The notes beneath the pieces are model-generated. The model worked only from the letters and a program-made list of their open reading frames with translations, made no database searches and was not told where the DNA came from. Shown in pieces: positions 1 to 64,000 of a DNA stretch of 64,000 nt. Origin of the DNA: Bacteroidales bacterium (GTDB lineage Bacteria; Bacteroidota; Bacteroidia; Bacteroidales; P3); assembly GCA_017962445.1 (NCBI GenBank), contig JAGCVI010000018.1:1-64000 (forward strand), given 5' to 3'. The number at the start of each line of letters is the position of its first letter. The stretch's first letter is position 1. The translations under genes were made by a program, and so were the position numbers.

Positions 1-253
1 CCTTGTGGAAGAGGTCGCTCATGGAGCAGACAAAGATGGTATGCGGTTGCCGCCAAGTGAGTGGTTCTTCAAGGCAATCTTCATGAAGTGTCACCTGAAA
101 ACCGTTGGCATATTTTGCCAAGCCCATAGCCTTCAAGCGACGTGACATCACTTCGGCGTAGCAATGTGCGCAGCCCTGTGAAATCTTATCACACCCTGTG
201 ATAGGATTCCAAGTCTTGTCCGTCCATTCTATCTTGGTTGTCTTCGTAGCCAT
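1..253 (-). CDS. DUF5131 / phage Gp37-Gp68-like three-Cys-motif protein (3' part missing)
   Basis: The first 84 residues are visible; the rest lies beyond the window. The N-terminus reads [12 protein letters not shown], then [10 protein letters not shown], which gives cysteines at residues 21, 28 and 31 (CX6CX2C). This is the signature of the DUF5131 (Gp37/Gp68) family, thought to bind an iron-sulfur cluster in a radical-SAM-like way. Its start codon shares one base with the stop of the upstream gene (TGATG), so the two are probably translated together. That upstream gene is the known companion of three-Cys-motif proteins, TcmP. The biochemical role of the pair is not established. Family members occur in phages and mobile regions. 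The family call is firm; the function is open. Confidence 0.85.
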
Positions 254-1197
254 CACTTATTGATTATTTCGTGGGCAATCTTTACAGCTGCAGCATTGTT
301 GGATGCACATGCAAAGTGGAATATGGGCATATGTCGGGTGTTATACAGCACAAGTGGCTCCTCGGTTGCATATTTGAAGATAGTCTTCATCTGTTGGATG
401 TATAACCCTGCAATCTTGTTGATGGGCCCTTTGACCTTCTCAACAACCTCCACATTGCCAAAGAGCGTTTGTTCTTGTCGGGAATTGTAGAAGTAGTTTC
501 TGAGATAGTCTTCGTCTTTGCCAAAGAAAGATGTAAGTTTGTCGATGTGGGTCAGTTTACATTTCCTGTCGAGCAAACGATTCACAATCACGCCTGTCGG
601 GATAAGAATCCATAGATCTGTGCCTGTTCCCTTAAGGTTTTCGATAGAGCTCCAATCCACTTGCATTCCAAAGGGATCAAGCAACACTAAGGCTTTTAGT
701 TTGCTGTTGTTGTGCATGGCATTTGCCAGTTCCGACACCTGGGTGTTGGCATCGGAGTGTCGGAATTCTAGGTGACGATTGTCGCAAAAGGATGTCAATT
801 TCTCTTTAAGCTGTTTGCTGGACTCTTCATCCTTGTCGACGAAGTAGTAATAGTCGAATCCTGTTTGTTTGATGTTTAATACCCTTTCTGCAGCTCCCTT
901 ATATGGTGTCAGTTCGTCGGCTGTTACCTGGTGTTCGTTTATTAAGTCCAACATCAGTTGATTGTCCCCGTCCAATGCAGTCTCTTGTCTTGAACCACTG
1001 CCAGCAAAACCGTCGAAATATATCAGTTTCCAATTATACTGCATCCTGTATTTGTTCATGATGGTGAGATAAGCGTTGACATACTTTTCAAAAGCATCTA
1101 GCTTTTCTTCTGTCCACGCACCACCCCATGATGAAACGGGTTCTTTTATAATATGATAAGAGTCAGATTGGGGCTCTGTTTCATGGTATTCTGCCAT
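253..1197 (-). CDS. tcmP: three-Cys-motif partner protein TcmP
   Basis: This 314-aa protein looks like a SAM-dependent-methyltransferase fold. It has [12 protein letters not shown] near residue 60, resembling the SAM-binding glycine loop, and [11 protein letters not shown] near residue 173, resembling the acidic/PP catalytic strand. This arrangement and the N-terminal [18 protein letters not shown] match the TcmP family, named for sitting next to a three-cysteine DUF5131 protein, as it does here with a one-base stop/start overlap. The substrate is unknown. A TATTTTTG element lies 26 bp upstream of the start, so this is probably the first gene of a two-gene operon. Decayed repeat DNA upstream suggests an accessory locus. 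Confidence 0.85.
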
Positions 1198-1223
1198 ATA
1201 TATTGATTTTTGTTTCTAAAATG

Positions 1224-1231
1224 CAAAAATA
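1224..1231 (-). promoter_or_regulatory. -7 promoter element of tcmP
   Basis: The minus strand reads TATTTTTG, matching the Bacteroidota -7 consensus TAnnTTTG, 26 bp before the tcmP start. No clear TTTG is seen at -33. Confidence 0.5.
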
Positions 1232-1337
1232 CGAATATTTTTTAAAATGGTAAAATAATGTTTCGCGCGAGCGAGAAAATGTGATGCTGTAATAAAATGG
1301 TCGCTGAGAGACCACCGAAGGATTGTCGAAAGATCGC

Positions 1338-1472
1338 TTAATGTGTTAATGCGTAAATGTGGGAATGTGTGAATGCGTTAGTATAAAAACAACAGGCAGC
1401 ATAGAAAGGAGAAAGAATGTGTGAATGCGTTTATGAATGCGGGAATGCGGGAATGCGTGAATGTGGAATGTG
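1338..1472. repeat. two arrays of AATGTG/AATGCG octamers
   Basis: Five contiguous 8-bp units run from 1338 to 1377 (TTAATGTG, TTAATGCG, TAAATGTG, GGAATGTG, TGAATGCG). A second group runs from 1414 to 1472 with the same core (TGAATGCG and GGAATGCG units, interrupted by TTTA). The common core is NNAATGYG. Confidence 0.75.
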
Positions 1473-1484
1473 ACGATTCTTTTT

Positions 1485-1619
1485 TTAGAATATTTCACCA
1501 TTCCAGAGCATCTTCAAGAAGTCTAGAATGTAGATGAGCTCGGTGTCGCCGGAGCGGCGTGTGATGGGGTCGAGCGACACGAGGATAAGTCGGCAATCAG
1601 GATGTTCCTCATAGGAGAA
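1485..1619 (-). pseudogene. gene remnant, C-terminal 44 codons
   Basis: On the minus strand an open stretch begins right after an in-frame TAA, has no start codon that would give a sensible protein, and ends at TAA. It reads like real coding sequence: HPDCRLILVSLDP, then SGDTELIYILDFLKMLW. It is probably the tail of a gene whose front has been deleted. I do not recognise the family. Confidence 0.45.
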
Positions 1620-1858
1620 TTATGGTACGTGTATTCCTGATTTTTATATAAAAAACGGGAGTATGGTAATGATTTTTGATGTTAATTATGGAAGATATAG
1701 TATGTATTTATATTTGATATTCAATATTATAAATAGAATAATTGCACTTTTCCTAAAAAATACACAAGTAAAAAATACACTTTTCCTATGAAATGTGGTT
1801 CATGACGGCCGATGACGGCCGCCATAGGGAATGTGGGAACGGGAAAGGTGATAAACGA

Positions 1859-1957
1859 ATATGTTTTGTATATGCTTTCTATATGTTTTGTATATGTTTT
1901 GTATATGCTTTGTATATGGTGGGGATATGGTGAATATATGGTGGGGATATGGTGAGA
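1859..1957. repeat. 11-bp tandem repeat, nine units
   Basis: Nine consecutive 11-bp units all begin with ATATG. Units 1-5 are ATATGTTTTGT or ATATGCTTTGT types. Units 6-9 are ATATGGTGGGG or ATATGGTGAAT types. The two sub-families suggest two rounds of amplification. No gene overlaps it. Confidence 0.85.
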
Positions 1958-2064
1958 AAATCAGGATGTGGAAATGCATTTTTTAATGCGTTTGCTCCAT
2001 TTCGCTACGTTTCAGTCGCAGGCCAGCAAACGGCCACAGGCAATTTGCTCATGCGGAGCCAAGC

Positions 2065-2116
2065 AGAATGCGTTTATTAATGCGTTAATATGTGAATGTG
2101 TTAATTTGTGAATTTG
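2065..2116. repeat. third array of AATGYG octamers
   Basis: AGAATGCG is followed by TTTA and then five contiguous octamers from 2077 (TTAATGCG, TTAATATG, TGAATGTG, TTAATTTG, TGAATTTG). It uses the same core as the arrays at 1338-1472 and includes the same TTTA interruption. Confidence 0.65.
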
Positions 2117-2124
2117 TGAATAAA

Positions 2125-2151
2125 GCGGCCCGCAGTGTTGCTGCGGGCCGC
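2125..2151 (-). terminator. terminator of the LiaF-like gene
   Basis: A perfect 11-bp GC-rich stem (GCGGCCCGCAG / CTGCGGGCCGC) with a 5-nt loop lies 22 bp past the stop of the LiaF-like gene. The run after the stem on the minus strand is only TTTATTC, so it is a moderate intrinsic terminator. Confidence 0.65.
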
Positions 2152-2173
2152 CTAGTTTATGTGTCGAGACTGA

Positions 2174-2860
2174 TTACTTTATCTCGATACCGCCGAAGCT
2201 GCAACGGCCTTTTAAGTAGATGGTCTTGGCACCGTCGACGGCTTGGGTGCAGCTTTCGCTGTCGACACCGGCAAAAGCGGTATCGATGTCGTTCTTGACG
2301 CAGATGCCCTTGTCTACGCGGATTTCCATACCGCCGAAGCTGCAATCGACGCTGATGACAGCACCGTCGCGGATGTCGGCATTGCGCAGGTCGAGGCTGA
2401 CGAAACCAAAGCTTGTATGCACATCGGCACCCTCGAAGGGCTGGCCATCGTAGCTGTATTCCTGCTTGCCGAAGGTCACGTTAATCTTGTGCATTTTGCC
2501 GCCGTCCATGACAATGGTTTCATCTTCACTGGTATGACAATGACAGCAATGATTCTTCTTGCTGAAAAACAGCAGCGAAAAGCCCCAAACCACAGCCACA
2601 ATACAGATCATATATTTCCAAATGTCGGCCCAAAGAATGACGTTCCGTGCTGCCAAAAGCAACAGGATACCGACACCGAAACCAATGATGGCGCCTGCCT
2701 TGTGCTTGTCATTGAAGATATTGATAAAGCATGGCACGATAATGAATAGAGCCCACCAGCCTTCAAGGTTGATGTGGATGACTCCCATGGTCTCCAAAGC
2801 CCAGACGATGCCGAAGGCTAAAAGGGCAATACCGCCGATAATTTTGCTTGTACGATTCAT
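2174..2860 (-). CDS. LiaF-like membrane protein with C-terminal beta-repeat domain
   Basis: The 228-aa protein has about four membrane segments in residues 8-99, then a soluble domain. The N-terminal half matches the LiaI/LiaF-like transmembrane region. The C-terminal half matches the LiaF-type (DUF2154-like) beta-rich domain, with a recurring strand motif (TSFGFVSLDL, CSFGGMEIRV, CSFGGIEIK). LiaF proteins sense or damp cell-envelope stress signalling in Firmicutes; in Bacteroidota the role is unknown. Between the two halves lies HCCHCH at residues 104-109, a possible metal site not typical of LiaF. The gene is flanked by terminators and seems to be transcribed alone. Confidence 0.7.
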   Translation of the reverse strand: MNRTSKIIGGIALLAFGIVWALETMGVIHINLEGWWALFIIVPCFINIFNDKHKAGAIIGFGVGILLLLAARNVILWADIWKYMICIVAVVWGFSLLFFSKKNHCCHCHTSEDETIVMDGGKMHKINVTFGKQEYSYDGQPFEGADVHTSFGFVSLDLRNADIRDGAVISVDCSFGGMEIRVDKGICVKNDIDTAFAGVDSESCTQAVDGAKTIYLKGRCSFGGIEIK

Positions 2861-2880
2861 TTAGTATTGCTTTATATGTA

Positions 2881-2908
2881 GAGGAGCAGCCCTTATGGTC
2901 TGCTCCTC
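2881..2908 (-). terminator. hairpin after etfA
   Basis: GAGGAGCAG and CTGCTCCTC form a 9-bp perfect stem around a 10-nt loop, 23 bp beyond the etfA stop. There is no good T-run on the minus side, so it may be a weak terminator or a processing/stability hairpin at the end of the etf operon. Confidence 0.5.
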
Positions 2909-2931
2909 GTTTGTGATTGTTTTCTGGAAGT

Positions 2932-3942
2932 TTATTTCTGCATGGTCTTCAGTCTCTCAGTGAGCATGGGGACAATCTTGTGGAGGTCACCCACGATGCC
3001 GAGATCTGCAACTTGGAAGATGGGGGCAAACTTGTCTTTGTTGATGGCGATGATAAGTTCGCTCTCTTCCATGCCGGCGAGGTGCTGGATGGCACCACTT
3101 ATGCCGCAGGCCATATAGAGGGCTGGACGCACGGTCTTACCGGTCTGACCCACCTGACGGTCAGCAGGCATGACACCTGCGTCAACCATGGCGCGGCTGC
3201 TGGAAACCTCGCCACCAAGTTCTTTGGCCAGAGCCTCGAGTTTGCCGAATCCGTCCTTGGTGCCGACACCACGGCCACCGCTGACGAGAATCTTGGCCTC
3301 GCTGATGTCGGTGACTGCCTTCTCTTCCTTAACGGTTTTGACAAGCTTCACGCGGGCAATCTTCTTCTCATCGAAGTTGACATTGAAGTCGACAATCTCG
3401 CCCTTGCGGTTGGCGTCGGCGGCCATTTTCTGCATGACGCCGGGACGTACGGTGCTCATCTGCGGGCGGTTGTTCTTGCAGAGAATAGTAGCCATGAGGT
3501 TGCCGCCGAAAGCGGGACGGGTCATACGGAACTCGTGGGCTTCGTCATCGCTGATCTCAAGTTTGGTGGCATCGGCTGTAAGACCGGTGCGGTTGCGGGC
3601 GCTGACACGAGGACCAAGGTCACGGCCAATGGTGGTGGCACCGATAAGCATGATGCTGGGCTTCTCGCTCTCTATGATGGCAGTGATAGCCTCGGTATAG
3701 GGCTCGGTCATGTAGTCCTTCAGCAGGTCGTGATCGACAACCATTACCTTGTCGGCACCATGCTCAATAAGGGTCTGTGCGAGGGATTTAATATCCTTGC
3801 CGAGAAGCATGGCGACGACCTTTTCGTTGTTGGCGTCGGCGAGCTCGCGTGCCTTGCCGAGGAGCTCAAGAGCCACATTCTGCAGTTTGCCGTTGCGTTG
3901 CTCGGCAAACACATATACGTCTTTATATTCTGCTAAGTTCAT
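2932..3942 (-). CDS. etfA: electron transfer flavoprotein, alpha subunit
   Basis: This 336-aa subunit carries the FAD domain of the EtfAB heterodimer, which passes electrons from acyl-CoA dehydrogenases to a quinone or, in bifurcating forms, to ferredoxin. The FAD-binding signature is clear in the last third: [34 protein letters not shown] and ADLGIVGD. It is the last gene of the ridA-acyl-CoA dehydrogenase-etfB-etfA operon. It starts 57 bp after the etfB stop, with five 9-bp repeats in the gap. Sequence alone does not settle whether the pair bifurcates; an anaerobic Bacteroidales with a butyryl-CoA-type dehydrogenase next door makes this plausible. Confidence 0.95.
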
Positions 3943-3958
3943 TGTTTCTTTCTTTTAA

Positions 3959-4003
3959 GGTCATTAAGGTCCTTAGGGTCTTTAAGGACTTTAAGGTCAT
4001 TAA
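3959..4003. repeat. five 9-bp repeats in etfB-etfA spacer
   Basis: On the + strand the units are GGTCATTAA, GGTCCTTAG, GGTCTTTAA, GGACTTTAA and GGTCATTAA. On the transcript they read TTAAAGACC-like. The outermost unit overlaps the etfB stop codon. The array fills most of the 57-bp spacer. Confidence 0.9.
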
Positions 4004-4785
4004 ATAATATGTTTCTCTTTGAGCTTGTTGACAATCAGTTCGACAGCTTCTTCCGGACCCACCTCGAAGGTCTGGCCTGCGGGTTTGAGCTGCTTGGGGA
4101 ACGACTTGAAGACACTCGTGGGCGAACCGGCCTTGCCGATATGCTCCTCGGGGACGTTGATTCTGTCGGCGCCCCAAACCTCGACTTCCTTGTCCCATGC
4201 AGTGACAATGCCACTGACGCTCATGTAGCGGGGCTGTACTGCGCTGGCCAAAGCCGTAACTACGCAAGGAGCCTGCATTTCGAGAATCTGGTAGCCGTCC
4301 TCAAGTTGTTTCTTGACGGTGAAGGTCTTGGTAGCTTCATCATACTGAAGGTCGGCCATATACGAAACCTGCGGCAGGTCGAGGTGCTCGGCAATCTGAG
4401 GACCGACCTGCGCGGTGTCGCCATCGATAGCCTGGCGGCCAGTGATGATGAGGTCGAAATCCATGGTGCGCAGTGCACCTGCTATGGCACTCGATGTAGC
4501 CAAGGTGTCGGCACCGCCGAGCTTGCGGTCGGTGAGCAGAATAGCACGGTCGACGCCCATGGCGAGAGCTTCGCGAAGGATAGCCTCGGCCTGGGGCAGA
4601 CCCATGGTGATGACGGTGACATGGGCACCGTATTTGTCTTTCAATTGAAGGGCGAATTCGAGACCGCCCTTATCGTCAGGGTTCATGATTGAAGGAACAC
4701 CCTCACGAATAAGAGTACCAGTAACAGGATTGATTTTAACCTCTGTGGTGTCCGGCACTTGCTTTATGCAAACTACTATATTCAT
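4000..4785 (-). CDS. etfB: electron transfer flavoprotein, beta subunit
   Basis: This 261-aa subunit starts with IVVCIKQVPDT and continues with the EtfB motifs NPDDKGGLEFALQLKD, REALAMGVDRAILL and GRQAIDGDTAQVGPQIAEHL. It binds AMP (or a second FAD in bifurcating complexes) and pairs with EtfA. It has the usual EtfB length. It lies between the acyl-CoA dehydrogenase and etfA, all on the minus strand, with spacers of 59 and 57 bp that each contain a five-unit 9-bp repeat. Confidence 0.95.
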   Translation of the reverse strand: MNIVVCIKQVPDTTEVKINPVTGTLIREGVPSIMNPDDKGGLEFALQLKDKYGAHVTVITMGLPQAEAILREALAMGVDRAILLTDRKLGGADTLATSSAIAGALRTMDFDLIITGRQAIDGDTAQVGPQIAEHLDLPQVSYMADLQYDEATKTFTVKKQLEDGYQILEMQAPCVVTALASAVQPRYMSVSGIVTAWDKEVEVWGADRINVPEEHIGKAGSPTSVFKSFPKQLKPAGQTFEVGPEEAVELIVNKLKEKHII

Positions 4786-4795
4786 TTTCTTCTAA

Positions 4796-4840
4796 TTATA
4801 GGTCTTATAGGACTTATAAGCCTTATAGGTCTTATAGGTC
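4796..4840. repeat. five 9-bp repeats in dehydrogenase-etfB spacer
   Basis: On the + strand the units are TTATAGGTC, TTATAGGAC, TTATAAGCC, TTATAGGTC and TTATAGGTC. On the transcript the unit is GACCTATAA. The sequence differs from the neighbouring spacers, but the unit length and copy number are the same. Confidence 0.9.
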
Positions 4841-4844
4841 TCGA

Positions 4845-5984
4845 TTATTTAAACAGTTTACCGGCAATAACCATGCGCTGGACTTCGCTGGTGCCTTCGT
4901 AAATCTCGGTAATCTTGGCATCGCGCATCATACGCTCTACAGGGTATTCGCGGGTGTAGCCGTAGCCGCCGTGGAACTGGACAGCCTTGGTGGTCACCTC
5001 CATAGCCGTCTCGGCAGCGAACAGCTTGGCCATTGCTGCATCAGCGGAATACGGGATGCCGTGGTCTTTCTTGTAGTGTGCCGAACGGCAGAGCAGACGG
5101 GCGGCCTGAACTTTGGTCTCGAGGTCGGCCATCTGGAACTGAGTGTTCTGGAACTGGCTGATAGAGCGTCCGAACTGCTTGCGCTCCTTGGTGTACTTGA
5201 TAGTCTCGTCCATGGCTCCCTGAGCAATACCCAGAGCCTGGCAAGCGATACCGATACGTCCGCCGTCGAGGGTCTTCATGGCAAGGCCGAAGCCTTTGCC
5301 GAGCTGGCCGAGCTGACGATCCTTCGGGATGCGGCAATCCTCGAAAATGAGCTCTGTCGTAGCCGAACCACGGATACCCATCTTCTTTTCTTTCTTGCCG
5401 ATGCTGAAGCCCGGGTCTGTCTTCTCGACGATAAAGGCACTGATACCCTTGGTGCCGAGGCTCTTATCAGTCATGGCGATGATGATGAAAACGTTGGCAT
5501 AACTGCCGTTGGTGATGAAAATCTTGCTGCCGTTGAGCACCCAGTAGTCGCCATCCTCGACAGCTATGGTCTGCTGACCTGCAGCGTCGGTACCGGCATT
5601 GGGCTCGGTGAGTCCGAAGGCGCCAATCCACTCGCCACTGGCGAGCTTGGGCAGATATTTCATCTTTTGTTCCTCGGTGCCGGCCTCAAGGATGGGGGCG
5701 CAGCAGAGGGAGGTGTGGGCGGAAAGGATGACACCCGTGGTGGCGCAGACGCGGCTGAGCTCCTCGACAGCCATGCCGTACATGACGTTCGTGCCGCCGG
5801 CACCGCCGTACTGGGTGGGAATGGGGATGCCCATCAGACCGATTTTGGCCATCTTCTGGACGGTCTCCATGGGGAAACGCTCCTCCTCGTCCACTTCGGC
5901 GGCGAGGGGCTTGACTTCCTTCTCTGCAAATTCGCGGATCATCTGCAGGAAGAGTTCTTCTTGTTTGGTGAAGCTAAAATCCAT
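4845..5984 (-). CDS. short-chain acyl-CoA dehydrogenase (butyryl-CoA dehydrogenase type)
   Basis: This 379-aa flavoenzyme oxidises short acyl-CoA or, with Etf, reduces crotonyl-CoA. It has the standard length and motifs: FTKQEELFLQMIREFAEKEV at the N-terminus, GLTEPNAGTDA (FAD/substrate loop), FITNGSYA, and FHGGYGYTREYPVERMMRDAKI near the end. The catalytic glutamate is E363 in IYEGTSEVQR, the position used by short/medium-chain enzymes. The adjacent etfBA supply its electron partner. The exact substrate (butyryl, or branched-chain acyl-CoA from amino acids) cannot be read from sequence. Confidence 0.92.
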   Translation of the reverse strand: MDFSFTKQEELFLQMIREFAEKEVKPLAAEVDEEERFPMETVQKMAKIGLMGIPIPTQYGGAGGTNVMYGMAVEELSRVCATTGVILSAHTSLCCAPILEAGTEEQKMKYLPKLASGEWIGAFGLTEPNAGTDAAGQQTIAVEDGDYWVLNGSKIFITNGSYANVFIIIAMTDKSLGTKGISAFIVEKTDPGFSIGKKEKKMGIRGSATTELIFEDCRIPKDRQLGQLGKGFGLAMKTLDGGRIGIACQALGIAQGAMDETIKYTKERKQFGRSISQFQNTQFQMADLETKVQAARLLCRSAHYKKDHGIPYSADAAMAKLFAAETAMEVTTKAVQFHGGYGYTREYPVERMMRDAKITEIYEGTSEVQRMVIAGKLFK

Positions 5985-5998
5985 TGTTCTAATTTTAT

Positions 5999-6043
5999 GT
6001 CGGACTAGTCGGACTGGTCAGACTAGTCAGACGTGTCTGACAT
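5999..6043. repeat. five 9-bp repeats in ridA-dehydrogenase spacer
   Basis: On the + strand the units are GTCGGACTA, GTCGGACTG, GTCAGACTA, GTCAGACGT and GTCTGACAT. The array begins one base from the ridA stop. Many ACTAGT and GTCTGAC palindromic halves could fold in the transcript. Confidence 0.9.
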
Positions 6044-6044
6044 T

Positions 6045-6419
6045 TTATTTTACTGCTATTGTCTCAATCTCGACCAGTACGCCCATCGGAAGACCCTTCA
6101 CTGCAAAGGCGGCGCGGGCGGGGCAGTCGGTGTTGTAATACTTGGCGTAAACCTCGTTCATGGGTTTGAAATACTCCATATCAGCCAACAGGCAGGTGCT
6201 CTTCACCACATCCTGGAACGTGAAACCAGCCTCGTCCAGAATAGCCTTGATGTTCTGCATAACCTGTTCGGTCTGGGCTGTAATACCCTCAGGAACCTCT
6301 TTGGTGGCGGGGTTGATGGGAATCTGACCCGAGATGTAAAGCGTGTTGCCTGCAAGGACGGCCTGGCTGTAAGGACCGATGGCTGCAGGAGCCTTGGAAG
6401 TGTTGATTATTTTCTTCAT
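6045..6419 (-). CDS. ridA: RidA family reactive enamine/imine deaminase
   Basis: This 124-aa protein has the full RidA/YjgF/UK114 pattern: APAAIGPYSQAV, LYISGQIPINP, and PARAAFAVKGLPMGVLVEIE with the substrate-binding arginine near residue 105. RidA hydrolyses 2-aminoacrylate and related intermediates released by PLP enzymes during amino acid breakdown, yielding keto acids and ammonia. It is the first gene of the operon with acyl-CoA dehydrogenase and etfBA, which fits an amino-acid-fermenting context. A TAATTTTG element at 6505-6512 is a candidate promoter. Confidence 0.93.
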   Translation of the reverse strand: MKKIINTSKAPAAIGPYSQAVLAGNTLYISGQIPINPATKEVPEGITAQTEQVMQNIKAILDEAGFTFQDVVKSTCLLADMEYFKPMNEVYAKYYNTDCPARAAFAVKGLPMGVLVEIETIAVK

Positions 6420-6504
6420 GTTTGTATATATTAATTATATTATATCATTCAATTCTAAACGCTTATATGTAAGCACACCAATCCACTACGGCAGATTGAG
6501 TTTG

Positions 6505-6512
6505 CAAAATTA
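6505..6512 (-). promoter_or_regulatory. -7 element upstream of ridA operon
   Basis: The minus strand reads TAATTTTG (TAnnTTTG consensus) 85 bp upstream of ridA. No convincing -33 TTTG is seen. Confidence 0.4.
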
Positions 6513-6613
6513 AGATTTTTTTTTAATTATTTTGCCTGTTTTGTAAAAAAAATAGAAAACACAAAACATTTAGCACCCATTTGCGTTTAGAATGTTGTTT
6601 GACTTTTAATAAA

Positions 6614-7666
6614 ATGCGCATCCTCGGACTTATGTCGGGCACTTCGCTCGACGGACTTGACATAGCATACTGCGATTTTAGCAGCCCTGACAGTTTTAAG
6701 CTCTTAGCCGCAGAAACAGTCCCCTACCCTACGGAATGGCGACAGCGACTGGCCTCGATCCACAAAGCCTCGGCAATGGAATATGCGATGGCTGATGTTG
6801 AGCTGGGACGCTTTTTCGGTGAAAAGGTGCTGCAGTTCCGCAATGCCCACCCAGGCGAGGTAGACTGCATAGCCTCGCACGGTCATACTGTGTTCCACCA
6901 GCCCGAGCGTGGAATGACAGCCCAGATTGGCGACGGAAATGTAATACATGCCGTAACGGGATTGCCAGTGGTATACGATTTCCGAAGGCTTGACGTTGCT
7001 CTCGGCGGCCAGGGTGCGCCGCTGGTTCCAATAGGCGACAGACTCCTGTTCGGACAATACGACAGCTGCATAAACCTCGGTGGCATTGCCAATATCTCAT
7101 ACGAAGCTGACGGACAACGCATAGCCTACGACATATGTCCCTGTAACATGGCTCTCAACTGGCTCGCGGCAAAAGCCGGGGCAAGCTATGACCACGATGG
7201 GCAAACAGCCGCCTCCGGGCATATCATCGACAGACTCCTTTCGGAGCTCAACAGCATTGGCTACTATTCCCAGCAAGCGCCGAAAACACTTGGCAAAGAA
7301 TGGTTTGAAAGTTCATTCCTGCCTTTGCTTGAACAAAACATCACCACACCGATTCCCGACCTTCTGAGAACCACGACCGAGCACATCGCATACCAACTGT
7401 GCCAGGCCCTGACAGAGAGCGGCAGCCACGTCATTATAGTCACGGGCGGTGGAGCCAAAAACAAGTTTTTAATGCAGAGGGTAACCAACATCGCTCCCAA
7501 TGTCACAATCCACGAATGCGACCCTCTGATTGTCGACTACAAGGAGGCCATAATCTTCGCACTACTGGCCTATCTGCGCCTAAGCGGGCAAAACAACACA
7601 CTAGCCTCAGTCACTGGTGCTTGCCGTGACAGCAGCGGCGGTGTGATTTGCGGACCTATCAAATGA
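6614..7666 (+). CDS. anmK: anhydro-N-acetylmuramic acid kinase
   Basis: This 350-aa sugar kinase cleaves the anhydro ring of 1,6-anhydroMurNAc and phosphorylates it, recycling peptidoglycan. The start is the ATG giving MRILGLMSGTSLDGLDIA, the family signature; an upstream in-frame TTG would add residues unlike the family. Other motifs are SHGHTVFHQP, DFRRLDVALGGQGAPLVPIGD and VTGGGAKNKFL. The gene converges with hemW and overlaps its 3' end by 8 bp. Confidence 0.95.
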   Translation: MRILGLMSGTSLDGLDIAYCDFSSPDSFKLLAAETVPYPTEWRQRLASIHKASAMEYAMADVELGRFFGEKVLQFRNAHPGEVDCIASHGHTVFHQPERGMTAQIGDGNVIHAVTGLPVVYDFRRLDVALGGQGAPLVPIGDRLLFGQYDSCINLGGIANISYEADGQRIAYDICPCNMALNWLAAKAGASYDHDGQTAASGHIIDRLLSELNSIGYYSQQAPKTLGKEWFESSFLPLLEQNITTPIPDLLRTTTEHIAYQLCQALTESGSHVIIVTGGGAKNKFLMQRVTNIAPNVTIHECDPLIVDYKEAIIFALLAYLRLSGQNNTLASVTGACRDSSGGVICGPIK

Positions 7667-8783
7667 CAAATAATTCTGAAGCAATGCCGTCGGCATGAAG
7701 CAGACCTGCGGCTGTGGGGATGTAGTAGTCCTTCGTCTCAACAATCATTCCCTTGCGGATGAATGACTGAATCTGTTTTGCAAGCCCCGTCGAAAACGAG
7801 CTGAATTCCGAATCAATGACAGGCTTATGTATACCGCGAACAGTACGAAGCGATGTCATAATATATTCATTGAAAGCATCTTTATCGGAAAGCAATTCTT
7901 CATCGAAAGGTATCTCTCCTATTGACGCACCCTTGACATAAGCGGCGATGTCCGGCTTATTCCACCGACGCCGCGTACCATTGAAAGAATGGGCTCCGGC
8001 ACCCACACCGATATAAGGAGTACGGTTCCAATAGCGGCTGTTGTGGCGAGAATGGAAACCAGGCCTGCAGAAATTTGAGATTTCGTATTGTTCAAAGCCG
8101 TTCCGCATACACCAATCAAGGAGTTGGCTATATTGTGCCTCGAGCACCTCGTCGCCAGCCATTGACAAACGACCCATCTGCAGCTGACGTTCAAGTATTG
8201 AACCCGGCTCTAATGTCAACTCGTAGCACGACAAGTGCTTGATGGAACCAAAATCCTTGTGCGATGCCAATATGTCAAGGTTGTCAAGCCACTTGCCGAC
8301 GCTCTGGTGTGGGAGCCCGAAAATCAAGTCAACCGATATGTTATTGAATCCAGCCTCCGAAGCATTGTGGATAGCATCAGTGGCCTGGTTGGCGTTGTGG
8401 ACGCGATTGAGCAAATGCAGTTCGCTGTCCGAAAACGACTGGATGCCAATGCTCAGCCTATTGAAAAAACGCATCTCGGCAAGCAAAGCCACATATTCTG
8501 GAGTGAGGTTCTCGGGATTGGCCTCTAGCGTGACCTCTTCAATACCCGACACATCAAAACATTCTGCGATAGTGCCAGTAATCTTTCGCAGCTGTAATGG
8601 CGACAACAGCGAAGGAGTGCCGCCACCGAAATATATAGTTCTCAATCGTCTACCATCCCCACGGAGTCTTATTTCAGAACATATTGCATCGACATATTCG
8701 CTATAATCGCGCCTGCCTGCCACAGAATAAAAGCCGCAGTAGGTACATTTATGATGACAATATGGGATATGAAGGTAGAGCAA
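7659..8783 (-). CDS. hemW: radical SAM heme chaperone HemW-like protein
   Basis: This 374-aa protein is of the coproporphyrinogen-III-oxidase-like radical SAM type. The cluster-binding CX3CX2C is C9, C13 and C16 in IPYCHHKCTYCGFYS. The SAM-contacting stretch FGGGTPSLL follows, then EANPENLTPEYV, RLSIGIQSF, and GVGAGAHSF in the C-terminal half. HemW-type proteins bind heme and deliver it; this is more likely than true coproporphyrinogen oxidation, which needs extra N-terminal residues this protein lacks. Its 3' end overlaps anmK. Confidence 0.88.
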   Translation of the reverse strand: MLYLHIPYCHHKCTYCGFYSVAGRRDYSEYVDAICSEIRLRGDGRRLRTIYFGGGTPSLLSPLQLRKITGTIAECFDVSGIEEVTLEANPENLTPEYVALLAEMRFFNRLSIGIQSFSDSELHLLNRVHNANQATDAIHNASEAGFNNISVDLIFGLPHQSVGKWLDNLDILASHKDFGSIKHLSCYELTLEPGSILERQLQMGRLSMAGDEVLEAQYSQLLDWCMRNGFEQYEISNFCRPGFHSRHNSRYWNRTPYIGVGAGAHSFNGTRRRWNKPDIAAYVKGASIGEIPFDEELLSDKDAFNEYIMTSLRTVRGIHKPVIDSEFSSFSTGLAKQIQSFIRKGMIVETKDYYIPTAAGLLHADGIASELFVI

Positions 8784-8840
8784 TGAAAGTGAATTTCGAA
8801 AGTTGAATAATAAAAGCTAAGAAATTGATAATTATTTTAC

Positions 8841-8868
8841 AAAAAAAAGCTTCGCTGTTGTGCGAAGC
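8841..8868 (-). terminator. intrinsic terminator after tRNA-Met
   Basis: On the minus strand, GCTTCGC, a 6-nt loop and GCGAAGC are followed directly by eight T residues. It lies 10 bp past the tRNA 3' end. Confidence 0.9.
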
Positions 8869-8878
8869 CGTCGTTTTG

Positions 8879-8952
8879 TAGCGGGGATGAGAATTGAACT
8901 CATGACCTCCGGGTTATGAATCCGACGCTCTAACCAGCTGAGCTACCCCGCC
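8879..8952 (-). tRNA. tRNA-Met (anticodon CAT)
   Basis: The 74-nt gene folds as a cloverleaf: acceptor GGCGGGG/CCCCGCT (first pair G-U), D stem GCTC/GAGC, anticodon loop TTCATAA, T arm ATGAG-TTCAATT-CTCAT, discriminator A. CCA is not encoded. The closing anticodon-stem pair (A31-C39) is a mismatch. The anticodon stem lacks the three G-C pairs of an initiator, so it is probably elongator Met; a CAT-anticodon Ile isoacceptor cannot be excluded. A good promoter lies upstream and a strong terminator downstream. Confidence 0.93.
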
Positions 8953-9007
8953 ATCTTTGAGTTTCTAATGTCGAAAAAACGTCACTTTCCTCACTCAAAA
9001 TCGGCTG

Positions 9008-9038
9008 CAAAAGTACACATTTTTTGACATGTGGCAAA
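9008..9038 (-). promoter_or_regulatory. promoter of tRNA-Met
   Basis: On the minus strand TTTG (9035-9038) is followed after 19 bp by TACTTTTG (9008-9015), a full match to the Bacteroides promoter plan, 55 bp upstream of the tRNA. Confidence 0.8.
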
Positions 9039-9056
9039 ATTTTTTAAAAATAATCT

Positions 9057-9064
9057 TATCTTTG
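9057..9064 (+). promoter_or_regulatory. -7 element upstream of meaB
   Basis: TATCTTTG matches TAnnTTTG 53 bp upstream of the meaB start. A TTTG at 9023-9026 is too far (30 bp) to be a normal -33. Confidence 0.5.
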
Positions 9065-9117
9065 TAGTCTGACAACGAATATTTACGTTCATGTAACAAA
9101 TTATATTGCAACCAACT

Positions 9118-10233
9118 ATGATGAACGAACGCGACAAAAAAACTTATTCAAATTTTGAATACGACAGTGCGCTCAATGTGCAGGGAGGGGTTAAACAGCC
9201 TGAGCAAGTCAGCAATTTTTACCTCGAAAAAATGCAGCAGAAGAAGCGTAACGAGCCCTCTGTCGAACAGCTTGTCGACGGCATTCTGCACGGCGACAGG
9301 GTCATGCTGTCGCGTGCCATCACATTGGTTGAAAGCTCTCGTTTCGACCACCAACGAAAGGCACAGCAAATCATAGAGCAGTGCCTGCCCCACAGCGGAA
9401 AGTCGATACGTCTCGGCATCACAGGTGTCCCCGGTGCAGGCAAGAGCACCACCATCGAGGCTTTGGGCAAGATGCTCACTGCCCTAGGCCATAAGATTGC
9501 AGTTCTTGCCATCGACCCAAGCAGCGAGCGTTCGAAAGGCAGCATCCTCGGTGACAAGACTCGTATGAAGGAGCTGTCGACCGATCCCAACGCCTTCATA
9601 CGGCCTTCCCCGTCGGCAGGCTCGCTGGGCGGAGTGGCTCGCAAGACACGTGAGATCATATTATTGTGTGAAGCCGCCGGATTCGACGTTGTCATTGTCG
9701 AGACAGTCGGTGTCGGACAGTCGGAAGTCGCAGCACACTCGATGGTCGATTTCTTCCTGCTTCTGCAGCTAGCCAACACCGGCGACGAGCTGCAAGGCAT
9801 CAAGCGCGGTATCATGGAAATGGCCGACATGATAGCCATAAACAAGAGCGACATCGACATCGACAAGTCTAAGCTTGCCGCCCAGCAGTTCCGCAACGCA
9901 CTGCATCTGTTTCCACTGCCCGAATCGCAATGGACCGTTCCTGTGATGCTTTGCTCAGCATACAGCAAAATGGGACTGCAGGAGATATGGAACAAAGTGA
10001 CTGAATATGTGGCCTTCACCAAAGGCAACGGCTATTTCTACCACAAACGCCAGCAACAGAACCTCCGCATACTCGACGAAACAATAGAAAACACACTCAA
10101 GGAGCGTTTCTACAGCGCCCCGGGCATGGAAGAAAAACTCGAGAAAGTGCGACAAGACATACTCGACAGCAAGGTCAGTGCCTACACCGCCGCCGAGAAG
10201 CTTATTGAAGAACAATATAAATCCCGTCAATAA
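9118..10233 (+). CDS. meaB: methylmalonyl-CoA mutase-associated GTPase MeaB
   Basis: This 371-aa G3E-family GTPase protects and reloads the B12-dependent methylmalonyl-CoA mutase. The P-loop GVPGAGKST is at about residues 103-111, followed by AIDPSSERSKGSILGDKTRM, VETVGVGQSE and the NKSD guanine-recognition motif; all are typical of MeaB/ArgK. Two ATG codons sit at 9118 and 9121; a TTG at 9106 is less likely. The mutase itself is not in the window. Its stop codon shares one base with the start of the following lipoprotein gene (TAATG), so they are coupled. Confidence 0.93.
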   Translation: MMNERDKKTYSNFEYDSALNVQGGVKQPEQVSNFYLEKMQQKKRNEPSVEQLVDGILHGDRVMLSRAITLVESSRFDHQRKAQQIIEQCLPHSGKSIRLGITGVPGAGKSTTIEALGKMLTALGHKIAVLAIDPSSERSKGSILGDKTRMKELSTDPNAFIRPSPSAGSLGGVARKTREIILLCEAAGFDVVIVETVGVGQSEVAAHSMVDFFLLLQLANTGDELQGIKRGIMEMADMIAINKSDIDIDKSKLAAQQFRNALHLFPLPESQWTVPVMLCSAYSKMGLQEIWNKVTEYVAFTKGNGYFYHKRQQQNLRILDETIENTLKERFYSAPGMEEKLEKVRQDILDSKVSAYTAAEKLIEEQYKSRQ

Positions 10234-10976
10234 TGAAATATAGAATTATTACCGCGGCTCTCGCCATCACAGCATTGCTATTCTGCGCATGCAACGGCTC
10301 AAAAGAGAAAGACGACAGCGTCAATATCACGGAAGAGGTAAAATCCACCTACGCCAACGGGAACAAGAAGTTGGTGTACCTCGTCATTGAAGGCTCTAAT
10401 GGCAAGAAAATACTTGAAGGCGAGAAATACTACTACGAGAATGGAAATATCCAGTACGAGAAACACTTCTCAAACGAAACCGTTCCGTCCGGCACTTGGC
10501 GTTTCTACTACGAGAACGGCAAGCTCCACGCTCAGGGCGACTTCAGCCAGAACCACGTGAAAGGTGCAAACTGGGCATTCTACGATATGGACTCCAAGCC
10601 CTTGTTCAACGACAATTACGACTCACTCGTTGTGCTCGAATCAACCAAGGACGACCATCGCCCACTAAGCATAGTCTACTACAAAGGCGACGAGCAACAT
10701 TGCTTCCAGTTCAACGACAACTACACCATCAACGCCAAGGGTATGATAAAGAACGGCCTGAGGGAAGGCCGCTGGGAGACATACTATGCCAACGGACAGA
10801 TGTGGACCGAGACCATTTATTCCGACGGCAAGAAAAACGGTATATGCAACAGCTATCGCGAGAACGGAGCCCCATACTATAAAGGCGTTTACATCAACGA
10901 CCTGAAAGCCAACGTCTGGGAGTTCTACGACGAAGCCAACACCCTTGTTGGCACGCAGGACTACGACAAACACTAA
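10233..10976 (+). CDS. MORN-repeat-like lipoprotein (YwqK-like)
   Basis: This 247-aa protein begins with a lipoprotein signal (ALLFCAC, lipid cysteine near residue 20). It then carries about five copies of a YxNG(K/N) motif, such as STYANGNKKL, YYYENGNIQYE, FYYENGKLHAQG, TYYANGQMWTE and SYRENGAPYYKG. This is the MORN-variant repeat found in YwqK-like proteins of Bacteroidota, often annotated as toxin-antitoxin proteins without proof. It should sit in the envelope. It is translationally coupled to meaB and is followed 8 bp later by cca. The repeats are certain; the role is unknown. Confidence 0.8.
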   Translation: MKYRIITAALAITALLFCACNGSKEKDDSVNITEEVKSTYANGNKKLVYLVIEGSNGKKILEGEKYYYENGNIQYEKHFSNETVPSGTWRFYYENGKLHAQGDFSQNHVKGANWAFYDMDSKPLFNDNYDSLVVLESTKDDHRPLSIVYYKGDEQHCFQFNDNYTINAKGMIKNGLREGRWETYYANGQMWTETIYSDGKKNGICNSYRENGAPYYKGVYINDLKANVWEFYDEANTLVGTQDYDKH

Positions 10977-10984
10977 CGTCTGAA

Positions 10985-12415
10985 ATGGATGTCGTTCTGA
11001 ATCACCCAATCTACAATATCGTCGGTGCTGTTGCCGACGACATGCACATCGAAGCTTATGCTGTCGGTGGGGTGGTGCGCGACTATTTCCTGCAGCGGCC
11101 TTGCTCTGACATCGACATCGTTTGTCTCGGCAGCGGAATCGCACTTGCCGAGGAGGTGGCCCGCCGCATCAGTCCCTCAATTGAGGTGCATGTGTACAAA
11201 AACTTCGGGACGGCACAGTTTCACTACTTCCATGGCGGCATTGACTGGGAGATTGAATTTGTCGGTGCCCGCCGCGAATCGTACAAGCGCGACAGCCGCA
11301 AACCTATTGTTGAGGACGGCACTCTCGAGGACGACCAGAACCGACGCGACTTCACTGTCAACGCCATGGCTGTATGTCTCAACGAAGGATGTTTCGGTGA
11401 ACTAGTAGATCCTTTCTGCGGCATTCGCGACCTTAACGAGGGCATACTGCGTACTCCGCTCGACCCCGACATCACTTTCTCCGACGACCCTCTGCGTATG
11501 ATGCGAGCTGTGCGTTTCGCCTCACAGCTGGGTTTCATAATCGAAGAGAAATGCTTTGAATCAATATGTAGGAATGCCGAGCGGCTGAAGATAATATCTC
11601 AAGAACGAATAACCACCGAGCTGAACAAAATAATGCTGTCGCCCAAGCCGTCGGTAGGTCTGAAACTGCTCCAGAAATCAGGTCTGATGCCTATCTTCTT
11701 TCCTGAGATATCGCGACTTAAAGGAGTAGAGACAATCAACGGCCACGGTCACAAGGACAACTTCTTCCACACAATGGAAGTGGTCGACAACGTTGCCGAA
11801 AAAAGCGACGACCTGTGGCTGCGCTGGGCCGCCCTGCTGCACGACGTAGGCAAGCCTGCCACCAAACGATTCGACGAACGACTTGGATGGACATTCCATG
11901 GTCACGAGGTGAAAGGCGCTCAGATGGTGAAACGTATCTTCGGCAGGTTGAGACTACCTCTCGATGCGAAAATGAAATACGTCGAAAAGCTTGTCCTTCT
12001 ACATCTCCGCCCCATAGCCATAACCGAGGATGTGGTCACTGATTCAGCTGTACGGCGGTTGCTGTTCGATGCCGGCGACGACATCGACGATCTCATGCTG
12101 CTCTGCGAAGCCGACATAACGTCAAAAAAAGAGGAAAAGAAAAGAAGGTTTGAGAAAAATTACAAGCTTGTACGCCAAAAGCTTGTCGAGCTCGAAGAGA
12201 AAGACCGCATACGTAACTTTCAGCCACCAGTCAGCGGTAACGATATCATGCAGACATTCAACATCGGTCCCTGCCATGAAATCGGCGTAATCAAAGACAG
12301 TATTAAGGACGCCATCCTCGACGGAACGATTCCCAACGACCGCGATGCGGCATGGCAGATGATGCTCGACATAGCCGCCAGCCTCGGTCTGCAACCAGTG
12401 AACAACCAGAATTGA
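10985..12415 (+). CDS. cca: CCA-adding tRNA nucleotidyltransferase with HD domain
   Basis: This 476-aa protein adds or repairs the 3' CCA of tRNAs. The class II nucleotidyltransferase core is plain: AVGGVVRDYFLQRP followed by the metal-binding DIDIV, then DFTVNAMAV and DDPLRMMRAVRFASQL. A C-terminal HD domain (LLHDVGKPAT, FHGHEVKGAQM) is present, as in many bacterial CCA enzymes and poly(A)-polymerase relatives. The tRNA-Met gene above lacks an encoded CCA, consistent with need for this enzyme. The stop codon overlaps the proposed TTG start of miaA. Confidence 0.92.
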   Translation: MDVVLNHPIYNIVGAVADDMHIEAYAVGGVVRDYFLQRPCSDIDIVCLGSGIALAEEVARRISPSIEVHVYKNFGTAQFHYFHGGIDWEIEFVGARRESYKRDSRKPIVEDGTLEDDQNRRDFTVNAMAVCLNEGCFGELVDPFCGIRDLNEGILRTPLDPDITFSDDPLRMMRAVRFASQLGFIIEEKCFESICRNAERLKIISQERITTELNKIMLSPKPSVGLKLLQKSGLMPIFFPEISRLKGVETINGHGHKDNFFHTMEVVDNVAEKSDDLWLRWAALLHDVGKPATKRFDERLGWTFHGHEVKGAQMVKRIFGRLRLPLDAKMKYVEKLVLLHLRPIAITEDVVTDSAVRRLLFDAGDDIDDLMLLCEADITSKKEEKKRRFEKNYKLVRQKLVELEEKDRIRNFQPPVSGNDIMQTFNIGPCHEIGVIKDSIKDAILDGTIPNDRDAAWQMMLDIAASLGLQPVNNQN

Positions 12416-13299
12416 AACATCTCATCGTCATAGTAGGACCTACGGCCATCGGCAAGACAGCCACCGCCATCGAGGTCGCCCACGAACTCGGTACCGAGAT
12501 TCTGTCGTGCGATTCGCGCCAGTTCTACAGTGAACTCAATATTGGTGTTGCCCGTCCGTCGCCAGAAGAATTGGCCGCCGTCAAGCACCATTTCATCGCA
12601 CACCGCTCAATACATCAGCCCTACAACGCTTTTCAGTTTGAACACGAAGCCCTCGAAAAACTCGATGAACTGTTCAAACTACACAACGACGTAGTGGCTG
12701 TCGGTGGCTCTGGCCTATATGTCGACGCACTGTGCCACGGCATCAATGTGCTGCCCGACCCGACACCAGAACTGCGGTCGTCGCTGAGCAAAAGAATCGC
12801 TGACGGACAGCTGCCAGAACTGCTGCAGGAACTTGAACGGCTCGATCCAGAATACTATGCTGTGGTAGACCGCGACAACCACATGCGCGTGCAACGGGCG
12901 CTGGAAACAATCTACACCTCTGGACAACCTTACAGTAAACTCATAAACAAAAGCCTGCCACCGAGGCCGTTCAACATTGTGAAATTCGGTCTGCAATGCA
13001 ATCGAGACATATTGCGCGACCGCATCTACAAGCGTGTCGATGCAATGATGGAACAAGGGCTGCTCGACGAGGCAGCCTCACTCCTGCCCTATCGAGACCT
13101 AAACACGCTTAACACTGTGGGCTACAAAGAAATCTTTGAATATCTCGACGGAAAAACCACGCTTGAACAGGCCGTATCCGGAATAAAAAACCACACCTGG
13201 CAATATGCCAAGAAACAAATGACGTGGCTTAGCCGCTATAAAGAGATAAATTGGGTAGACAACACTAATGCCGCCTCAATCCTTCAAACCTTGAAGTAA
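12412..13299 (+). CDS. miaA: tRNA dimethylallyltransferase
   Basis: This 295-aa enzyme adds the isopentenyl group to A37 of tRNAs that read UNN codons. It shows the P-loop IVGPTAIGKTATA, SCDSRQFYSELNIGVARP, VGGSGLYVDALCHG, and the C-terminal NTVGYKEIFEYLDG and QYAKKQMTWLSRY. The start is proposed at TTG 12412, which yields the canonical KHLIVIVGPTA N-terminus and overlaps the cca stop as TTGA. An in-frame ATG at 12352 lies deep inside cca and adds 20 residues with no family counterpart. The usual IGTAKP reads IGVARP here. Confidence 0.92.
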   Translation: MKHLIVIVGPTAIGKTATAIEVAHELGTEILSCDSRQFYSELNIGVARPSPEELAAVKHHFIAHRSIHQPYNAFQFEHEALEKLDELFKLHNDVVAVGGSGLYVDALCHGINVLPDPTPELRSSLSKRIADGQLPELLQELERLDPEYYAVVDRDNHMRVQRALETIYTSGQPYSKLINKSLPPRPFNIVKFGLQCNRDILRDRIYKRVDAMMEQGLLDEAASLLPYRDLNTLNTVGYKEIFEYLDGKTTLEQAVSGIKNHTWQYAKKQMTWLSRYKEINWVDNTNAASILQTLK

Positions 13300-13311
13300 A
13301 GAGTCATGCAA

Positions 13312-14532
13312 TCATGCAGGGATATTCAGGCGCTCCAGCATCTTCCAGAAATCGGGGAATGATTTGGCGACACAGTCTGGATTACTAACTTCAAGACCTG
13401 GACAAATCACCTTAAGTGCACCAAAAGCCATGGCAATCCTGTGGTCGTCGTGCGAGTCGATGCAGCCGGCAGCGGCAAGAGTCTTGCTGTTGAACGGTTC
13501 CCCAGCCGGTATATTCATGACATCCTCTTCAACCAAGACCTCACGGCCCAGTTTCTTCAATTCTGATGCTATGCTTGCAAGACGGTCACTCTCCTTGTAT
13601 TTTAATGTGGAGACGCCACTGAGACGAGCCTCAATGCCAAGCGCGGCACAAGTCACTGCCACTGCAGGAACGAGGTCGGGAGTATTGGAAAAATCCCACT
13701 CAAACGTCTTGACAAAATCCTTTTCTCTCTTAAGTTCGACCGACTGCTCACCTTGATTCACAGATAATCCCAGTTTTGAATATATGTCTCTCACCACGAC
13801 ATCGCCCTGCAGGCTTTCGCGAGCAAGACCGGGAAGACGCATCGGAATGTCAGGCAGGAATGATGCAGCCTCAAAGAAATAAGAGGCCGATGACCAGTCC
13901 TTCTCAATAGACACCACATCGCACTGAGGTATGGAATGCTCGACATAATAGGCTGGCGGAACACCTTTCAGAGTCCAGTTCACCTTGCCCTGTTCCATAA
14001 CCTTCAACGTCATCTCTATATAAGGCTCCGAGACCTTGGTGCCAGTCAGTTCTACAATGCCGCCCTGCGGCAATGTGGCCGACGACAGTAATAATGCAGA
14101 GGCAAACTGACTGCTGATGCTGCAGTCAATCACCAAACGCTGAGACGCAGGATTCATTCCTTCAATCTTAACAGGCAGGAAACCCTCCTCGCCGGTGCAC
14201 ACAATGTTGCATCCTGCGGCGCGCAGGGCATCAATCATCTGTCCCATGGGGCGCTTGCACAACTGTTCAGAACCTGTAAGCGTATGTTTACCTGGAGTGA
14301 CAGAAAGAAGAGCTAGCATGAAACGAGCAACAGTAGCAGCATCACGGCAATCGAAATTATGGCGACGACCACCTTTCAACTGATGCAGAAGACGTGCCAA
14401 CTGCTGTGTATCGTTCGAAGAAGAAATATTTTTTATTTTGATGCCGGTACGCGACATATAGTCAAGCACCAGCCAACGGTTCGACAGGCTTTTCGACGAA
14501 GGTAATGTAATCTGAATAGTCTCTATTTCCAT
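13312..14532 (-). CDS. aroA: 3-phosphoshikimate 1-carboxyvinyltransferase (EPSP synthase)
   Basis: This 406-aa enzyme makes EPSP in the shikimate pathway. Motifs in order: LPSSKSLSNR at the N-terminus, KRPMGQMIDALRAAG, SSQFASALLLSSATLP, SSASYFFEAASFLP, KYKESDRLASIASELKKLG and DSHDDHRIAMAFGAL. The PEP-loop, usually GNAGTxxR, reads CRDAATVARF, with alanine where most class I enzymes have glycine; that residue matters for glyphosate binding. It is a little shorter than the E. coli enzyme. The gene converges with miaA 12 bp away and has its own promoter at 14598-14630. Confidence 0.92.
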   Translation of the reverse strand: MEIETIQITLPSSKSLSNRWLVLDYMSRTGIKIKNISSSNDTQQLARLLHQLKGGRRHNFDCRDAATVARFMLALLSVTPGKHTLTGSEQLCKRPMGQMIDALRAAGCNIVCTGEEGFLPVKIEGMNPASQRLVIDCSISSQFASALLLSSATLPQGGIVELTGTKVSEPYIEMTLKVMEQGKVNWTLKGVPPAYYVEHSIPQCDVVSIEKDWSSASYFFEAASFLPDIPMRLPGLARESLQGDVVVRDIYSKLGLSVNQGEQSVELKREKDFVKTFEWDFSNTPDLVPAVAVTCAALGIEARLSGVSTLKYKESDRLASIASELKKLGREVLVEEDVMNIPAGEPFNSKTLAAAGCIDSHDDHRIAMAFGALKVICPGLEVSNPDCVAKSFPDFWKMLERLNIPA

Positions 14533-14597
14533 GTATTATAGCCTTATTAATTCTATTACAAATCGTTATTAATATAAACCCCGTGTTATTTATTTTG

Positions 14598-14630
14598 CAA
14601 AAATACAAAAAAACGAAAAAAGGAGACAAA
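14598..14630 (-). promoter_or_regulatory. promoter of aroA
   Basis: On the minus strand TTTG (14627-14630) is followed after 21 bp by TATTTTTG (14598-14605), 65 bp upstream of aroA. Confidence 0.7.
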
Positions 14631-14647
14631 AATAATATACCAGTTTA

Positions 14648-15928
14648 TCAACAATCGATGTCATATTCCTTAATCTTGCGGTATAGCGTACGTTCCGATA
14701 TTCCAAGCTCGGCGGCGGCGGGACGACGGCGGCCACGGTGACGCTCCAAAGCCTTGATGATGGCAGCCTTCTCGCGTTCCACAAGCGACACAGGCTCGTT
14801 CTCCACGACCTCCGAGTCCTGAAACTCCACCTCCTCAGCCTCCTCATGTCTATGGTCGCCATGCTTGGACATCTGCGTCTGTGGCGAGACATGATGCGGG
14901 GATTCAATTTGGTAATAATTCTCTCCATCAATAAACGTAGGCTCGTCACGCATATCGCCTTGCAGAGGCACCCCCTGCTGTGCAAGAGTGGTTATGATGT
15001 GCTTCAAATTGTTTATTTCGCCGCGCATCTCGTTTATCATCTGTCCCATCGACAAGGCCTTCAGCAACAATTCGCGGTCTGAGATAGTATCGGCCTGATG
15101 AGTGTCGGCATGGAACAGCACCGGCATCTTCTCATCAGGCACATAGTGTATGTAATTACTAAGAATATCCTTGGTAATCACTCTCTCCGTCTCAACGACG
15201 GCTATCTGTTCCGTGATGTTCTTCAGCTCCCGGACGTTGCCGTACCAAGGGTAGTCCATCAGGTATTGGCGACCGTCATCCGACAGGCGAAGAAGCGGCA
15301 TCTGGTATTTCTCAGCAATATCCGAAGCAAACTTGCGGAATAGGAGAACGATATCGTCCTTCCTCTCACGCAAAGGTGGAATGGCAATCGAAATCTGATT
15401 CAGGCGGTAATACAGGTCTTCACGGTAGTGGCCCTTGCGAATGGCTGCCAGCAGGTCTACATTGGTAGCTGCAACAACACGTACATTGATTTTGCGTGCC
15501 GTCGACGAACCCACAGGAATAATCTCGCCGTTTTCAAGGACACGGAGCAGCTTCACTTGCATGGACAGCGGCAGTTCACCTATCTCGTCAAGGAAAATTG
15601 TGCCTCCGTCAGCCTCTTCAAAATAGCCTTTGCGGTCTTTGTCAGCGCCTGTGAACGAGCCCTTAACATGTCCGAAGAGTTCGCTCTCGATGGTACCCTC
15701 GGGGATAGCACCGCAGTTTACAGGCACCAACTTCTTGTGCTTGCGAGTGCTGTTGTCATGAATCATGCGTGCAAAGATCTCCTTGCCGACACCACTCTCG
15801 CCAGTGACGAGAATGCTCAAATCGGTAGGTGCGACCTGTATGGCCTTGTTGATGGCCAACATCAGCTTGGGATCGTTGCCTATAATGTCATATCTGTTTT
15901 TTATGGTCTGGATATCCATTTTATACAA
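14648..15928 (-). CDS. sigma-54-dependent transcriptional activator without receiver domain
   Basis: This 426-aa protein consists of an AAA+ sigma-54 activator domain and a C-terminal helix-turn-helix. Visible are Walker A GESGVGKE (43-50), the sigma-54 contact loop GSFTGA (90-95), Walker B GTIFLDEIGE with D114/E115, the arginine region YYRLNQISIAIPPLRERKDD, and a Fis-type HTH at the end (AAAELGISERTLYRKIKEY). The N-terminus lacks a phosphorylation or GAF domain, so activity is probably set by abundance or a partner. A central acidic/His-rich linker is present. It follows dnaG in the same direction with a 48-bp gap. Confidence 0.88.
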   Translation of the reverse strand: MYKMDIQTIKNRYDIIGNDPKLMLAINKAIQVAPTDLSILVTGESGVGKEIFARMIHDNSTRKHKKLVPVNCGAIPEGTIESELFGHVKGSFTGADKDRKGYFEEADGGTIFLDEIGELPLSMQVKLLRVLENGEIIPVGSSTARKINVRVVAATNVDLLAAIRKGHYREDLYYRLNQISIAIPPLRERKDDIVLLFRKFASDIAEKYQMPLLRLSDDGRQYLMDYPWYGNVRELKNITEQIAVVETERVITKDILSNYIHYVPDEKMPVLFHADTHQADTISDRELLLKALSMGQMINEMRGEINNLKHIITTLAQQGVPLQGDMRDEPTFIDGENYYQIESPHHVSPQTQMSKHGDHRHEEAEEVEFQDSEVVENEPVSLVEREKAAIIKALERHRGRRRPAAAELGISERTLYRKIKEYDIDC

Positions 15929-15976
15929 AATGATATTAGCTTGCTATTTTTTTTTACAATTTTCAACCTTTAACCC

Positions 15977-17968
15977 CTAAACATACACCCGTTTCAGTTC
16001 TGCGCCTATCTGCTGGCGCAGCTTTACAAGGTGCATCTTCTCCGCCACAAGAATAAGTTTGTCTTCCTCGCCAGATGTGTAGGCAAACTGGCGGTCGAGG
16101 TCGTCGATTCTCTTGTCAAGTTTTTTGAGTTTGAAATTAAGTAGCGACTCCTCGACATCACTCTTCACGCACTGTTCCGGTGTAGGCACGGCTATCTGTT
16201 TCTTCTTCCACCAGTTGTCACTGATGCTGTAGTCCTCCATCATCATAGCGATAGCCATGTCGCGCACCTGCACGTCGGTATGTTCAGCAAAACGCTGGGC
16301 ATTGATGCAGGTCTCGCCTCGCTGGATGCATTCAGCGTACTCGTTGAATATCGCCTGGCACAGCGGATCATCGAAGGTCAGTTGGTCGTTGAGGATGTCA
16401 CCCACAACGACTTGGGCCACGGTGTATTCGATCTTAACAGCGTTTCCTGCTTCGTCCTTGTCGTCAAAGGTCAGCTTCTCGTTACCGTAGTTCAGAAGAA
16501 GATTGATTATCTTTCGTTCCTGGTATTCGGCAGGATTGAGCATAAACGGAGTGGTAATCTTGACGGCAGGCTTTTCCTCCTTCTTCTCAGGGGTGTCTTG
16601 TGTCGCAGTGTCGTTCAAGTCCTTGTCGTTGGGGTCTGGCTTGTGGTCGGCGGTGGCGCGCAGGCGTCGGTTCAGCTCCTTGGCAAGTTCAGTCTGCAAC
16701 GTCTGTTCCGGCATCTGCAAATGCGAAGCACACAGGCGCACATACTCGGTACGTTCCATCATGTCGGGCACCAGCGCGATAGTCTTCACAATGTCGCTAA
16801 GCACCTCGGCTTTGCGGATTGGATCGCCCTTGATTTCCTCAATCAGTATCTTTGTCTTGAAAAGAATAAAGTTGGTCTCGTTATCCTTCAGATATTCCTG
16901 CAGCTGTGTCGAGCCGTACTTGCGGGCATAGCTGTCAGGGTCTTCGCCGTCAGGGAACAGCACCACACGCACATGCATTCCTTCCTCGAACAGCATATTC
17001 ACCGCACGGAATGCAGCCTTGATACCAGCGCTGTCGCCATCGTAAAGTACGGTGACATTCTTAGTATAGCGCCGCATGAGGCGCACCTGCTCCACGGTCA
17101 GCGAAGTGCCGCAAGAGGCCACGGTGTTCTCCACGCCCGACTGGTACATGGAAATGACATCAATATTACCCTCCACGAGATAGCACTTGTCCTGGCGGCT
17201 GATGGCGTTCTTGGCCTGATAAAGGCCATAGAGGATATGGCTTTTGTTGTAGATTTCCGAATCAGGCGAGTTGACATACTTTGCCGGGCTTTTCTCCTTC
17301 GAGAGGATGCGTCCCGAAAAGCCGAGCACACGGCCGCTGACGCTGTAGATAGGGAACATGACACGTCCACGAAAACGGTCGTAGCTCTTGCCGTCATCCT
17401 TGAAGATTGTCAGACCAGTTTTCTGCAGCACGTTGTCACTGTAACCATTCTTGCGTGCATGGTCGGTGAAGTTACTCCACTCGTCAAGGCAATAGCCCAA
17501 TCCGAAATCCTTTATCACCTTGTCGGTCAAACCGCGCTCGTGGAAATATCCAAGCCCCACGGCTGTACCCATCTCATTGTCATAAAGCAATGAAGCGAAA
17601 TATTTCTGGGCAAACTCCGACACATGGAACAGGGCATCGCGCTCGTTGTTGCGCTCTATCTGTTCCTCGGTGAGTTTTTCCTCCTCAATCTCGATATTGT
17701 ATTTCGCTGCCAGCCAGCGCAAAGCCTCAGGATAGGTGTAGTGTTCATGCTTCATCAGGAACCCGACCGCATTGCCGCTGTCGCCGCAACCGAAGCACTT
17801 GTAAATGCCTTTGGCGGGCGACACAGAAAACGAAGGTGTCTTCTCGTTATGGAAAGGGCAACAGCCCACATGATTGGTTCCGCGCTTTCTGAGCTGCACA
17901 AATTCACCAATCACCTCCTCTATACGAGTCGCATCCATAATGCGTTGTATGGTTTCCTGGTTTATCAT
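15977..17968 (-). CDS. dnaG: DNA primase
   Basis: This 663-aa protein makes the RNA primers for replication. The zinc-binding domain has C37, H40, C58 and C61 (CCPFHNEKTPSFSV, YKCFGCGDSG). The RNA-polymerase core includes GRVMFPIYSVSGRVLGFSGR. The TOPRIM acids are E266 (VEGNIDV; usually EGYMDV) and D310/D312 (LYDGDSAG). The C-terminal 200 residues should be the helicase-interaction domain, reached through a charged linker. Promoter-like TAATTTTG lies 10 bp before the start. It is probably co-transcribed with the sigma-54 activator. Confidence 0.95.
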   Translation of the reverse strand: MINQETIQRIMDATRIEEVIGEFVQLRKRGTNHVGCCPFHNEKTPSFSVSPAKGIYKCFGCGDSGNAVGFLMKHEHYTYPEALRWLAAKYNIEIEEEKLTEEQIERNNERDALFHVSEFAQKYFASLLYDNEMGTAVGLGYFHERGLTDKVIKDFGLGYCLDEWSNFTDHARKNGYSDNVLQKTGLTIFKDDGKSYDRFRGRVMFPIYSVSGRVLGFSGRILSKEKSPAKYVNSPDSEIYNKSHILYGLYQAKNAISRQDKCYLVEGNIDVISMYQSGVENTVASCGTSLTVEQVRLMRRYTKNVTVLYDGDSAGIKAAFRAVNMLFEEGMHVRVVLFPDGEDPDSYARKYGSTQLQEYLKDNETNFILFKTKILIEEIKGDPIRKAEVLSDIVKTIALVPDMMERTEYVRLCASHLQMPEQTLQTELAKELNRRLRATADHKPDPNDKDLNDTATQDTPEKKEEKPAVKITTPFMLNPAEYQERKIINLLLNYGNEKLTFDDKDEAGNAVKIEYTVAQVVVGDILNDQLTFDDPLCQAIFNEYAECIQRGETCINAQRFAEHTDVQVRDMAIAMMMEDYSISDNWWKKKQIAVPTPEQCVKSDVEESLLNFKLKKLDKRIDDLDRQFAYTSGEEDKLILVAEKMHLVKLRQQIGAELKRVYV

Positions 17969-17978
17969 AACAGAATTG

Positions 17979-18012
17979 CAAAATTACGAAAAAAAAACAA
18001 ATCGTATACAAA
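17979..18012 (-). promoter_or_regulatory. promoter of dnaG
   Basis: The minus strand has TAATTTTG at 17979-17986, with a TTTG at 18009-18012, 22 bp upstream of it. The transcript leader would be only a few bases. Confidence 0.5.
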
Positions 18013-18040
18013 TAAAAATAGCCGTCATGATATGGCGGCT
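18010..18040 (-). terminator. terminator after 18083-18601 lipoprotein gene
   Basis: On the minus strand AGCCGCCA, a 5-nt loop and TGACGGCT form an 8-bp stem with one mismatch, followed by ATTTTTATTT. It is nearly identical to the hairpin at 18613-18638. Confidence 0.75.
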
Positions 18041-18082
18041 ATAGGTTGGCACGAACGATTTGCCGAAATGGTTCAACGGCTA

Positions 18083-18601
18083 TCAATAGTCATAACCAAA
18101 AAAATCATAATCATCTTCAAGGTCATCGATGGTCTCCTCATCAATTATATCGTAATCGTCATACGATCCATAGTCTGGAGCCGAACTGTTAGTCTGATAG
18201 TCATAATCATAGTCATTGCCATAGTCATTCTTGGAGGAACTATGATTGTTGAGAATATAAGTGAACCATTCGACATACCTTGAATCAACACCCTGTTTTT
18301 CAAACTCGTCGAGGAATATTTCCTTGACTCGTTTCTGTTCCTTCTCAGAGGGATACTTTTTGTCGAGCTCTTTTCCTTCTTTTTCTAATTCTTCTGTACA
18401 CTTGTCGTAACGATTTTTTTCAAGGTCTTTGAGACACCTGGCGGCATCCTTGGCGAAGAGACGGACATCCTTCTCAAGCTTGTCCTTGCTTTTGTCCTTA
18501 TCCCTACTCCGCTTTTTGCTACCGCCAAAGTTATCACAGGAAGCCATGGCAAAAACCAAGGCAATCGAGGCTAATACTAAAAATATTTTTTTCATAGTCA
18601 T
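18083..18601 (-). CDS. small lipoprotein, tandem family member 1
   Basis: This 172-aa protein has a signal peptide and lipobox (VFAMASC, lipid cysteine near residue 21). A Lys/Glu-rich helical middle contains a cysteine pair (RCLKDLEKNRYDKCTEELEKEGKELDKKY), and the tail is very rich in Asp/Tyr. The pattern second-cysteine-x3-L...KKY recurs in six further genes up to 21528, so this is the last and most diverged member of a tandem family. Unlike the others it lacks the 32-nt leader and instead follows a terminator. The function is unknown; the envelope location is inferred. Confidence 0.75.
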   Translation of the reverse strand: MTMKKIFLVLASIALVFAMASCDNFGGSKKRSRDKDKSKDKLEKDVRLFAKDAARCLKDLEKNRYDKCTEELEKEGKELDKKYPSEKEQKRVKEIFLDEFEKQGVDSRYVEWFTYILNNHSSSKNDYGNDYDYDYQTNSSAPDYGSYDDYDIIDEETIDDLEDDYDFFGYDY

Positions 18602-18612
18602 ATTTTTTGATT

Positions 18613-18638
18613 AAAAAAGCCGTCATAATATGGCGGCT
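18613..18638 (-). terminator. terminator after 18688-19095 lipoprotein gene
   Basis: On the minus strand AGCCGCCA-TATTA-TGACGGCT is followed by TTTTTT. It is almost the same hairpin as at 18010-18040. Confidence 0.85.
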
Positions 18639-18687
18639 AATCTATCTGTTATATGATACAGGATTACATCTGCTCCTGCATAGCAAA

Positions 18688-19095
18688 TTAAAATTCTGCT
18701 TGCATAGCGGCAAATGCATCAGGGCAAGATGCCTGTAAAGCTTCACCGATTGCAGTACCAAATGCCCTCATTGTAGCTTGGTCTGTCATATATTTCTGGC
18801 CAATTGCATTAGCTTGGCTTTCGAGTGTAGCATCATCCAATCTGTTTTCTCTATATGCTTGGCAAAACAGATCAGCATAAGCCTGTGCGTCGCTTCTCAT
18901 AGCATCAGAAACAACAGAAACACTGTTATTATTTTGACCTGCGTTCAAATTATCATCCTTTTTCTGCTTATCGACATTTTCTTTCGATGCCGAATCGCCC
19001 TTCTTGCCAGTATCGTCTTTTTTGCCAGAGCCACCACAGGCGGCAAACATAGTCATTACTGCAACAGCAGCAAGAACCGTAAAAAATTTCTTCAT
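18688..19095 (-). CDS. small lipoprotein, tandem family member 2
   Basis: This 135-aa protein begins MKKFFTVLAAVAVMTMFAACGG, a clear lipoprotein signal with the cysteine at residue 20. A Lys/Asp/Asn-rich linker follows, then a helical C-terminal part from about residue 60 with cysteines in LFCQAYRENRLDD and ALQASCPDAFAAM. It is less like the others, but has the same signal, size, orientation and the 32-nt leader (19115-19146). It is probably co-transcribed with the 19213-19476 gene. No known function. Confidence 0.75.
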   Translation of the reverse strand: MKKFFTVLAAVAVMTMFAACGGSGKKDDTGKKGDSASKENVDKQKKDDNLNAGQNNNSVSVVSDAMRSDAQAYADLFCQAYRENRLDDATLESQANAIGQKYMTDQATMRAFGTAIGEALQASCPDAFAAMQAEF

Positions 19096-19114
19096 TTTTT
19101 TCGTTTTATTGAAT

Positions 19115-19146
19115 GCCTACTCTTTAATGGATTTTCGGCACACTCC
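19115..19146 (-). promoter_or_regulatory. 32-nt conserved leader, copy A
   Basis: The minus strand reads GGAGTGTGCCGAAAATCC then ATTAAAGAGTAGGC, ending 19 nt before the start of the 18688-19095 gene. It is one of six copies between 19115 and 21580. Confidence 0.75.
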
Positions 19147-19212
19147 ATTAATTATATTTCATTGACAGCACACACAGGCCTTCATGCAATAACTGTGGAC
19201 TGACTTTTGTAA

Positions 19213-19476
19213 CTATTTCTTTTCACCGCACTCTTTGGCGACCTTGTCGTATGCAGCGTTGTATTTATCTGTCTTCGCCACATCGTTGCCATACTTCTCT
19301 GCATATTTTGTAGCCAGCTCGTCAGCATTCTTGCATTTTTCATTATCAGCTTCTCCACCGGCCTGTATACATTCGCAATTAGCTTTTGCAGCTTTCTTTC
19401 CTGCTGATTTTGGACCACACGAAGCAAACGCAACCATCACTGTAGCTACAGCCAAAACACAAAAAACTTTTTTCAT
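19213..19476 (-). CDS. small lipoprotein, tandem family member 3
   Basis: This 87-aa lipoprotein (MKKVFCVLAVATVMVAFASCG, lipid cysteine at residue 20) has a short mature part with cysteines in NCECIQAG and NEKCKNADELATKYAEKYG and a final ECGEKK. The K-C-x3...KY motif ties it to the neighbouring paralogs. Leader copy B and a TACCTTTG element (19551-19558) lie upstream, so it heads a two-gene unit. The function is unknown. Confidence 0.75.
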   Translation of the reverse strand: MKKVFCVLAVATVMVAFASCGPKSAGKKAAKANCECIQAGGEADNEKCKNADELATKYAEKYGNDVAKTDKYNAAYDKVAKECGEKK

Positions 19477-19501
19477 CTTTTTGAATATAATATATTTATA
19501 G

Positions 19502-19533
19502 GCCTACTCTTTAACGGATTTTCGGCACACTCC
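19502..19533 (-). promoter_or_regulatory. 32-nt conserved leader, copy B
   Basis: The minus strand reads GGAGTGTGCCGAAAATCC then GTTAAAGAGTAGGC, 25 nt before the 19213-19476 start and downstream of a TACCTTTG -7 element at 19551-19558, so it should be in the transcript. Confidence 0.75.
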
Positions 19534-19550
19534 TGCTTTAAAACAATTTG

Positions 19551-19558
19551 CAAAGGTA
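19551..19558 (-). promoter_or_regulatory. -7 element for 19476/19095 lipoprotein unit
   Basis: TACCTTTG on the minus strand, 74 bp upstream of the 19476 start. A TTTG follows at 19571-19574, but the spacing is short (12 bp). Confidence 0.45.
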
Positions 19559-19689
19559 CAACTTTTTTTTCAAACGGCAATATTTTTGAGTTTTTCAATG
19601 TATAATGGTATAAACCCAATACACCTTTTTGATGATTTATCGCTGGCGAGACGAATGTATACCAGCAAAATATTTGGTTATGTACCACA

Positions 19690-19722
19690 AAAAAAAAAGC
19701 CATCCACACGGATGGCTTTTTT
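19690..19722 (-). terminator. terminator of 20546/20095 lipoprotein unit
   Basis: AGCCATCC-ACAC-GGATGGCT (19698-19717) is flanked by A and T runs on both sides, with at least eight T residues on the minus strand. It lies 22 bp past the stop of the 19745-20095 gene. Confidence 0.92.
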
Positions 19723-19744
19723 ATTTCAGCTAATAATTTAAATA

Positions 19745-20095
19745 CTATTTAGCTTTAGTAGGTAATTCTCTTGCAAGGCGTTTGAGTTTTTCCTGATTAA
19801 CCTTTGTGTTGCTAATCAACTCGTCGCGTTTTTTGTTAAAATCTTTCCTTTTTTCATCCTTGTTGACATATTTCAACAAGATTTCAGCCCTCATGACATA
19901 GAGATCCTCATTGCACTTGTCATAAGCATGCTCATCATCAACATTAGTGAATTTGCCTTGCTCGTTAGTAAGGTCTAACTTAACACATTTCTCGGCCTTT
20001 TTGACATATTTTTTTGCTTTTTTGTTAACGCCGCCACAAGAAGAGAACATAGCGACAACAGCAACAGCTGCAAATATATAAAGAACTTTTTTCAT
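19745..20095 (-). CDS. small lipoprotein, tandem family member 4
   Basis: This 116-aa lipoprotein (MKKVLYIFAAVAVVAMFSSCGG) has a Lys-rich helical mature part. The two family cysteines appear in AEKCVKLDL and YDKCNEDLYVMRAEILLKY, about 29 residues apart. The match to the neighbours at KC-x3-L...A...KY is clear. It has leader copy C 22 nt upstream and follows the 20178-20546 gene closely; both should end at the strong terminator at 19690-19722. The function is unknown. Confidence 0.78.
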   Translation of the reverse strand: MKKVLYIFAAVAVVAMFSSCGGVNKKAKKYVKKAEKCVKLDLTNEQGKFTNVDDEHAYDKCNEDLYVMRAEILLKYVNKDEKRKDFNKKRDELISNTKVNQEKLKRLARELPTKAK

Positions 20096-20117
20096 GGTTA
20101 GAATATTCTAAAAAAAA

Positions 20118-20149
20118 ACCTACTCTTTAAAGGATTTTCGGTATACTCC
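20118..20149 (-). promoter_or_regulatory. 32-nt conserved leader, copy C
   Basis: The minus strand reads GGAGTATACCGAAAATCC then TTTAAAGAGTAGGT, 22 nt before the 19745-20095 start. It lies between two genes of one transcription unit. Confidence 0.7.
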
Positions 20150-20177
20150 AATTAATTATATTTATATGCAAAGGCTG

Positions 20178-20546
20178 TTAAAAGCTCATATCTTCACCTG
20201 AGGAAAAACCTCTTCCCTCACTTTCGCCTTTATTTGCCTCGTTCTGAGCAGCATCGAAAATGCTATCCTGTTCATGATAGAACTTTCTATACTCTTTGTA
20301 TTTTACAGAGTCGCGAGCACCAGAATACTTCTTGTACATTTTAGCCTCCATAAGATTCAATTTGGCTGCGCATTTGTTGTACTCCTGCTCATCCTGACCG
20401 GATTTGCTGTTGTTATACTTGGTGTAAAGATCAGTACATTCTTTTTTCTTCTCGAAGTACTTTTTTACGTCTTTTTCCATATTGCCGCAGGAGGAGAAGA
20501 GAGCAACAACTGCGACAACAAGTGCTGTAGTAAAAATTTTTTTCAT
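20178..20546 (-). CDS. small lipoprotein, tandem family member 5
   Basis: This 122-aa lipoprotein (MKKIFTTALVVAVVALFSSCG) has a mature part with KKKECTDLYTKYNN and YNKCAAKLNLMEAKMYKKYSG, the best example of the family pattern: a first cysteine in K-E-C, a second in K-C-x3-L, then A-x4-KKY. The whole looks like a two-helix hairpin that a disulfide could clamp. It is preceded by leader copy D and a full promoter (20617-20649). Unknown function. Confidence 0.8.
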   Translation of the reverse strand: MKKIFTTALVVAVVALFSSCGNMEKDVKKYFEKKKECTDLYTKYNNSKSGQDEQEYNKCAAKLNLMEAKMYKKYSGARDSVKYKEYRKFYHEQDSIFDAAQNEANKGESEGRGFSSGEDMSF

Positions 20547-20566
20547 TATTTTTTTATTTTTATTAC

Positions 20567-20598
20567 GCCTACTCTTTAAAGGATTTTCGGCACACTCC
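20567..20598 (-). promoter_or_regulatory. 32-nt conserved leader, copy D
   Basis: The minus strand reads GGAGTGTGCCGAAAATCC then TTTAAAGAGTAGGC, 20 nt before the 20546 start. The promoter at 20617-20649 places it inside the 5' untranslated region. Confidence 0.78.
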
Positions 20599-20616
20599 CC
20601 GTATTAATTTTGCGTG

Positions 20617-20649
20617 CAAAAATACACATTAAATTCGTTATGAAGCAAA
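20617..20649 (-). promoter_or_regulatory. promoter of 20546/20095 lipoprotein unit
   Basis: On the minus strand TTTG (20646-20649) is followed after 21 bp by TATTTTTG (20617-20624). Confidence 0.7.
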
Positions 20650-20794
20650 AAAATGATATTATTTTTTTAACACCCTGTTAATTTATTGTTTTCAAACACT
20701 TTAAAATAACACATTTTTTTAGTGCATTAGCTATACATTCACAGAAAAAGATTATCAATCAGCATTGAAAACAACAAAAAACATGCATAAAAAA

Positions 20795-21151
20795 TCAATC
20801 ATCATTGTTGCTGGAATTGAAGGAACGATACATATCCTTGATGTCCTTTTTATCTATATCGGCATCATCCATGGCATCCTTTATAGCATCTTCAAAATCC
20901 TCCATCTCATCGTCATCACTATCATATTCTACATATTTCAAATCTATTCTGGCTTTCAATATTTCGAGATCATAGACGCAGTCCTTGAATTTCCTTTCGT
21001 TCTTTTCAGAATCATCGTCATCGTATTTTTCCTGAAGGTCGATACACTTCTTGGCTTTTTTGACTATACGTTTTGCATGGTATTCCGGACCACAAGATGC
21101 GAAAACCGATGCAAGAAAAACAACTGCAAATATTAAAACTATTTTTTTCAT
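20795..21151 (-). CDS. small lipoprotein, tandem family member 6
   Basis: This 118-aa lipoprotein (MKKIVLIFAVVFLASVFASCG) contains KKAKKCIDLQEKYDD and FKDCVYDLEILKARIDLKY, again two cysteines about 27 residues apart ahead of an A-x4-KY helix. The C-terminus is strongly acidic. Leader copy E lies 25 nt upstream, directly after the stop of the 21220-21528 gene. The function is unknown. Confidence 0.78.
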   Translation of the reverse strand: MKKIVLIFAVVFLASVFASCGPEYHAKRIVKKAKKCIDLQEKYDDDDSEKNERKFKDCVYDLEILKARIDLKYVEYDSDDDEMEDFEDAIKDAMDDADIDKKDIKDMYRSFNSSNNDD

Positions 21152-21176
21152 TTTAATTCATTCTTCAATTAATAAA

Positions 21177-21208
21177 GCCTACTCGTTAAAGGTTTTTCGG
21201 CAACCACC
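21177..21208 (-). promoter_or_regulatory. 32-nt conserved leader, copy E
   Basis: The minus strand reads GGTGGTTGCCGAAAAACC then TTTAACGAGTAGGC, the second most diverged copy, 25 nt before the 21151 start and 11 bp after the preceding stop. Confidence 0.65.
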
Positions 21209-21219
21209 TGAATTTCTAC

Positions 21220-21528
21220 TTAATCAGAATAGTCCTCGTCGTCTTCATATTCTTTCCACAAGTCCTTCAATTCATCATTGTAGTCGTCGTATTTGTTCTC
21301 ATCCCTGTATTCGGCATACTTCTTGGAAAACTTCAGACCCATAATTTTAGCTTTCAAATTGCATTCCTTCATTGCAGTCCTGTTTTTCTTGGTATCGTGC
21401 TTGCGTTCCAGTCTATTGCATTCTTTCTGTTTTTCAAAAAGCTTCTTGGCATCTGATTCCGGATTGCCGCAAGAAGAGAATGCCGCCACAACAGCGACAA
21501 GCACCAAAAGCGTCAAAAATTTCTTCAT
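21220..21528 (-). CDS. small lipoprotein, tandem family member 7
   Basis: This 102-aa lipoprotein has MKKFLTLLVLVAVVAAFSSCG as its signal; the longer upstream open frame has no such signal and runs through the leader, so the start at 21528 is chosen. The family cysteines are in KQKECNRLERKHD and MKECNLKAKIMGLKFSKKY. The C-terminus is acidic (EYEDDEDYSD). It heads the array on the minus strand. Unknown function. Confidence 0.78.
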   Translation of the reverse strand: MKKFLTLLVLVAVVAAFSSCGNPESDAKKLFEKQKECNRLERKHDTKKNRTAMKECNLKAKIMGLKFSKKYAEYRDENKYDDYNDELKDLWKEYEDDEDYSD

Positions 21529-21548
21529 TTTTATCGTTGTTATTTTAC

Positions 21549-21580
21549 GCCTACTCTTTGTCGGATTTTCAGCTGACTCC
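21549..21580 (-). promoter_or_regulatory. 32-nt conserved leader, copy F
   Basis: The minus strand reads GGAGTCAGCTGAAAATCC then GACAAAGAGTAGGC, 20 nt before the 21528 start. A TACTTTTG -7 element at 21599-21606 lies just upstream. Confidence 0.7.
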
Positions 21581-21598
21581 GTGTTGAATAATTTTTTG

Positions 21599-21606
21599 CA
21601 AAAGTA
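21599..21606 (-). promoter_or_regulatory. -7 element for 21528/21151 lipoprotein unit
   Basis: TACTTTTG on the minus strand, 70 bp upstream of the 21528 start; no clear -33 element. Confidence 0.5.
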
Positions 21607-21806
21607 CTGATTTTTTTTCAACTCGATATATTTTGTTCGTAAAAAAAGCAAAAAAAAATATACACATAAGATTTTCAAGATATTACGAAACACATTATTA
21701 TCCTATTCATCATTCAAACAATCTGTTGTGCCATAAAAAACGATGAGACATACCTCATCCTTGAACTATTTTTTTGTTTATCCTCATCCAAAAGAAAAAA
21801 AAAGTG

Positions 21807-21814
21807 TAATTTTG
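21807..21814 (+). promoter_or_regulatory. -7 element of T9SS protein gene, possibly leaderless
   Basis: TAATTTTG ends only 5 bp before the ATG at 21820, so transcription would begin at or next to the start codon. Confidence 0.5.
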
Positions 21815-21819
21815 CAGAC

Positions 21820-24800
21820 ATGAAAATAAGGATTAAAACTATAAAAATAATCATATTTTCCATTGTTGCATTATTGGTTCCCAATATGTTGCATGCTCGC
21901 AACGATCGCGACACTATCGGGACCGGTGCACGCATATTGTTTTCAGAAAACCTTGGACAGTGGAACGAACGCGTTCTTTTTCGCTCACAGATGCACAGCT
22001 CAACGCTGTTTGTGGAACGCGACTGTTTCACATTCGTGGTACAGCACCCCGACAACGAAAACCTGCACCACCCCGTGGCCAAATCCAACGCCACAGGCCG
22101 CTACCGCCAGCACTCCTACCGTCTGACTTTTGAAGGCTGCAGCACCCGAAGCGTGACGGGCGACGACAAGGAGCAATGCCTCGAGAACTACTTCCTGGGC
22201 CGCAACCGCAGTCGATGGGTGTCGGGCGTGGGTGTGTATCAGTCTGTCACTTACCATGACCTGTACAACAGCATCGACATGAAAGTCTACACAGCGAGCA
22301 ACGCAATGAAATACGACTTCGTGCTGCACCCAGGCGCCAAGGCCAGCGACATAGTAATGCGCTACGACGGCACGGACGGAATCAAGCTGCAGAACGGCAA
22401 TATAGTGGTCCGCACATCAGTTGTGGACATCGTCGAGTTGAGACCTTACGCATACCAAATCATCGACGGCAAACAGGTTGAAATAGAGGCTCGTTATATA
22501 CAGAAAGGCAACCGCATAACCTTTGAACTTGGCGATTACGACACCACACAGATTCTAATTATTGACCCATACCTGCACTTCTCGACCTACACAGGCTCGA
22601 CCGCCGACAACTGGGGAACCACCGGCTGCTACGACTCGAATAAAAACACCTACACATCTGGCGTGGTGTTCGGCACCGGCTACCCGGTCTCACTGGGCGC
22701 ATACGACGGCACATACAATGGCAACTGCGACATAGGCATCTTCAAATTCAACGAAACAGGCACTACACGCCTATACGCCACCTACCTGGGCGGCAGCATG
22801 GCGGATATGCCGCACAGCATGTATGTCAACTCGTTTGACGAACTTGTGATTTTCGGCACCACAGGCTCGTCCGACTTCCCTGTAACCTCCAACGCCTACG
22901 ACACCACCTTCAACGGTGGCACCTCACTGCAGTATGAAGGCAGCTCGACAATCAACTTCCCAAACGGATCTGACATATTCATATGCCGATTCAACCAGCA
23001 GGGAACACAGTTGCAGGCCTCGACATACGTTGGCGGCAACGGCAACGACGGACTTAACTACCGCAACTCGTTCGACTACGTCACCATAATGCTTGGCAAC
23101 GATTCGCTTTACTATAACTATGGCGACGGCGCACGCGGCGAGCTGATGACAGACGACATGAACAACATCTACATTGGCTCGACAACAACATCCACCAACT
23201 TCCCTGTAACCCAAAACTGTATACAATACTCCAACCACGGAGGTCAGGACGGCGTGGTGTTCAAGATCGACTACAACCTGTCGAACATGATGTGGAGCAG
23301 CTATCTTGGCGGCACCAGCGACGATGCAATCTATTCGATAGACTGCGACAAAGAGTACAATGTGGTGGTATGCGGCGGAACCAACTCGATTGACTTCCCC
23401 ACGACCGCCAATGCCTACCAGCATTTCAATCAAGGCGGCAGTGCCGACGGCTTCGTGTCGAAGATATCATACCACGGTAACATGCTGATGGGCAGCACCT
23501 ATTTCGGATCGGCAACATACGACCAAAGCTATTTTGTACGCTGCAGCAAAAGCGACGACATCTTCATCTTCGGACAAACAAAGGCCTCTGGCAGTACACT
23601 TATACATAATGCAAACTACAACACGCCGAACAGCGGACAATTTCTGGCGCGCTTCAAGCCAGGACTTGACACCTTGGTGTGGAGCACCGTGTTCGGTGAT
23701 GGCAGCGGAGAGCCCAACATCTCACCTACAGCATTCGCCGTTGACGTATGCAACCGTTTGTATCTCAGTGGATGGGGTCGAATATTTCTTGGGCGTAGCC
23801 TGGGTGGTATGATATACGCATGGAACACCCACGGCACAAGCAACCTTAGTGTGACAAGCGATGCCTACCAGAGTGTCACCGATGGACAGGATTTCTATAT
23901 CATGAGTCTCGACATGGATGCCAACCAGCTGGTCTACGCCACCTATTTCGGTGAACTGCACAACTCGTCGGAATACTACAGCGGCGGCGACCACGTGGAC
24001 GGCGGCACCAGCCGATTTGACCGCCACGGCACACTGTACCAGTCGGTGTGCGCCAGCTGTTCGGGCGGCGACAACTTCCCCGTCACCACAGGAGCCTACG
24101 GACAGCACAACAACAGCAACAACTGCAACAACGCCATATTCCGTCTGAACCTGACCAATGACTTTCCTGTGGCAGAATTCTCGGTGCCAACAACCGTGTG
24201 CGTCAACGGCTCGGCAAGCTTTGTCAATACGGGACGCGGCGACAGTTTCACATGGGATTTCGGCGACGGCACAACACAGACGACCACAACGACACAGAAT
24301 GTCAGCCACAACTACACCACACCTGGATTGTATACAGTAACTCAGATAGCCCACATGACAGGCGGATGCCGCGAGACCGACACCACCACACGACAGATGA
24401 TGGTAATAGGCAATATCCACTACAACCTCGACACTTTGGCCACATGTCCCGGCATACCACTGCAGATAGGCCTGCAACCATCACTAGGCTGCACCTACCA
24501 ATGGATTTCGGGCAGCGTGAGCGACAGCACCATTGCCAACCCCTACGTGACACTAAGCGGGACATACATTCTTGTGATTTCGAACGGCACATGCAGCGAC
24601 ACCGCTTTCCAGATAGTGAATGTAGGCGAAGCCAATGCCGACATCGTGGGCGACACTGTCAGCTGCTCAGTCCCGACAATACTGAATGTCATTCCTTCGT
24701 CGAGCAACAACATATACCACTGGTCGAGCAACAGCAGTTTCAGCGACACCCTCAACAGCAACATGCACGAAAGCAGCTATTCATTCACACCTGTCGAACA

Positions 24801-26082
24801 GCAATGGATTTACCTGCACGTGGAGGACAACCTGGGGTGCGTGAAGGATGACAGCATTCATGTAAGATTCTACAAGGTGCTGGACAGCCTTATAATAACA
24901 GAACCCACATGCCCCAACAGCTGCAACGGTTCGGCGACACTGACACTTACATCCGAGGCCACACCACCGTTCCAGTACAACTGGATAACCGGCTGGACCA
25001 ACGCAAACAGTTACAACGGATATTGCCAAGGCAACTACACCGTGTTGTTCCGCGACGGCAACGGCTGTGCGGTTTCAGAGGACTTCACCATCAACGACCC
25101 GCTGCCACCGACCATCATCGCAACAGTGGAGCATGTGCGGTGCCACGAGACATGCACCGGAAGCGTCGACATAACCGTCAACGGCAACTCGACCTACAGT
25201 CTACTGTGGCTGGACGACAATTCGACCTCGTCTACCCGCAACGACTTGTGTCCCGGAACCTACATACTTCAGGTGACCGACAGCAATGGATGCCAGTTCT
25301 ATGACACCATTGTAATCTTGGACAATGTGGACATGAACGTCGACATAACCTTCTCACAAAACAGCTGTAGCGACGAGTGCAGCGGCAAAGCCATTGCAGC
25401 TGCCAGCGGCGGAGATGCCCCATACAGTTATGTATGGAATTCGGGCGAGCAGGACAGCACGGCAGAGCACCTGTGTGAAGGCATGGCCGTTGTGGTGGTG
25501 ACCGACATATATGGATGCGAGGTTCGCGATAGCGTGATGATAGGACGGCAACATACGTTCGACAGCCTGCAAGTATGGGCCGACAGCTATACAATCTTCA
25601 GTGGCAACAGCACGACGCTGCATGCCACACACATACCTAATGTAAGCTACTACTGGATGCCCTCGGACAAGCTTGACAACGCGTCTTCGCCTGACCCCGA
25701 GGCGACATTACAGGATACTACGACATTCGTCCTGACCGTGGTCGACTCGATAGGATGCACGTTTGTCGACTCGCTAACCATTAAATGTATCAGTGTCAAC
25801 TGCGGCAAGCCGAACATATTCATCCCCAACGCTTTCACCCCAGACAACGACGGCCGAAACGATCGTCTGTGCTTCAGCGGTGACTGGGTCAGAGAATTCC
25901 ACATCACCATCTTCACACGTTGGGGCGAGAAGGTATATGAAAGCGACGACATGAACGAATGCTGGGACGGACGTTTCCGCGACAACTGGTGTATGCCAGG
26001 CGTATATGTATACCACTGCCGAATAATATGCCAGGACGGACAAGAATCAGAATTCAAAGGCGACATAACTTTGATAAGATGA
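21820..26082 (+). CDS. large surface protein with SBBP, PKD, SprB-type repeats and T9SS type B C-terminal domain
   Basis: This 1420-aa protein has a signal peptide (IIIFSIVALLVPNMLHA). The N-terminal 220 residues match the DUF7948-type domain (ENLGQWNERVLF). Residues about 250-780 hold SBBP-type beta-propeller repeats (ATYLGGSMADMPHS, SSYLGGTSDDAIYS, STYFGSATYDQS). A PKD domain follows (FTWDFGDGTTQ), then three cysteine-containing SprB-like repeats (TEPTCPNSCNGSATL, EHVRCHETCTGSVDI, SQNSCSDECSGKAI). The last 90 residues are the gliding-motility C-terminal domain (IPNAFTPDNDGRNDRL...FTRWGEKVYES), the type IX secretion signal. It should be exported and anchored at the surface, perhaps as an adhesin. 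Its stop overlaps the next start (ATGA). Confidence 0.9.
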   Translation: MKIRIKTIKIIIFSIVALLVPNMLHARNDRDTIGTGARILFSENLGQWNERVLFRSQMHSSTLFVERDCFTFVVQHPDNENLHHPVAKSNATGRYRQHSYRLTFEGCSTRSVTGDDKEQCLENYFLGRNRSRWVSGVGVYQSVTYHDLYNSIDMKVYTASNAMKYDFVLHPGAKASDIVMRYDGTDGIKLQNGNIVVRTSVVDIVELRPYAYQIIDGKQVEIEARYIQKGNRITFELGDYDTTQILIIDPYLHFSTYTGSTADNWGTTGCYDSNKNTYTSGVVFGTGYPVSLGAYDGTYNGNCDIGIFKFNETGTTRLYATYLGGSMADMPHSMYVNSFDELVIFGTTGSSDFPVTSNAYDTTFNGGTSLQYEGSSTINFPNGSDIFICRFNQQGTQLQASTYVGGNGNDGLNYRNSFDYVTIMLGNDSLYYNYGDGARGELMTDDMNNIYIGSTTTSTNFPVTQNCIQYSNHGGQDGVVFKIDYNLSNMMWSSYLGGTSDDAIYSIDCDKEYNVVVCGGTNSIDFPTTANAYQHFNQGGSADGFVSKISYHGNMLMGSTYFGSATYDQSYFVRCSKSDDIFIFGQTKASGSTLIHNANYNTPNSGQFLARFKPGLDTLVWSTVFGDGSGEPNISPTAFAVDVCNRLYLSGWGRIFLGRSLGGMIYAWNTHGTSNLSVTSDAYQSVTDGQDFYIMSLDMDANQLVYATYFGELHNSSEYYSGGDHVDGGTSRFDRHGTLYQSVCASCSGGDNFPVTTGAYGQHNNSNNCNNAIFRLNLTNDFPVAEFSVPTTVCVNGSASFVNTGRGDSFTWDFGDGTTQTTTTTQNVSHNYTTPGLYTVTQIAHMTGGCRETDTTTRQMMVIGNIHYNLDTLATCPGIPLQIGLQPSLGCTYQWISGSVSDSTIANPYVTLSGTYILVISNGTCSDTAFQIVNVGEANADIVGDTVSCSVPTILNVIPSSSNNIYHWSSNSSFSDTLNSNMHESSYSFTPVEQQWIYLHVEDNLGCVKDDSIHVRFYKVLDSLIITEPTCPNSCNGSATLTLTSEATPPFQYNWITGWTNANSYNGYCQGNYTVLFRDGNGCAVSEDFTINDPLPPTIIATVEHVRCHETCTGSVDITVNGNSTYSLLWLDDNSTSSTRNDLCPGTYILQVTDSNGCQFYDTIVILDNVDMNVDITFSQNSCSDECSGKAIAAASGGDAPYSYVWNSGEQDSTAEHLCEGMAVVVVTDIYGCEVRDSVMIGRQHTFDSLQVWADSYTIFSGNSTTLHATHIPNVSYYWMPSDKLDNASSPDPEATLQDTTTFVLTVVDSIGCTFVDSLTIKCISVNCGKPNIFIPNAFTPDNDGRNDRLCFSGDWVREFHITIFTRWGEKVYESDDMNECWDGRFRDNWCMPGVYVYHCRIICQDGQESEFKGDITLIR

Positions 26083-26930
26083 AAGAGAAAAAAGACCAAT
26101 TCATAATAGCTTACCTGCCGGATTTTGAAAAAACGGAGACAGTGCTTTCCTACGCACAGTTTCTGTCGGTCATGCTGAAGAAAGGACTTATACTGCTGCA
26201 CATCTGTGACCCACGCTACAGCAAACTGTCGCCCGACGAAGCCGAAGAGAAACTGAAAAGTCTACGTGCAAAGGTCATTGAGACTACCAAGGCAGATGCG
26301 ATGGCCACCACATACGCCGCACTTAAAGGAGACACGCGCCAGATAATAGCTGCACTTCCATCCCTTATGGGAGCAGTTGCAATTGTGGCACAAGTCGAGA
26401 AACATGCCGGTTGGCGCAACGCCATGAGCCGCAAGGCACTGCTGCGTAATTTTGCAGACTGCAAGACTGCATTCCTCGTAGCCCAGGAGCCACTGCGCGA
26501 CACTGCAACGATGAGCAATGTCGCCATGTCTATTGACTTCAAGAAAGAGAGCAAGGACAAAATAATCTGGTCCAGCTATTTTCCAAGGTTCGGGAACTGT
26601 AATATGCATGTGCTTTATTACGACTACAAGGACGAGTTTCTTAGAAACAAATGGTACGCCAACATGACTCAACTGCACAAACTATACAGCGGTCTAGAAC
26701 AGAAATTCCAGCCTCACATCATGCAGTCGAAGTCAACATTTACCGACATCAACGCATTGAGATACTCGGCACAGCAGGGCTACGGAATGCTTATCTCGGT
26801 GACAACCAAAGAAAAGGACGGACTTGAATTTTTCATTGGTGTGCAAGAGTGGCGCACGATAGTGAACAAAGAACGTATACCGATACTCTTCCTCAATCCA
26901 AGAGAGGACTTGTATGTCCTTTGCGATTGA
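26079..26930 (+). CDS. universal-stress-protein-like cytoplasmic protein
   Basis: This 283-aa protein has no signal peptide. The start ATG overlaps the stop of the T9SS protein (ATGA); an earlier in-frame ATG lies inside that gene and is rejected. The N-terminus (FIIAYLPDFEKTETVLSYAQFLSVMLKKGLILLHICDP) and the second half (KIIWSSYFPRFGNCNMHVLYYDYKD) resemble two universal-stress alpha/beta folds. The nucleotide-binding G-x2-G-x9-G signature is not obvious, so it may be a non-nucleotide-binding type. Coupling to a large exported protein is unusual and suggests a shared regulation. The family call is moderate. Confidence 0.6.
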   Translation: MKEKKDQFIIAYLPDFEKTETVLSYAQFLSVMLKKGLILLHICDPRYSKLSPDEAEEKLKSLRAKVIETTKADAMATTYAALKGDTRQIIAALPSLMGAVAIVAQVEKHAGWRNAMSRKALLRNFADCKTAFLVAQEPLRDTATMSNVAMSIDFKKESKDKIIWSSYFPRFGNCNMHVLYYDYKDEFLRNKWYANMTQLHKLYSGLEQKFQPHIMQSKSTFTDINALRYSAQQGYGMLISVTTKEKDGLEFFIGVQEWRTIVNKERIPILFLNPREDLYVLCD

Positions 26931-26941
26931 TAAGGGGTAAA

Positions 26942-27517
26942 CTATAAAGAATACGCCACCAAGCCAACTAGACCGGAACTCGCAATCAAGATTATGGGAC
27001 TGACACGGTGACGATAGGATAACCAGAAAACGGCACCAAAGAGTACTATACTAACCACAAACTGACGGTTAAGCCCTGGAACGCCAAAACTTTCCTCTGT
27101 AAGCAGCAACAATGCCGCGGCAGCAATCAGTCCAACGACAGTAACACGCAACACGCGGAACATGGCAGCGACTACAGGATTATTCTTGTGGTGTGACAGG
27201 TAACCGTATACTATTAGCATTGCAATTATCGGCAAAAGTATTACCGCAAACGAGGCAAGTAACGAAGCGAGAACCCCCTGCCATGCAGGAAATCCAGCGT
27301 TGACAACCGCGGTGTAGCCCGCATATGTGGCTGTATTGATACCTACCGGACCAGGGGTCATCTGACTGATAGCCAATATATCGGTAAATTCCTGAGCTGT
27401 CATCCACTCATGGTTTTCTACCACTTCGTTCTGTATCAGCGCCACCATCGAATATCCACCACCGAAGGTGAAGATTCCGATTTTAAGGAAAGTCCAAAAA
27501 AGCTCAAAAAAAATCAT
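26942..27517 (-). CDS. chromate transporter, second half-size subunit
   Basis: This 191-aa membrane protein starts MIFFELFWTFLKIGIFTFGGGYSM, with the FGGGY motif of the CHR family, and continues with SQMTPGPVGINTATYAGY and five to six membrane segments. In short-chain CHR transporters two half-size proteins encoded side by side form the transporter. Its start overlaps the stop of the upstream half (ATGA), so they are coupled. Chromate export is the family name; the natural substrate in an anaerobe is uncertain. Confidence 0.88.
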   Translation of the reverse strand: MIFFELFWTFLKIGIFTFGGGYSMVALIQNEVVENHEWMTAQEFTDILAISQMTPGPVGINTATYAGYTAVVNAGFPAWQGVLASLLASFAVILLPIIAMLIVYGYLSHHKNNPVVAAMFRVLRVTVVGLIAAAALLLLTEESFGVPGLNRQFVVSIVLFGAVFWLSYRHRVSPIILIASSGLVGLVAYSL

Positions 27518-28074
27518 AAGCTCCCCTCCTTCCCTTTCTCGCCACGGCATGACTCCATCCAGCCATAGGCCAGACCCCCTGCAATAGCTGCCAGAATGAC
27601 CCATACAGGCGAAACGCCAAGAAGCCAAATGAGCAAAGCCGCCACTATGGGAATCCAGCAGTTGCGCCATGAGACACTAGCCGACTTAGCCATACGGAAC
27701 ACCGGAGCAGCGATAAGTGCCACCACAGCAGGACGAAGACCCATGAAAATACGTTCGACTATTAAATTATCGCGAAAATAACGGAAGAAAACAGCGAACA
27801 AAAGTATCAATGCTATGGGCATCAATATATTGCCAGCTACAGCACATAACACTCCACGGAAGCCGCCCAGACGTTTGCCTATGCATGTGGCCATATTGAC
27901 AGCAAAAACGCCCGGCATGGCCTGCGAAAGGGATAGACAATCAAGAAATTCCTCGCGTGACAGCCATTTACGACGATCTACAATCTCTTGTTCCATGATG
28001 GGTATCATCACGTAACCGCCACCAATTGTGAACGTTCCGATTTTCCAGAAGCTTACAAACAACTGCCAAAACAT
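27514..28074 (-). CDS. chromate transporter, first half-size subunit
   Basis: This 186-aa membrane protein with FWKIGTFTIGGGYVMIPIM and SLSQAMPGVFAVNMATCIG is the partner of the following gene. Both have the CHR-family amphipathic GGGY/PGV motifs and similar length. The -7 element TATTTTTG at 28079-28086 is only 4 bp from the ATG, suggesting a leaderless message. It is divergent from terC. Confidence 0.88.
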   Translation of the reverse strand: MFWQLFVSFWKIGTFTIGGGYVMIPIMEQEIVDRRKWLSREEFLDCLSLSQAMPGVFAVNMATCIGKRLGGFRGVLCAVAGNILMPIALILLFAVFFRYFRDNLIVERIFMGLRPAVVALIAAPVFRMAKSASVSWRNCWIPIVAALLIWLLGVSPVWVILAAIAGGLAYGWMESCRGEKGKEGSL

Positions 28075-28078
28075 GATG

Positions 28079-28086
28079 CAAAAATA
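28079..28086 (-). promoter_or_regulatory. -7 element of chromate transporter pair, possibly leaderless
   Basis: TATTTTTG on the minus strand, 4 bp from the start codon at 28074; no clear TTTG at -33. Confidence 0.45.
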
Positions 28087-28126
28087 GACATTAAAAACAG
28101 ATTATAGACGGTTCAGGCAGAAAAAT

Positions 28127-28157
28127 TTTGCCGTATGACAAAAACTCAGTATTTTTG
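28127..28157 (+). promoter_or_regulatory. promoter of terC
   Basis: TTTG (28127-28130) is followed after 19 bp by TATTTTTG (28150-28157), 24 bp before the terC start. This also argues against any start upstream of 28158. Confidence 0.85.
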
Positions 28158-28181
28158 CAAGCGGAATCAACAAGCCTGCAA

Positions 28182-29222
28182 ATGCCTACAAGGTACATAT
28201 TTTTCGGAGTATTCATACTTTTCATAGTGGTCATGCTTGCACTAGATTTGGGCGTTTTCCATAAAAAAGACCACGAGATAAAGATTAAAGAGGCACTGAC
28301 CTGGACATGTATCTGGGTGCTGTTAGCCATGGGCATGGGTGTACTACTGCATTTCAGGGCTGAATGGGTGCATGGCATAACCGACATGGATAGCCTGCTG
28401 GCATACGCAGGCAACCAGCCGCAACTGCTTGGACAGCTACAACAGGCTGGCAGCTATGAGGCTGCGCTCGACATTTACCGCAGCGAAATAACAGAACAAT
28501 ACCTTGCCGGCTACTTTCTCGAAGAGTCGCTGTCGATTGACAATATCTTCGTGATGATTATGATCTTCGTCAGCTTCGGCATCGACAAAAAGTACTACCA
28601 CCGCGTGCTTTTCTGGGGCATACTTGGAGCGATAGTGATGCGGTTCATATTCATTTTCGCTCTCGGAGCACTGGTTACACGACTGAGCTGGATACTTGCC
28701 TTGTTCGGCGTTATTCTGATATATAGTGGAACAAAGATGTTCCGCGACAACAGCGGCGAAAATATCGACACCGAAAACCACCCAATGGTTCGCTTCGCGT
28801 CGAAGCATTTCAGAGTGAGCCGTTCGCTCGACGGTCACAACTTCTTTACCCGCATCGACGGCAAGCGGTACATTACACCGCTGTTCCTTGTGCTGCTGGT
28901 GATAGAATTCAGCGACGTGATCTTCGCTGTCGATTCAATACCTGCAGTTTTTTCGGTGACAACCGACACCTTCATAGTTTACTTCTCCAACATCTTTGCA
29001 ATCATGGGATTGCGCTCACTATTCTTCCTGCTCAGCGATGTAACGGAGAAATTCTGGCTGCTGCGCTATGGTCTGGGAGTGCTGCTCTGCTTCATCGGTC
29101 TAAAGATGATAGTCGGCGAATTCTTCAGCCTGCATATCAGCACAATGGCTTCACTGATAGTGATACTCAGCATCCTTTTCGGCAGTATCCTGATGTCACT
29201 CGCCATACCAAAGAAAAAATAA
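28182..29222 (+). CDS. TerC family integral membrane protein
   Basis: This 346-aa protein has about eight to nine membrane segments. The start at ATG 28182 (MPTRYIFFGVFILF) lies downstream of the promoter. TerC-family acidic motifs are present: ESLSIDNIFVMIMIF and VIEFSDVIFAVDSIPAVF, thought to bind metal ions. Members export manganese or other cations, sometimes to load secreted enzymes; tellurite resistance is only the historical name. The loop between the first membrane segments (about residues 60-110) is longer than in short TerC proteins. It is probably co-transcribed with yajC. Confidence 0.88.
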   Translation: MPTRYIFFGVFILFIVVMLALDLGVFHKKDHEIKIKEALTWTCIWVLLAMGMGVLLHFRAEWVHGITDMDSLLAYAGNQPQLLGQLQQAGSYEAALDIYRSEITEQYLAGYFLEESLSIDNIFVMIMIFVSFGIDKKYYHRVLFWGILGAIVMRFIFIFALGALVTRLSWILALFGVILIYSGTKMFRDNSGENIDTENHPMVRFASKHFRVSRSLDGHNFFTRIDGKRYITPLFLVLLVIEFSDVIFAVDSIPAVFSVTTDTFIVYFSNIFAIMGLRSLFFLLSDVTEKFWLLRYGLGVLLCFIGLKMIVGEFFSLHISTMASLIVILSILFGSILMSLAIPKKK

Positions 29223-29224
29223 AC

Positions 29225-29248
29225 ATACCAACGTATCAACATATCAAC
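29225..29248. repeat. three 8-bp repeats in terC-yajC spacer
   Basis: ATACCAAC, GTATCAAC and ATATCAAC follow one another between the terC stop and the yajC start. Confidence 0.6.
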
Positions 29249-29256
29249 AAAAAACC

Positions 29257-29547
29257 ATGATTCTATTAGATATTTCAACAGGATGGAAAACCGCAATCTT
29301 TATCATTGCAATGATTGCCGTGTTTTACTTTTTTATGATCCGCCCACAATCACAGAAAGCCAAGGAAGAGGAGCGATACCGCAAAGGCCTGAAGAAAGGC
29401 GACCGAGTGATGACCGCAGGTGGCATGCATGCAACCATAGTGAGCAACAACGGCAAATACGCCATAATAGAGGTTGCCAAGAACACACACATCAAAGTGC
29501 AGATCACCACACTCAGCCCTATTCCAGAACATAAAGAGCGCGGATGA
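29257..29547 (+). CDS. yajC: preprotein translocase subunit YajC
   Basis: This 96-aa protein has one membrane segment (AIFIIAMIAVFYFFMIRPQSQKAKEEE) followed by the conserved GDRVMTAGGMHATIVS and a short beta domain. YajC is an accessory subunit of the SecDF-YajC complex in the inner membrane. The length and the FMIRPQ motif are standard. A 13-bp-stem terminator lies 52 bp after the stop. Confidence 0.93.
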   Translation: MILLDISTGWKTAIFIIAMIAVFYFFMIRPQSQKAKEEERYRKGLKKGDRVMTAGGMHATIVSNNGKYAIIEVAKNTHIKVQITTLSPIPEHKERG

Positions 29548-29598
29548 AAACCCATCTTTAATACAACTAGACTTTTCCCCTTTTCATAAAAAAATTTA

Positions 29599-29633
29599 AA
29601 AACCGAGAAAACAAGTTTGATTTTCTCGGTTTT
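29599..29633 (+). terminator. terminator after yajC
   Basis: AAAACCGAGAAAA and TTTTCTCGGTTTT form a perfect 13-bp stem around a 9-nt loop. The loop and following bases also hold the promoter of the efflux operon. Confidence 0.85.
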
Positions 29634-29644
29634 ACTTATTTTTG
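29616..29644 (+). promoter_or_regulatory. promoter of RND efflux operon, embedded in terminator
   Basis: TTTG (29616-29619) lies in the loop of the yajC terminator, and TATTTTTG (29637-29644) directly follows it; the spacing is 17 bp, slightly short. Confidence 0.6.
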
Positions 29645-29737
29645 CAAGTTATTTCTGCCAACACTTGCCAAGTGCTGGGCTTATTTAATAATGTATAAAA
29701 CAATATAATGGCAAATATAATGGTACCGAGAAATAAG

Positions 29738-31024
29738 ATGAACAGTAAAGGTATTCTGAGCGTTGTACTGCTTTTAAGCATGTCGCTGGGCGTTCACGCG
29801 CAAGAGCAACAGACCCTACGGCTTTCGCTCGCCGACGCGCAGCAATATGCCGTTGAGCACAATTACACTATGCAGAACGCATCGCTCGATTTAAAGAAAG
29901 CAGAATACTCGAAATGGCAGACCCTGTCGACAATGCTGCCTCAGGTAAGTGCAGGTTTCGACTATCAGAACATGTGCGGATACGAGATGAAACTTAGCGG
30001 ATTCAGCATACCCATGGACCCCAACGGCACCTTCAGCATAACAGCGTCGGTGGCTCTCACCGGAGCCCAGATTGTTGGCACCATGCTGCAGAATATCGCC
30101 AACGAGATGACCAATATAAACCAGAAACAGACCGAGCAGACCACACGCTCGCAGGTTCGCAGCGTATACGTGTCAATACTTGTGATGGAAGACATAGTGG
30201 GACTGCTTGACAGCAGCCTGGCAAACATGGAGCAGCTGGAGCGCACTACACAAGAAAGCGTGGCTGCCGGTGCCGCTGAACAAATTGCCGCCGACAAGCT
30301 GTCAGTACAGGTGGCATCGCTGCGCAACAGCATCAAGGCCAACCAACGTTCACTTCAGATGCTCTACAACTCGCTGATACTGCAACTCGGTGCGGACGTC
30401 AATAGCAAGCTGGAACTGACAACAAAGCTTGACGAAGTGCTCGACCTCAACTACCTCGGCGGACTAGCCATGACCGACTTCAACATCGAAAAAAACTACA
30501 ACTACCAGCTGCTGGAGCAGAACGAAGAGCTGGCAAAGAAAAATGTGACGATGGCCTGGATGGACTTCACCCCCACCGTGACGGCATACTATCAATACAG
30601 CAATAAAGTCTATTTCGGCGACGAGGGCATGAATATGACACCTCCGAACATGATAGGCGCCAGCATCAAGCTACCCCTGTTCACCAGTGCCCAGCGATAC
30701 TCAAAAGTGAAAGTCGCACAAATAGACTATGCCGAGGCTCTCAACAGCAAGCAACAGGCCGAGGACGGTCTGCGCGTGCAGTACAACCAACTACGCTATG
30801 ACCTCGTGAACGCAGTGGAGACATACGAGATTCAGAAAACGAACCTCGATGTGACAAAACGAGTATTCGACAACACTACCGAGAAATACAAATACGGACA
30901 CGCCAGCAACCTTGAAGTCACCAATGCCAGCACCGACATCATCACGGCACAAAGCAACTACATACAAGCTGTCATGAACGTCGTGGCCGCCGAAGTGGCA
31001 CTTGAGAACCTGCTGGGAAAATAA
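29738..31024 (+). CDS. TolC family outer membrane efflux protein
   Basis: This is an outer membrane channel of a tripartite efflux pump, about 428 aa from this start. The chosen ATG at 29738 gives a normal signal peptide (ILSVVLLLSMSLGVHAQ); the ATG at 29708 adds ten residues and cannot be excluded. The mature part has the two TolC/OEP halves with long coiled-coil helices: LSLADAQQYAVEHNYTMQNASLDLKKAE at the front, and LRVQYNQLRYDLVNAVETY and ATNLEV-like KYGHASNLEVTNAST near the end. It is first in an operon with the adaptor and pump genes. Confidence 0.9.
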   Translation: MNSKGILSVVLLLSMSLGVHAQEQQTLRLSLADAQQYAVEHNYTMQNASLDLKKAEYSKWQTLSTMLPQVSAGFDYQNMCGYEMKLSGFSIPMDPNGTFSITASVALTGAQIVGTMLQNIANEMTNINQKQTEQTTRSQVRSVYVSILVMEDIVGLLDSSLANMEQLERTTQESVAAGAAEQIAADKLSVQVASLRNSIKANQRSLQMLYNSLILQLGADVNSKLELTTKLDEVLDLNYLGGLAMTDFNIEKNYNYQLLEQNEELAKKNVTMAWMDFTPTVTAYYQYSNKVYFGDEGMNMTPPNMIGASIKLPLFTSAQRYSKVKVAQIDYAEALNSKQQAEDGLRVQYNQLRYDLVNAVETYEIQKTNLDVTKRVFDNTTEKYKYGHASNLEVTNASTDIITAQSNYIQAVMNVVAAEVALENLLGK

Positions 31025-31050
31025 ACGAAGAAATATAAAACAATACAAAT

Positions 31051-32097
31051 ATGAACAAGTTTTTTAAGATTGGAGTTGCCATTCTTGCCGCTGTCAGCAT
31101 AGCAGCCTGCGGTGGAAAAGGCGACGAGAAAAAAGAGAAAGACGAAGCCTCGACAACGAAAAAAGAGGTAGAGAAAGTACAGGTTCAGACCATAACAAGC
31201 CAACGTATTGCCAAGCAGCTCGAACTGTCAGCCACGCTCGAGGGTTATGAAACCATGAACATCTCACCGAGCATTACCGGCCATATCGAACACATATACG
31301 TTGAAGTTGGCAGCCGCGTGAGCAAAGGCTCCATGCTGGTGCGCATGGACCAGACCCAGCTCAATACGACTCGCATCAACCTTGCCAGCACAAAGACCGA
31401 GCTCGACCGCGTCACCGCACTGAAAGCATCGGGAAGCATCAGCGAACAGATTTACGATCAAACCAAGGCAGGCTATGACCAGCTGGTCGAGACCGAGCGT
31501 TTCCAGGAGGAGAACACCTTCGTCAAAGCCAAGTTCGGCGGTGTCATCAGTGCCAAAAACTACGAGGACGGTGAGATGTACACAGGAGCTCCCATCCTGC
31601 AGCTTAGCCAGATAAGCCGTCTGAAGGCCATCATCAACATCCCCGAAAGCTATTATCCCTTGGTCAAGAAAGGCATGAAAGTCAATGTGTACAGCGATAT
31701 CTATCCCGACAATGTTTTCCCGGCAACCATCGAGATTGTATATCCAACCATAGACCCGACCACCCACACCTTCCAGGCCAAGCTTAACATACCCAACAGT
31801 GGCGAAAAGATACGTCCCGGCATGTATGTGCGCACAACCCTAGCTCTTGGCGAGATCGACGCCATCGTGGTCCCCTACCAGACCGTGCTGAAACTGACCG
31901 GCAGCAACGACCGCTATATCTTTGTCGACGACAACGGTTCTGCACGCCGCGTGGCTGTGACTCTGGGACAGCGTTTCGACGACCAGATTGAAATCATTCC
32001 TGTCATCCCCGGCGACATCAAGGAAGGCGACCGTCTGGTTGTCACAGGCCAAGCCCGTCTGGTCGACGGCTCTCCACTTGAGATAGTCGAGAACTGA
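31051..32097 (+). CDS. RND efflux periplasmic adaptor, lipoprotein
   Basis: This 348-aa membrane-fusion protein links the pump to the TolC channel. The lipoprotein signal ends at SIAACGG (cysteine near residue 20), followed by a Lys/Glu linker. Then come the adaptor parts: GHIEHIYVEVGSRVSKGSMLVRMD (lipoyl half), an alpha hairpin near residues 115-145, the second lipoyl half (FVKAKFGGVISAKNYEDGEMY), and beta-barrel and proximal domains with GMYVRTTLALGE. It matches the HlyD/AcrA family and lies between tolC and the pump, 26-28 bp from each. Confidence 0.92.
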   Translation: MNKFFKIGVAILAAVSIAACGGKGDEKKEKDEASTTKKEVEKVQVQTITSQRIAKQLELSATLEGYETMNISPSITGHIEHIYVEVGSRVSKGSMLVRMDQTQLNTTRINLASTKTELDRVTALKASGSISEQIYDQTKAGYDQLVETERFQEENTFVKAKFGGVISAKNYEDGEMYTGAPILQLSQISRLKAIINIPESYYPLVKKGMKVNVYSDIYPDNVFPATIEIVYPTIDPTTHTFQAKLNIPNSGEKIRPGMYVRTTLALGEIDAIVVPYQTVLKLTGSNDRYIFVDDNGSARRVAVTLGQRFDDQIEIIPVIPGDIKEGDRLVVTGQARLVDGSPLEIVEN

Positions 32098-32125
32098 ATC
32101 ATTGACAAATAAGCTTTAAAGGATT

Positions 32126-35100
32126 ATGGCTATATACAAAACAGCTATCAACAAACCTATCACAACGGGACTGATATTCATCGCAGTCATCATTCTCGGT
32201 CTCTTCTCGTTGAGCAAACTTCCCATCGACCAGATGCCCGAGATGGACCCCCCATATGTGACGGTTATGACAACATACGCAGGCGCCAATGCCAGCGAAA
32301 TAGAAACCAACATCACCAAAATCATCGAGAACTCGCTCAACTCGGTCGACGGTCTGAAGAACATCACCTCCAATTCTCGCGACAACATCAGTGTCGTGAC
32401 ACTCGAATTTGAATGGGGAAGCGACATCGACGAAGCACTGAACGATATCCGAAGTTACGTCGACCTTATCTACGACAACCTGCCTGACGGTGTGTCGCGC
32501 CCCATGATTCTGAAGCTCAACAGCAGTGCAATGCCAATTCTTATATATGGTTTCACTGCCGATGAGAGCTACTCTGGCATGGACCGAATACTTGAGGACA
32601 ATGTCGTCAATGTGCTAAACCGTATCGACGGTATTGGCAACATCACCGTCAGCGGTGCCCCCGAGCGATATGTCTATATAGACCTCGACCCAAAGCAGAT
32701 GGATGCATACGGACTCAGCCTCGAGGCCGTTGGAAACGCCATCAGCGTCAACAACCTTGACCTTGCCTCGGGCACCGTGAAAATGGGCAAGGAGCAATAT
32801 CAGATGCGAGTTAAAGGCGAATATGTGGAGAGCTCGGAAATCGCCGACATTGTCGTTGCCACCACACCTACCGGTAAGCAGATTTTCGTCCGCGACCTTG
32901 CAACGGTACGAGACACCATTAAGGACCTCTCGCTTGACGAGAAAATCAACGGCAAGGACGGAGGCCGACTCATCATAACCAAGCAGACTGGAGCCAATAC
33001 AGTGGCAATCGCGCGTCAGGTGCAGAAAGAGATGAAAAACATCCAGAAGACCCTGCCGCCTGACTTCGAAACCACACTCATACGCGACGGTTCAGAAGAA
33101 ATTATAAATGCTATCAACGGCCTTTCCGACTCAATATTCTATGCATTGCTCTTCGTTGTGCTCGTTGTGCTCGTCTTCCTTGGCAACTGGCGCAGCACCA
33201 TCATCATTGCACTCACCATCCCAATTTCACTGGTAACATCGTTCATTTACCTGTTGATTGCCGACAGCTCACTGAACATCATATCGTTGGCATCATTGAC
33301 CGTGGCCATCGGTATGGTGGTGGACGACGCCATCGTTGTACTCGAGAACATATCTAAACATATAGAACGTGGTGAGAGTCCACGCGAGGCGGCAATCTGC
33401 GCCACCAACGAGGTATGGACATCGGTCATTGCGACAACGCTCGTTCTAGTGGCCGTCTTCGTGCCGCTTACAATGCTTAGCGGAATGGCCGGCATTCTCT
33501 TCAAGGAACTCGGATGGATTATCACAATCGTCGTGTGTGTCTCGACAGTGGCGGCAATCACCCTCATCCCGATGCTTTCAAGCATCATGTTGAAGGAAAA
33601 GCCATTCTTCCTGTCTAAGATAGCCGAAGAAGAGGCCAAACGCAAGAAAGAACGCAAGACACTCACCTTCGACAAGACTATTGGCCGCGTGTTCAACGCA
33701 ATCGATGCCGCATACGCAAATATTCTGCGTTGGTGCCTGAAACACAAGCTTGTGACACTACTTATCGCCCTTGCCATCTTTATCGCCTCAATGGCACCGT
33801 TCGCCAGCGGCAAGATAGGTATGGACTTCATGAAAGCTCAGGACGACGGAGCCATCAGCCTTAGTGCCGAACTGCAACGCGGTACCCGTATCGAGGAAAC
33901 ACTCAAGACCGCCCGCAAGATGGAAGCCGATATCAAAGAGATTCTCGGCGATGACGTAATAGTCATATCCACCTCCGCAGGTTCGAACGACGATGCCGGT
34001 TTTGCAGCCCTCTTCAATAGCACGACAAACAACAAGATCAGCATGTCTATCCGCTGCACCAAGAAGTACGACCGCGAAAAGTCAATCTTCGACATGCAGG
34101 AGGAACTGCGCAAGAAACTGGCCGAGTACCCAGAGCTGGTCAATTTCCAAGTGTCGCAAGGCGGTATGATGGGAGGAAGCAACAACACCCTTCAGGTTGA
34201 AATCTATGGCTACGACTTCGACCAGACAACGGCATTCACACAAGAGCTCAAGCGCCGTGTGGAGCAGAATGTCAAGGGAGCTCGCGACACCAAGGTCAGC
34301 CGCGACGAGGACCGTGCTGAGCTCAAGATTGTATTCGACAAACAGAAACTCGCACTCCACGGACTCAACGGCTCGACAGTGGCCATGTATGTTCGCAACC
34401 GCATCAACGGCATGACCGCCGGCTACCTCAAGGAGGATGGCGAGGAATACAATATTGTGGTGCGCCTCAAGGAAGAGTACCGTTCCTCCATAACCGACAT
34501 CGAGGAGCTTTCGATACCCACAGCCACCGGCGGTATCATCAAACTCAAAGAGCTCGCCACAATACAGGAATACTGGTGCCCGCCCACCATCGAACGCAAG
34601 AACCGCCAGCGCTACCTGACCTTGACGATAATGCCCTACCAGACATCACTCGGAGAACTGGCAGAAGGTGTGCAGCATGAAATAGACCAGATGAACATAC
34701 CTGCAGGTGTGCATGTGGCCTTGGCCGGTAACTACGAAGACCAGCAAAAGACATCGAAGGACATGGTTACCCTCGCCCTGCTCATCATGATGCTAGTTTA
34801 TATCGTCATGGCATCGCAGTTCGAGTCGTTCAGCAAGCCCTTCATCATCATGTTCGCCATCCCGTTCGCACTCAGCGGCGTGGTACTCGCACTGGTCATC
34901 ACCGGCGAGAATCTCAACATGGTGGGTATGCTCGGAATCATACTCCTCATCGGTATCGTCGTCAAGAACGGTATCGTGCTGGTCGACTACATCAACCTCA
35001 TGCGCGAACGTGGAGTGCCGCTCGGCGAGGCAATCGCACTCAGCGGCAAGAGCCGTCTGCGTCCCGTCATGATGACAGCCTTCACGACCATTCTCGGTAT

Positions 35101-35422
35101 GATACCCATGGCCACTTCGAAGAGCGAAGGCTCCGAGCTCTGGACAACCCTTGGCATCGTCGTCATCGGCGGTCTGACAGTCTCCACCCTCGTAACCCTT
35201 ATCGTTGTGCCTGTGCTCTACGGCATCTTTAACCGCAAAGGGGAACAGGACAAACAGGCCAAACTGCGCAAGAAGTTTGTCTTCATGAGCATTGACCTTA
35301 ATGATAACGAGAAAGAAAACACATCAGAAAGCACCACTTCAGAAAACCAACCCGAGCAAGAGGTGCCCAGCAATAACAATCTAAACGAATCAGAAAATGA
35401 AAAGCATATTGATAGTATATAA
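32126..35422 (+). CDS. RND efflux pump, HAE1/AcrB type
   Basis: This 1098-aa inner membrane proton-driven pump has twelve membrane segments in two halves with two large periplasmic loops. The N-terminus (AINKPITTGLIFIAVIILGLFSL) and QMPEMDPPYVTVMTTYAGANASEIE are typical. The proton-relay aspartates are in GMVVDDAIVVLENI, and the second half carries GIVVKNGIVLVDYINLMRERG and RLRPVMMTAF. It resembles hydrophobe/amphiphile exporters rather than heavy-metal pumps. The last 40 residues form an unusual soluble tail rich in Glu, Asn and Ser. The gene end overlaps the PII-like gene by 26 bp. Confidence 0.93.
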   Translation: MAIYKTAINKPITTGLIFIAVIILGLFSLSKLPIDQMPEMDPPYVTVMTTYAGANASEIETNITKIIENSLNSVDGLKNITSNSRDNISVVTLEFEWGSDIDEALNDIRSYVDLIYDNLPDGVSRPMILKLNSSAMPILIYGFTADESYSGMDRILEDNVVNVLNRIDGIGNITVSGAPERYVYIDLDPKQMDAYGLSLEAVGNAISVNNLDLASGTVKMGKEQYQMRVKGEYVESSEIADIVVATTPTGKQIFVRDLATVRDTIKDLSLDEKINGKDGGRLIITKQTGANTVAIARQVQKEMKNIQKTLPPDFETTLIRDGSEEIINAINGLSDSIFYALLFVVLVVLVFLGNWRSTIIIALTIPISLVTSFIYLLIADSSLNIISLASLTVAIGMVVDDAIVVLENISKHIERGESPREAAICATNEVWTSVIATTLVLVAVFVPLTMLSGMAGILFKELGWIITIVVCVSTVAAITLIPMLSSIMLKEKPFFLSKIAEEEAKRKKERKTLTFDKTIGRVFNAIDAAYANILRWCLKHKLVTLLIALAIFIASMAPFASGKIGMDFMKAQDDGAISLSAELQRGTRIEETLKTARKMEADIKEILGDDVIVISTSAGSNDDAGFAALFNSTTNNKISMSIRCTKKYDREKSIFDMQEELRKKLAEYPELVNFQVSQGGMMGGSNNTLQVEIYGYDFDQTTAFTQELKRRVEQNVKGARDTKVSRDEDRAELKIVFDKQKLALHGLNGSTVAMYVRNRINGMTAGYLKEDGEEYNIVVRLKEEYRSSITDIEELSIPTATGGIIKLKELATIQEYWCPPTIERKNRQRYLTLTIMPYQTSLGELAEGVQHEIDQMNIPAGVHVALAGNYEDQQKTSKDMVTLALLIMMLVYIVMASQFESFSKPFIIMFAIPFALSGVVLALVITGENLNMVGMLGIILLIGIVVKNGIVLVDYINLMRERGVPLGEAIALSGKSRLRPVMMTAFTTILGMIPMATSKSEGSELWTTLGIVVIGGLTVSTLVTLIVVPVLYGIFNRKGEQDKQAKLRKKFVFMSIDLNDNEKENTSESTTSENQPEQEVPSNNNLNESENEKHIDSI

Positions 35423-35699
35423 CCAAGCCAACAATGAGCGCGTCGAGTATCTGCTCGACACGCTCAACGTGCGTGGCTTCACCTTCTGGGAGAATGTCCA
35501 AGGCCGCGGCCATGAAAACGGAGACCCCCATCGCGGCACCCACACGTGGCCAGAGCTTAACAACGCCATCCTCACCGTTGTCGACGACAGCAAGGTCGAC
35601 GAAATCCTCACCGCCGTCCGCAAGCTCGACCGCCGCAACGAGGAGGTCGGCATCCGCGCCTTCGTCTGGAACATCGAAGCCTCGACACTGAACAACTGA
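35397..35699 (+). CDS. PII-like signalling/metal-sensing protein
   Basis: This 100-aa protein starts MKSILIVYNQANNERVEYLLDTLNVRGFTFWENVQG, with the beta-alpha-beta plan of PII-like (GlnB/CutA-type) trimers, and ends with ILTVVDDSKVDEILTAVRKLD. The region matching the T-loop contains three histidines (H39, H45, H49) in GRGHENGDPHRGTHTWPE, a possible metal or ligand site. PII-like proteins of the DUF3240 kind are known beside metal RND pumps. Its start lies 26 bp inside the pump gene, so translation is probably coupled. A strong terminator follows. Confidence 0.75.
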   Translation: MKSILIVYNQANNERVEYLLDTLNVRGFTFWENVQGRGHENGDPHRGTHTWPELNNAILTVVDDSKVDEILTAVRKLDRRNEEVGIRAFVWNIEASTLNN

Positions 35700-35724
35700 G
35701 AGATTCAAGTCCGGACATACACAA

Positions 35725-35763
35725 ACAGACCCCGAAAGTGTCGCAACCACTTTCGGGGTCTGT
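35725..35763. terminator. bidirectional terminator between efflux operon and accessory block
   Basis: ACAGACCCCGAAAGTG and CACTTTCGGGGTCTGT form a perfect 16-bp stem around a 7-nt loop between two converging genes. T-runs are short. Confidence 0.85.
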
Positions 35764-35789
35764 GTTTAGAATACGACGATATGGACAAA

Positions 35790-36827
35790 TTATTTCTCCG
35801 AGGCCACCTGTCTCATAAGCTCCATTGAAACATCATTGAAGACTTTTGACGCATTGTAACTATGGCTGTAATTTCCCCCACAATCAATGGAGACCATTAC
35901 AGTATACTGCGGTTTTTCCAACGGGAAGAAACCAACGCAACAGACTGTTTGATAATTATTGTATACATTAGGTTGGATAACTGCAGATTTCCCTGCGACA
36001 GAAAAAGCATTGTCATTTCTACAAACATCTATGCCACCACCACAAACAGACTCGCCAAGCATGGCTTTCAGCATCTGAGCTGTACTTGAGGACATAATCC
36101 TATATGGTTCACCAGATGCAGACTTGACAATGCCATCATTGGCAATCGCATAATAGAACCTTAAAACCGTAGTGGCCGGCATTTCTATTCCAACGCCATA
36201 AAACAATCTATAATAATCCTGAAGGACTGAGACAGCCTTTATTTTCACGTTGTTATCATATTGTAGCATTCGTAGCAACTTGGTTCTAATGCTATCGCGA
36301 CAATTCAAATAGAACTTTTCACCAAGCTCAGTCATAGCAACATTTGAAGAGACAGCAAATGCCCTATGTAACGGCAATGAATCATTAGGACCATCCCAGT
36401 GATCTTGTACCTTGATCCCTTTATCATAAATCTTTGAACCCACCCTAAGCATCATACCTGTATCAAGACTTACGTTTGGATCATCCATGATAGCGGCAAG
36501 AATCATTGGCTTTATCAAGCTTCCATACTCAAATCCACAACCAGACCTGTCTTTTTGAACAGAGAGACTATCTCCATGCAGTGCCACTGTGTAGTCCATG
36601 ATTAGCCGGCCAGTCTCATCCATAACCATTACACAGGCATTTGTCGCCTCAATTTTTTTTGTCACTTCAAGCAATGATTTGTCCACCGCAGCTCGCAATG
36701 CTGTCGTGTCTGTTTTTTGTGTTGCTTCAGATTTGTTGACAACTGAATCATTATCCACCTTCTGTGATGAATTGTTGCCACAAGCACACAGAAGTGCACA
36801 AGGCAGTAAAAAGAAGATTTTTTTCAT
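35790..36827 (-). CDS. penicillin-binding-protein-like transpeptidase domain lipoprotein
   Basis: This 345-aa protein starts at the ATG giving MKKIFFLLPCALLCACG, a lipoprotein signal. The rest resembles only the transpeptidase domain of class B PBPs: the serine motif S103-L-I-K106 in FEYGSLIKP, the S160-S161-N162 motif in AFAVSSNVAM, and VAGKSAVIQPN where active enzymes have VAGKTG. The third motif is therefore altered (KSA for KTG), so activity is doubtful; it may be a binding or sensor protein. There is no N-terminal dimerisation domain. It is last in the minus-strand accessory block. Confidence 0.75.
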   Translation of the reverse strand: MKKIFFLLPCALLCACGNNSSQKVDNDSVVNKSEATQKTDTTALRAAVDKSLLEVTKKIEATNACVMVMDETGRLIMDYTVALHGDSLSVQKDRSGCGFEYGSLIKPMILAAIMDDPNVSLDTGMMLRVGSKIYDKGIKVQDHWDGPNDSLPLHRAFAVSSNVAMTELGEKFYLNCRDSIRTKLLRMLQYDNNVKIKAVSVLQDYYRLFYGVGIEMPATTVLRFYYAIANDGIVKSASGEPYRIMSSSTAQMLKAMLGESVCGGGIDVCRNDNAFSVAGKSAVIQPNVYNNYQTVCCVGFFPLEKPQYTVMVSIDCGGNYSHSYNASKVFNDVSMELMRQVASEK

Positions 36828-36845
36828 AAATACCATTTTTATTTG

Positions 36846-37868
36846 TTAGACTTTCACTTCAATCTCAGGATTTAACACTTTCATTAATTCCCCTTTAACC
36901 TCCAACGTTGCGCCATCGCCCATAATGGAAACGATTAGTTCATCCTGTTTCTTGATCTCAGACTTTTTCTTCTTTGAAATATGAAACATTCTTGCGATAC
37001 ACGAAGAAGTATCGACCACAACCTCATTTCTTATCCAATTGATATTGCATTGGACATCTGTCTTATCTGCAAATACTTTTTCAATTAAAGGTTCTACATC
37101 TTTTATTATTTGCAACTGAGTGGATTGGTCAATTTCAGAAAAGTACTTTTTTCTGACCACATGACAAAAATGTGTGTTGGCAAACTCCTTGCAAGTATCA
37201 TATACATACTTCACATTCCCCTTCTCTTCGTTTTCCTGAACATCGTAGGTTATAAACGGACCCCTATACGGACCATACCATACTATTCTTGGTTTTTTGC
37301 CGGATGACATATACGAAAAACTGCCAGCCAACTCTTCTTCCCATTTCTGAATGGTATCGTTTGTAAGATTATGTCCATCAGGCAACGTGGGCGACCATTT
37401 GTCATCGAGAGAAAGACGTATACACGAGTCTCCAACCTTATATGAAAGATTAAAACATTTCATTTCACCATTTTGACATTTCATGTCACTTCCAACGCCA
37501 TATAGACAAGAGCAGAGTTCTCGAAACTGGTTCTCGAACAATATGTTCCTCGGTGAATTTGTTATTTCTGAACCGCGGCTATAGTTGGAATCTCTATCAT
37601 CTAATACAAAATGCCACACACAATAGCCTGCGACTACAATAGCAACCACTCCTAATCCAATTAGGATTTCATACAATCCACTTTTGTCAGAATCATCAGA
37701 CTCTATGCCATGTGTTGGTTCCGGACTGTTTCCCGGCTTGAACATTACTGGTTTATATTTTTTTTCTGGAATTCTTTTGGGTTTGCCTATATGACCGCCA
37801 CGCTGGGCCATACTCTCTACTGGCGAAAGAGAAAACAGCAAAACCAGAATGATTAATATTTTTTTCAT
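36846..37868 (-). CDS. unknown exported protein with one membrane segment
   Basis: This 340-aa protein has a signal peptide (MKKILIILVLLFSLSPVESMAQ; start chosen for this reason over an upstream ATG), then a short basic/proline linker, a membrane segment at about residues 67-87 (YEILIGLGVVAIVVAGYCVWHF) and a mixed alpha/beta C-terminal region of 250 residues with several cysteines. I recognise no family. It follows pepT by only 4 bp, so the two belong to one unit. Possible envelope role in the accessory block. Confidence 0.65.
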   Translation of the reverse strand: MKKILIILVLLFSLSPVESMAQRGGHIGKPKRIPEKKYKPVMFKPGNSPEPTHGIESDDSDKSGLYEILIGLGVVAIVVAGYCVWHFVLDDRDSNYSRGSEITNSPRNILFENQFRELCSCLYGVGSDMKCQNGEMKCFNLSYKVGDSCIRLSLDDKWSPTLPDGHNLTNDTIQKWEEELAGSFSYMSSGKKPRIVWYGPYRGPFITYDVQENEEKGNVKYVYDTCKEFANTHFCHVVRKKYFSEIDQSTQLQIIKDVEPLIEKVFADKTDVQCNINWIRNEVVVDTSSCIARMFHISKKKKSEIKKQDELIVSIMGDGATLEVKGELMKVLNPEIEVKV

Positions 37869-37872
37869 ATTT

Positions 37873-39195
37873 TTATTTGATAACGTTAACCTCCAAAACA
37901 ATTTCCTTGCAAAGCTTGGTAAGTGCCACCAACTCTTCAATACAGCACCATTCATAAACACTGTGCACAGCGTTTTGACCACTATAAATGCAAGGTCCGC
38001 CCGGCATACCTTGTGCTACCATAAGGGCACCTGTAGTACCCGCTCGCAATTCCACTGGTTTCATTTCTATACCGCATCGTTTGGCAGCACGCTGTACGGC
38101 TTCCATTGCTGACGGATGCATATTGTATGCCACGTTGTCATATTGTTTAAAGCTCTCTTCCAATTTGGCTTGAACAAAAGGAAAAGCTTCTATCGTTTTT
38201 TGGAAAGCGTTGTCCAGATATGCCAGATATCTTTCCCCGTCACTTTTATCGAAATAGCGAATACGAAAAAACAAACGCATATCATCCAGGCTATCAATTT
38301 TTTCCATCTTGTAACAGTGAACATAACCCTGTCGTCCTTCGCTATAGCTTGGATGTATCTCGGGGGGCAACTGCCCGATAAAAAAAGCGGCAGCTGTATA
38401 TGCGTCAGCATAGCGGTTCTCCTTACCATGCGACGAAATCACTTTGTTACCGTCAAAATAATATATGCGGTTCACTGCAGTAAAGTTCTGGACACTGTAT
38501 GTACCATACACATCACCATCGACATCAATCAGAATATCAGGTTTCTTGTCGAAATATTTCATATCCATATGAACTGCTGCCTTACCAGTTTCTTCGTTCT
38601 GGGCAAAAACGAAATAGACATCCCCATGTTTCATTTTCTTGTCGTTCGCAAGGTCCTCTATCAGTGTGACAAGTATGCCACAGCCAGCCTTGCAGTCCGC
38701 TCCAAGCAATGTCGAGCCATCCGTAGTGACTATCGTTTTCCCGACAAGGTCTCTCAAGTGCATACCTTCAACAGAATTAGGACTAAGCACCAATCCGTTC
38801 CCAAGAACTATATCTTCGCCATTATAGTTCCTATGTACCTGAGGTTTTATGCCTATACCCTTGATTTCGAAAGTAATATCCAAATGAGCCATAAAACAGA
38901 CAGACGGAACAGATTTCTTATGGTTGGCAGGTACTTTAACATATACATAATAATAGTCGGAATCCAGATACACTTCGACACCTTTTCCGATGGATTTAAT
39001 ATCGTTGAAAACTCGACGAGCCATTGTTTTCTGTGACTCTGTCAAAGGAAAGGATTCTTGGTTCGATTCCTCAATAGACTGCGATTCAATACTAACATAG
39101 CTTAGAAACCTGTTGAGCATTTTTTCCACCTCATTTTGGGCGAATGCCGTAGAGATCATTAACGACAACGAAATAAATAAAACTGTTTTTTTCAT
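37873..39195 (-). CDS. secreted peptidase T-like M20 metallopeptidase
   Basis: This 440-aa protein resembles tripeptidase PepT, a zinc enzyme that trims N-terminal residues from tripeptides. Motifs: FMAHLDITFEIKG (first metal His and the Asp), DGSTLLGADCKAGCG (bridging Asp kept, but the usual DD reads DC), FAQNEETGKAAV (catalytic and metal Glu pair), IDVDGDVYG, and GQNAVHSVYEW (last metal His). PepT is normally cytoplasmic, yet this one has a clear signal peptide (VLFISLSLMISTAFAQ), so it acts outside the cytoplasm. It is part of the minus-strand accessory block. Confidence 0.85.
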   Translation of the reverse strand: MKKTVLFISLSLMISTAFAQNEVEKMLNRFLSYVSIESQSIEESNQESFPLTESQKTMARRVFNDIKSIGKGVEVYLDSDYYYVYVKVPANHKKSVPSVCFMAHLDITFEIKGIGIKPQVHRNYNGEDIVLGNGLVLSPNSVEGMHLRDLVGKTIVTTDGSTLLGADCKAGCGILVTLIEDLANDKKMKHGDVYFVFAQNEETGKAAVHMDMKYFDKKPDILIDVDGDVYGTYSVQNFTAVNRIYYFDGNKVISSHGKENRYADAYTAAAFFIGQLPPEIHPSYSEGRQGYVHCYKMEKIDSLDDMRLFFRIRYFDKSDGERYLAYLDNAFQKTIEAFPFVQAKLEESFKQYDNVAYNMHPSAMEAVQRAAKRCGIEMKPVELRAGTTGALMVAQGMPGGPCIYSGQNAVHSVYEWCCIEELVALTKLCKEIVLEVNVIK

Positions 39196-39214
39196 ATCAA
39201 GTTATTTTTTTTTA

Positions 39215-39631
39215 TCAATCATATTCAATAGGAAATACAGGATAATAAGCATCATGTATTTCCTCTTGAGTTCGCTGTATCCGTGCATGGTGTTTCCATA
39301 AATCATTGCATAAAATGCAAGTATCGTCCTTTGTAGGGTTACTGACAAGGCAAGTAAAATAACCCTCGCGTTCTTTTTCATGGTAACAAAACCTGCTTGA
39401 ATCCACATACACATATTCTGTTCCATCCCACTGTCTCTCAACATTTGGTTGTGCTCTGGCATCTTTAGACAAAACGATCAAGCCCCAAACGAAAAGTACA
39501 GCAACCAAAGAGCAAGCTATAAAAACGCCATATCCACCGGAATCCTTGCCAGTAACACTTGCTATACCAATTACAAAAAGCGCTATGACAACTATAAGAC
39601 AAAAAATTACAACAACGACCATAACATTCAA
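39215..39631 (-). CDS. small membrane protein of unknown function
   Basis: This 138-aa protein has two membrane segments (about residues 2-26 and 35-54) followed by a soluble tail with paired cysteines (SSRFCYHEKE, CLVSNPTKDDTCILC). I recognise no family. Its start overlaps the stop of the previous gene (ATGA), so the two are translated together. Confidence 0.6.
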   Translation of the reverse strand: MNVMVVVVIFCLIVVIALFVIGIASVTGKDSGGYGVFIACSLVAVLFVWGLIVLSKDARAQPNVERQWDGTEYVYVDSSRFCYHEKEREGYFTCLVSNPTKDDTCILCNDLWKHHARIQRTQEEIHDAYYPVFPIEYD

Positions 39632-40137
39632 TTATTTTTCAAAGTATCAACAGCCTCCGTACCATTATCTATCGGTTGAGTATCAAGCATCTCGTCATCA
39701 ACATCCGGATGCTCTACGATTCCTGTTGTATCTTGACGTGACAGGGCATCGAGAATAATTCTGTATTCCAAATCTCTGTATCGAACTGAATGGAAATCCC
39801 CTGGATTAATGACCATTTTTTTATGCAACAACGAAGGAATATTCTTATCATATAAACTGGAAATCGGATGTTTTGGAATTGATGGAACATGTAGCGGAAC
39901 GGGCTTCGGAGGCAACGGAATCCTTTTTCCTCCATTCATTCTGTATCCTCCACCATAAGGATGGACATGTTCAGTTCTACAAGTATCCTTCACTGATTCC
40001 TGCGTATATATTTCTGCGAGATCTTCGTCTTCTGACTGATCTGATGAAATGATAATACTTGACAGATATATCAAACCTGAAATCACAGTGATTACAAGAA
40101 ATGTAAAAACGTATTTTTCATCTTTTATCATACTCAT
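39628..40137 (-). CDS. membrane-anchored protein of unknown function
   Basis: This 169-aa protein has one N-terminal membrane segment (YVFTFLVITVISGLIYLSSIII), then a proline-rich stretch (IPLPPKPVPLHVPSIPKHP) and an acidic C-terminus. I recognise no family. It begins at a TAATG overlap with a gene remnant upstream and is coupled to the next small membrane protein by ATGA. The block of overlapping genes suggests one transcript. Confidence 0.6.
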   Translation of the reverse strand: MSMIKDEKYVFTFLVITVISGLIYLSSIIISSDQSEDEDLAEIYTQESVKDTCRTEHVHPYGGGYRMNGGKRIPLPPKPVPLHVPSIPKHPISSLYDKNIPSLLHKKMVINPGDFHSVRYRDLEYRIILDALSRQDTTGIVEHPDVDDEMLDTQPIDNGTEAVDTLKNN

Positions 40138-40265
40138 TATTTTTTAGGGTTAACAATTGATTCAAACCATACCTCGATTACATAATACATTCTGATTGCA
40201 TCGTTCAATTCACGGACTTTTCTTGCGGCATCTACATCCTTAGAAGTTGTTATCGAGTTTTCAGG
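40137..40265 (-). pseudogene. gene remnant, C-terminal 42 codons
   Basis: An open stretch after an in-frame TGA ends at TAA, overlapping the next ATG. It reads as ordinary protein (SITTSKDVDAARKVRELND, then YYVIEVWFESIVNP) but has no suitable start. It is probably the end of a gene whose front was lost. Family not recognised. Confidence 0.45.
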
Positions 40266-40320
40266 TCACTTCGTGTGCCCTTCTAACTATATATAGGAAT
40301 CTCAAGCCTAAAAACTGCAT

Positions 40321-41238
40321 TTAATTCGCATTTTTTTCGAAGATTTTTACCATCTTGGTTTTAACAATAGAGTCATCATCCCCATATTCAACTGTAAACA
40401 CGCACTTTACCTCGTCGCCTCCAAGTAAATTAATATTCGAAATGTCATCAGAGGAAATAACCGCTCCATTTTTTGAGGCATCAAACTCATATTCACACAA
40501 AAGATTGTCGTCTTTCGTCAAAACCCCGACATGCACTGTCCTGGCATTTGTTTCCCAACCTATGCTCACTCCTTCATCAGTCCATTGGTCAGGGATTGTG
40601 CACTCAAAGTACCGTTCCGATACAGGAATAAGTGAATATTTGTCATGTATCTTATTGTCCCATAACGGGTAGTCATGGGATCCAGCATGTCTGACTGATG
40701 CCACAATTCCTGCATTCCTGTAGTTGTTGCTTCGAATTGTTTTTTCAACTTTAGTTGCTATTAATTGTGGCTCACTTAGAGAATCTTGGCCATACTCATT
40801 CGCAACGATTGTATTTGTTCCGCGAGCCTGAACAGGTTTTTTGCTGACAGGAATTTCATCTGCATTTGCATAATACACAGAATTATTATTTCCCGACGAT
40901 GGAGTAGTACTATCCTGAATGTTCTCAGCCGACCGATAACCGCAGAATGCATTATTATTGTCATCAATAATCATTTTGGTCTCTCCTGTAATCATAAGTA
41001 TCGCCACAGATGCAGCAATATTAAATACATGTTTTTTCCCAAAATAATATCGTCCCCCCTTTTGTCGAGATTCTGCCATCTGCATTTTTCTGATTGAACT
41101 GGCAACTCTCAACATATGGAACATATTCTGGTCGCTTTCCTCAACATACTCCGATACAATTTTTTCCTCATTCTCATCGGCTTTGCCGACCAGGCATTTC
41201 TCAATCAGTTCGTCAATATTACACTTCTTTACCTTCAT
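40321..41238 (-). CDS. putative membrane anti-sigma factor
   Basis: This 305-aa protein begins with a short cytoplasmic region (IDELIEKCLVGKADENEEKIVSEYVEE) of the kind seen in anti-sigma factors. It has one membrane segment near residues 69-84 (HVFNIAASVAILMIT) and a long C-terminal part with beta-rich stretches at about residues 210-300. It starts by ATGA overlap with the upstream sigma-factor gene, the usual arrangement for a sigma/anti-sigma pair. No FecR motif is evident in the outer part. The anti-sigma role is inferred from context and topology. Confidence 0.65.
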   Translation of the reverse strand: MKVKKCNIDELIEKCLVGKADENEEKIVSEYVEESDQNMFHMLRVASSIRKMQMAESRQKGGRYYFGKKHVFNIAASVAILMITGETKMIIDDNNNAFCGYRSAENIQDSTTPSSGNNNSVYYANADEIPVSKKPVQARGTNTIVANEYGQDSLSEPQLIATKVEKTIRSNNYRNAGIVASVRHAGSHDYPLWDNKIHDKYSLIPVSERYFECTIPDQWTDEGVSIGWETNARTVHVGVLTKDDNLLCEYEFDASKNGAVISSDDISNINLLGGDEVKCVFTVEYGDDDSIVKTKMVKIFEKNAN

Positions 41239-41840
41239 TTTCTTCTTTTTTTTCCATTATCAATAAACAAGGACTTAGTCAGTCTGTACATTGCATTCCT
41301 TCTTCTTTTCTGTATTGTCTCCACGGCAAGATTCATTCGTTTCGCGATTGAATTCTCATCCTCTCCATTCAAGTATGCCTCCAAAATCTCTCTATCCTCC
41401 GGAGGTTGAAAAGAGGATAATGCCGACTTCAAATCAATCAACAGTTCTATATCAGGAAAGCTATCAATGGAAGTCCCTATATCTTCTATAGGATTCTCAC
41501 CCAAAAAAAATGCATTCCTATAGAACCATTTTTTACTATAGTCACTAAAAAAACGATCAGCAATCTTCAAAAAATAATTTTTAAATGATCCTATTTCAGG
41601 ATTATATACTTTTATCCTTCTCCATTCGTCTTCACTACAATGCAGATACAGCTCCTGAATTATATCATCATACTCAACAGGTTTTCCCTGAAATTTTTTT
41701 TTGAATATTTTTTTCAAGTCCGAAGTATAGTGCTCAAAAAAAACGTATTTGACTGCTGCATTGTCCTCCCTAATCAGCAGTTCCTTCAACGCAGCATCAT
41801 CCTCGAACTTGGACTTCTTTCGTCTAAATGGTAGTGGCAT
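41235..41840 (-). CDS. ECF-like RNA polymerase sigma factor
   Basis: This 201-aa protein has a region 2-like segment (FEHYTSDLKKIFKKKF...EYDDIIQELYLHC) with the conserved acidic DDIIQE, and a region 4-like helix-turn-helix near the C-terminus (LEAYLNGEDENSIAKRMNLAVETIQKRRRNAMYRL). The length fits ECF sigma factors. The following gene, overlapping by ATGA, is a membrane protein that looks like its anti-sigma factor. The target promoters cannot be read, but its own block is a likely target. Confidence 0.75.
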   Translation of the reverse strand: MPLPFRRKKSKFEDDAALKELLIREDNAAVKYVFFEHYTSDLKKIFKKKFQGKPVEYDDIIQELYLHCSEDEWRRIKVYNPEIGSFKNYFLKIADRFFSDYSKKWFYRNAFFLGENPIEDIGTSIDSFPDIELLIDLKSALSSFQPPEDREILEAYLNGEDENSIAKRMNLAVETIQKRRRNAMYRLTKSLFIDNGKKRRK

Positions 41841-41853
41841 ATTACTTAACGCA

Positions 41854-43884
41854 TTATCTTGTGTATCGAATCTTCTTTAATTTGATGCTATATTCCTGAG
41901 GATTGATTTCAAGAATGAAATTGGAAAGGACAGTCTGGCCCAACAACATGTTGTCATCACCTCCTTCTTGAATAGAAGCTTGTACGTCATGCATCACAAT
42001 GTCCCCAAGTTTTAGTTCCCTTATTCGTACTATTTTTTCTGGAACTACACGTCCATCAGCAACTACAGATTCACCATATCCCAAAAAAGCATCTTCCGTA
42101 AGAGTTCCGTTTTTTTCCATTTGCTTCGCCAAGGCATCCGATATAAGTACACCCCATGCACCAGTATCAAAAAACATTTTAACCGGTATGCCATTGACCT
42201 CACATACCACTTGAAAACCGCCCCGATAAGGCCTATAATCAATTACCGTTGAATCGGCTACTTCTTTCTTCAAAACCTTCATCGTCACATTGTTTTCAGC
42301 GGAATATTTCCTCACAAGACGGATGACTGTTTTCTTTATTGGGGAAAGGAAGGGTGCATCATTCACCATATTAAGAGTCATCGGATCATGTTCAATCTCA
42401 AGAGATTTTTTTATGCATGTCTTAGCGGCTTTATTTTTCCCTGCCAGACAATATATTTCGGCCATTGCATAATAATTTTCAGCCAGTTCCAGACTGTCAG
42501 ATGATCTTGCCAACATGGCTTGGGCCGTTTCTATGGCTTTGTCCATCTGTCCCATCATTGCATAAGCATAAGGCGATGAACTTATGGTATCTCGTTTCTT
42601 TTCTATCTCTACAACATTTCTATAGTCCTTCTCCGCCTTGCGCTTAAACACATCTCTTTCTTTATCACGTTTTTCCGCGTCAGCCTTTTTGTCATAGCAA
42701 ATTCCTCTGAGCAACAAAACGTCAGTATTTGCGATTGTATCTGATTTATTACTATAGGTAATAGCTGATGTATAATCTTTCCCGTAATAACAAGAGAAAG
42801 CCTTGTAATAATAAAAATCCGATGAATCAAATCCCAAATATGAAGCCGTCCATTTAATGTTTTTATCATATTCGATACTATCCAATCCTTTTCGGAATTC
42901 GCCAGCATTCAGAAAGAAACCGGTGGTTAGGGGGGATGCTGATTTATTCACTTTCGAAAGACATTTAGCCATGGCAGTCACATCTTCCCCTTGATATCCT
43001 AAATACATGTAGCACATCAATTGATATTCTTTTAATTTAAGATCCGTCTGGAAATTGCTGCAAATACTGTCGTAGAAATCCAATGCCTTTTCATATTGTT
43101 CATTATTTATCAGACAAGCCATTAATAAATACGCATATTCCACGTTCTCAGAGTATAGGTGTTTCGTGATATACTCTATGGCATCGTTCACTATTTGATC
43201 TCCGTTTCTGATTGTTGTATCATATAACAAACAATAGTAAGCCAACCAGCAATCCTCGATCCTTTCCAATTTGTCTATACCAATATTTGCACTCTCATAA
43301 TAATGCTGGGCTCTGTCGGCATATATTTCAACCAATTCATAACAAATGTAATACCGAGAATAATAGTAATAAAAATATTCTTTTATTGTATTTGACCATT
43401 TATCATAATCTTCACCATATATTTCATATATCTCATTAAGACTGTTTATACAATAGTCCACGTATGAGTCACATACTTTTATTTTATCACAACACAACCT
43501 ATATTTTTCGATATCATTAGAGTATACATTTCCGTCAACACTCATATTCCGACAACGACTCATATCGCGAAAAGCCAGATATTCATAACCATAAGAATTA
43601 TAAATCAACGATCTATTATATAATGCAATTCTAAGTATTTCAGAAACTGTAAAATCACCACCATAATCCTCATACATATCAAGTCCACTTGTCTCACATT
43701 GTTTAATGATATTTGAAAATACTTGGAAAGCATGGTTTAGGCTATCTTGTTCCAGCATAAGAAGCTCAGCATGAATCAAACTATCTTCCAAGTTTGACAA
43801 ATATTGCTGACTCCTGTTCAGGTCCTGTGCACGTAGAGTACAGACCGCTGTCAATGCAATAAAAAAAATGGCTATCTGTTTCAT
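41854..43884 (-). CDS. exported TPR protein with retropepsin-like aspartic protease domain
   Basis: This 676-aa protein has a signal peptide (MKQIAIFFIALTAVCTLRAQ), about 450 residues of helical TPR-like repeats rich in Tyr and Cys (clear near SYAYAMMGQMDKAIETAQAML and LAENYYAMAEIYCLAGKNKAAKTC), then a C-terminal clan AA aspartic protease: MFFDTGAWGVLIS with D573-T-G575 as the catalytic triad, and NMLLGQTVLSNFILEI as the flap/second motif. Such domains work as homodimers. It lies 13 bp upstream of the sigma factor and is the first gene of the block. Cleavage of the anti-sigma factor is a possibility, not shown. Confidence 0.75.
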   Translation of the reverse strand: MKQIAIFFIALTAVCTLRAQDLNRSQQYLSNLEDSLIHAELLMLEQDSLNHAFQVFSNIIKQCETSGLDMYEDYGGDFTVSEILRIALYNRSLIYNSYGYEYLAFRDMSRCRNMSVDGNVYSNDIEKYRLCCDKIKVCDSYVDYCINSLNEIYEIYGEDYDKWSNTIKEYFYYYYSRYYICYELVEIYADRAQHYYESANIGIDKLERIEDCWLAYYCLLYDTTIRNGDQIVNDAIEYITKHLYSENVEYAYLLMACLINNEQYEKALDFYDSICSNFQTDLKLKEYQLMCYMYLGYQGEDVTAMAKCLSKVNKSASPLTTGFFLNAGEFRKGLDSIEYDKNIKWTASYLGFDSSDFYYYKAFSCYYGKDYTSAITYSNKSDTIANTDVLLLRGICYDKKADAEKRDKERDVFKRKAEKDYRNVVEIEKKRDTISSSPYAYAMMGQMDKAIETAQAMLARSSDSLELAENYYAMAEIYCLAGKNKAAKTCIKKSLEIEHDPMTLNMVNDAPFLSPIKKTVIRLVRKYSAENNVTMKVLKKEVADSTVIDYRPYRGGFQVVCEVNGIPVKMFFDTGAWGVLISDALAKQMEKNGTLTEDAFLGYGESVVADGRVVPEKIVRIRELKLGDIVMHDVQASIQEGGDDNMLLGQTVLSNFILEINPQEYSIKLKKIRYTR

Positions 43885-43989
43885 ATTGTTATATTTTAAA
43901 AATGTGTCGGTTCATAAAATACACCCAACAATCCCATTGAAACAGATTGAAACAAAAAAGGCGTTGAACTATCCTTTGTGTCTCTTACC

Positions 43990-44127
43990 CTATTTGGTTG
44001 GCTCAGGAATGCCATACATGCTGATAAGCGACGAATAGTCCACGCCCAAAGCGTGCACTTCCCGCGGGCTTATTCTCACATGTAGTTTGAATTTTCCTGA
44101 TTCACCAAAATGAGAATAACGGGCGCA
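43990..44127 (-). pseudogene. gene remnant, C-terminal 45 codons
   Basis: Between an in-frame TAA and a TAG the minus strand reads a protein-like sequence (RYSHFGESGKFKLHVRISPR, then EVHALGVDYSSLISMYGI). There is no suitable start. It looks like the conserved tail of a lost gene, possibly mobile; I do not recognise the family. It lies at the upstream border of the accessory block. Confidence 0.45.
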
Positions 44128-44193
44128 TTAATGCAACTGAATATGCTATGTGTTAATCTATTACATTATATAATATTTTATTTTAACATACCG

Positions 44194-44201
44194 CAAATTT
44201 A
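44194..44201 (-). promoter_or_regulatory. -7-like element upstream of remnant
   Basis: TAAATTTG on the minus strand, matching TAnnTTTG, 67 bp upstream of the remnant; it may be the surviving promoter of the lost gene or may serve the TPR-protease block. Confidence 0.3.
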
Positions 44202-44230
44202 CATTTTTTTTTTGATAATTACACTTTAAC

Positions 44231-44263
44231 AAAAAAAAACACCGCCGAATGGCAGTGTTTTTT
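44231..44263 (-). terminator. terminator of korAB operon
   Basis: AACACCGCC-GAAT-GGCAGTGTT (44238-44259), a 9-bp stem with one mismatch, flanked by A and T runs; nine T residues follow on the minus strand, 23 bp past the korB stop. Confidence 0.9.
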
Positions 44264-44281
44264 TATACAATCAAGTACGGG

Positions 44282-45313
44282 TTAGACTTCCCAAGTATCG
44301 CCGCTGTTGAGCAGGTCGTCGACACATTTGTACTTGCCGTTGGCCATCTGCTCGTCCATCTGGTCCTCATACAGCTGAGTGTAGGAGGTCTTCTTGACAT
44401 TGCGGATAACGCCAAGTGCAACGGGGAGGTCGCCGCCCATGTGGGCCAGCATCATGTGGATACCGGTATCCTCAATGGTCTCGTCGTGAACCATAATGTC
44501 ATCGATTGTGACACCATTCTCACCGATGGTGACAGCCTCCAGCTGGCGGCCGTTGAAACGCAGACCCTTGTTTTTCTCCTTGCCGAAGATCATGGGTTTG
44601 CCATGTTCAAGAACAATGGTACGGTCGTCGCGGACTGCGCGGTCAGTGATGGCAGCATGCGTCTTATCGTTGAAGATCATGCAGTTCTGCAGAACCTCAA
44701 CAACAGATGCACCGTCGTGCTTAGCAGCACGTTCCATCACATCAGTAGTCAGAGCCGGAACACAGTCAAGTGTACGGGCAAAGAAAGTGCCCTGTGCACC
44801 CATTACCAACTCACCCGGGTTGAACGGATAGTCGATGGTGCCGTAAGGAGAGGTCTTGGTGACCTGGCCAAACTTTGTCGTGGGGCTGTACTGACCTTTG
44901 GTTAGACCGTAGATTTCGTTATTGAAGATTGTGATGTTCAAGTCCTGGTTACGACGGATGGCATGAATCAGGTGGTTGCCACCGATAGCCATCGAGTCGC
45001 CGTCGCCCATGTTAACCCATACGCTCAGTGCAGGATTGGCCAGCTTCACGCCAGTGGCAATAGCACATGCACGACCATGGATGCTGTGGAAACCATAGGT
45101 GTCCACATAGTAAGGAATACGCGACGAGCATCCAATGCCAGACACCATCACAATATTTTCCTTCTTCGTGTGCGTTTTCGGGAAAGTGTTCAACAGAGAG
45201 GAGAGAATGGCGTGGTCACCGCATCCGGGACACCATTTCACCATCTGGTCGCTGGTAAAATCAGCTTTCGTGTATTCAACGTCCGATTTCGGAACAAAAT
45301 GTCTTTCACTCAT
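44282..45313 (-). CDS. korB: 2-oxoacid:ferredoxin oxidoreductase, beta subunit
   Basis: This 343-aa subunit carries thiamine diphosphate: GDGDSMAIGGNH (103-114) with a following NNEIYGLTKGQ. Cysteines for the proximal 4Fe-4S cluster are C28 and C31 (WCPGCGDH), C62 (SGIGCSS) and C211 (LQNCMIF). The enzyme oxidatively decarboxylates a 2-oxoacid (2-oxoglutarate is the likeliest, pyruvate or branched-chain acids are alternatives) to acyl-CoA and reduces ferredoxin. It pairs with the alpha subunit encoded 4 bp upstream. Confidence 0.92.
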   Translation of the reverse strand: MSERHFVPKSDVEYTKADFTSDQMVKWCPGCGDHAILSSLLNTFPKTHTKKENIVMVSGIGCSSRIPYYVDTYGFHSIHGRACAIATGVKLANPALSVWVNMGDGDSMAIGGNHLIHAIRRNQDLNITIFNNEIYGLTKGQYSPTTKFGQVTKTSPYGTIDYPFNPGELVMGAQGTFFARTLDCVPALTTDVMERAAKHDGASVVEVLQNCMIFNDKTHAAITDRAVRDDRTIVLEHGKPMIFGKEKNKGLRFNGRQLEAVTIGENGVTIDDIMVHDETIEDTGIHMMLAHMGGDLPVALGVIRNVKKTSYTQLYEDQMDEQMANGKYKCVDDLLNSGDTWEV

Positions 45314-45317
45314 GATA

Positions 45318-47156
45318 TTACTCTCCTAATAATTTGTTAAACTCATCTTTTAACTCACCTACCTCGAACGGCAGACCCATGACTTTGTTGTACTGAGTCA
45401 TTGGGCATTCGGGGAACTGGGTGCGCAGATAGCCTGCAAACTGACCGTTGTTAAGCTCACAGACAACAATTTTCTTGTACTTGCGCAGGATGTCGCCGGT
45501 GTTCTTCGGCAACGGGCAGATATAATTGAAGTGGGTGTAGGCCACCTTCTTGCCTTCGTTGTTCATCTCTTCGACAGCAAGGGTAAGTGCACCTGCTGTG
45601 CCGCCCCAACCTACAACAAGCAGGTCTGCATCCGGATTGCCAGTCACTTCCTGGTCAGGAATGTAGTTGGCAACGCGGTTCACCTTCTCCTGACGGTTCT
45701 TGGTCATGAGGGCATGGTTCTCCGGATCAGTGCTGAGAGGACCGTCGGGGCACTTCTCGAGACCGCCGACGCGATGACGCAGACCTTCCATGCCTGGCAA
45801 TGCCCATTCGCGAGCGAAAGTCTCGGGGTCGCGACGGAACGGACGGAAGTTCGGGTCATTCGGCTTGGCCAGACGCGGAGTGATAGCGGGCAGGTCAGCG
45901 ACTTTCGGAATACGGAACAACTGTGAGCCGTTGCCGAGGTATCCGTCGGTAAGCAGGATAACGGGAGTCATGTGTTCTAAAGCCAGCTTGGCGGCAGTGT
46001 AGGCCCAGTAGAAGCAGTTAGCGCTACTGCTAGCTGCAACGACGATAAGGGGAGCCTCACCGTTGCGGCCATAAAGAGCCTGTCCGAGGTCGCTTTGCTC
46101 GGTTTTAGTGGGCAGACCTGTCGAGGGGCCTCCTCGCTGCACGTCGACAACAACGAGCGGCAATTCAACCATGACAGCAAGACCAAGGGCTTCGCTCTTC
46201 AGCGACAGACCAGGACCTGATGTGGAGGTGCAAGCCAATGCACCGGCAAAGGAAGCACCAATAGCGGAACATACGCCGGCGATTTCGTCCTCAGCCTGGA
46301 AGACACGGGCGCCAAGCGATTTGTGCTTTGCCAATTCGACCATAACGTCGGTGGCGGGAGTGATAGGATAGCTTCCGAGGAACAAACGGCGACCGCTGCG
46401 CTCGCTAGCAGCCAGAAGACCCCAAGCGGTGGCAACGTTGCCGGTGATATTGCGGTAACGGCCCTTGGGCATTTCTGCGTGAGCGACCTCAACAATCTTC
46501 GAGTGGATGAGTTCCAGTTTGTCGGCATACTCATAACCCTCTGTGAGCACAGCCTTATTCAGCTTCACCACTTCAGGTTTCTTAGCGAACTTGCGCTCCA
46601 AATAAGCGAAAGTCTTGTCGAGAGTCTTGTGGGTGAGATAGAAAATCATACCGAGGGCAAACATGTTGCGGCTCTTCTCGGTGGTCTTCTTGTCGATACC
46701 CTGTTCTGCACCGATGCGGGCTGTGAAACTGGTTATAGGCGCACGGACAATGGTGTATGCGCGCTCCAACTCGTCAGTGAACGGGTTGTCCTTGTAACCG
46801 GCTTTTTCTATGGCGTCATCGGTAAAGGTGTCCATGTCCACGATTACCGTAGCACCTTTCTTGGCCCATTTCAGCTGCGACTTGAAAGCAGCGGGGTTCA
46901 TTGCGACAAGAATGTCGCATTTGTCGCCTGAGCTGTAGATATGCGAACCCACATGCACCTGGTAGCCGGACACACCAGCCACGGTGTTGTGTGGAGCACG
47001 GATTTCAGCAGGATAGTCAGGGAATGTGGCGATATCGTTGCCCGTAAGGGCTGAAGCGTCAGAAAACAGCGTACCTGACAGCTGCATTCCGTCGCCCGAG
47101 TCACCAGCAAATCGGATAACAAGGTCATCCTTATTAACAATCTGATCTTGTGACAT
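45318..47156 (-). CDS. korA: 2-oxoacid:ferredoxin oxidoreductase, gamma-alpha fused subunit
   Basis: This 612-aa protein has an N-terminal gamma domain (RFAGDSGDGMQLSGTLFSDA, residues about 10-190) fused to the alpha domain (SERSGRRLFLGSYPITPATD, AEDEIAGVCSAIGASFAGA, TSTSGPGLSLKSEALGLAVM). The fusion is normal for Bacteroidota KorA. No separate ferredoxin-like delta subunit is present. Together with KorB it supplies reduced ferredoxin in fermentative or reductive metabolism. A TATCTTTG element lies 42 bp upstream. Confidence 0.93.
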   Translation of the reverse strand: MSQDQIVNKDDLVIRFAGDSGDGMQLSGTLFSDASALTGNDIATFPDYPAEIRAPHNTVAGVSGYQVHVGSHIYSSGDKCDILVAMNPAAFKSQLKWAKKGATVIVDMDTFTDDAIEKAGYKDNPFTDELERAYTIVRAPITSFTARIGAEQGIDKKTTEKSRNMFALGMIFYLTHKTLDKTFAYLERKFAKKPEVVKLNKAVLTEGYEYADKLELIHSKIVEVAHAEMPKGRYRNITGNVATAWGLLAASERSGRRLFLGSYPITPATDVMVELAKHKSLGARVFQAEDEIAGVCSAIGASFAGALACTSTSGPGLSLKSEALGLAVMVELPLVVVDVQRGGPSTGLPTKTEQSDLGQALYGRNGEAPLIVVAASSSANCFYWAYTAAKLALEHMTPVILLTDGYLGNGSQLFRIPKVADLPAITPRLAKPNDPNFRPFRRDPETFAREWALPGMEGLRHRVGGLEKCPDGPLSTDPENHALMTKNRQEKVNRVANYIPDQEVTGNPDADLLVVGWGGTAGALTLAVEEMNNEGKKVAYTHFNYICPLPKNTGDILRKYKKIVVCELNNGQFAGYLRTQFPECPMTQYNKVMGLPFEVGELKDEFNKLLGE

Positions 47157-47198
47157 TTTGAATTATTTTAGTTAATTATTTTAAGCTTTATTGATTTG

Positions 47199-47206
47199 CA
47201 AAGATA
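47199..47206 (-). promoter_or_regulatory. -7 element of korAB
   Basis: TATCTTTG on the minus strand, 42 bp upstream of korA; no clear -33 TTTG at the usual distance. Confidence 0.5.
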
Positions 47207-47292
47207 CAAATTAACTTTGAATATATCTATATATAACCATTAAAGTTATAACATTTTTTCAACACCGAACATCTATTCAAAGCAATAGCCTT

Positions 47293-47868
47293 TTACTTGC
47301 CGTCAATCTTAACAAACGACTTGACAGGTGCTATTGATTCGAGACGGGCGTGGTCGTATAGTTCAGGAAATTCAACAAGGAAAACGAACTCCTTAACCTT
47401 AACTTTGTAGTCTTTTCCGTCGAGATGGATGACGGTGCGGTTCAACTCCTCAGCTATGCCAATGGCAGTGCCTCCTGTAGCCAGAATGTCGTCAAAAAAA
47501 GTAAGATAGAAAGTGTCGCCCTCGGGCTTTCCGGCAGCTATGTCTGAGACTCTGAAAAACACCTGGTCGGCACCATATTCTTTCATAATTTTAACCTCGC
47601 GCAAGTCTCCCTCAGCGAAGGGAAGTTTGCCTTTTTTGCGGATAGGTACAATATTCTGCACCAAGTCACTCTGCGTAAGCAACGGAGCGGCAAAAAGGAA
47701 TCCACGTGCCTCAACTGTGACAATGTTGGGGCAATGAACGGCGGCGGCAAGGTCTCCAATTAGATGCGAAAATGCCTGCTTGTTCGAAAGGAACGGCAGA
47801 ATGTCTATAAAATCTATCCCAGGTATCGGAAAATCGGGGTAGTGATTTACTATTTCCTTGTAATCCAT
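47293..47868 (-). CDS. apt: adenine phosphoribosyltransferase
   Basis: This 191-aa purine salvage enzyme converts adenine and PRPP to AMP. It shows FPIPGIDFIDILPFL, VEARGFLFAAPLL (adenine side) and the PRPP loop FFDDILATGGTAIGIAEEL. The length is slightly above the usual 170-180 residues because of a C-terminal extension. A TACCTTTG element lies 69 bp upstream. No operon partner is evident. Confidence 0.92.
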   Translation of the reverse strand: MDYKEIVNHYPDFPIPGIDFIDILPFLSNKQAFSHLIGDLAAAVHCPNIVTVEARGFLFAAPLLTQSDLVQNIVPIRKKGKLPFAEGDLREVKIMKEYGADQVFFRVSDIAAGKPEGDTFYLTFFDDILATGGTAIGIAEELNRTVIHLDGKDYKVKVKEFVFLVEFPELYDHARLESIAPVKSFVKIDGK

Positions 47869-47937
47869 ATTTGATATTATTTATTTACAATTATTTAATA
47901 CAGACCAACCCTATTCAGGCTATGCTGTTAAGCAATG

Positions 47938-47945
47938 CAAAGGTA
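47938..47945 (-). promoter_or_regulatory. -7 element of apt
   Basis: TACCTTTG on the minus strand, matching TAnnTTTG, 69 bp upstream of apt. Confidence 0.45.
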
Positions 47946-48010
47946 CGAATTATTTTTAAAATGAGGTCATTTCATTTCTAGAACACAATGCACAAAATAA
48001 AAAAAATACG

Positions 48011-48018
48011 TATTTTTG
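48011..48018 (+). promoter_or_regulatory. -7 element of DUF4105 operon
   Basis: TATTTTTG lies 16 bp before the ATG at 48035; no TTTG at -33. Confidence 0.5.
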
Positions 48019-48034
48019 CAAAATACTTTACGAC

Positions 48035-49204
48035 ATGTTCAAATACATGAAAAAACTCTACATCATATTATTAATAAATATAATGCAGGCTTTTTCGCCC
48101 AAGTTGTATGCACAGTCCGACAATACCATTGAGCTGAGCGACGCGGCATACGCAAGTATATTGACTTGCGGCCCCGGCGACGAGTTCTACGAGTCGTTCG
48201 GCCACACGGCGCTTCGCATCTGCGACACCAACAACGACCTCGATGTTGTCTTCAACTACGGTTGCTTCGACTTTGCAGAGCCTCATTTCTATTTGAAATT
48301 TACCAAGGGCAGGCTCAACTATTTCGTGCTGGGAGTCCCTTTCGCTGAATTCATGATGGAGTACCAGCACTACAAACGCGCAGTATGGGAACAGCGGCTA
48401 CGACTTGAAAAAGACGAGCTTTCACGTTTGTTTGACTCGCTGATGGTGAATATCAGGCCTGAGAACATGTTTTATCAGTACGACCTGTTCCGCGACAATT
48501 GCGCCACACGCGTATACGACATGATAAACAAAGCCTTGTCACCGGAAAGAAAGATGAAATTCAGCCGCCCTGAACATTCAACGACACAACGCGACCTAAT
48601 ACACAAATACACAGAAGATACCCTGTTATGGTGGCGTTTCGGCGTCGACCTAATGTTGGGATGCAAAACCGACAAGGCAATGCAAACCGAAGAGTATATG
48701 TATGTGCCAATGGAGATGATGACAATCTACGACACAACGATTATGAGCGACGGAAAGCCTCTGGCTGAACCGCCGGTACAACTGCTCGCCGACCATCGCG
48801 ACAAGAAATGTCGCAGCCTCTCACCCACCCTGTTTTTCTGGATACTTTTTGTTATCATTGCAGTGCTCACCTTCTTTTCGTACAGAAAAGGATGGAAACT
48901 CTACTGGCTTGACGGTATAATCTTCGGACTGGTAAGCCTGATATCAATAGTATTATTGTATATGACCCTGTTCAGCGACCATTGGTGCACAAAGACCAAC
49001 CTTAACCTGATTTGGGCCAACCCATTATATATCTGGCCACTTGTCCGCCTGCGCAAATACGATCCCGTTGTATATGTCGCCATCGGATGCATACTGCTTG
49101 CATTGCTGGTAGGCTGGGCTTGGTGGCCGCAGGAATTCAATCCCGCGGTGCTGCCCATAGTGCTGATAATAATGACACGAATTGTATCAAGGCTGGTGAA
49201 ATGA
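48035..49204 (+). CDS. DUF4105 (Lnb-like) envelope protein
   Basis: This 389-aa protein has an N-terminal signal segment (LYIILLINIMQAFSPKLYAQ; a second ATG at 48047 is an alternative start). The DUF4105/Lnb N-terminal domain follows, with FYESFGHTALRICD and RDNCATRVYDMINKAL; the His and Cys in these motifs are the expected catalytic pair of this papain-like fold. The C-terminal third has three to four membrane segments. DUF4105 proteins are common in Bacteroidota envelopes; the substrate is unknown. It is followed by two DUF3857 genes in the same direction. Confidence 0.85.
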   Translation: MFKYMKKLYIILLINIMQAFSPKLYAQSDNTIELSDAAYASILTCGPGDEFYESFGHTALRICDTNNDLDVVFNYGCFDFAEPHFYLKFTKGRLNYFVLGVPFAEFMMEYQHYKRAVWEQRLRLEKDELSRLFDSLMVNIRPENMFYQYDLFRDNCATRVYDMINKALSPERKMKFSRPEHSTTQRDLIHKYTEDTLLWWRFGVDLMLGCKTDKAMQTEEYMYVPMEMMTIYDTTIMSDGKPLAEPPVQLLADHRDKKCRSLSPTLFFWILFVIIAVLTFFSYRKGWKLYWLDGIIFGLVSLISIVLLYMTLFSDHWCTKTNLNLIWANPLYIWPLVRLRKYDPVVYVAIGCILLALLVGWAWWPQEFNPAVLPIVLIIMTRIVSRLVK

Positions 49205-49246
49205 ATTATGATTTGAATCAAAAACAAAACTCATAAACTCTCTATA

Positions 49247-51208
49247 ATGAAAAAGCACAGAATTCTGCCTTTTGTATTGTTCATGGTGCTAGGAATTTCC
49301 ACACAAGCCCAGAACGGCACCGATGAGGTCAAAAGTAACATGAAATACGCAGGATGTCACACACTGACATTCTTCGACTCTACAAAAGTATTCATGGAGG
49401 AATCCGGATTGAGCCGTGTGGAATTCCACAAAAGAATAGCCATGCTCGACAACACGGGTTGCAGCATGAACAGCGTTGTGAAGATGGACTACGACCCGCT
49501 GTCGGCATACGTCGAGATTCGCAAGGTACTGGTTCATCGCTATAGTAGCGGAAAAACCGACACAATAGTAGCCGATGGCCGCGGCACTGTATACGACTAT
49601 GTTGCTCCTGCACGCCTGATATACTGGGGCGCATCGCAAAAAATGGTTGAGATAGGTCACCTAGACCCACGCGACGAGGTAGAAATATGGTCGTTCCGCA
49701 AAGGCTTCACATACGCCCTGCTGGATGGCGACGACGAAAGCCGTTACATACCGCCAATGCGTGGCCACTTCTACGACATTGTTCCTTTCTGGAGCGACCA
49801 GCCGATAGTAGACAAGGTCTATAGCGTCAACGTTCTAACGAACAAACATCTGCGTTTCAGCTTCTACAACGACCTGACAGGTGTTTCATGCGACTCAACG
49901 ATTCAGGGCGACCGTACCATCTACACTTTCCGCCGTCACGATATCATGCCACTTAAGCACGAACCCGCCGCACTTGCCGACAACGACATGCAGTGCAAAC
50001 TACTGCTCAGCACTGCACCCAACTGGGAATCGAAATCCATGTGGTTCTACGGAGTGAACGAGGATTACGGCAGCTTCAAAAGCACACCTGAGGTAACCGC
50101 TAAGGTACGCGAGCTGCTTGCCCCTGCCAAATCTGAGCTTGACAGCATCAGCATACTCACCCACTGGGTAGCCGACAATATACGTTACTGCGGCATATCG
50201 ATGGGTGAAGGCGAAGGCTACACTCTGCACAACGCACAGATGAACTTCACCGACCGTTGCGGAGTGTGCAAGGACAAGGCTGGCATGCTTGTAGCCATGC
50301 TTCGCGCAGCTGGATTCAAGAGTTACGCGGCAATGACCATGGCCCACGAACGAATCGACCGCATACCTGCCGACCAGTTCAACCACAGCGTCTGTGTGGT
50401 GCAACGCCGCAACGGACAATACCAACTGCTTGATCCTACATGGGTTCCCAATGTACGTGAGCTATGGAGCAGCGCAGAGCAACAGCAAGGATATCTGATG
50501 GGTCTGCCAAATGGCGCTGACCTTATGGAGACACCCACCTCACCAGCCGAAAACCACTATATCCGCATCTTCGGAGAATCGAAGATAAAGAAAGACGGTA
50601 CTCTTGAAGGAACATTCACTGTCACTGCTGAAGGTCAGAGCGACGCATCGGTGCGCGGAGTGTTCAGTGCACGGCAGAGCGAATGGCAACGCAATCTCGA
50701 GCTGGAGCTGCTCAGGGTAGCGCCAAATGCCATAATCAAGAAAGTGACCCACACCGATCCCGACCGCTATCTGGAACAACCTGTCTGCATCACCTATAAA
50801 TACAGTATCCCTAACTACGCCATAGTAGACGGCGACAACCTGATATTTGTACCGCTGACAGCACGCAACCTTTACAGCCGTGCAATGGGACATCTCTATT
50901 TCGACACCACACTCACCGAACGCACCCAGCCCTTCGCTGACCGCTGCTCACGACTGGTGGAGATAAACGAGACCATCACACTGCCTGCCGAATATAAAAG
51001 CATGGACTACAATGCAAAGATAAAAGGCGTTGTCTCGCCTGCGGTGAACTATGGATGCGGCTTTGAGCTGCAAGGCAACAAGCTTGTCTTTGGCGAAAGC
51101 GCCATGTTCAACAAACGCGTATACGACGCTGTCGACTGGCCCGCTTTCCGTCAGGCTGTTGTAAATCAGAAGACCGTTGCAGCCACACCAGTAATACTTC
51201 ATAAATAA
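49247..51208 (+). CDS. DUF3857 / transglutaminase-like exported protein
   Basis: This 653-aa protein has a signal peptide (ILPFVLFMVLGISTQAQ), an N-terminal DUF3857 domain (RVEFHKRIAMLDNTGC...), and a transglutaminase-like cysteine-protease core at about residues 300-400 with all three catalytic residues: Cys in DRCGVCKDKAGML, His in FNHSVCVV and Asp in LLDPTW. A DUF2569-like beta C-terminal part follows. These proteins sit in the periplasm or at the outer membrane. Substrate unknown. The next gene is a paralog that lost these residues. Confidence 0.88.
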   Translation: MKKHRILPFVLFMVLGISTQAQNGTDEVKSNMKYAGCHTLTFFDSTKVFMEESGLSRVEFHKRIAMLDNTGCSMNSVVKMDYDPLSAYVEIRKVLVHRYSSGKTDTIVADGRGTVYDYVAPARLIYWGASQKMVEIGHLDPRDEVEIWSFRKGFTYALLDGDDESRYIPPMRGHFYDIVPFWSDQPIVDKVYSVNVLTNKHLRFSFYNDLTGVSCDSTIQGDRTIYTFRRHDIMPLKHEPAALADNDMQCKLLLSTAPNWESKSMWFYGVNEDYGSFKSTPEVTAKVRELLAPAKSELDSISILTHWVADNIRYCGISMGEGEGYTLHNAQMNFTDRCGVCKDKAGMLVAMLRAAGFKSYAAMTMAHERIDRIPADQFNHSVCVVQRRNGQYQLLDPTWVPNVRELWSSAEQQQGYLMGLPNGADLMETPTSPAENHYIRIFGESKIKKDGTLEGTFTVTAEGQSDASVRGVFSARQSEWQRNLELELLRVAPNAIIKKVTHTDPDRYLEQPVCITYKYSIPNYAIVDGDNLIFVPLTARNLYSRAMGHLYFDTTLTERTQPFADRCSRLVEINETITLPAEYKSMDYNAKIKGVVSPAVNYGCGFELQGNKLVFGESAMFNKRVYDAVDWPAFRQAVVNQKTVAATPVILHK

Positions 51209-51248
51209 CCATGACCTTTGTCTTAAACCTTAACGTTGCATTACAGAG

Positions 51249-52733
51249 ATGAAAAATACATTTAAAATAATAATCGCCGTCATATTGATTTCCATAATCA
51301 GCTCCCCATTCTCAGTTTCCCATGCACAGGATGCCGAGTACCAGCTTATCCGCCGCACATACAAGGTAAACAACGACGGCACTGTTGACATTCGTTTCCG
51401 CAAAGAGCTGAAACTGCTACGCAACCGCGCCATCACAGCATACGCCGACAAAGGCGAGACATTCATCCTTTACAATCCTGCCATCGACGAGCTGACAATC
51501 AACGAGAGCTACACCATACGTCCCGACGGCAGCCGTGTGCAGACTCCTGCCAACGCTTTCATTGACCAGCTGCCGAGCCAATGCGAGAACTGCGGCCGCT
51601 ACAACGGCATCCGTGAACGCGTAGTGGTCCATACCGCGTTGGAATACAATTGCATAATAGTCCTTGACTATACCATTCACCGCAAAAGCAACATACTATC
51701 AGACAACATCACTCTGACCCAAGACTGCCCTGTCAAAAAGTACGAAATAATACTCGATGTTCCAAATCAATGCCACCACTCTGTTGAATACACGAACTTT
51801 GAAAAGAATCCTCAGATCATCAACGACGGCCACGCCTTTCATTTAATAGCCAAGAACCTATCTCAGAAGTTGATTGACAACTATTTGCCAGACAACCTGT
51901 ATCCGACAGTAAGCATCGACTGCGGAGACTCTCATGGATTATTCTTATTCGAACATGAAAACGACGAAGTTCCTGAAGCCAATGACCTGCTTGGAGAACT
52001 ATACGACAAAGATCAGATGACATATGCAACCAATATTCGAGACTATGTTGTAGACCATATACGCACAATCAACATTCCAGAGCATCTTGTCGACTACAGA
52101 TACAGCACTGCAAGCATGACCTTCAATAGCAACTGCGGGACACCAAGCGACAAGACCATTCTTCTCTATGCATTGCTTAAGCAAGCAGGGTTCACTATGG
52201 TGGACTATAACGACCAAGTCTGTGTAAAAATTCCAGGAACAAGCAGTAACGATTTGAACTATATTCTATCAGCAAAAAACAAAAACAAGCCGCGTCCCGA
52301 CGGGGCAGCCGTCGACGAACAACGTTCGATTGTAATCAACCGTATCCTCGACTGGAAAGGCACTTCAATAAGCGGAGGTTATGAGCAAATGCTTTTGCCT
52401 GTCGAAAACGGCTCAATAAACATAGACCCTGCTATGCTTACCAGTGTCCGCACCGCTCCTGTGAAACTGCGCAACTGCAACGAGAAATACCGCTACACCT
52501 TTACGATGCCCGCCAAAGCAAAGCTCGTAAAGCCGATAAAAATAAACTACTCCAAAAACGGCGTAGGCTGCATAAAGGTAAACATCAAGCAATTGGAGAG
52601 CGGAGCCATAGAGGTTGTACGCGAGCTTGACATCAATGTCGAAGACGGCATCGTCACACCGAAACAATACAAGGCCTTCCGCCAACTAATGCAGGACTGG
52701 GAACAATACAGAACAATAACAATAAAAAGATGA
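51249..52733 (+). CDS. DUF3857 protein with degenerate transglutaminase region
   Basis: This 494-aa protein has a signal peptide (IIIAVILISIISSPFSVSHAQ) and the DUF3857 domain (RKELKLLRNRAITAYADKGETFILY, TIRPDGSRVQTPANAF). Where its upstream neighbour has CGVCKDKA, it reads CGTPSDKT, so the catalytic Cys is replaced by Pro, and no His/Asp motifs follow. It is therefore probably a non-enzymatic partner of the 49247-51208 protein, 40 bp upstream in the same operon. A perfect-palindrome terminator follows directly. Confidence 0.85.
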   Translation: MKNTFKIIIAVILISIISSPFSVSHAQDAEYQLIRRTYKVNNDGTVDIRFRKELKLLRNRAITAYADKGETFILYNPAIDELTINESYTIRPDGSRVQTPANAFIDQLPSQCENCGRYNGIRERVVVHTALEYNCIIVLDYTIHRKSNILSDNITLTQDCPVKKYEIILDVPNQCHHSVEYTNFEKNPQIINDGHAFHLIAKNLSQKLIDNYLPDNLYPTVSIDCGDSHGLFLFEHENDEVPEANDLLGELYDKDQMTYATNIRDYVVDHIRTINIPEHLVDYRYSTASMTFNSNCGTPSDKTILLYALLKQAGFTMVDYNDQVCVKIPGTSSNDLNYILSAKNKNKPRPDGAAVDEQRSIVINRILDWKGTSISGGYEQMLLPVENGSINIDPAMLTSVRTAPVKLRNCNEKYRYTFTMPAKAKLVKPIKINYSKNGVGCIKVNIKQLESGAIEVVRELDINVEDGIVTPKQYKAFRQLMQDWEQYRTITIKR

Positions 52734-52735
52734 GC

Positions 52736-52771
52736 AATATAAAAGCCCGCGAATTCGCGGGCTTTTATATT
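52736..52771. terminator. perfect 36-bp palindromic terminator
   Basis: AATATAAAAGCCCGCG, AATT, CGCGGGCTTTTATATT: the whole 36 bp is its own reverse complement. It begins 2 bp after the stop of the DUF3857 gene. Confidence 0.9.
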
Positions 52772-52782
52772 CAAGTTTAGGG

Positions 52783-52830
52783 AGTTAAATTGGAAGTAAA
52801 AGAGGAAGTTAAATGAGGAGTTAAAATGGA
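52783..52830. repeat. four 12-bp repeats
   Basis: AGTTAAATTGGA, AGTAAAAGAGGA, AGTTAAATGAGG and AGTTAAAATGGA follow one another after the terminator in a 204-bp gap between converging genes. Nothing else is seen in the gap. Confidence 0.7.
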
Positions 52831-52937
52831 CAAATGATTATTGTATTGTCCTGCGCGCAGCGCATTACTTCCTTTTTTACTCCCATCGAAGATTAACTTC
52901 TTTTCATAACTACCTTTCTCACATTGTTTTTTAATCG

Positions 52938-53738
52938 TTACTTGATTCCCCTTATGGATTTTAGTGTCTCGTAGGCTTCGTTGATTTCGCGGAACTGGGC
53001 TTCGGCGTTCTTCTTCATCTCCTCGCCCAAGCCCTCCACTTTGTCGGGATGGTATTTCATTGCCAAACGGCGATAAGCCTTCTTTATCTCATCGTCGCTA
53101 GCATCGCTGTCGAGTCCAAGTACCTTATACGGATCCTTGCGCGATTTGTTCGAAGAACTTGAAGCACCGCCACCTTTATAAGAGCCAGACACATGACGAG
53201 CGTGAATAGATAGCAGGTCGCCCTTGTTGATTCCGAGATAGGTAGCCATGCGTGTCAGCACGTTCACCTCTGTTTGACTAAGCTCACCGTCGGAACCTCC
53301 GATTCCAAACAAGAAATCAAGCATCTGGTAGCGTGTGGAATAGTCTGTATTGTATTTTATCTGACGGCATACATCACCTAAGTCAAAATCCTGTTTCTGG
53401 ATATCACGGAGCATCAATAGCAGCTGCTGAGCCTGTTCCTGCTCGAAATTGCTGTTGAGGAAACGTTTCACATATTCCAGCTCACTCTTTTTCACCACCG
53501 AGTCGGCCTTCATAACAGCGGCCATCAGTACGAGTAGAGCCATCGAGAGGTCATTGGTGCTGCCTGTATTAACATACCGATGACTTGTCCTTTCACCGGT
53601 AGAGTCACCGCCGACAAAAGCGCTTGCTTTCTGCGACTTGTTCTCGAAAGAGTTTCCAATCAGATATCCTATAATTCCACCAATGGGTCCCATCAAAGAC
53701 CATCCGAGGCCGGTAAGTATCCATTTCCCTAATCCCAT
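52938..53738 (-). CDS. TerB-like and DnaJ-domain co-chaperone (DjlA-like)
   Basis: This 266-aa protein has an N-terminal glycine-rich membrane or membrane-associated segment ([23 protein letters not shown]), a TerB-like helical domain at about residues 60-180 ([44 protein letters not shown]), and a C-terminal J domain ([35 protein letters not shown]) with the HPD motif that stimulates DnaK. The layout matches DjlA. There is no operon partner; the gene is 60 bp from the AsmA-like gene. Confidence 0.88.
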
Positions 53739-53753
53739 GAAAAATGTTTTAAA

Positions 53754-53774
53754 GTTTAAAGTTAATAGTTAAAA
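53754..53774. repeat. 7-bp repeats upstream of DnaJ gene
   Basis: GTTTAAA, GTTAATA and GTTAAAA lie between the AsmA-like and DnaJ genes; short and AT-rich. Confidence 0.4.
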
Positions 53775-53798
53775 AAAGTTCAATTCACATTGTCATAC

Positions 53799-56030
53799 TC
53801 ATTCTTCAACGAGTTCTGAGGTGAGAACGTAGCCGTTCTTGGATGCGTTTTCGTTGATTGAGCCCACAATGATCTGACGCGAAGGAACGCCAGAACGTGC
53901 CATATAATCGGAGACATAACGGTTGCGCATTTCCGCCAGACGACGCAGCTGTGCGACACTCTCCTCAACAGGATATAGCCGCTCAGCAGCCTCTCGAATC
54001 TGACTCTCGGAGGGTTTACGGCCTTCGACATAGCCCTTCTCCTTGATGTAATCGACAAAGCCGTCATCCTTAAGCTCGATAGCCTTGATGTTTGCGAAGT
54101 CAATCATAGCAAGATGTGTCGCTGTCGCCTTATCGGGATGTTCAGAAAGGTAGTATTCCTTCTTCAAGTTAAAAAGGCTTTGTTCCTTGGCTGCCACAGC
54201 GATGTCCATCTGCGGAGTGAGTGTGACAACAATTGCGGAGTCAGTCTTTAGGATGTCTGCAATACGCGACATCTGGTTGTACTGTTCAGAAGTGAAATCA
54301 AACTGTAACGGGTCGAACTCGACGAACTCGATATCGTCACTGCCACCGAAAGCATTGGCTACCATGCGGAAAGGTGACGTAGCCACCTTGACAAGCAAGT
54401 TGCCGAGGGTCTTCCAGACTATCTTCATGTATGAAAACTCTGGTGAGTCGATATTGCCCGACACTGGCACGTCGAACTTAACCTTGCCATCCTTGTCCTT
54501 GATTACATAAAGTGCAGCTCGCAGTGGTATTTTAATCTCCGGTTCTACATCTTTGCGTTTCTTGCCAACCTCTGGTTTATATAGGTCAAGTTTGTTGTCA
54601 CCCTTCAGTTGGCCGTTCTTTATTGTGTTCTCGCTGGTGAATGAGAAGGTTCCGTCAGTGAACGGGTGACCGAGGTATGCTACAGAATATGGCGAGAGGT
54701 CTTTTAGATGCAGACTTCTGATTGCCAACGAGAGATACTGGCTGCTCTTCCAGTTGTCGATGTTGCCGTTCCAATTGATGATGGCCGATCCACCGTTTGG
54801 AAGCTGTGCAAAGATTTTGGCATTGTTTTCTCCATTGAGGGTCAGATTTTCGGCCTTGACATTCAACTTGGTGATTGGGAATGAAAAGGCATCGGGTAGC
54901 GTGAAGTCGTTATAGGTGAAGGTTGCGTCGTTGACGGCAAAAGTACCGATCTTAAACTTCAAAGGCAAACCTTCATCTGCAGCTTCAACCGTGGAGGTAT
55001 CAACAGAAATATCGTCTGCCTGCGCTTCGTCCGTGGACACGGTAGCAAAAAGGCGGTCAAAATTGGTGCCGGTCTTGTATAGGTCAAAATGCGAAACCAG
55101 TCCGTCAACAGTGAACGACTTGATGTCGTATAGGTTCTCATCGAGATTGATGCGGTTCACTCCAACAGCCATCTTTTTAAGTGCAACCACCTGATCTCCT
55201 GTAGCATCACGGATATCCACATTACTAAACGCCATATCACCAGTGATGTTCATTTTCAGGATATCGTCAAGGTTGCCGGCGACATTGACATTTGCATTGA
55301 GTTTACCGTCAAACTTACTGACACTCATGACATCGGTAAGATAGGCCCGGACGTTGGAGATCGCAAAATTCTCGAGAGCCAAATCGACATTGAAATCGTT
55401 GTTGTCCATATTGAGCGATGCATCGGTGCGCAGCACACCGCCGTCAGCCAACTGGAGAGCTATACCAGCATCGGTATTCTTCGAACCGTCGAAAAACACA
55501 CCCGGAACTTTGACGTTCAGGTTTTTGGCATCCCAATCAATATTGGTTTTAACATCAGCATAGTAGACCTCGCCACCACGAATGTCTATGTTATAGAAAT
55601 AGAGTTTCCAATCGCTCGACGTGGTGTCTTCCTCTTCAGGTTCTTCGGATTCAAAATGCTCAATAATACTCGTAAAATTGAACCGATCACCGTCTTGCAG
55701 AATTCTCACTTTGAGTTGAGTCAGCGTGATATGGTCGACATAAAGCTCATGCTTCAGCAGCTTTCGTATTTTTACGCCTACGTCAAGAGTATCGAAGCGG
55801 AAGAAAGTTGTCTTGTCGTCGTCCTCAAACACGGTGAAGTCATAGATTCTGACAGTTCCGCTGAAAACATTGACTTTCAGTTTCTCTACATGAATTTCGC
55901 GGCCAATCAGATCCTTACCATGCTTATTGACATAGCTTTTAGCGATTGGGGAGATAAAAATGAGAGCCAGCAAGATAAGAGTCAAGATGCTGCCAAGAAT
56001 TATCAACGTGATTTTCAGCCACTTTTTCAT
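53799..56030 (-). CDS. AsmA-like DUF748 envelope protein
   Basis: This 743-aa protein begins MKKWLKITLIILGSILTLILLALIFISP, a single membrane anchor; a longer reading to 56114 runs across its own promoter and is rejected. The rest is repeated beta-strand sequence of the AsmA/DUF748 type (VNVFSGTVRIYDFTVFEDDDK, VKVPGVFFDG, YMKIVWKTLGNLLVKVATSPF). The C-terminal 120 residues contain the usual helical end (EESVAQLRRLAEMRNRYVSDYM). Such proteins span the periplasm and take part in lipid transport or outer membrane assembly. The promoter is shared divergently with ispD. Confidence 0.85.
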   Translation of the reverse strand: MKKWLKITLIILGSILTLILLALIFISPIAKSYVNKHGKDLIGREIHVEKLKVNVFSGTVRIYDFTVFEDDDKTTFFRFDTLDVGVKIRKLLKHELYVDHITLTQLKVRILQDGDRFNFTSIIEHFESEEPEEEDTTSSDWKLYFYNIDIRGGEVYYADVKTNIDWDAKNLNVKVPGVFFDGSKNTDAGIALQLADGGVLRTDASLNMDNNDFNVDLALENFAISNVRAYLTDVMSVSKFDGKLNANVNVAGNLDDILKMNITGDMAFSNVDIRDATGDQVVALKKMAVGVNRINLDENLYDIKSFTVDGLVSHFDLYKTGTNFDRLFATVSTDEAQADDISVDTSTVEAADEGLPLKFKIGTFAVNDATFTYNDFTLPDAFSFPITKLNVKAENLTLNGENNAKIFAQLPNGGSAIINWNGNIDNWKSSQYLSLAIRSLHLKDLSPYSVAYLGHPFTDGTFSFTSENTIKNGQLKGDNKLDLYKPEVGKKRKDVEPEIKIPLRAALYVIKDKDGKVKFDVPVSGNIDSPEFSYMKIVWKTLGNLLVKVATSPFRMVANAFGGSDDIEFVEFDPLQFDFTSEQYNQMSRIADILKTDSAIVVTLTPQMDIAVAAKEQSLFNLKKEYYLSEHPDKATATHLAMIDFANIKAIELKDDGFVDYIKEKGYVEGRKPSESQIREAAERLYPVEESVAQLRRLAEMRNRYVSDYMARSGVPSRQIIVGSINENASKNGYVLTSELVEE

Positions 56031-56054
56031 TAATATAGAATCTATAAAGATATG

Positions 56055-56062
56055 CAAAATTA
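56055..56062 (-). promoter_or_regulatory. -7 element of DUF748 gene
   Basis: TAATTTTG on the minus strand, 24 bp before the start at 56030. Confidence 0.55.
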
Positions 56063-56081
56063 CGAAAAAAAATATTTTTTG

Positions 56082-56089
56082 TATTTTTG
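56082..56089 (+). promoter_or_regulatory. -7 element of ispD
   Basis: TATTTTTG, 27 bp before the ispD ATG and 20 bp from the divergent element; the two promoters are back to back. Confidence 0.6.
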
Positions 56090-56116
56090 CACACGTTTTC
56101 AGAGAAAAAAACAAAC

Positions 56117-56785
56117 ATGATAGCAGTAATATTGGCCGGAGGGAACGGCAGCAGGATGAACAGCTCTACACCAAAGCAATTTCTGCCACTCAGTGACGGA
56201 CGCAGCGTTATTGAACACACTGTCGACGTTTTTGAGCGACACCCCGACATCGAGGAAATATGCATAGTGATGAAAAGCGATTGGATAAATGAAACGAAAC
56301 AGATGGCAGAACGCTATGGATGGAGCAAGGTGCGCAAGATTGTCGCTGGTGGCGCGGAACGATACATGTCGACACTGGCAGCAATAGAATGCTACCTTGA
56401 GAGAGAGGATGACTTCGTGATGTTGCTGCATGACGCAGCGCGTCCATATGTTAGTCAACGTATTATCAGCGATGTGGCAGAGGCATGCAAGGAACATAAT
56501 GCGGTGGCCGTTGGCATACCGAGCACCGACACAATATGGCAGGTGAATCCTATAACCAAAACGATACAACGTATACCTGAGCGGAGCGTGATGTGGCGGG
56601 CTCAAACACCACAGGCTTTCCGTTTCAGCACAATACGCGATGCTTACCAGCGGGCATTGCAAGACCCGCAGTTCCATGCCACTGACGACTGCGGCGTGGT
56701 GGCGCACTATATGCCTGAATGTCGCATACATATCGTCAACGGTGAAGAAGAGAATGTGAAGATTACATTCCCCCATGATATGTGA
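56117..56785 (+). CDS. ispD: 2-C-methyl-D-erythritol 4-phosphate cytidylyltransferase
   Basis: This 222-aa enzyme of the MEP isoprenoid pathway joins MEP to CTP. The start ATG at 56117 gives MIAVILAGGNGSRMN, the nucleotide-binding motif, followed by PKQFLPLSDG, VMLLHDAARPYVSQ, AVGIPSTDTIW and RAQTPQAFRF. An earlier start would run over the promoter. The length is standard. A Nif3-like gene follows 81 bp downstream. Confidence 0.94.
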   Translation: MIAVILAGGNGSRMNSSTPKQFLPLSDGRSVIEHTVDVFERHPDIEEICIVMKSDWINETKQMAERYGWSKVRKIVAGGAERYMSTLAAIECYLEREDDFVMLLHDAARPYVSQRIISDVAEACKEHNAVAVGIPSTDTIWQVNPITKTIQRIPERSVMWRAQTPQAFRFSTIRDAYQRALQDPQFHATDDCGVVAHYMPECRIHIVNGEEENVKITFPHDM

Positions 56786-56866
56786 ATTATAGTTTGTGAA
56801 AAGTGAATTGAGACCATAACAACATATCAACTAAAAACAAGCCTTATAACCATCAAACTTAGATCC

Positions 56867-57973
56867 ATGAAAATCAAAGAAGTCACTGAATATCTCAATA
56901 GCCGCTTCTTGCCTGTATACCAGGAATCTTACGACAACGCAGGACTTTTGTTAGGAGATGTTGAGACAGAAATAAAAGGAGTACTTGCCACCACCGACAT
57001 CACCATGGATGTCATCGACGAAGCCATGGCAATGAATGCAAACTTGATTGTAAGCCATCATCCACTAATTTTCAATGGAATCAAAAGAATCACGCCAGCC
57101 AATGAGACTGGCAGGATGGTGATGCGGCTGTTGCAAGAAGGCATTGCCGTGTATGCTGCCCACACAAATCTCGACAATCTGGAGTGGGGCGTGAACGGCA
57201 TTCTGGCTGAAAAAATCGGACTCAAAGACTGCGAGGTGCTACGTCCCCTGAGCGGCGTGTTGATGAAGCTGGTGACTTACGTTCCAGCCGACCATGCCGA
57301 TAGGGTGAGGAAAGAACTCTTCGCCGCCGGAGCAGGAGCAATAGGAGGCTATGACTGCTGCAGCTACAACAGCGAAGGTTTCGGGACATTCCGTGCCGGA
57401 GACGGATGCAATCCGTTCTGTGGCAACATCGGAGAACTGCACAACGAACCAGAAATCCGAATCGAGGTGATATACGAACAGCGTATCGGCCGACGACTGA
57501 TAGAAATGCTCCGGACAGTGCATCCCTATGAAGAGCCTGCTTTCGATTGCATACCGTTGGCCAACAGTTACGACAAGGTTGGAGCTGGCATGGTGGGGCA
57601 TTTAGAAGAGCCCCTGACAGCTGAAGAGTTCCTTGCAAAAGTCAAGGAGAAGCTAAACCTGCCTGTGATCCGCACTTCGAAATTAAAACTCAAAAATACA
57701 GAATCCAAAATACAGAAAGTGGCTGTCTGCGGTGGCTCGGGTAGTTTTTTGATTAGCGACGCTAAGGCCTGCGGGGCCGACATCTTCATGACCGGCGACC
57801 TGAAATACCACGATTTCCAATCAGCCGAAAATGTCATTATCCTTGCTGATATTGGACATTTCGAAAGCGAACAATTTGCAAAAGAACTAATTCATCGTGT
57901 AATTTCAGAAAAATTTAGTAATTTTGCATGCCAAATCGCGAAAAGCGACAAAGGCTTTATATATTATATATAA
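56867..57973 (+). CDS. Nif3-like dinuclear metal center protein
   Basis: This 368-aa protein has the Nif3/YbgI metal-binding residues: VSHHPLIFNG, AAHTNLDNLEWGVN near residue 100 and ADIGHFESEQF near the end. The middle insertion (about residues 125-230) is the PII/CutA-like domain of longer members. It is often named GTP cyclohydrolase 1 type 2, but true function is unsettled. The last bases contain a TAATTTTG element likely serving the next gene. Confidence 0.9.
   Translation: MKIKEVTEYLNSRFLPVYQESYDNAGLLLGDVETEIKGVLATTDITMDVIDEAMAMNANLIVSHHPLIFNGIKRITPANETGRMVMRLLQEGIAVYAAHTNLDNLEWGVNGILAEKIGLKDCEVLRPLSGVLMKLVTYVPADHADRVRKELFAAGAGAIGGYDCCSYNSEGFGTFRAGDGCNPFCGNIGELHNEPEIRIEVIYEQRIGRRLIEMLRTVHPYEEPAFDCIPLANSYDKVGAGMVGHLEEPLTAEEFLAKVKEKLNLPVIRTSKLKLKNTESKIQKVAVCGGSGSFLISDAKACGADIFMTGDLKYHDFQSAENVIILADIGHFESEQFAKELIHRVISEKFSNFACQIAKSDKGFIYYI
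57919..57926 (+). promoter_or_regulatory. -7 element inside nif3-like gene end
   Basis: TAATTTTG, 141 bp upstream of the zinc-ribbon gene; it may drive that gene and hutH. Confidence 0.35.
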
Positions 57974-58067
57974 TTGACTTATAAACATTTGAACGTAAAT
58001 TACTTTAATAAAACAAAGTACAATTCACAAATCTCAACCCGCGAATAACAAAATAAATTAATATAAA

Positions 58068-58892
58068 ATGGCAAAAAAGGTCACATCGAAAACAGAAACT
58101 CCGCAGGAGAAACCGGCAATGGAAATGGTACGTCAGGACGTTGACATAGCCGTTGAGAAACGTTTGGTGGCGCTCTACACCTTACAGAGCGTTGATTCTG
58201 AAATAGATAAAATTAAAATCATCCGCGGCGAACTGCCACAGGCAATACAAGACCTGGAGGACGAGATTGCCGGTCTTGAGACTCGTATCCAAAATTTCAA
58301 CAACGAAATTGAGACGACTAACAAGAAGATGGAAACCGAAAAGAATGAGATTGCGGAGCACAATGAGATGATTAAGAAGTATCAGAAACAGCAGGACAAT
58401 GTGCGCAACAACCGTGAATTCGAAGCCATCAACAAGGAAATTGAGTACAAGAGCCTGCAGATTCAGCTGTGTGAGCGTCACATCAAAGAGGCTAACGCCC
58501 ACATCAAGGAGATGCAACAGCACATTTCCGCCGCCGAACTTCTGCTCGAAAACCGTCGCAAGGATTTGGAAGCCAAAAAAGAAGAACTTGACGGTATAAT
58601 CAAGGAAACCGAAAAAGACGAGACACGCCTGCGCTCAAAGTCGGAGGAGCAGGAAAAATTCATCGAACCGCGTTATCTGTCCGCATACAAGAGAATTCGC
58701 AACGCTGCCCGCAACGGACTTGCTGTCGTCACCATCGATCGCGATGCCTGCGGCGGCTGTTTCAGCAAGATTCCTCCCCAGCGTCAGACGGAAATCAAGA
58801 TGCATAAGAAGGTTATTGTCTGCGAGCACTGCGGACGCATTCTGGTCGACGACGCTATAGCCGACATGGCCAAGGAGAATCTCTCCAAGTAA
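58068..58892 (+). CDS. coiled-coil C4 zinc-ribbon protein (DUF164/CdsZ-like)
   Basis: This 274-aa protein has a long antiparallel coiled coil (about residues 30-200, for example EDEIAGLETRIQNFNNEIET) and a C-terminal zinc ribbon with two CxxC pairs (DACGGCFSKIPPQ and VCEHCGRILVDD). This is the C4-type zinc ribbon (DUF164) family, whose members act as scaffolds or nucleic-acid-associated factors. It is cytoplasmic. It is followed 41 bp later by hutH in the same direction. Confidence 0.88.
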   Translation: MAKKVTSKTETPQEKPAMEMVRQDVDIAVEKRLVALYTLQSVDSEIDKIKIIRGELPQAIQDLEDEIAGLETRIQNFNNEIETTNKKMETEKNEIAEHNEMIKKYQKQQDNVRNNREFEAINKEIEYKSLQIQLCERHIKEANAHIKEMQQHISAAELLLENRRKDLEAKKEELDGIIKETEKDETRLRSKSEEQEKFIEPRYLSAYKRIRNAARNGLAVVTIDRDACGGCFSKIPPQRQTEIKMHKKVIVCEHCGRILVDDAIADMAKENLSK

Positions 58893-58933
58893 ATAACGCA
58901 CTGACGTTGTAAAGAAAACCTCAAAAAATAAAA

Positions 58934-60436
58934 ATGGAACATCTCATAACTCCCGAAACTCCTTTGACAATACAGCGTGTCAAAGAAATCATAGAGGGTC
59001 ACATGACCCTATCCCTGAGCGACGAGGCAAAACGCCGCATCGAGAAATGCCGCAACTACCTGAATCAAAAGATGGAAACCCAGAAGGAGCCCATCTATGG
59101 CGTCACCACCGGATTCGGCAGCCTCTGCAATATCAGCATCAGCAAAGAACAGCTCAGCCAACTGCAGAAGAACCTCGTGATGAGCCACGCCTGCGGTGTT
59201 GGCGATGAGGTACCTCAAGAGGTTGTACGCCTGATGCTGCTGCTCAAAGCCCAGAACTTCTGTTTCGGATACAGCGGAGCCCAGCTGCAGACGGTGCAAC
59301 GTCTTATCGATTGTTTCAACGACGACATCCTTCCCGTGGTCTACCAACAAGGCAGCCTCGGTGCAAGCGGCGACCTCTGCCCACTGGCAAACCTTATGCT
59401 TCCCGCCATTCTTGGCATGGGTGAGGTGTACTGGAAAGGCCGCCGTTGCGACGCCAGCGAGGTCTATGCAGCCAAGGGATGGAAACCCATAGAACTTCAA
59501 AGCAAGGAAGGTCTGGCACTGCTCAACGGTACCCAGTTCATGAGCAGTTATGCTGTATGGAGCGTACTGAAAGCCCAGCGACTGAGCAAACAGGCCGATA
59601 TGATACTGAGTCTGAGCCTGGATGCCTTCGATGGTCGTATTGAACCCTTCTTCGAAAGCCTTCACATGGTACGTCCACACAAAGGACAGCTGCAAACGGC
59701 TGAAGCTGTGCGCCGCTACACAGATGGAAGCCAGATTATCCGTCGTCACAAAGAACATGTGCAAGACCCCTACAGTTTCCGCTGCGCTCCACAGGTACAC
59801 GGTGCTGCAAAGGATACCATAGCCTATGTGGCCAGCGTTGTGGAAACCGAAATCAACTCAACAACAGATAACCCCATCGTTCTTCCCGACGAAGATATGG
59901 TAATCAGTGGAGGACACTTCCACGGCGAACCCCTCGCAATGGTACTCGACTTCCTCAGCATTGCCGTTGCCGAACTCGGAAGCATCAGCGAGCGTCGCAC
60001 CTACCAGCTCATCGATGCTAAACGCGGCTTGCCCAGCTTCCTCGTGGCCAAACCTGGTCTTAACAGCGGTTTCATGATTCCGCAGTACACCGCCGCCGCA
60101 ATTGTTAGCCAGACCAAGCAGCTCTGCACACCATGCAGCATCGACAGCATACCCAGCAGCCAGAACCAGGAAGACTTGGTCAGCATGGGCGGCAACGCTG
60201 CCACCAAGAGCTACCGCGTGATGGAGAATGTAGAGCGTGTGCTTGCCATCGAGCTCTTTAATGCCACTCAGGCTCTCGAGTTCCGCCATCAGGAAGGTCT
60301 GACCAGCAGCCCATTCATCGAGAAGCTCTTTGCTGACTTCCGCAAGGTGGTCAACTTTGTGGACATCGACCAAGTTATGTATAAGCATATCCACTCTAGC
60401 GTGAAGTTCCTGCAGGAGATGGCTATTGCCGAATAA
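58934..60436 (+). CDS. hutH: histidine ammonia-lyase
   Basis: This 500-aa enzyme removes ammonia from L-histidine to give urocanate, the first step of histidine use. The MIO cofactor forms from A144-S145-G146 in GSLGASGDLCPLA, and the catalytic tyrosine is Y55 in IYGVTTGFGSL. Other landmarks are QDPYSFRCAPQVHGA, STTDNPIV and FNATQALEFR. The rest of the hut pathway is not in the window, so a phenylalanine/tyrosine ammonia-lyase activity is possible, though the His signature is preferred. A strong bidirectional terminator follows. Confidence 0.88.
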   Translation: MEHLITPETPLTIQRVKEIIEGHMTLSLSDEAKRRIEKCRNYLNQKMETQKEPIYGVTTGFGSLCNISISKEQLSQLQKNLVMSHACGVGDEVPQEVVRLMLLLKAQNFCFGYSGAQLQTVQRLIDCFNDDILPVVYQQGSLGASGDLCPLANLMLPAILGMGEVYWKGRRCDASEVYAAKGWKPIELQSKEGLALLNGTQFMSSYAVWSVLKAQRLSKQADMILSLSLDAFDGRIEPFFESLHMVRPHKGQLQTAEAVRRYTDGSQIIRRHKEHVQDPYSFRCAPQVHGAAKDTIAYVASVVETEINSTTDNPIVLPDEDMVISGGHFHGEPLAMVLDFLSIAVAELGSISERRTYQLIDAKRGLPSFLVAKPGLNSGFMIPQYTAAAIVSQTKQLCTPCSIDSIPSSQNQEDLVSMGGNAATKSYRVMENVERVLAIELFNATQALEFRHQEGLTSSPFIEKLFADFRKVVNFVDIDQVMYKHIHSSVKFLQEMAIAE

Positions 60437-60471
60437 CAGAAAAATACACTGAGGACTCTGAGTCCTATGAG

Positions 60472-60508
60472 AAAAAAAAGTTCCCGATAATTCCGGGAAC
60501 TTTTTTTT
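60472..60508. terminator. bidirectional terminator between hutH and HD gene
   Basis: GTTCCCG and CGGGAAC form a 7-bp stem around a 7-nt loop, preceded by eight A and followed by eight T residues. The stop codon of the minus-strand gene lies inside the T-run. Confidence 0.9.
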
Positions 60509-61358
60509 ATTTCACTACGCGTGTGCCCAAGGGGGAAACATACTCCATGTTACCGCTGCACTCTATGGTGTCGGTCTTAGCTGACAAGTTGTCAAGCACA
60601 TGAACCACCATTGCCTCCTGCGAACAGGGCAGCACAGGAGAGCCCCATTCCTTTTGTCCGTGATGAGAGAGGACGATGTGGATGATGCGCTGAATCTCGT
60701 CGACAGGTATTTCACGTCGCTCCAATTCACGCTGCAAGGCAACTGCCGAGATATAGATGTGACCCAGAAGGGCATCCTCAGGCTGAGCTTCGCCGTCACG
60801 GCTGTAGGTTTGAACTTTGCCGTAGTCGTGAAACAGAATCGCTATCACACAATGGTCAATATGTATAGGATATGGCATGCAGGGAGCCAACCCTTCAAGC
60901 ATGTGAAGCATCTGATATGTGTGGTTCAAAAGTCCGCCACGGAAAGCATGGTGTATGCTCGAAGCAGCAGGAAACTGGGAATATGGAACATACAATTTTT
61001 CAGCGACATCGGCAATAACGGTCTTGAGCGGTGAATCGCCACACATGGCAATAAGGTTTTTTACGGTGGCATTCCACACATCGCGGTCAACAGGGCGAGG
61101 CAGCAATCCATATAGCGGATGCGAGGCGTCAGGCATTATACCGGGTCGCATGTCGCCCTTGCGTGCAGAGCGTTTGCCGTCGTTGAGCTGAATGTTTACA
61201 AAACTAACCAGCTGACCTACCACAGGTCCTTCATCCGGCGAAACATCCCACACCGCTACACCAATTTCCTCTTCCTGATTCTTGATTTTAAGATTACAAT
61301 ACGGCGAGCCAAGCCGTGTTGTGCCGTTTGAGCGGCCAACAACTATATATTCAGTCAT
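60507..61358 (-). CDS. YhaM-like OB-fold and HD-domain 3'-5' exoribonuclease
   Basis: This 283-aa protein has an N-terminal OB-like domain (NLKIKNQEEEIGVAVWDVSPDEG) and a C-terminal HD domain: HHAFRGGLLNHTYQML, the metal-binding AILFHDYGKVQTY, and HIVLSHHGQKEWGSP. The layout matches YhaM, a 3'-5' exoribonuclease, though it is somewhat shorter than the Firmicutes form. Its start overlaps the stop of the upstream mgtC-like gene (ATGA). Confidence 0.8.
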   Translation of the reverse strand: MTEYIVVGRSNGTTRLGSPYCNLKIKNQEEEIGVAVWDVSPDEGPVVGQLVSFVNIQLNDGKRSARKGDMRPGIMPDASHPLYGLLPRPVDRDVWNATVKNLIAMCGDSPLKTVIADVAEKLYVPYSQFPAASSIHHAFRGGLLNHTYQMLHMLEGLAPCMPYPIHIDHCVIAILFHDYGKVQTYSRDGEAQPEDALLGHIYISAVALQRELERREIPVDEIQRIIHIVLSHHGQKEWGSPVLPCSQEAMVVHVLDNLSAKTDTIECSGNMEYVSPLGTRVVK

Positions 61359-61870
61359 TTTTCTTCAGATTTATCGGTTTTTTGATCGTCAGTTTTTTCA
61401 GGCTTGTAGGGGTCGGCGACAGGATTGTTTTGCTGGTGGCTTTCAAGATATCTTTCAATCCACTTGAGCACCCAATTGATAAAGAGAATGACGGAGACCG
61501 CGACAACAGCCTCTCTCCACAGTCCATAGCCACACATCGAACCGACGGCAGCGGAGCACCAGAGCGTTGCAGCAGAGTTGAGACCATGGATAGTGAAACC
61601 GTCGCGCAATATCACACCTGCACCAAGGAAACCTATGCCTGTAACAATCTGAGCCAGAACACGCAGGTTGTCGTTATTAACAGGCCCACCAGCAGCTCTG
61701 GCATTGGCGATAATCGTCTCGGAAATCAGTATGAAGATACAAGCTCCAACAGCCACCAGAGAATTTGTTGTGAGACCAGCGCTGCGTTGCCTCAACTGAC
61801 GTTCGAGACCAATCAAAATACCGCACACAAGGGCGATAATTAAACGAGAAGTGAAAATATGTATAGTCAT
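61355..61870 (-). CDS. MgtC/SapB family membrane protein
   Basis: This 171-aa protein has five membrane segments. The MgtC signature is plain: ALVCGILIGLERQLRQRSAGLTTNSLVAVG and GIGFLGAGVILRDG. The C-terminal 30 residues are soluble and charged. MgtC proteins modulate membrane ATP synthase or magnesium homeostasis in other bacteria. It is coupled by ATGA to the HD gene, and the T9SS protein gene ends 55 bp upstream. Confidence 0.88.
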   Translation of the reverse strand: MTIHIFTSRLIIALVCGILIGLERQLRQRSAGLTTNSLVAVGACIFILISETIIANARAAGGPVNNDNLRVLAQIVTGIGFLGAGVILRDGFTIHGLNSAATLWCSAAVGSMCGYGLWREAVVAVSVILFINWVLKWIERYLESHQQNNPVADPYKPEKTDDQKTDKSEEK

Positions 61871-61925
61871 AATAATGGATTACGTTTGAACACTGTTTTT
61901 ATTGTCCCCGGATTCGACCATGCAT

Positions 61926-64000
61926 TTACCTAATAACTTCAACACTGCTTTTGTGGTCTATGATGTGACCATAAGCACGTGCAAAGAAGCGGTAGAAATA
62001 GGTTCCGTCAGGTGTGTTGGTCTTGTCAGGATCCCAGAAGTCCGAGTCGTGGAAGATGTTCTCTTTCTTGTAGATAAGTTTTCCCCAACGATCGTAGACC
62101 CACAGGCAGTTGTAGTCGAAAATAGTAGCATCGAGCAGGTTGACTATGGCAAAGCGGTCGTTGATGCCGTCACCATTTGGGGTGACAGCATTGGGAAACC
62201 GCAGCAGGATAACGCTGAGGTCAAGGTTCTGAATACTGTCGCAGCCGTTTATGTCAGTATACTCTAAACTGTAGAAACCAGTCTCGCTTTCGTTGAAATG
62301 GTAGCCGATGTAGGTGTCGCCATAAAGGATTTCAGCCACGATGGTGTCGCGCCACACAGGGTTGCGGACAAAGTCAAGGTTATAGACGCTGTCGCAGCCC
62401 CACACAGTAGTATAATAATGAGTATAGAAACCCGTGGAGTCCTCGTTGAACTCGTCGTTAATGAAGCTCTCGTCGCATACCACCGAAGTAACGGTATCGT
62501 AATAGGCCGGGTGGATAGAGAGAGACAGCGTGGAGAGCGAATCACAACCGTTCATGTCGGTATTGATGTGGGTGAATACACCTGTAGTTGACTCATGAAA
62601 GTCTATGGTATCGAGTTCACCAGGACAGGCATCGACGTAGAGCGTGTCGTTGTAGAACGGCATCACATGTATAGTATGATGCAGCGTGTCGCTGCACATG
62701 AAAAAATTAGAGACGAGGCTCAGTATAGTGTCGGAAATGACGACAACCTGACGATTCATATCATGAGAGCCGTTATCCCAAGCAAAGCTGAACAGAGCCG
62801 TGTCTGGCGGAGCTATCGACAAAGTCAGCGTATCGCCAAAACAAGCCACAGTGTCGCCCACAATCGTTTTGCGATGGTAGATATTCACCCATACCGAATC
62901 GGTTAGGGTATCAGCGCAATATGAGTCGCTAAGTTTGCAGGACACCTTGATGTGGCAAAATCCGTTGTGGCGCAATTCGGCTTCGATAGTATCGCCATAA
63001 TATATGTCGCCGTCCACAAGCCAAGACACGCTGTCGATAGTCTGATGGACATAAGGCCTGAACGCCGAGTCAATGCTGACACTGCAGTCGCTGAAGAGCC
63101 TGATACGCTGTCCACAAGTATCTATTTCATAATGCATGGCAGCTAACGGGACTGGTAGCACAGCGAGTGAGTGGATAGAAAAACTGCATTCGGGCTTGCC
63201 CACAAAGGAGGCTCGGCAGCGATACTCAGTGAGGTCGGCCGGAACCTTGATTTCGTTCTGTGTAGAGAAGCAGGTTGTGTCGCTGCCATGAGTCCAGCAA
63301 TAGTCAAAGCCTAAAGGGGCACGTAGAGTGACCGAGTCGACCGACTCGCAGAGGTTGACCAAGTCGATGCGTTTGCTGTCGCAGTGAATATTGAAATATG
63401 CATAACCAAAATGGCCTCCATCAGCGCAATCGGTCGTGGTGAAACGAATCTTGATTTGCTGTCCATGATAGGGAGCGATGTCGATACCGACGGTCGACCA
63501 GTCCTTCCAAATAATATTGGTGCCCGGCACATTGTTCCAGCCCAAGTCACCGGCGGCATAGAAATCGGCATAGCAACAGGTTGTGTCGATAATATTGCCT
63601 GCAGCGTCGAGTAGTTCCATTGTAACATGCGGCTGGTTGATGCTGGTATGGTTTGAGTTCTGCATGACGACAGCATACTTCAATACAAGCATGTCCTTGT
63701 CGAGGCTGTCGACAAGGTAGTCGTACGTTATAGTCTCTCCCTGAGCCCCGACATTATCGTCGCCGAGCCGGAACGAGGCAACCTCGCCTGGCGGTATGCA
63801 TCGCAGCAGGTTGCCGGTGTGTGCATCACGCAGCGAAGTGTCGACAATGGCCACATGGCGGGACGCGTTGCCGAAAGTGTACATAGCCGGGTCGCTATAG
63901 GTACCCCACGTGCGGTGTACATTATCTTCGTCGTAAAGATTGATGAAGTCGATGCAGTTATCAAGTGTGGTGGCATAGTTGGCTGTCGACTGGGTGCATC
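61926..64000 (-). CDS. large surface protein with T9SS type B C-terminal domain (5' part missing)
   Basis: The reading frame is open to the window edge, so the N-terminus is missing; 691 residues are visible. It starts in a region with CIDFINLYDEDNVHRTWGTYSDP, followed by a jelly-roll-like domain to about residue 200, cysteine-containing Ig-like regions, and three about 45-residue repeats ending in GCDS (HINTDMNGCDSLSTL, TTVWGCDSVYNL, TDINGCDSIQNL). The last 90 residues are the gliding-motility type B domain (FPNAVTPNGDGINDRF...YDRWGKLIYK). It should be exported by type IX secretion, like the 21820-26082 protein. Confidence 0.88.
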   Translation of the reverse strand, partial: CTQSTANYATTLDNCIDFINLYDEDNVHRTWGTYSDPAMYTFGNASRHVAIVDTSLRDAHTGNLLRCIPPGEVASFRLGDDNVGAQGETITYDYLVDSLDKDMLVLKYAVVMQNSNHTSINQPHVTMELLDAAGNIIDTTCCYADFYAAGDLGWNNVPGTNIIWKDWSTVGIDIAPYHGQQIKIRFTTTDCADGGHFGYAYFNIHCDSKRIDLVNLCESVDSVTLRAPLGFDYCWTHGSDTTCFSTQNEIKVPADLTEYRCRASFVGKPECSFSIHSLAVLPVPLAAMHYEIDTCGQRIRLFSDCSVSIDSAFRPYVHQTIDSVSWLVDGDIYYGDTIEAELRHNGFCHIKVSCKLSDSYCADTLTDSVWVNIYHRKTIVGDTVACFGDTLTLSIAPPDTALFSFAWDNGSHDMNRQVVVISDTILSLVSNFFMCSDTLHHTIHVMPFYNDTLYVDACPGELDTIDFHESTTGVFTHINTDMNGCDSLSTLSLSIHPAYYDTVTSVVCDESFINDEFNEDSTGFYTHYYTTVWGCDSVYNLDFVRNPVWRDTIVAEILYGDTYIGYHFNESETGFYSLEYTDINGCDSIQNLDLSVILLRFPNAVTPNGDGINDRFAIVNLLDATIFDYNCLWVYDRWGKLIYKKENIFHDSDFWDPDKTNTPDGTYFYRFFARAYGHIIDHKSSVEVIR

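Follow-up and report, generated by a model that had tools for sequence, protein, structure and literature searches.

Several described systems offer comparisons for a short RNA element that precedes start codons. The preQ1-I riboswitch is an H-type pseudoknot of about 34 nt with an A-rich loop, which lies near the start codon and controls translation. Riboswitches for c-di-GMP (GEMM) precede functionally diverse genes, including those of secreted and phage proteins, and can occur in tandem. In the CsrA/Rsm and Hfq regulons, many accessory genes share a single short RNA signal close to their start codons. To our knowledge, little is known about post-transcriptional control in Bacteroidota. DUF805b RNA (Rfam RF02914, clan CL00115), a family typed as cis-regulatory, was reportedly first described in a 2017 paper. 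A literature search by name (DUF805 RNA, DUF805b, and DUF805 with riboswitch) found no paper, and DUF805 and pseudoknot occurred together in none of the papers listed; the accession itself appears in one machine-learning paper. According to a study combining ribosome profiling with reporter tests, Bacteroidota mRNAs lack Shine-Dalgarno sequences, and adenines at −3, −12, −13 and −6 raise translation in F. johnsoniae (PMC6847099).

The array and its assignment to DUF805b RNA

The locus analysed here lies in a window of 64,000 nucleotides from a Bacteroidales bacterium (positions 1 to 64,000 of contig JAGCVI010000018.1). A first-pass annotation had reported six minus-strand leaders 19–25 nt before six of seven small lipoprotein-like genes, and all six were found in place. 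The array is laid out as follows, in the direction of transcription, with P1 and P2 denoting the two helices described in the next section.

21549..21582, minus strand: DUF805b element copy F; P1 GGA/UCC; P2 GCU/GGC with a G-U pair; TAnnTTTG box in front; RF02914 38.2 bits, above the gathering cut-off of 35.6
21220..21528, minus strand: lipoprotein-like gene, 102 aa; spacer to copy F 20 nt; lipobox by eye
21177..21210, minus strand: DUF805b element copy E; P1 GGU/ACC, compensatory; stop codon of the previous gene 9 nt upstream; RF02914 33.2 bits, E 9.5e-7, below gathering
20795..21151, minus strand: lipoprotein-like gene, 118 aa; spacer to copy E 25 nt; lipobox by eye
20567..20600, minus strand: DUF805b element copy D; TAnnTTTG box in front; RF02914 34.9 bits, E 2.4e-7, below gathering
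20178..20546, minus strand: lipoprotein-like gene, 122 aa; spacer to copy D 20 nt; lipobox by eye
20118..20151, minus strand: DUF805b element copy C; P2 ACC/GGU, compensatory; stop codon of the previous gene 26 nt upstream; RF02914 35.4 bits, E 1.7e-7, just below gathering
19745..20095, minus strand: lipoprotein-like gene, 116 aa; spacer to copy C 22 nt; lipobox by eye
19693..19722, minus strand: terminator-like hairpin, a 13-pair stem followed by a T run; 3' of the middle gene pair of the array
19502..19535, minus strand: DUF805b element copy B; TAnnTTTG box in front; RF02914 31.4 bits, E 3.8e-6, below gathering
19213..19476, minus strand: lipoprotein-like gene, 87 aa; spacer to copy B 25 nt; lipobox by eye
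19115..19148, minus strand: DUF805b element copy A; stop codon of the previous gene 64 nt upstream; RF02914 42.0 bits, above gathering
18688..19095, minus strand: lipoprotein-like gene, 135 aa; spacer to copy A 19 nt; lipobox by eye
18083..18601, minus strand: seventh lipoprotein-like gene of the array, with no element in front

All six copies match RF02914 over its full length (positions 1–35), two above the gathering cut-off and four below it (31.4–35.4 bits, with E-values of 1.7e-7 to 3.8e-6 in a 4-kb search). They share P1 of the Rfam consensus and, judged by this model, the six leaders are DUF805b RNA, a family already catalogued. The same model, in a scan covering the stretch, found no element upstream of the seventh gene, and none of 14 control genomes gave a match at 1e-3. 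Among the RF02914 record titles listed (119 stretches found), 78 of 80 were Bacteroidota groups.

The copies are concentrated in the array. A half-motif search with up to three mismatches recovered five in the window, where shuffled sequence would give 0.08, the sixth being too divergent for this search, and a longer pattern at the same tolerance gave six in the whole genome (2.04 Mb in 38 contigs, 80% complete), all within the array, with none for the reversed control. The covariance model added a seventh, divergent copy before a gene for an outer-membrane-type protein (G000:C16:143318-143357), for a total of seven RF02914 places with E < 1e-6. The search of genome and relatives that the annotation had proposed thus returned, in this genome, the array and one divergent copy; elsewhere, the copies stand before unrelated genes.

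Copies F, D and B have a TAnnTTTG promoter box 17–18 nt upstream and the other three follow stop codons, which fits the earlier description of leaders lying both behind promoters and inside operons, the operons being deduced from the layout. A sigma-70 scan was uninformative (seven sites against 13.4 expected). Two Phe_leader matches and one ctRNA match, far below their own cut-offs, overlapped the terminator at 19693–19722 and were discarded, as was a ylbH match (E 0.98) elsewhere. Mean identity among the six copies was 81% in the leader, 46% in the coding sequence and 62% in the signal-peptide codons, in agreement with the view that the leader is under selection while the genes have diverged more. 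Identity dropped to 40% in the spacer and 38% in the 30 nt upstream. The array probably grew by local duplication of a gene together with its leader.

Fold and covariation of the element

On comparative evidence, the 34-nt element folds as an H-type pseudoknot, in which P1 pairs GGN with N'CC and P2 pairs a loop NCC with GGN' at the 3' end. The loops GAAAA and GAGUA are strongly conserved, which in both cases was partly required by the way the sequences were selected. In the window, the three core pairs of P1 are intact in six of six copies, and the fourth, outer pair of the RF02914 model is non-standard in two. Each helix carries one compensatory change, GGU/ACC in P1 of copy E and ACC/GGU for GCC/GGC in P2 of copy C. 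Copy E, previously noted as changed, does differ; it is not simply degraded, as its GGU/ACC compensates the GGA/UCC helix.

Covariation was counted in two sets. The first comprised 137 distinct elements from loci L001–L160, which were not picked by the pattern scan and to which no stem filter was applied. Pair 8/25 of P1 was formed in 133 of them (best of 1000 shuffles, 84) and the first pair of P2 likewise in 133 (best shuffle, 87), each occurring as GC, AU, UA and CG. Because the Rfam model behind most of these loci rewards P1, the cleaner test is P2, which is absent from the printed RF02914 model: the consensus line of cmscan gives P1 alone, and the pseudoknot was counted in this analysis. 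The second set was an alignment of 95 elements whose rows, window copies excepted, were picked by fixed CCGAAAA and GAGTAGG, with the outer P2 pair alone free to vary. Here 97.3% of cells were paired, with a covariation score of 0.578 against 0.132 when shuffled and at most 0.058 when slid; for P1, 96.1% of cells were paired in 94 distinct rows. The inner P2 pairs vary in the looser, unfiltered collection to which the first set belongs and which also contains chance matches. Loci L161–L279 were picked by a pattern with GCC/GGC and UCC letters and show less variety. Of 411 loose pattern matches, 335 were kept (302 unique); the other 76 failed a filter based on pairing. The covariation figures therefore come from the unfiltered and 95-row sets, and all of them ignore relatedness among elements. 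With P1 and P2 both covarying across Bacteroidota, the covariation test proposed at the outset came out in favour of a structured RNA.

Position, start-site letters and genes behind the element

In 259 of 302 elements, GGN is followed at 16–31 nt by an ATG that opens an ORF. Since the rule looks up to 60 nt ahead and prefers an ATG at 8–40 nt, its control is the same rule at random places, which gave 260 of 3020; on the opposite strand of the element, the ATG fell at 16–31 nt in 11 of 217. Among the 21 elements without a downstream ORF, several are chance matches. Copies C, E and A are not alone in closely following another gene: a same-strand ORF of at least 80 aa ends no more than 100 nt upstream of 58 of 214 elements. 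A TAnnTTTG box occurs within 70 nt upstream of 49 of 295 elements (reversed control, 11) and, where present, peaks 8–11 nt before P1, so that the element can lie near the 5' end of the RNA.

The start sites behind the element were compared with those of signal-peptide control genes, whose starts were called by rule and are in some cases false. Adenine was more frequent in element genes at −3 (89/120 against 99/191), −12 (90/120 against 100/191) and −13 (92/120 against 102/191), and the differences at −6 (p=0.06) and −11 (p=0.19) were not significant among these signal-peptide genes. G+C at −20 to −1 was 17% in element genes and 28% in controls. In 24 distinct low-GC phage element genes, A−12, A−13 and A−6 were each present in 22, A−3 in 18 and A−14 in only 11. 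Thus the stretch immediately after the element is enriched in A−3, A−12, A−13 and, more weakly, A−6, letters of the A-rich, Kozak-like initiation signal described for Bacteroidota; that signal is unstructured, unlike the DUF805b pseudoknot, and the main text of the paper describing it does not use the term pseudoknot (PMC6847099). An A-rich signature is also expected if element genes are well translated for other reasons.

The 281 downstream proteins fell into 191 clusters. Pfam was run on 186 of the 191 representatives (five short or cut ORFs were omitted) and NCBIfam on the first 100, with the first 25 families of each listed; among these, no Pfam family occurred in more than two of 100 or two of 86 representatives. 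The genes are functionally incoherent, and none of the listed families names a riboswitch ligand. Beyond the array, they include bacteriocin-like precursors, T9SS proteins, DUF805, PixA, rhodopsin and phage genes; despite the family name, DUF805 genes are a small minority, with one cluster of three among the 281 proteins. Taken as a raw share, 141 of the 281 carry a signal peptide. Viral copies amounted to 54 elements in 51 IMG/VR loci, picked by patterns that fix the 3' side of P1 and P2, so that the independent tests are the 5' side of P1 and the position: P1 was complete in 53 of 54, and an ATG ORF followed within 45 nt in 52 of 54.

Genome surveys scored at most 42 or 17 candidates per genome, which makes both the number of copies in a genome and the number of genomes matched lower bounds. 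No RF02914 match was found in 48 of 149 genomes of the family, where weak matches can be missed, and the element hence looks dispensable. One strain of F. johnsoniae gave seven matches at E 1e-4. Relatives of the lipoprotein-like genes were matched in 52 of 89 genus genomes, many over little beyond the signal peptide. In the own genome, they occur at six other places, none among the seven RF02914 places, so gene family and element look separable. The tie to small lipoproteins proposed in the first-pass annotation does not hold, as the motif is common before other genes, and a lipoprotein-specific regulon is ruled out by the outer-membrane-type, DUF805, PixA, phage and other genes behind elements. 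The annotation had named frequent occurrence away from lipoprotein genes as refuting its view, with a transposable repeat as an example. The motif does occur widely away from such genes, though not as a transposable repeat: the flanks of the six copies are unshared, and copies elsewhere keep a narrow distance from the start codon.

Readings of the element and their weight

The best explanation as a whole, to which we assign a probability of roughly 0.7, is that the DUF805b leader is a portable pseudoknot for translational control, fitted to individual cistrons before their start codons. It builds on features read from the sequences themselves, namely the pseudoknot, its narrow position, the copies before successive cistrons, the diversity of genes, the phage carriage and the strong-initiation signature. 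The pseudoknot ends some 20 nt upstream of the start codon, bordering the unstructured initiation region, and would act at translation initiation of the single gene behind it, which would account for cistrons within an operon each carrying their own copy. Most likely, the folded pseudoknot would be read by a diffusible factor, either a protein or a small signalling molecule, which would set how readily the 30S subunit reaches a strong, A-rich start site independent of Shine-Dalgarno pairing. We infer that control acts at translation, that a factor reads the element, and in which direction it works. The spacer of 19–25 nt would leave no room for a terminator. As a point against this reading, an element near the 5' end of the RNA may act on RNA stability.

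A constitutive translation enhancer or standby site, in which the pseudoknot binds no ligand and raises initiation by docking at or close to the 30S subunit, or by holding the A-rich spacer open, is possible, albeit doubtful. The strong-initiation signature beside the element in hosts and phages, the low G+C before the start codon, the equal distance in phage copies and the incoherent gene functions would all suit it. The conserved loop letters and the tandem copies (loci L222 and L234) look receptor-like, and much of the gene set seems accessory (bacteriocin-like precursors, lipoproteins, PixA), although none of these points is decisive.

We regard as rather unlikely a translational riboswitch for a small signalling molecule, for which sensing of a second messenger would fit the diverse genes. 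In size and topology, the element resembles the smallest riboswitches built as pseudoknots, such as preQ1-I, and the conserved unpaired letters (GAAAA and GAGUA, partly demanded by selection) and tandem copies point the same way. The conserved letters differ from those of preQ1-I, however, and the families listed contain neither a queuosine family nor any biosynthetic or transport family that recurs and would thereby identify a ligand. A second-messenger riboswitch would not need coherent downstream genes; GEMM riboswitches share the diverse genes and tandem copies but are much larger and have another fold.

Just as unlikely is a site for an RNA-binding protein or a base-pairing sRNA in a post-transcriptional regulon of the Gac/Rsm kind. 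The mix of secreted, lipoprotein, bacteriocin-like and phage genes resembles that of the global CsrA/Rsm and Hfq regulons, and a GGA lies in a stem near the start. Against this, Hfq, CsrA and ProQ were found in none of 21 genomes, including 13 of the own genus (the own genome, 80% complete, plus 12 relatives, some incomplete), and RRM_1 was found in four of the 21 and none of the 13; a protein partner would thus be another one. An sRNA pairing with GGN would, moreover, compete with the covarying P2.

A duplicated or transposable DNA repeat, or a promoter-type DNA element, might be suggested by the sixfold occurrence within a single array of similar genes and is very improbable, given the low identity of spacer and upstream flank against 81% in the element, the compensatory changes, the copies that follow a stop codon by 9–64 nt and have no TAnnTTTG box, and the tight spacing to the start codons of unrelated genes across many genera; unshared flanks, compensatory changes and narrow distance rule out a transposable repeat for the family. 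A leader peptide (VCRKSFKE-stop) or attenuator, disfavoured already in the annotation and suggested by one frame that is alike in several window copies, has almost no probability left and is ruled out as a general explanation, as no frame is stop-free throughout 266 elements (60, 56, 50 and 16 of them have stops in differing combinations of two or three frames), element length modulo 3 varies (143/100/23), and covariation is at the level of base pairs, with no start codon among the invariant columns.

Returning to the portable control pseudoknot, a compact orphan RNA that borders the initiation region, next to strong-initiation letters, and is carried by phages too offers a handle on translational control in Bacteroidota. 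F. johnsoniae, which carries RF02914 matches, is a laboratory model with published ribosome profiling, and the element could serve as a ready control part for the phylum. More tentatively, and with the odds somewhat against it, DUF805b may be the cis half of an undescribed, phylum-wide system of translational control that is read by a protein, a second messenger or the ribosome. If so, bacteria that do without Shine-Dalgarno sequences and, in this genus, without the known global RNA regulators would be served by a portable 34-nt pseudoknot placed separately before each cistron, be it for a lipoprotein, a bacteriocin-like precursor, a secreted protein or a phage protein.

Identity and fold of the window leaders

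The six leaders that the first-pass annotation had described on the minus strand were found there by sequence and pattern check, before six of seven lipoprotein-like genes (listed together with a hairpin that lies among them):

19115–19148, minus strand, copy A
19502–19535, minus strand, copy B
19693–19722, terminator-like hairpin within the lipoprotein-like array
20118–20151, minus strand, copy C
20567–20600, minus strand, copy D
21177–21210, minus strand, copy E
21549–21582, minus strand, copy F

Mean identity was 81% among the leaders, compared with 46% among the genes behind them, 62% among the signal-peptide codons and about 40% among the flanks, so that the leader is under selection, as had been claimed. 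All six copies were whole-model matches to Rfam RF02914 (DUF805b RNA), two scoring above the 35.6-bit cut-off (42.0 and 38.2 bits) and four below it (35.4, 34.9, 33.2 and 31.4 bits). The leaders are thus real members of a catalogued orphan RNA family, which was itself already known and for which, as far as our literature search shows, no role has been described.

The RF02914 model is printed with one helix; the sequences hold two crossing helices, which make an H-type pseudoknot. Helix P1 pairs GGN with N'CC and helix P2 pairs NCC with GGN', with GAAAA between the 5' strand of P2 and the 3' strand of P1, and GAGUA ahead of the 3' strand of P2. Copy E carries GGU/ACC in place of GGA/UCC, and copy C carries ACC/GGU in place of GCC/GGC. 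Pairing was assessed, with no filter on stems, in 137 distinct elements that contain CCGAAAA and GAGTAGG and come from loci obtained by means other than the pattern scan. The majority of those loci came from the Rfam model, which favours P1; its printed version gives no credit for P2. With kinship ignored, the second P1 pair and the outer P2 pair were each formed in 133/137 elements (best of 1000 shuffles, 84 and 87, respectively), each with four Watson–Crick types, and offset control pairs were at shuffle level. Across 95 aligned elements (94 distinct), again ignoring kinship, 97.3% of cells were paired and the covariation score was 0.578, against 0.132 when shuffled and at most 0.058 for slid partners. 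The RF02914 matches and the pairing in P1 and P2 bear out the earlier preference for an RNA element.

From the layout, the array appears to hold three two-gene units, in each of which one copy is promoter-proximal and the other internal. None of the seven lipoprotein-like proteins had a Pfam match above cut-off. Two near-identical GCCGCCATATyATGACGGC hairpins, perhaps terminators (about 18018–18042 and 18616–18640, minus strand; seen by eye and absent from the hairpin list), bracket the seventh gene. Divergent from the array, a 1420-aa ORF (21820–26082, plus strand) appears by eye to encode a secreted, repeat-rich surface protein of T9SS/gliding type.

Distribution and downstream genes

Pattern search with the tight leader pattern found no copy outside the array in the 2.04-Mb genome. 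With the Rfam model, a divergent seventh copy emerged on a different contig; the gene 22 nt downstream encodes a 217-aa protein of outer-membrane type (assigned by eye). Remaining places had E > 0.1. Matches were found in at least 101/149 genomes of the family survey (E 1e-3) and, across the phylum (E 1e-5), in at least 96/395 genomes and 48/171 genera, with a per-genome maximum of at least 15. Among six genomes reached via named loci, copy number at 1e-4 ranged from one to seven, with seven in F. johnsoniae CI04. Scanning named genomes with an exact pattern gave at least 119 stretches, and 78/80 among the titles listed were Bacteroidota. The other two were MAG contigs labelled Ruminococcus and Thermoanaerobaculia (L166 and L209; L-numbers denote element-bearing stretches from other genomes or viral contigs), which are either mis-binned Bacteroidota contigs or true outliers.

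The proposed tie to lipoproteins fails, as the genes behind the element are varied elsewhere. An ORF followed 281/302 unique elements, and the proteins formed 191 clusters. Pfam families among 186/191 representatives, each found in at most two members of a set, included PixA, OMP barrels, T9SS sorting domains, rhodopsin, subtilase, DUF805, caspase, phage collar, CsgG, DUF2589, FHA, restriction-enzyme and other domains. NCBIfam matches for the first 100 representatives included bacteriocin-like leaders (six; leader_Chryseo), CCPGW bacteriocins (two) and one class I lanthipeptide. A signal peptide or membrane start was called in 141/281 by a crude rule, a figure without a background rate.

Small peptides with GG-type leaders, resembling bacteriocin/RiPP precursors, lie behind the element in L114, L142, L151, L216, L228, L260, L365 and L383. 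Also preceded by the element are short peptides (cluster of six; L054, L234, L238, L258) that have AKN-P-G-SYAAGCP and a tail with cysteine in common, possibly a RiPP precursor family. A recurrent family of about 100 aa, lacking a signal peptide (cluster of seven; L028, L037, L223, L236, L249, L251), likewise follows the element and carries GRMKVKTLK..FGSTLRVYKG..FADDxATLAS.

Phage and viral copies

IMG/VR contributed 51 loci with 54 elements, with a G+C content of up to 50% in 44 loci and higher in seven. A PHROGs comparison covered eight proteins from seven viral contigs. Three low-GC contigs gave terminase large subunits, one contig a match to tape measure and another to tail proteins, and a high-GC contig an integrase; one further protein hit nothing but a family without assigned function, and the L303 protein had no match. 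In the low-G+C contigs (L280–L319, L323, L327, L330), the element lies at the same distance before genes whose products look by eye like XRE regulators, ParB-like proteins and HNH proteins, as well as before many unnamed genes; some stretches have two elements. In the related contigs L320, L321, L324–L326, L328 and L329 (G+C 54–57% in five of them), the UCC/GGA form precedes a single conserved small gene by 8 or 23 nt, according to which ATG is used. These may be phages that infect hosts beyond the usual range, or the set may have inherited a chance match.

Position, start sites and level of control

An ATG opening an ORF of at least 30 aa, 16–31 nt behind GGN, the 3' end of the element, was found for 259/302 elements, compared with 260/3020 random places in the same loci and 11/217 on the element's opposite strand. 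Among elements with enough upstream sequence, 58/214 had a same-strand ORF of at least 80 aa ending within 100 nt upstream. TAnnTTTG occurred within 70 nt upstream of 49/295 (reversed control, 11), most often 8–11 nt ahead of P1. Two complete elements precede one gene in L222 (2552 and 2613; 60 nt apart) and in L234 (1039 and 1088, minus strand count; 47 nt apart).

A study of F. johnsoniae by ribosome profiling and reporter tests (PMC6847099) found that initiation is raised by A at −3, −6, −12 and −13, and that the stretch from −20 to +20 is mostly free of structure. Signal-peptide genes with the element (n = 120) were compared with those without (n = 191), the latter being rule-called and including some false starts. 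A was enriched at −3 (89/120 against 99/191), −12 (90/120 against 100/191) and −13 (92/120 against 102/191; p < 1e-4 each), with 65/120 against 82/191 at −6 (p 0.06) and 79/120 against 111/191 at −11 (p 0.19); G+C of −20 to −1 was 17% against 28%. In the window, A−3 was present in 6/6 element genes and A−6 in 5/6. Of 24 distinct low-GC phage element genes, 22 each had A−12, A−13 and A−6, 20 A−11, 18 A−3 and 11 A−14. The pseudoknot thus stops at the upstream edge of the initiation region, before strong-looking starts.

Translation is the level of control suggested by the copies on successive cistrons and by the lack of terminator room ahead of the start codon, and the element would act on the single cistron behind each copy. 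It may do so as a site read by a protein, as a second-messenger riboswitch or as a constitutive enhancer. We infer that a reading factor exists. A search of 21 genomes, 13 of them from the same genus (the window's included), detected no Hfq, CsrA or ProQ; RRM_1 turned up in 4/21, none of the four in that genus. These proteins are therefore unlikely readers here.

DUF805b RNA could serve as a finder for genes resembling bacteriocin/RiPP precursors, and the phage copies and the initiation signature open the question of its role to test.
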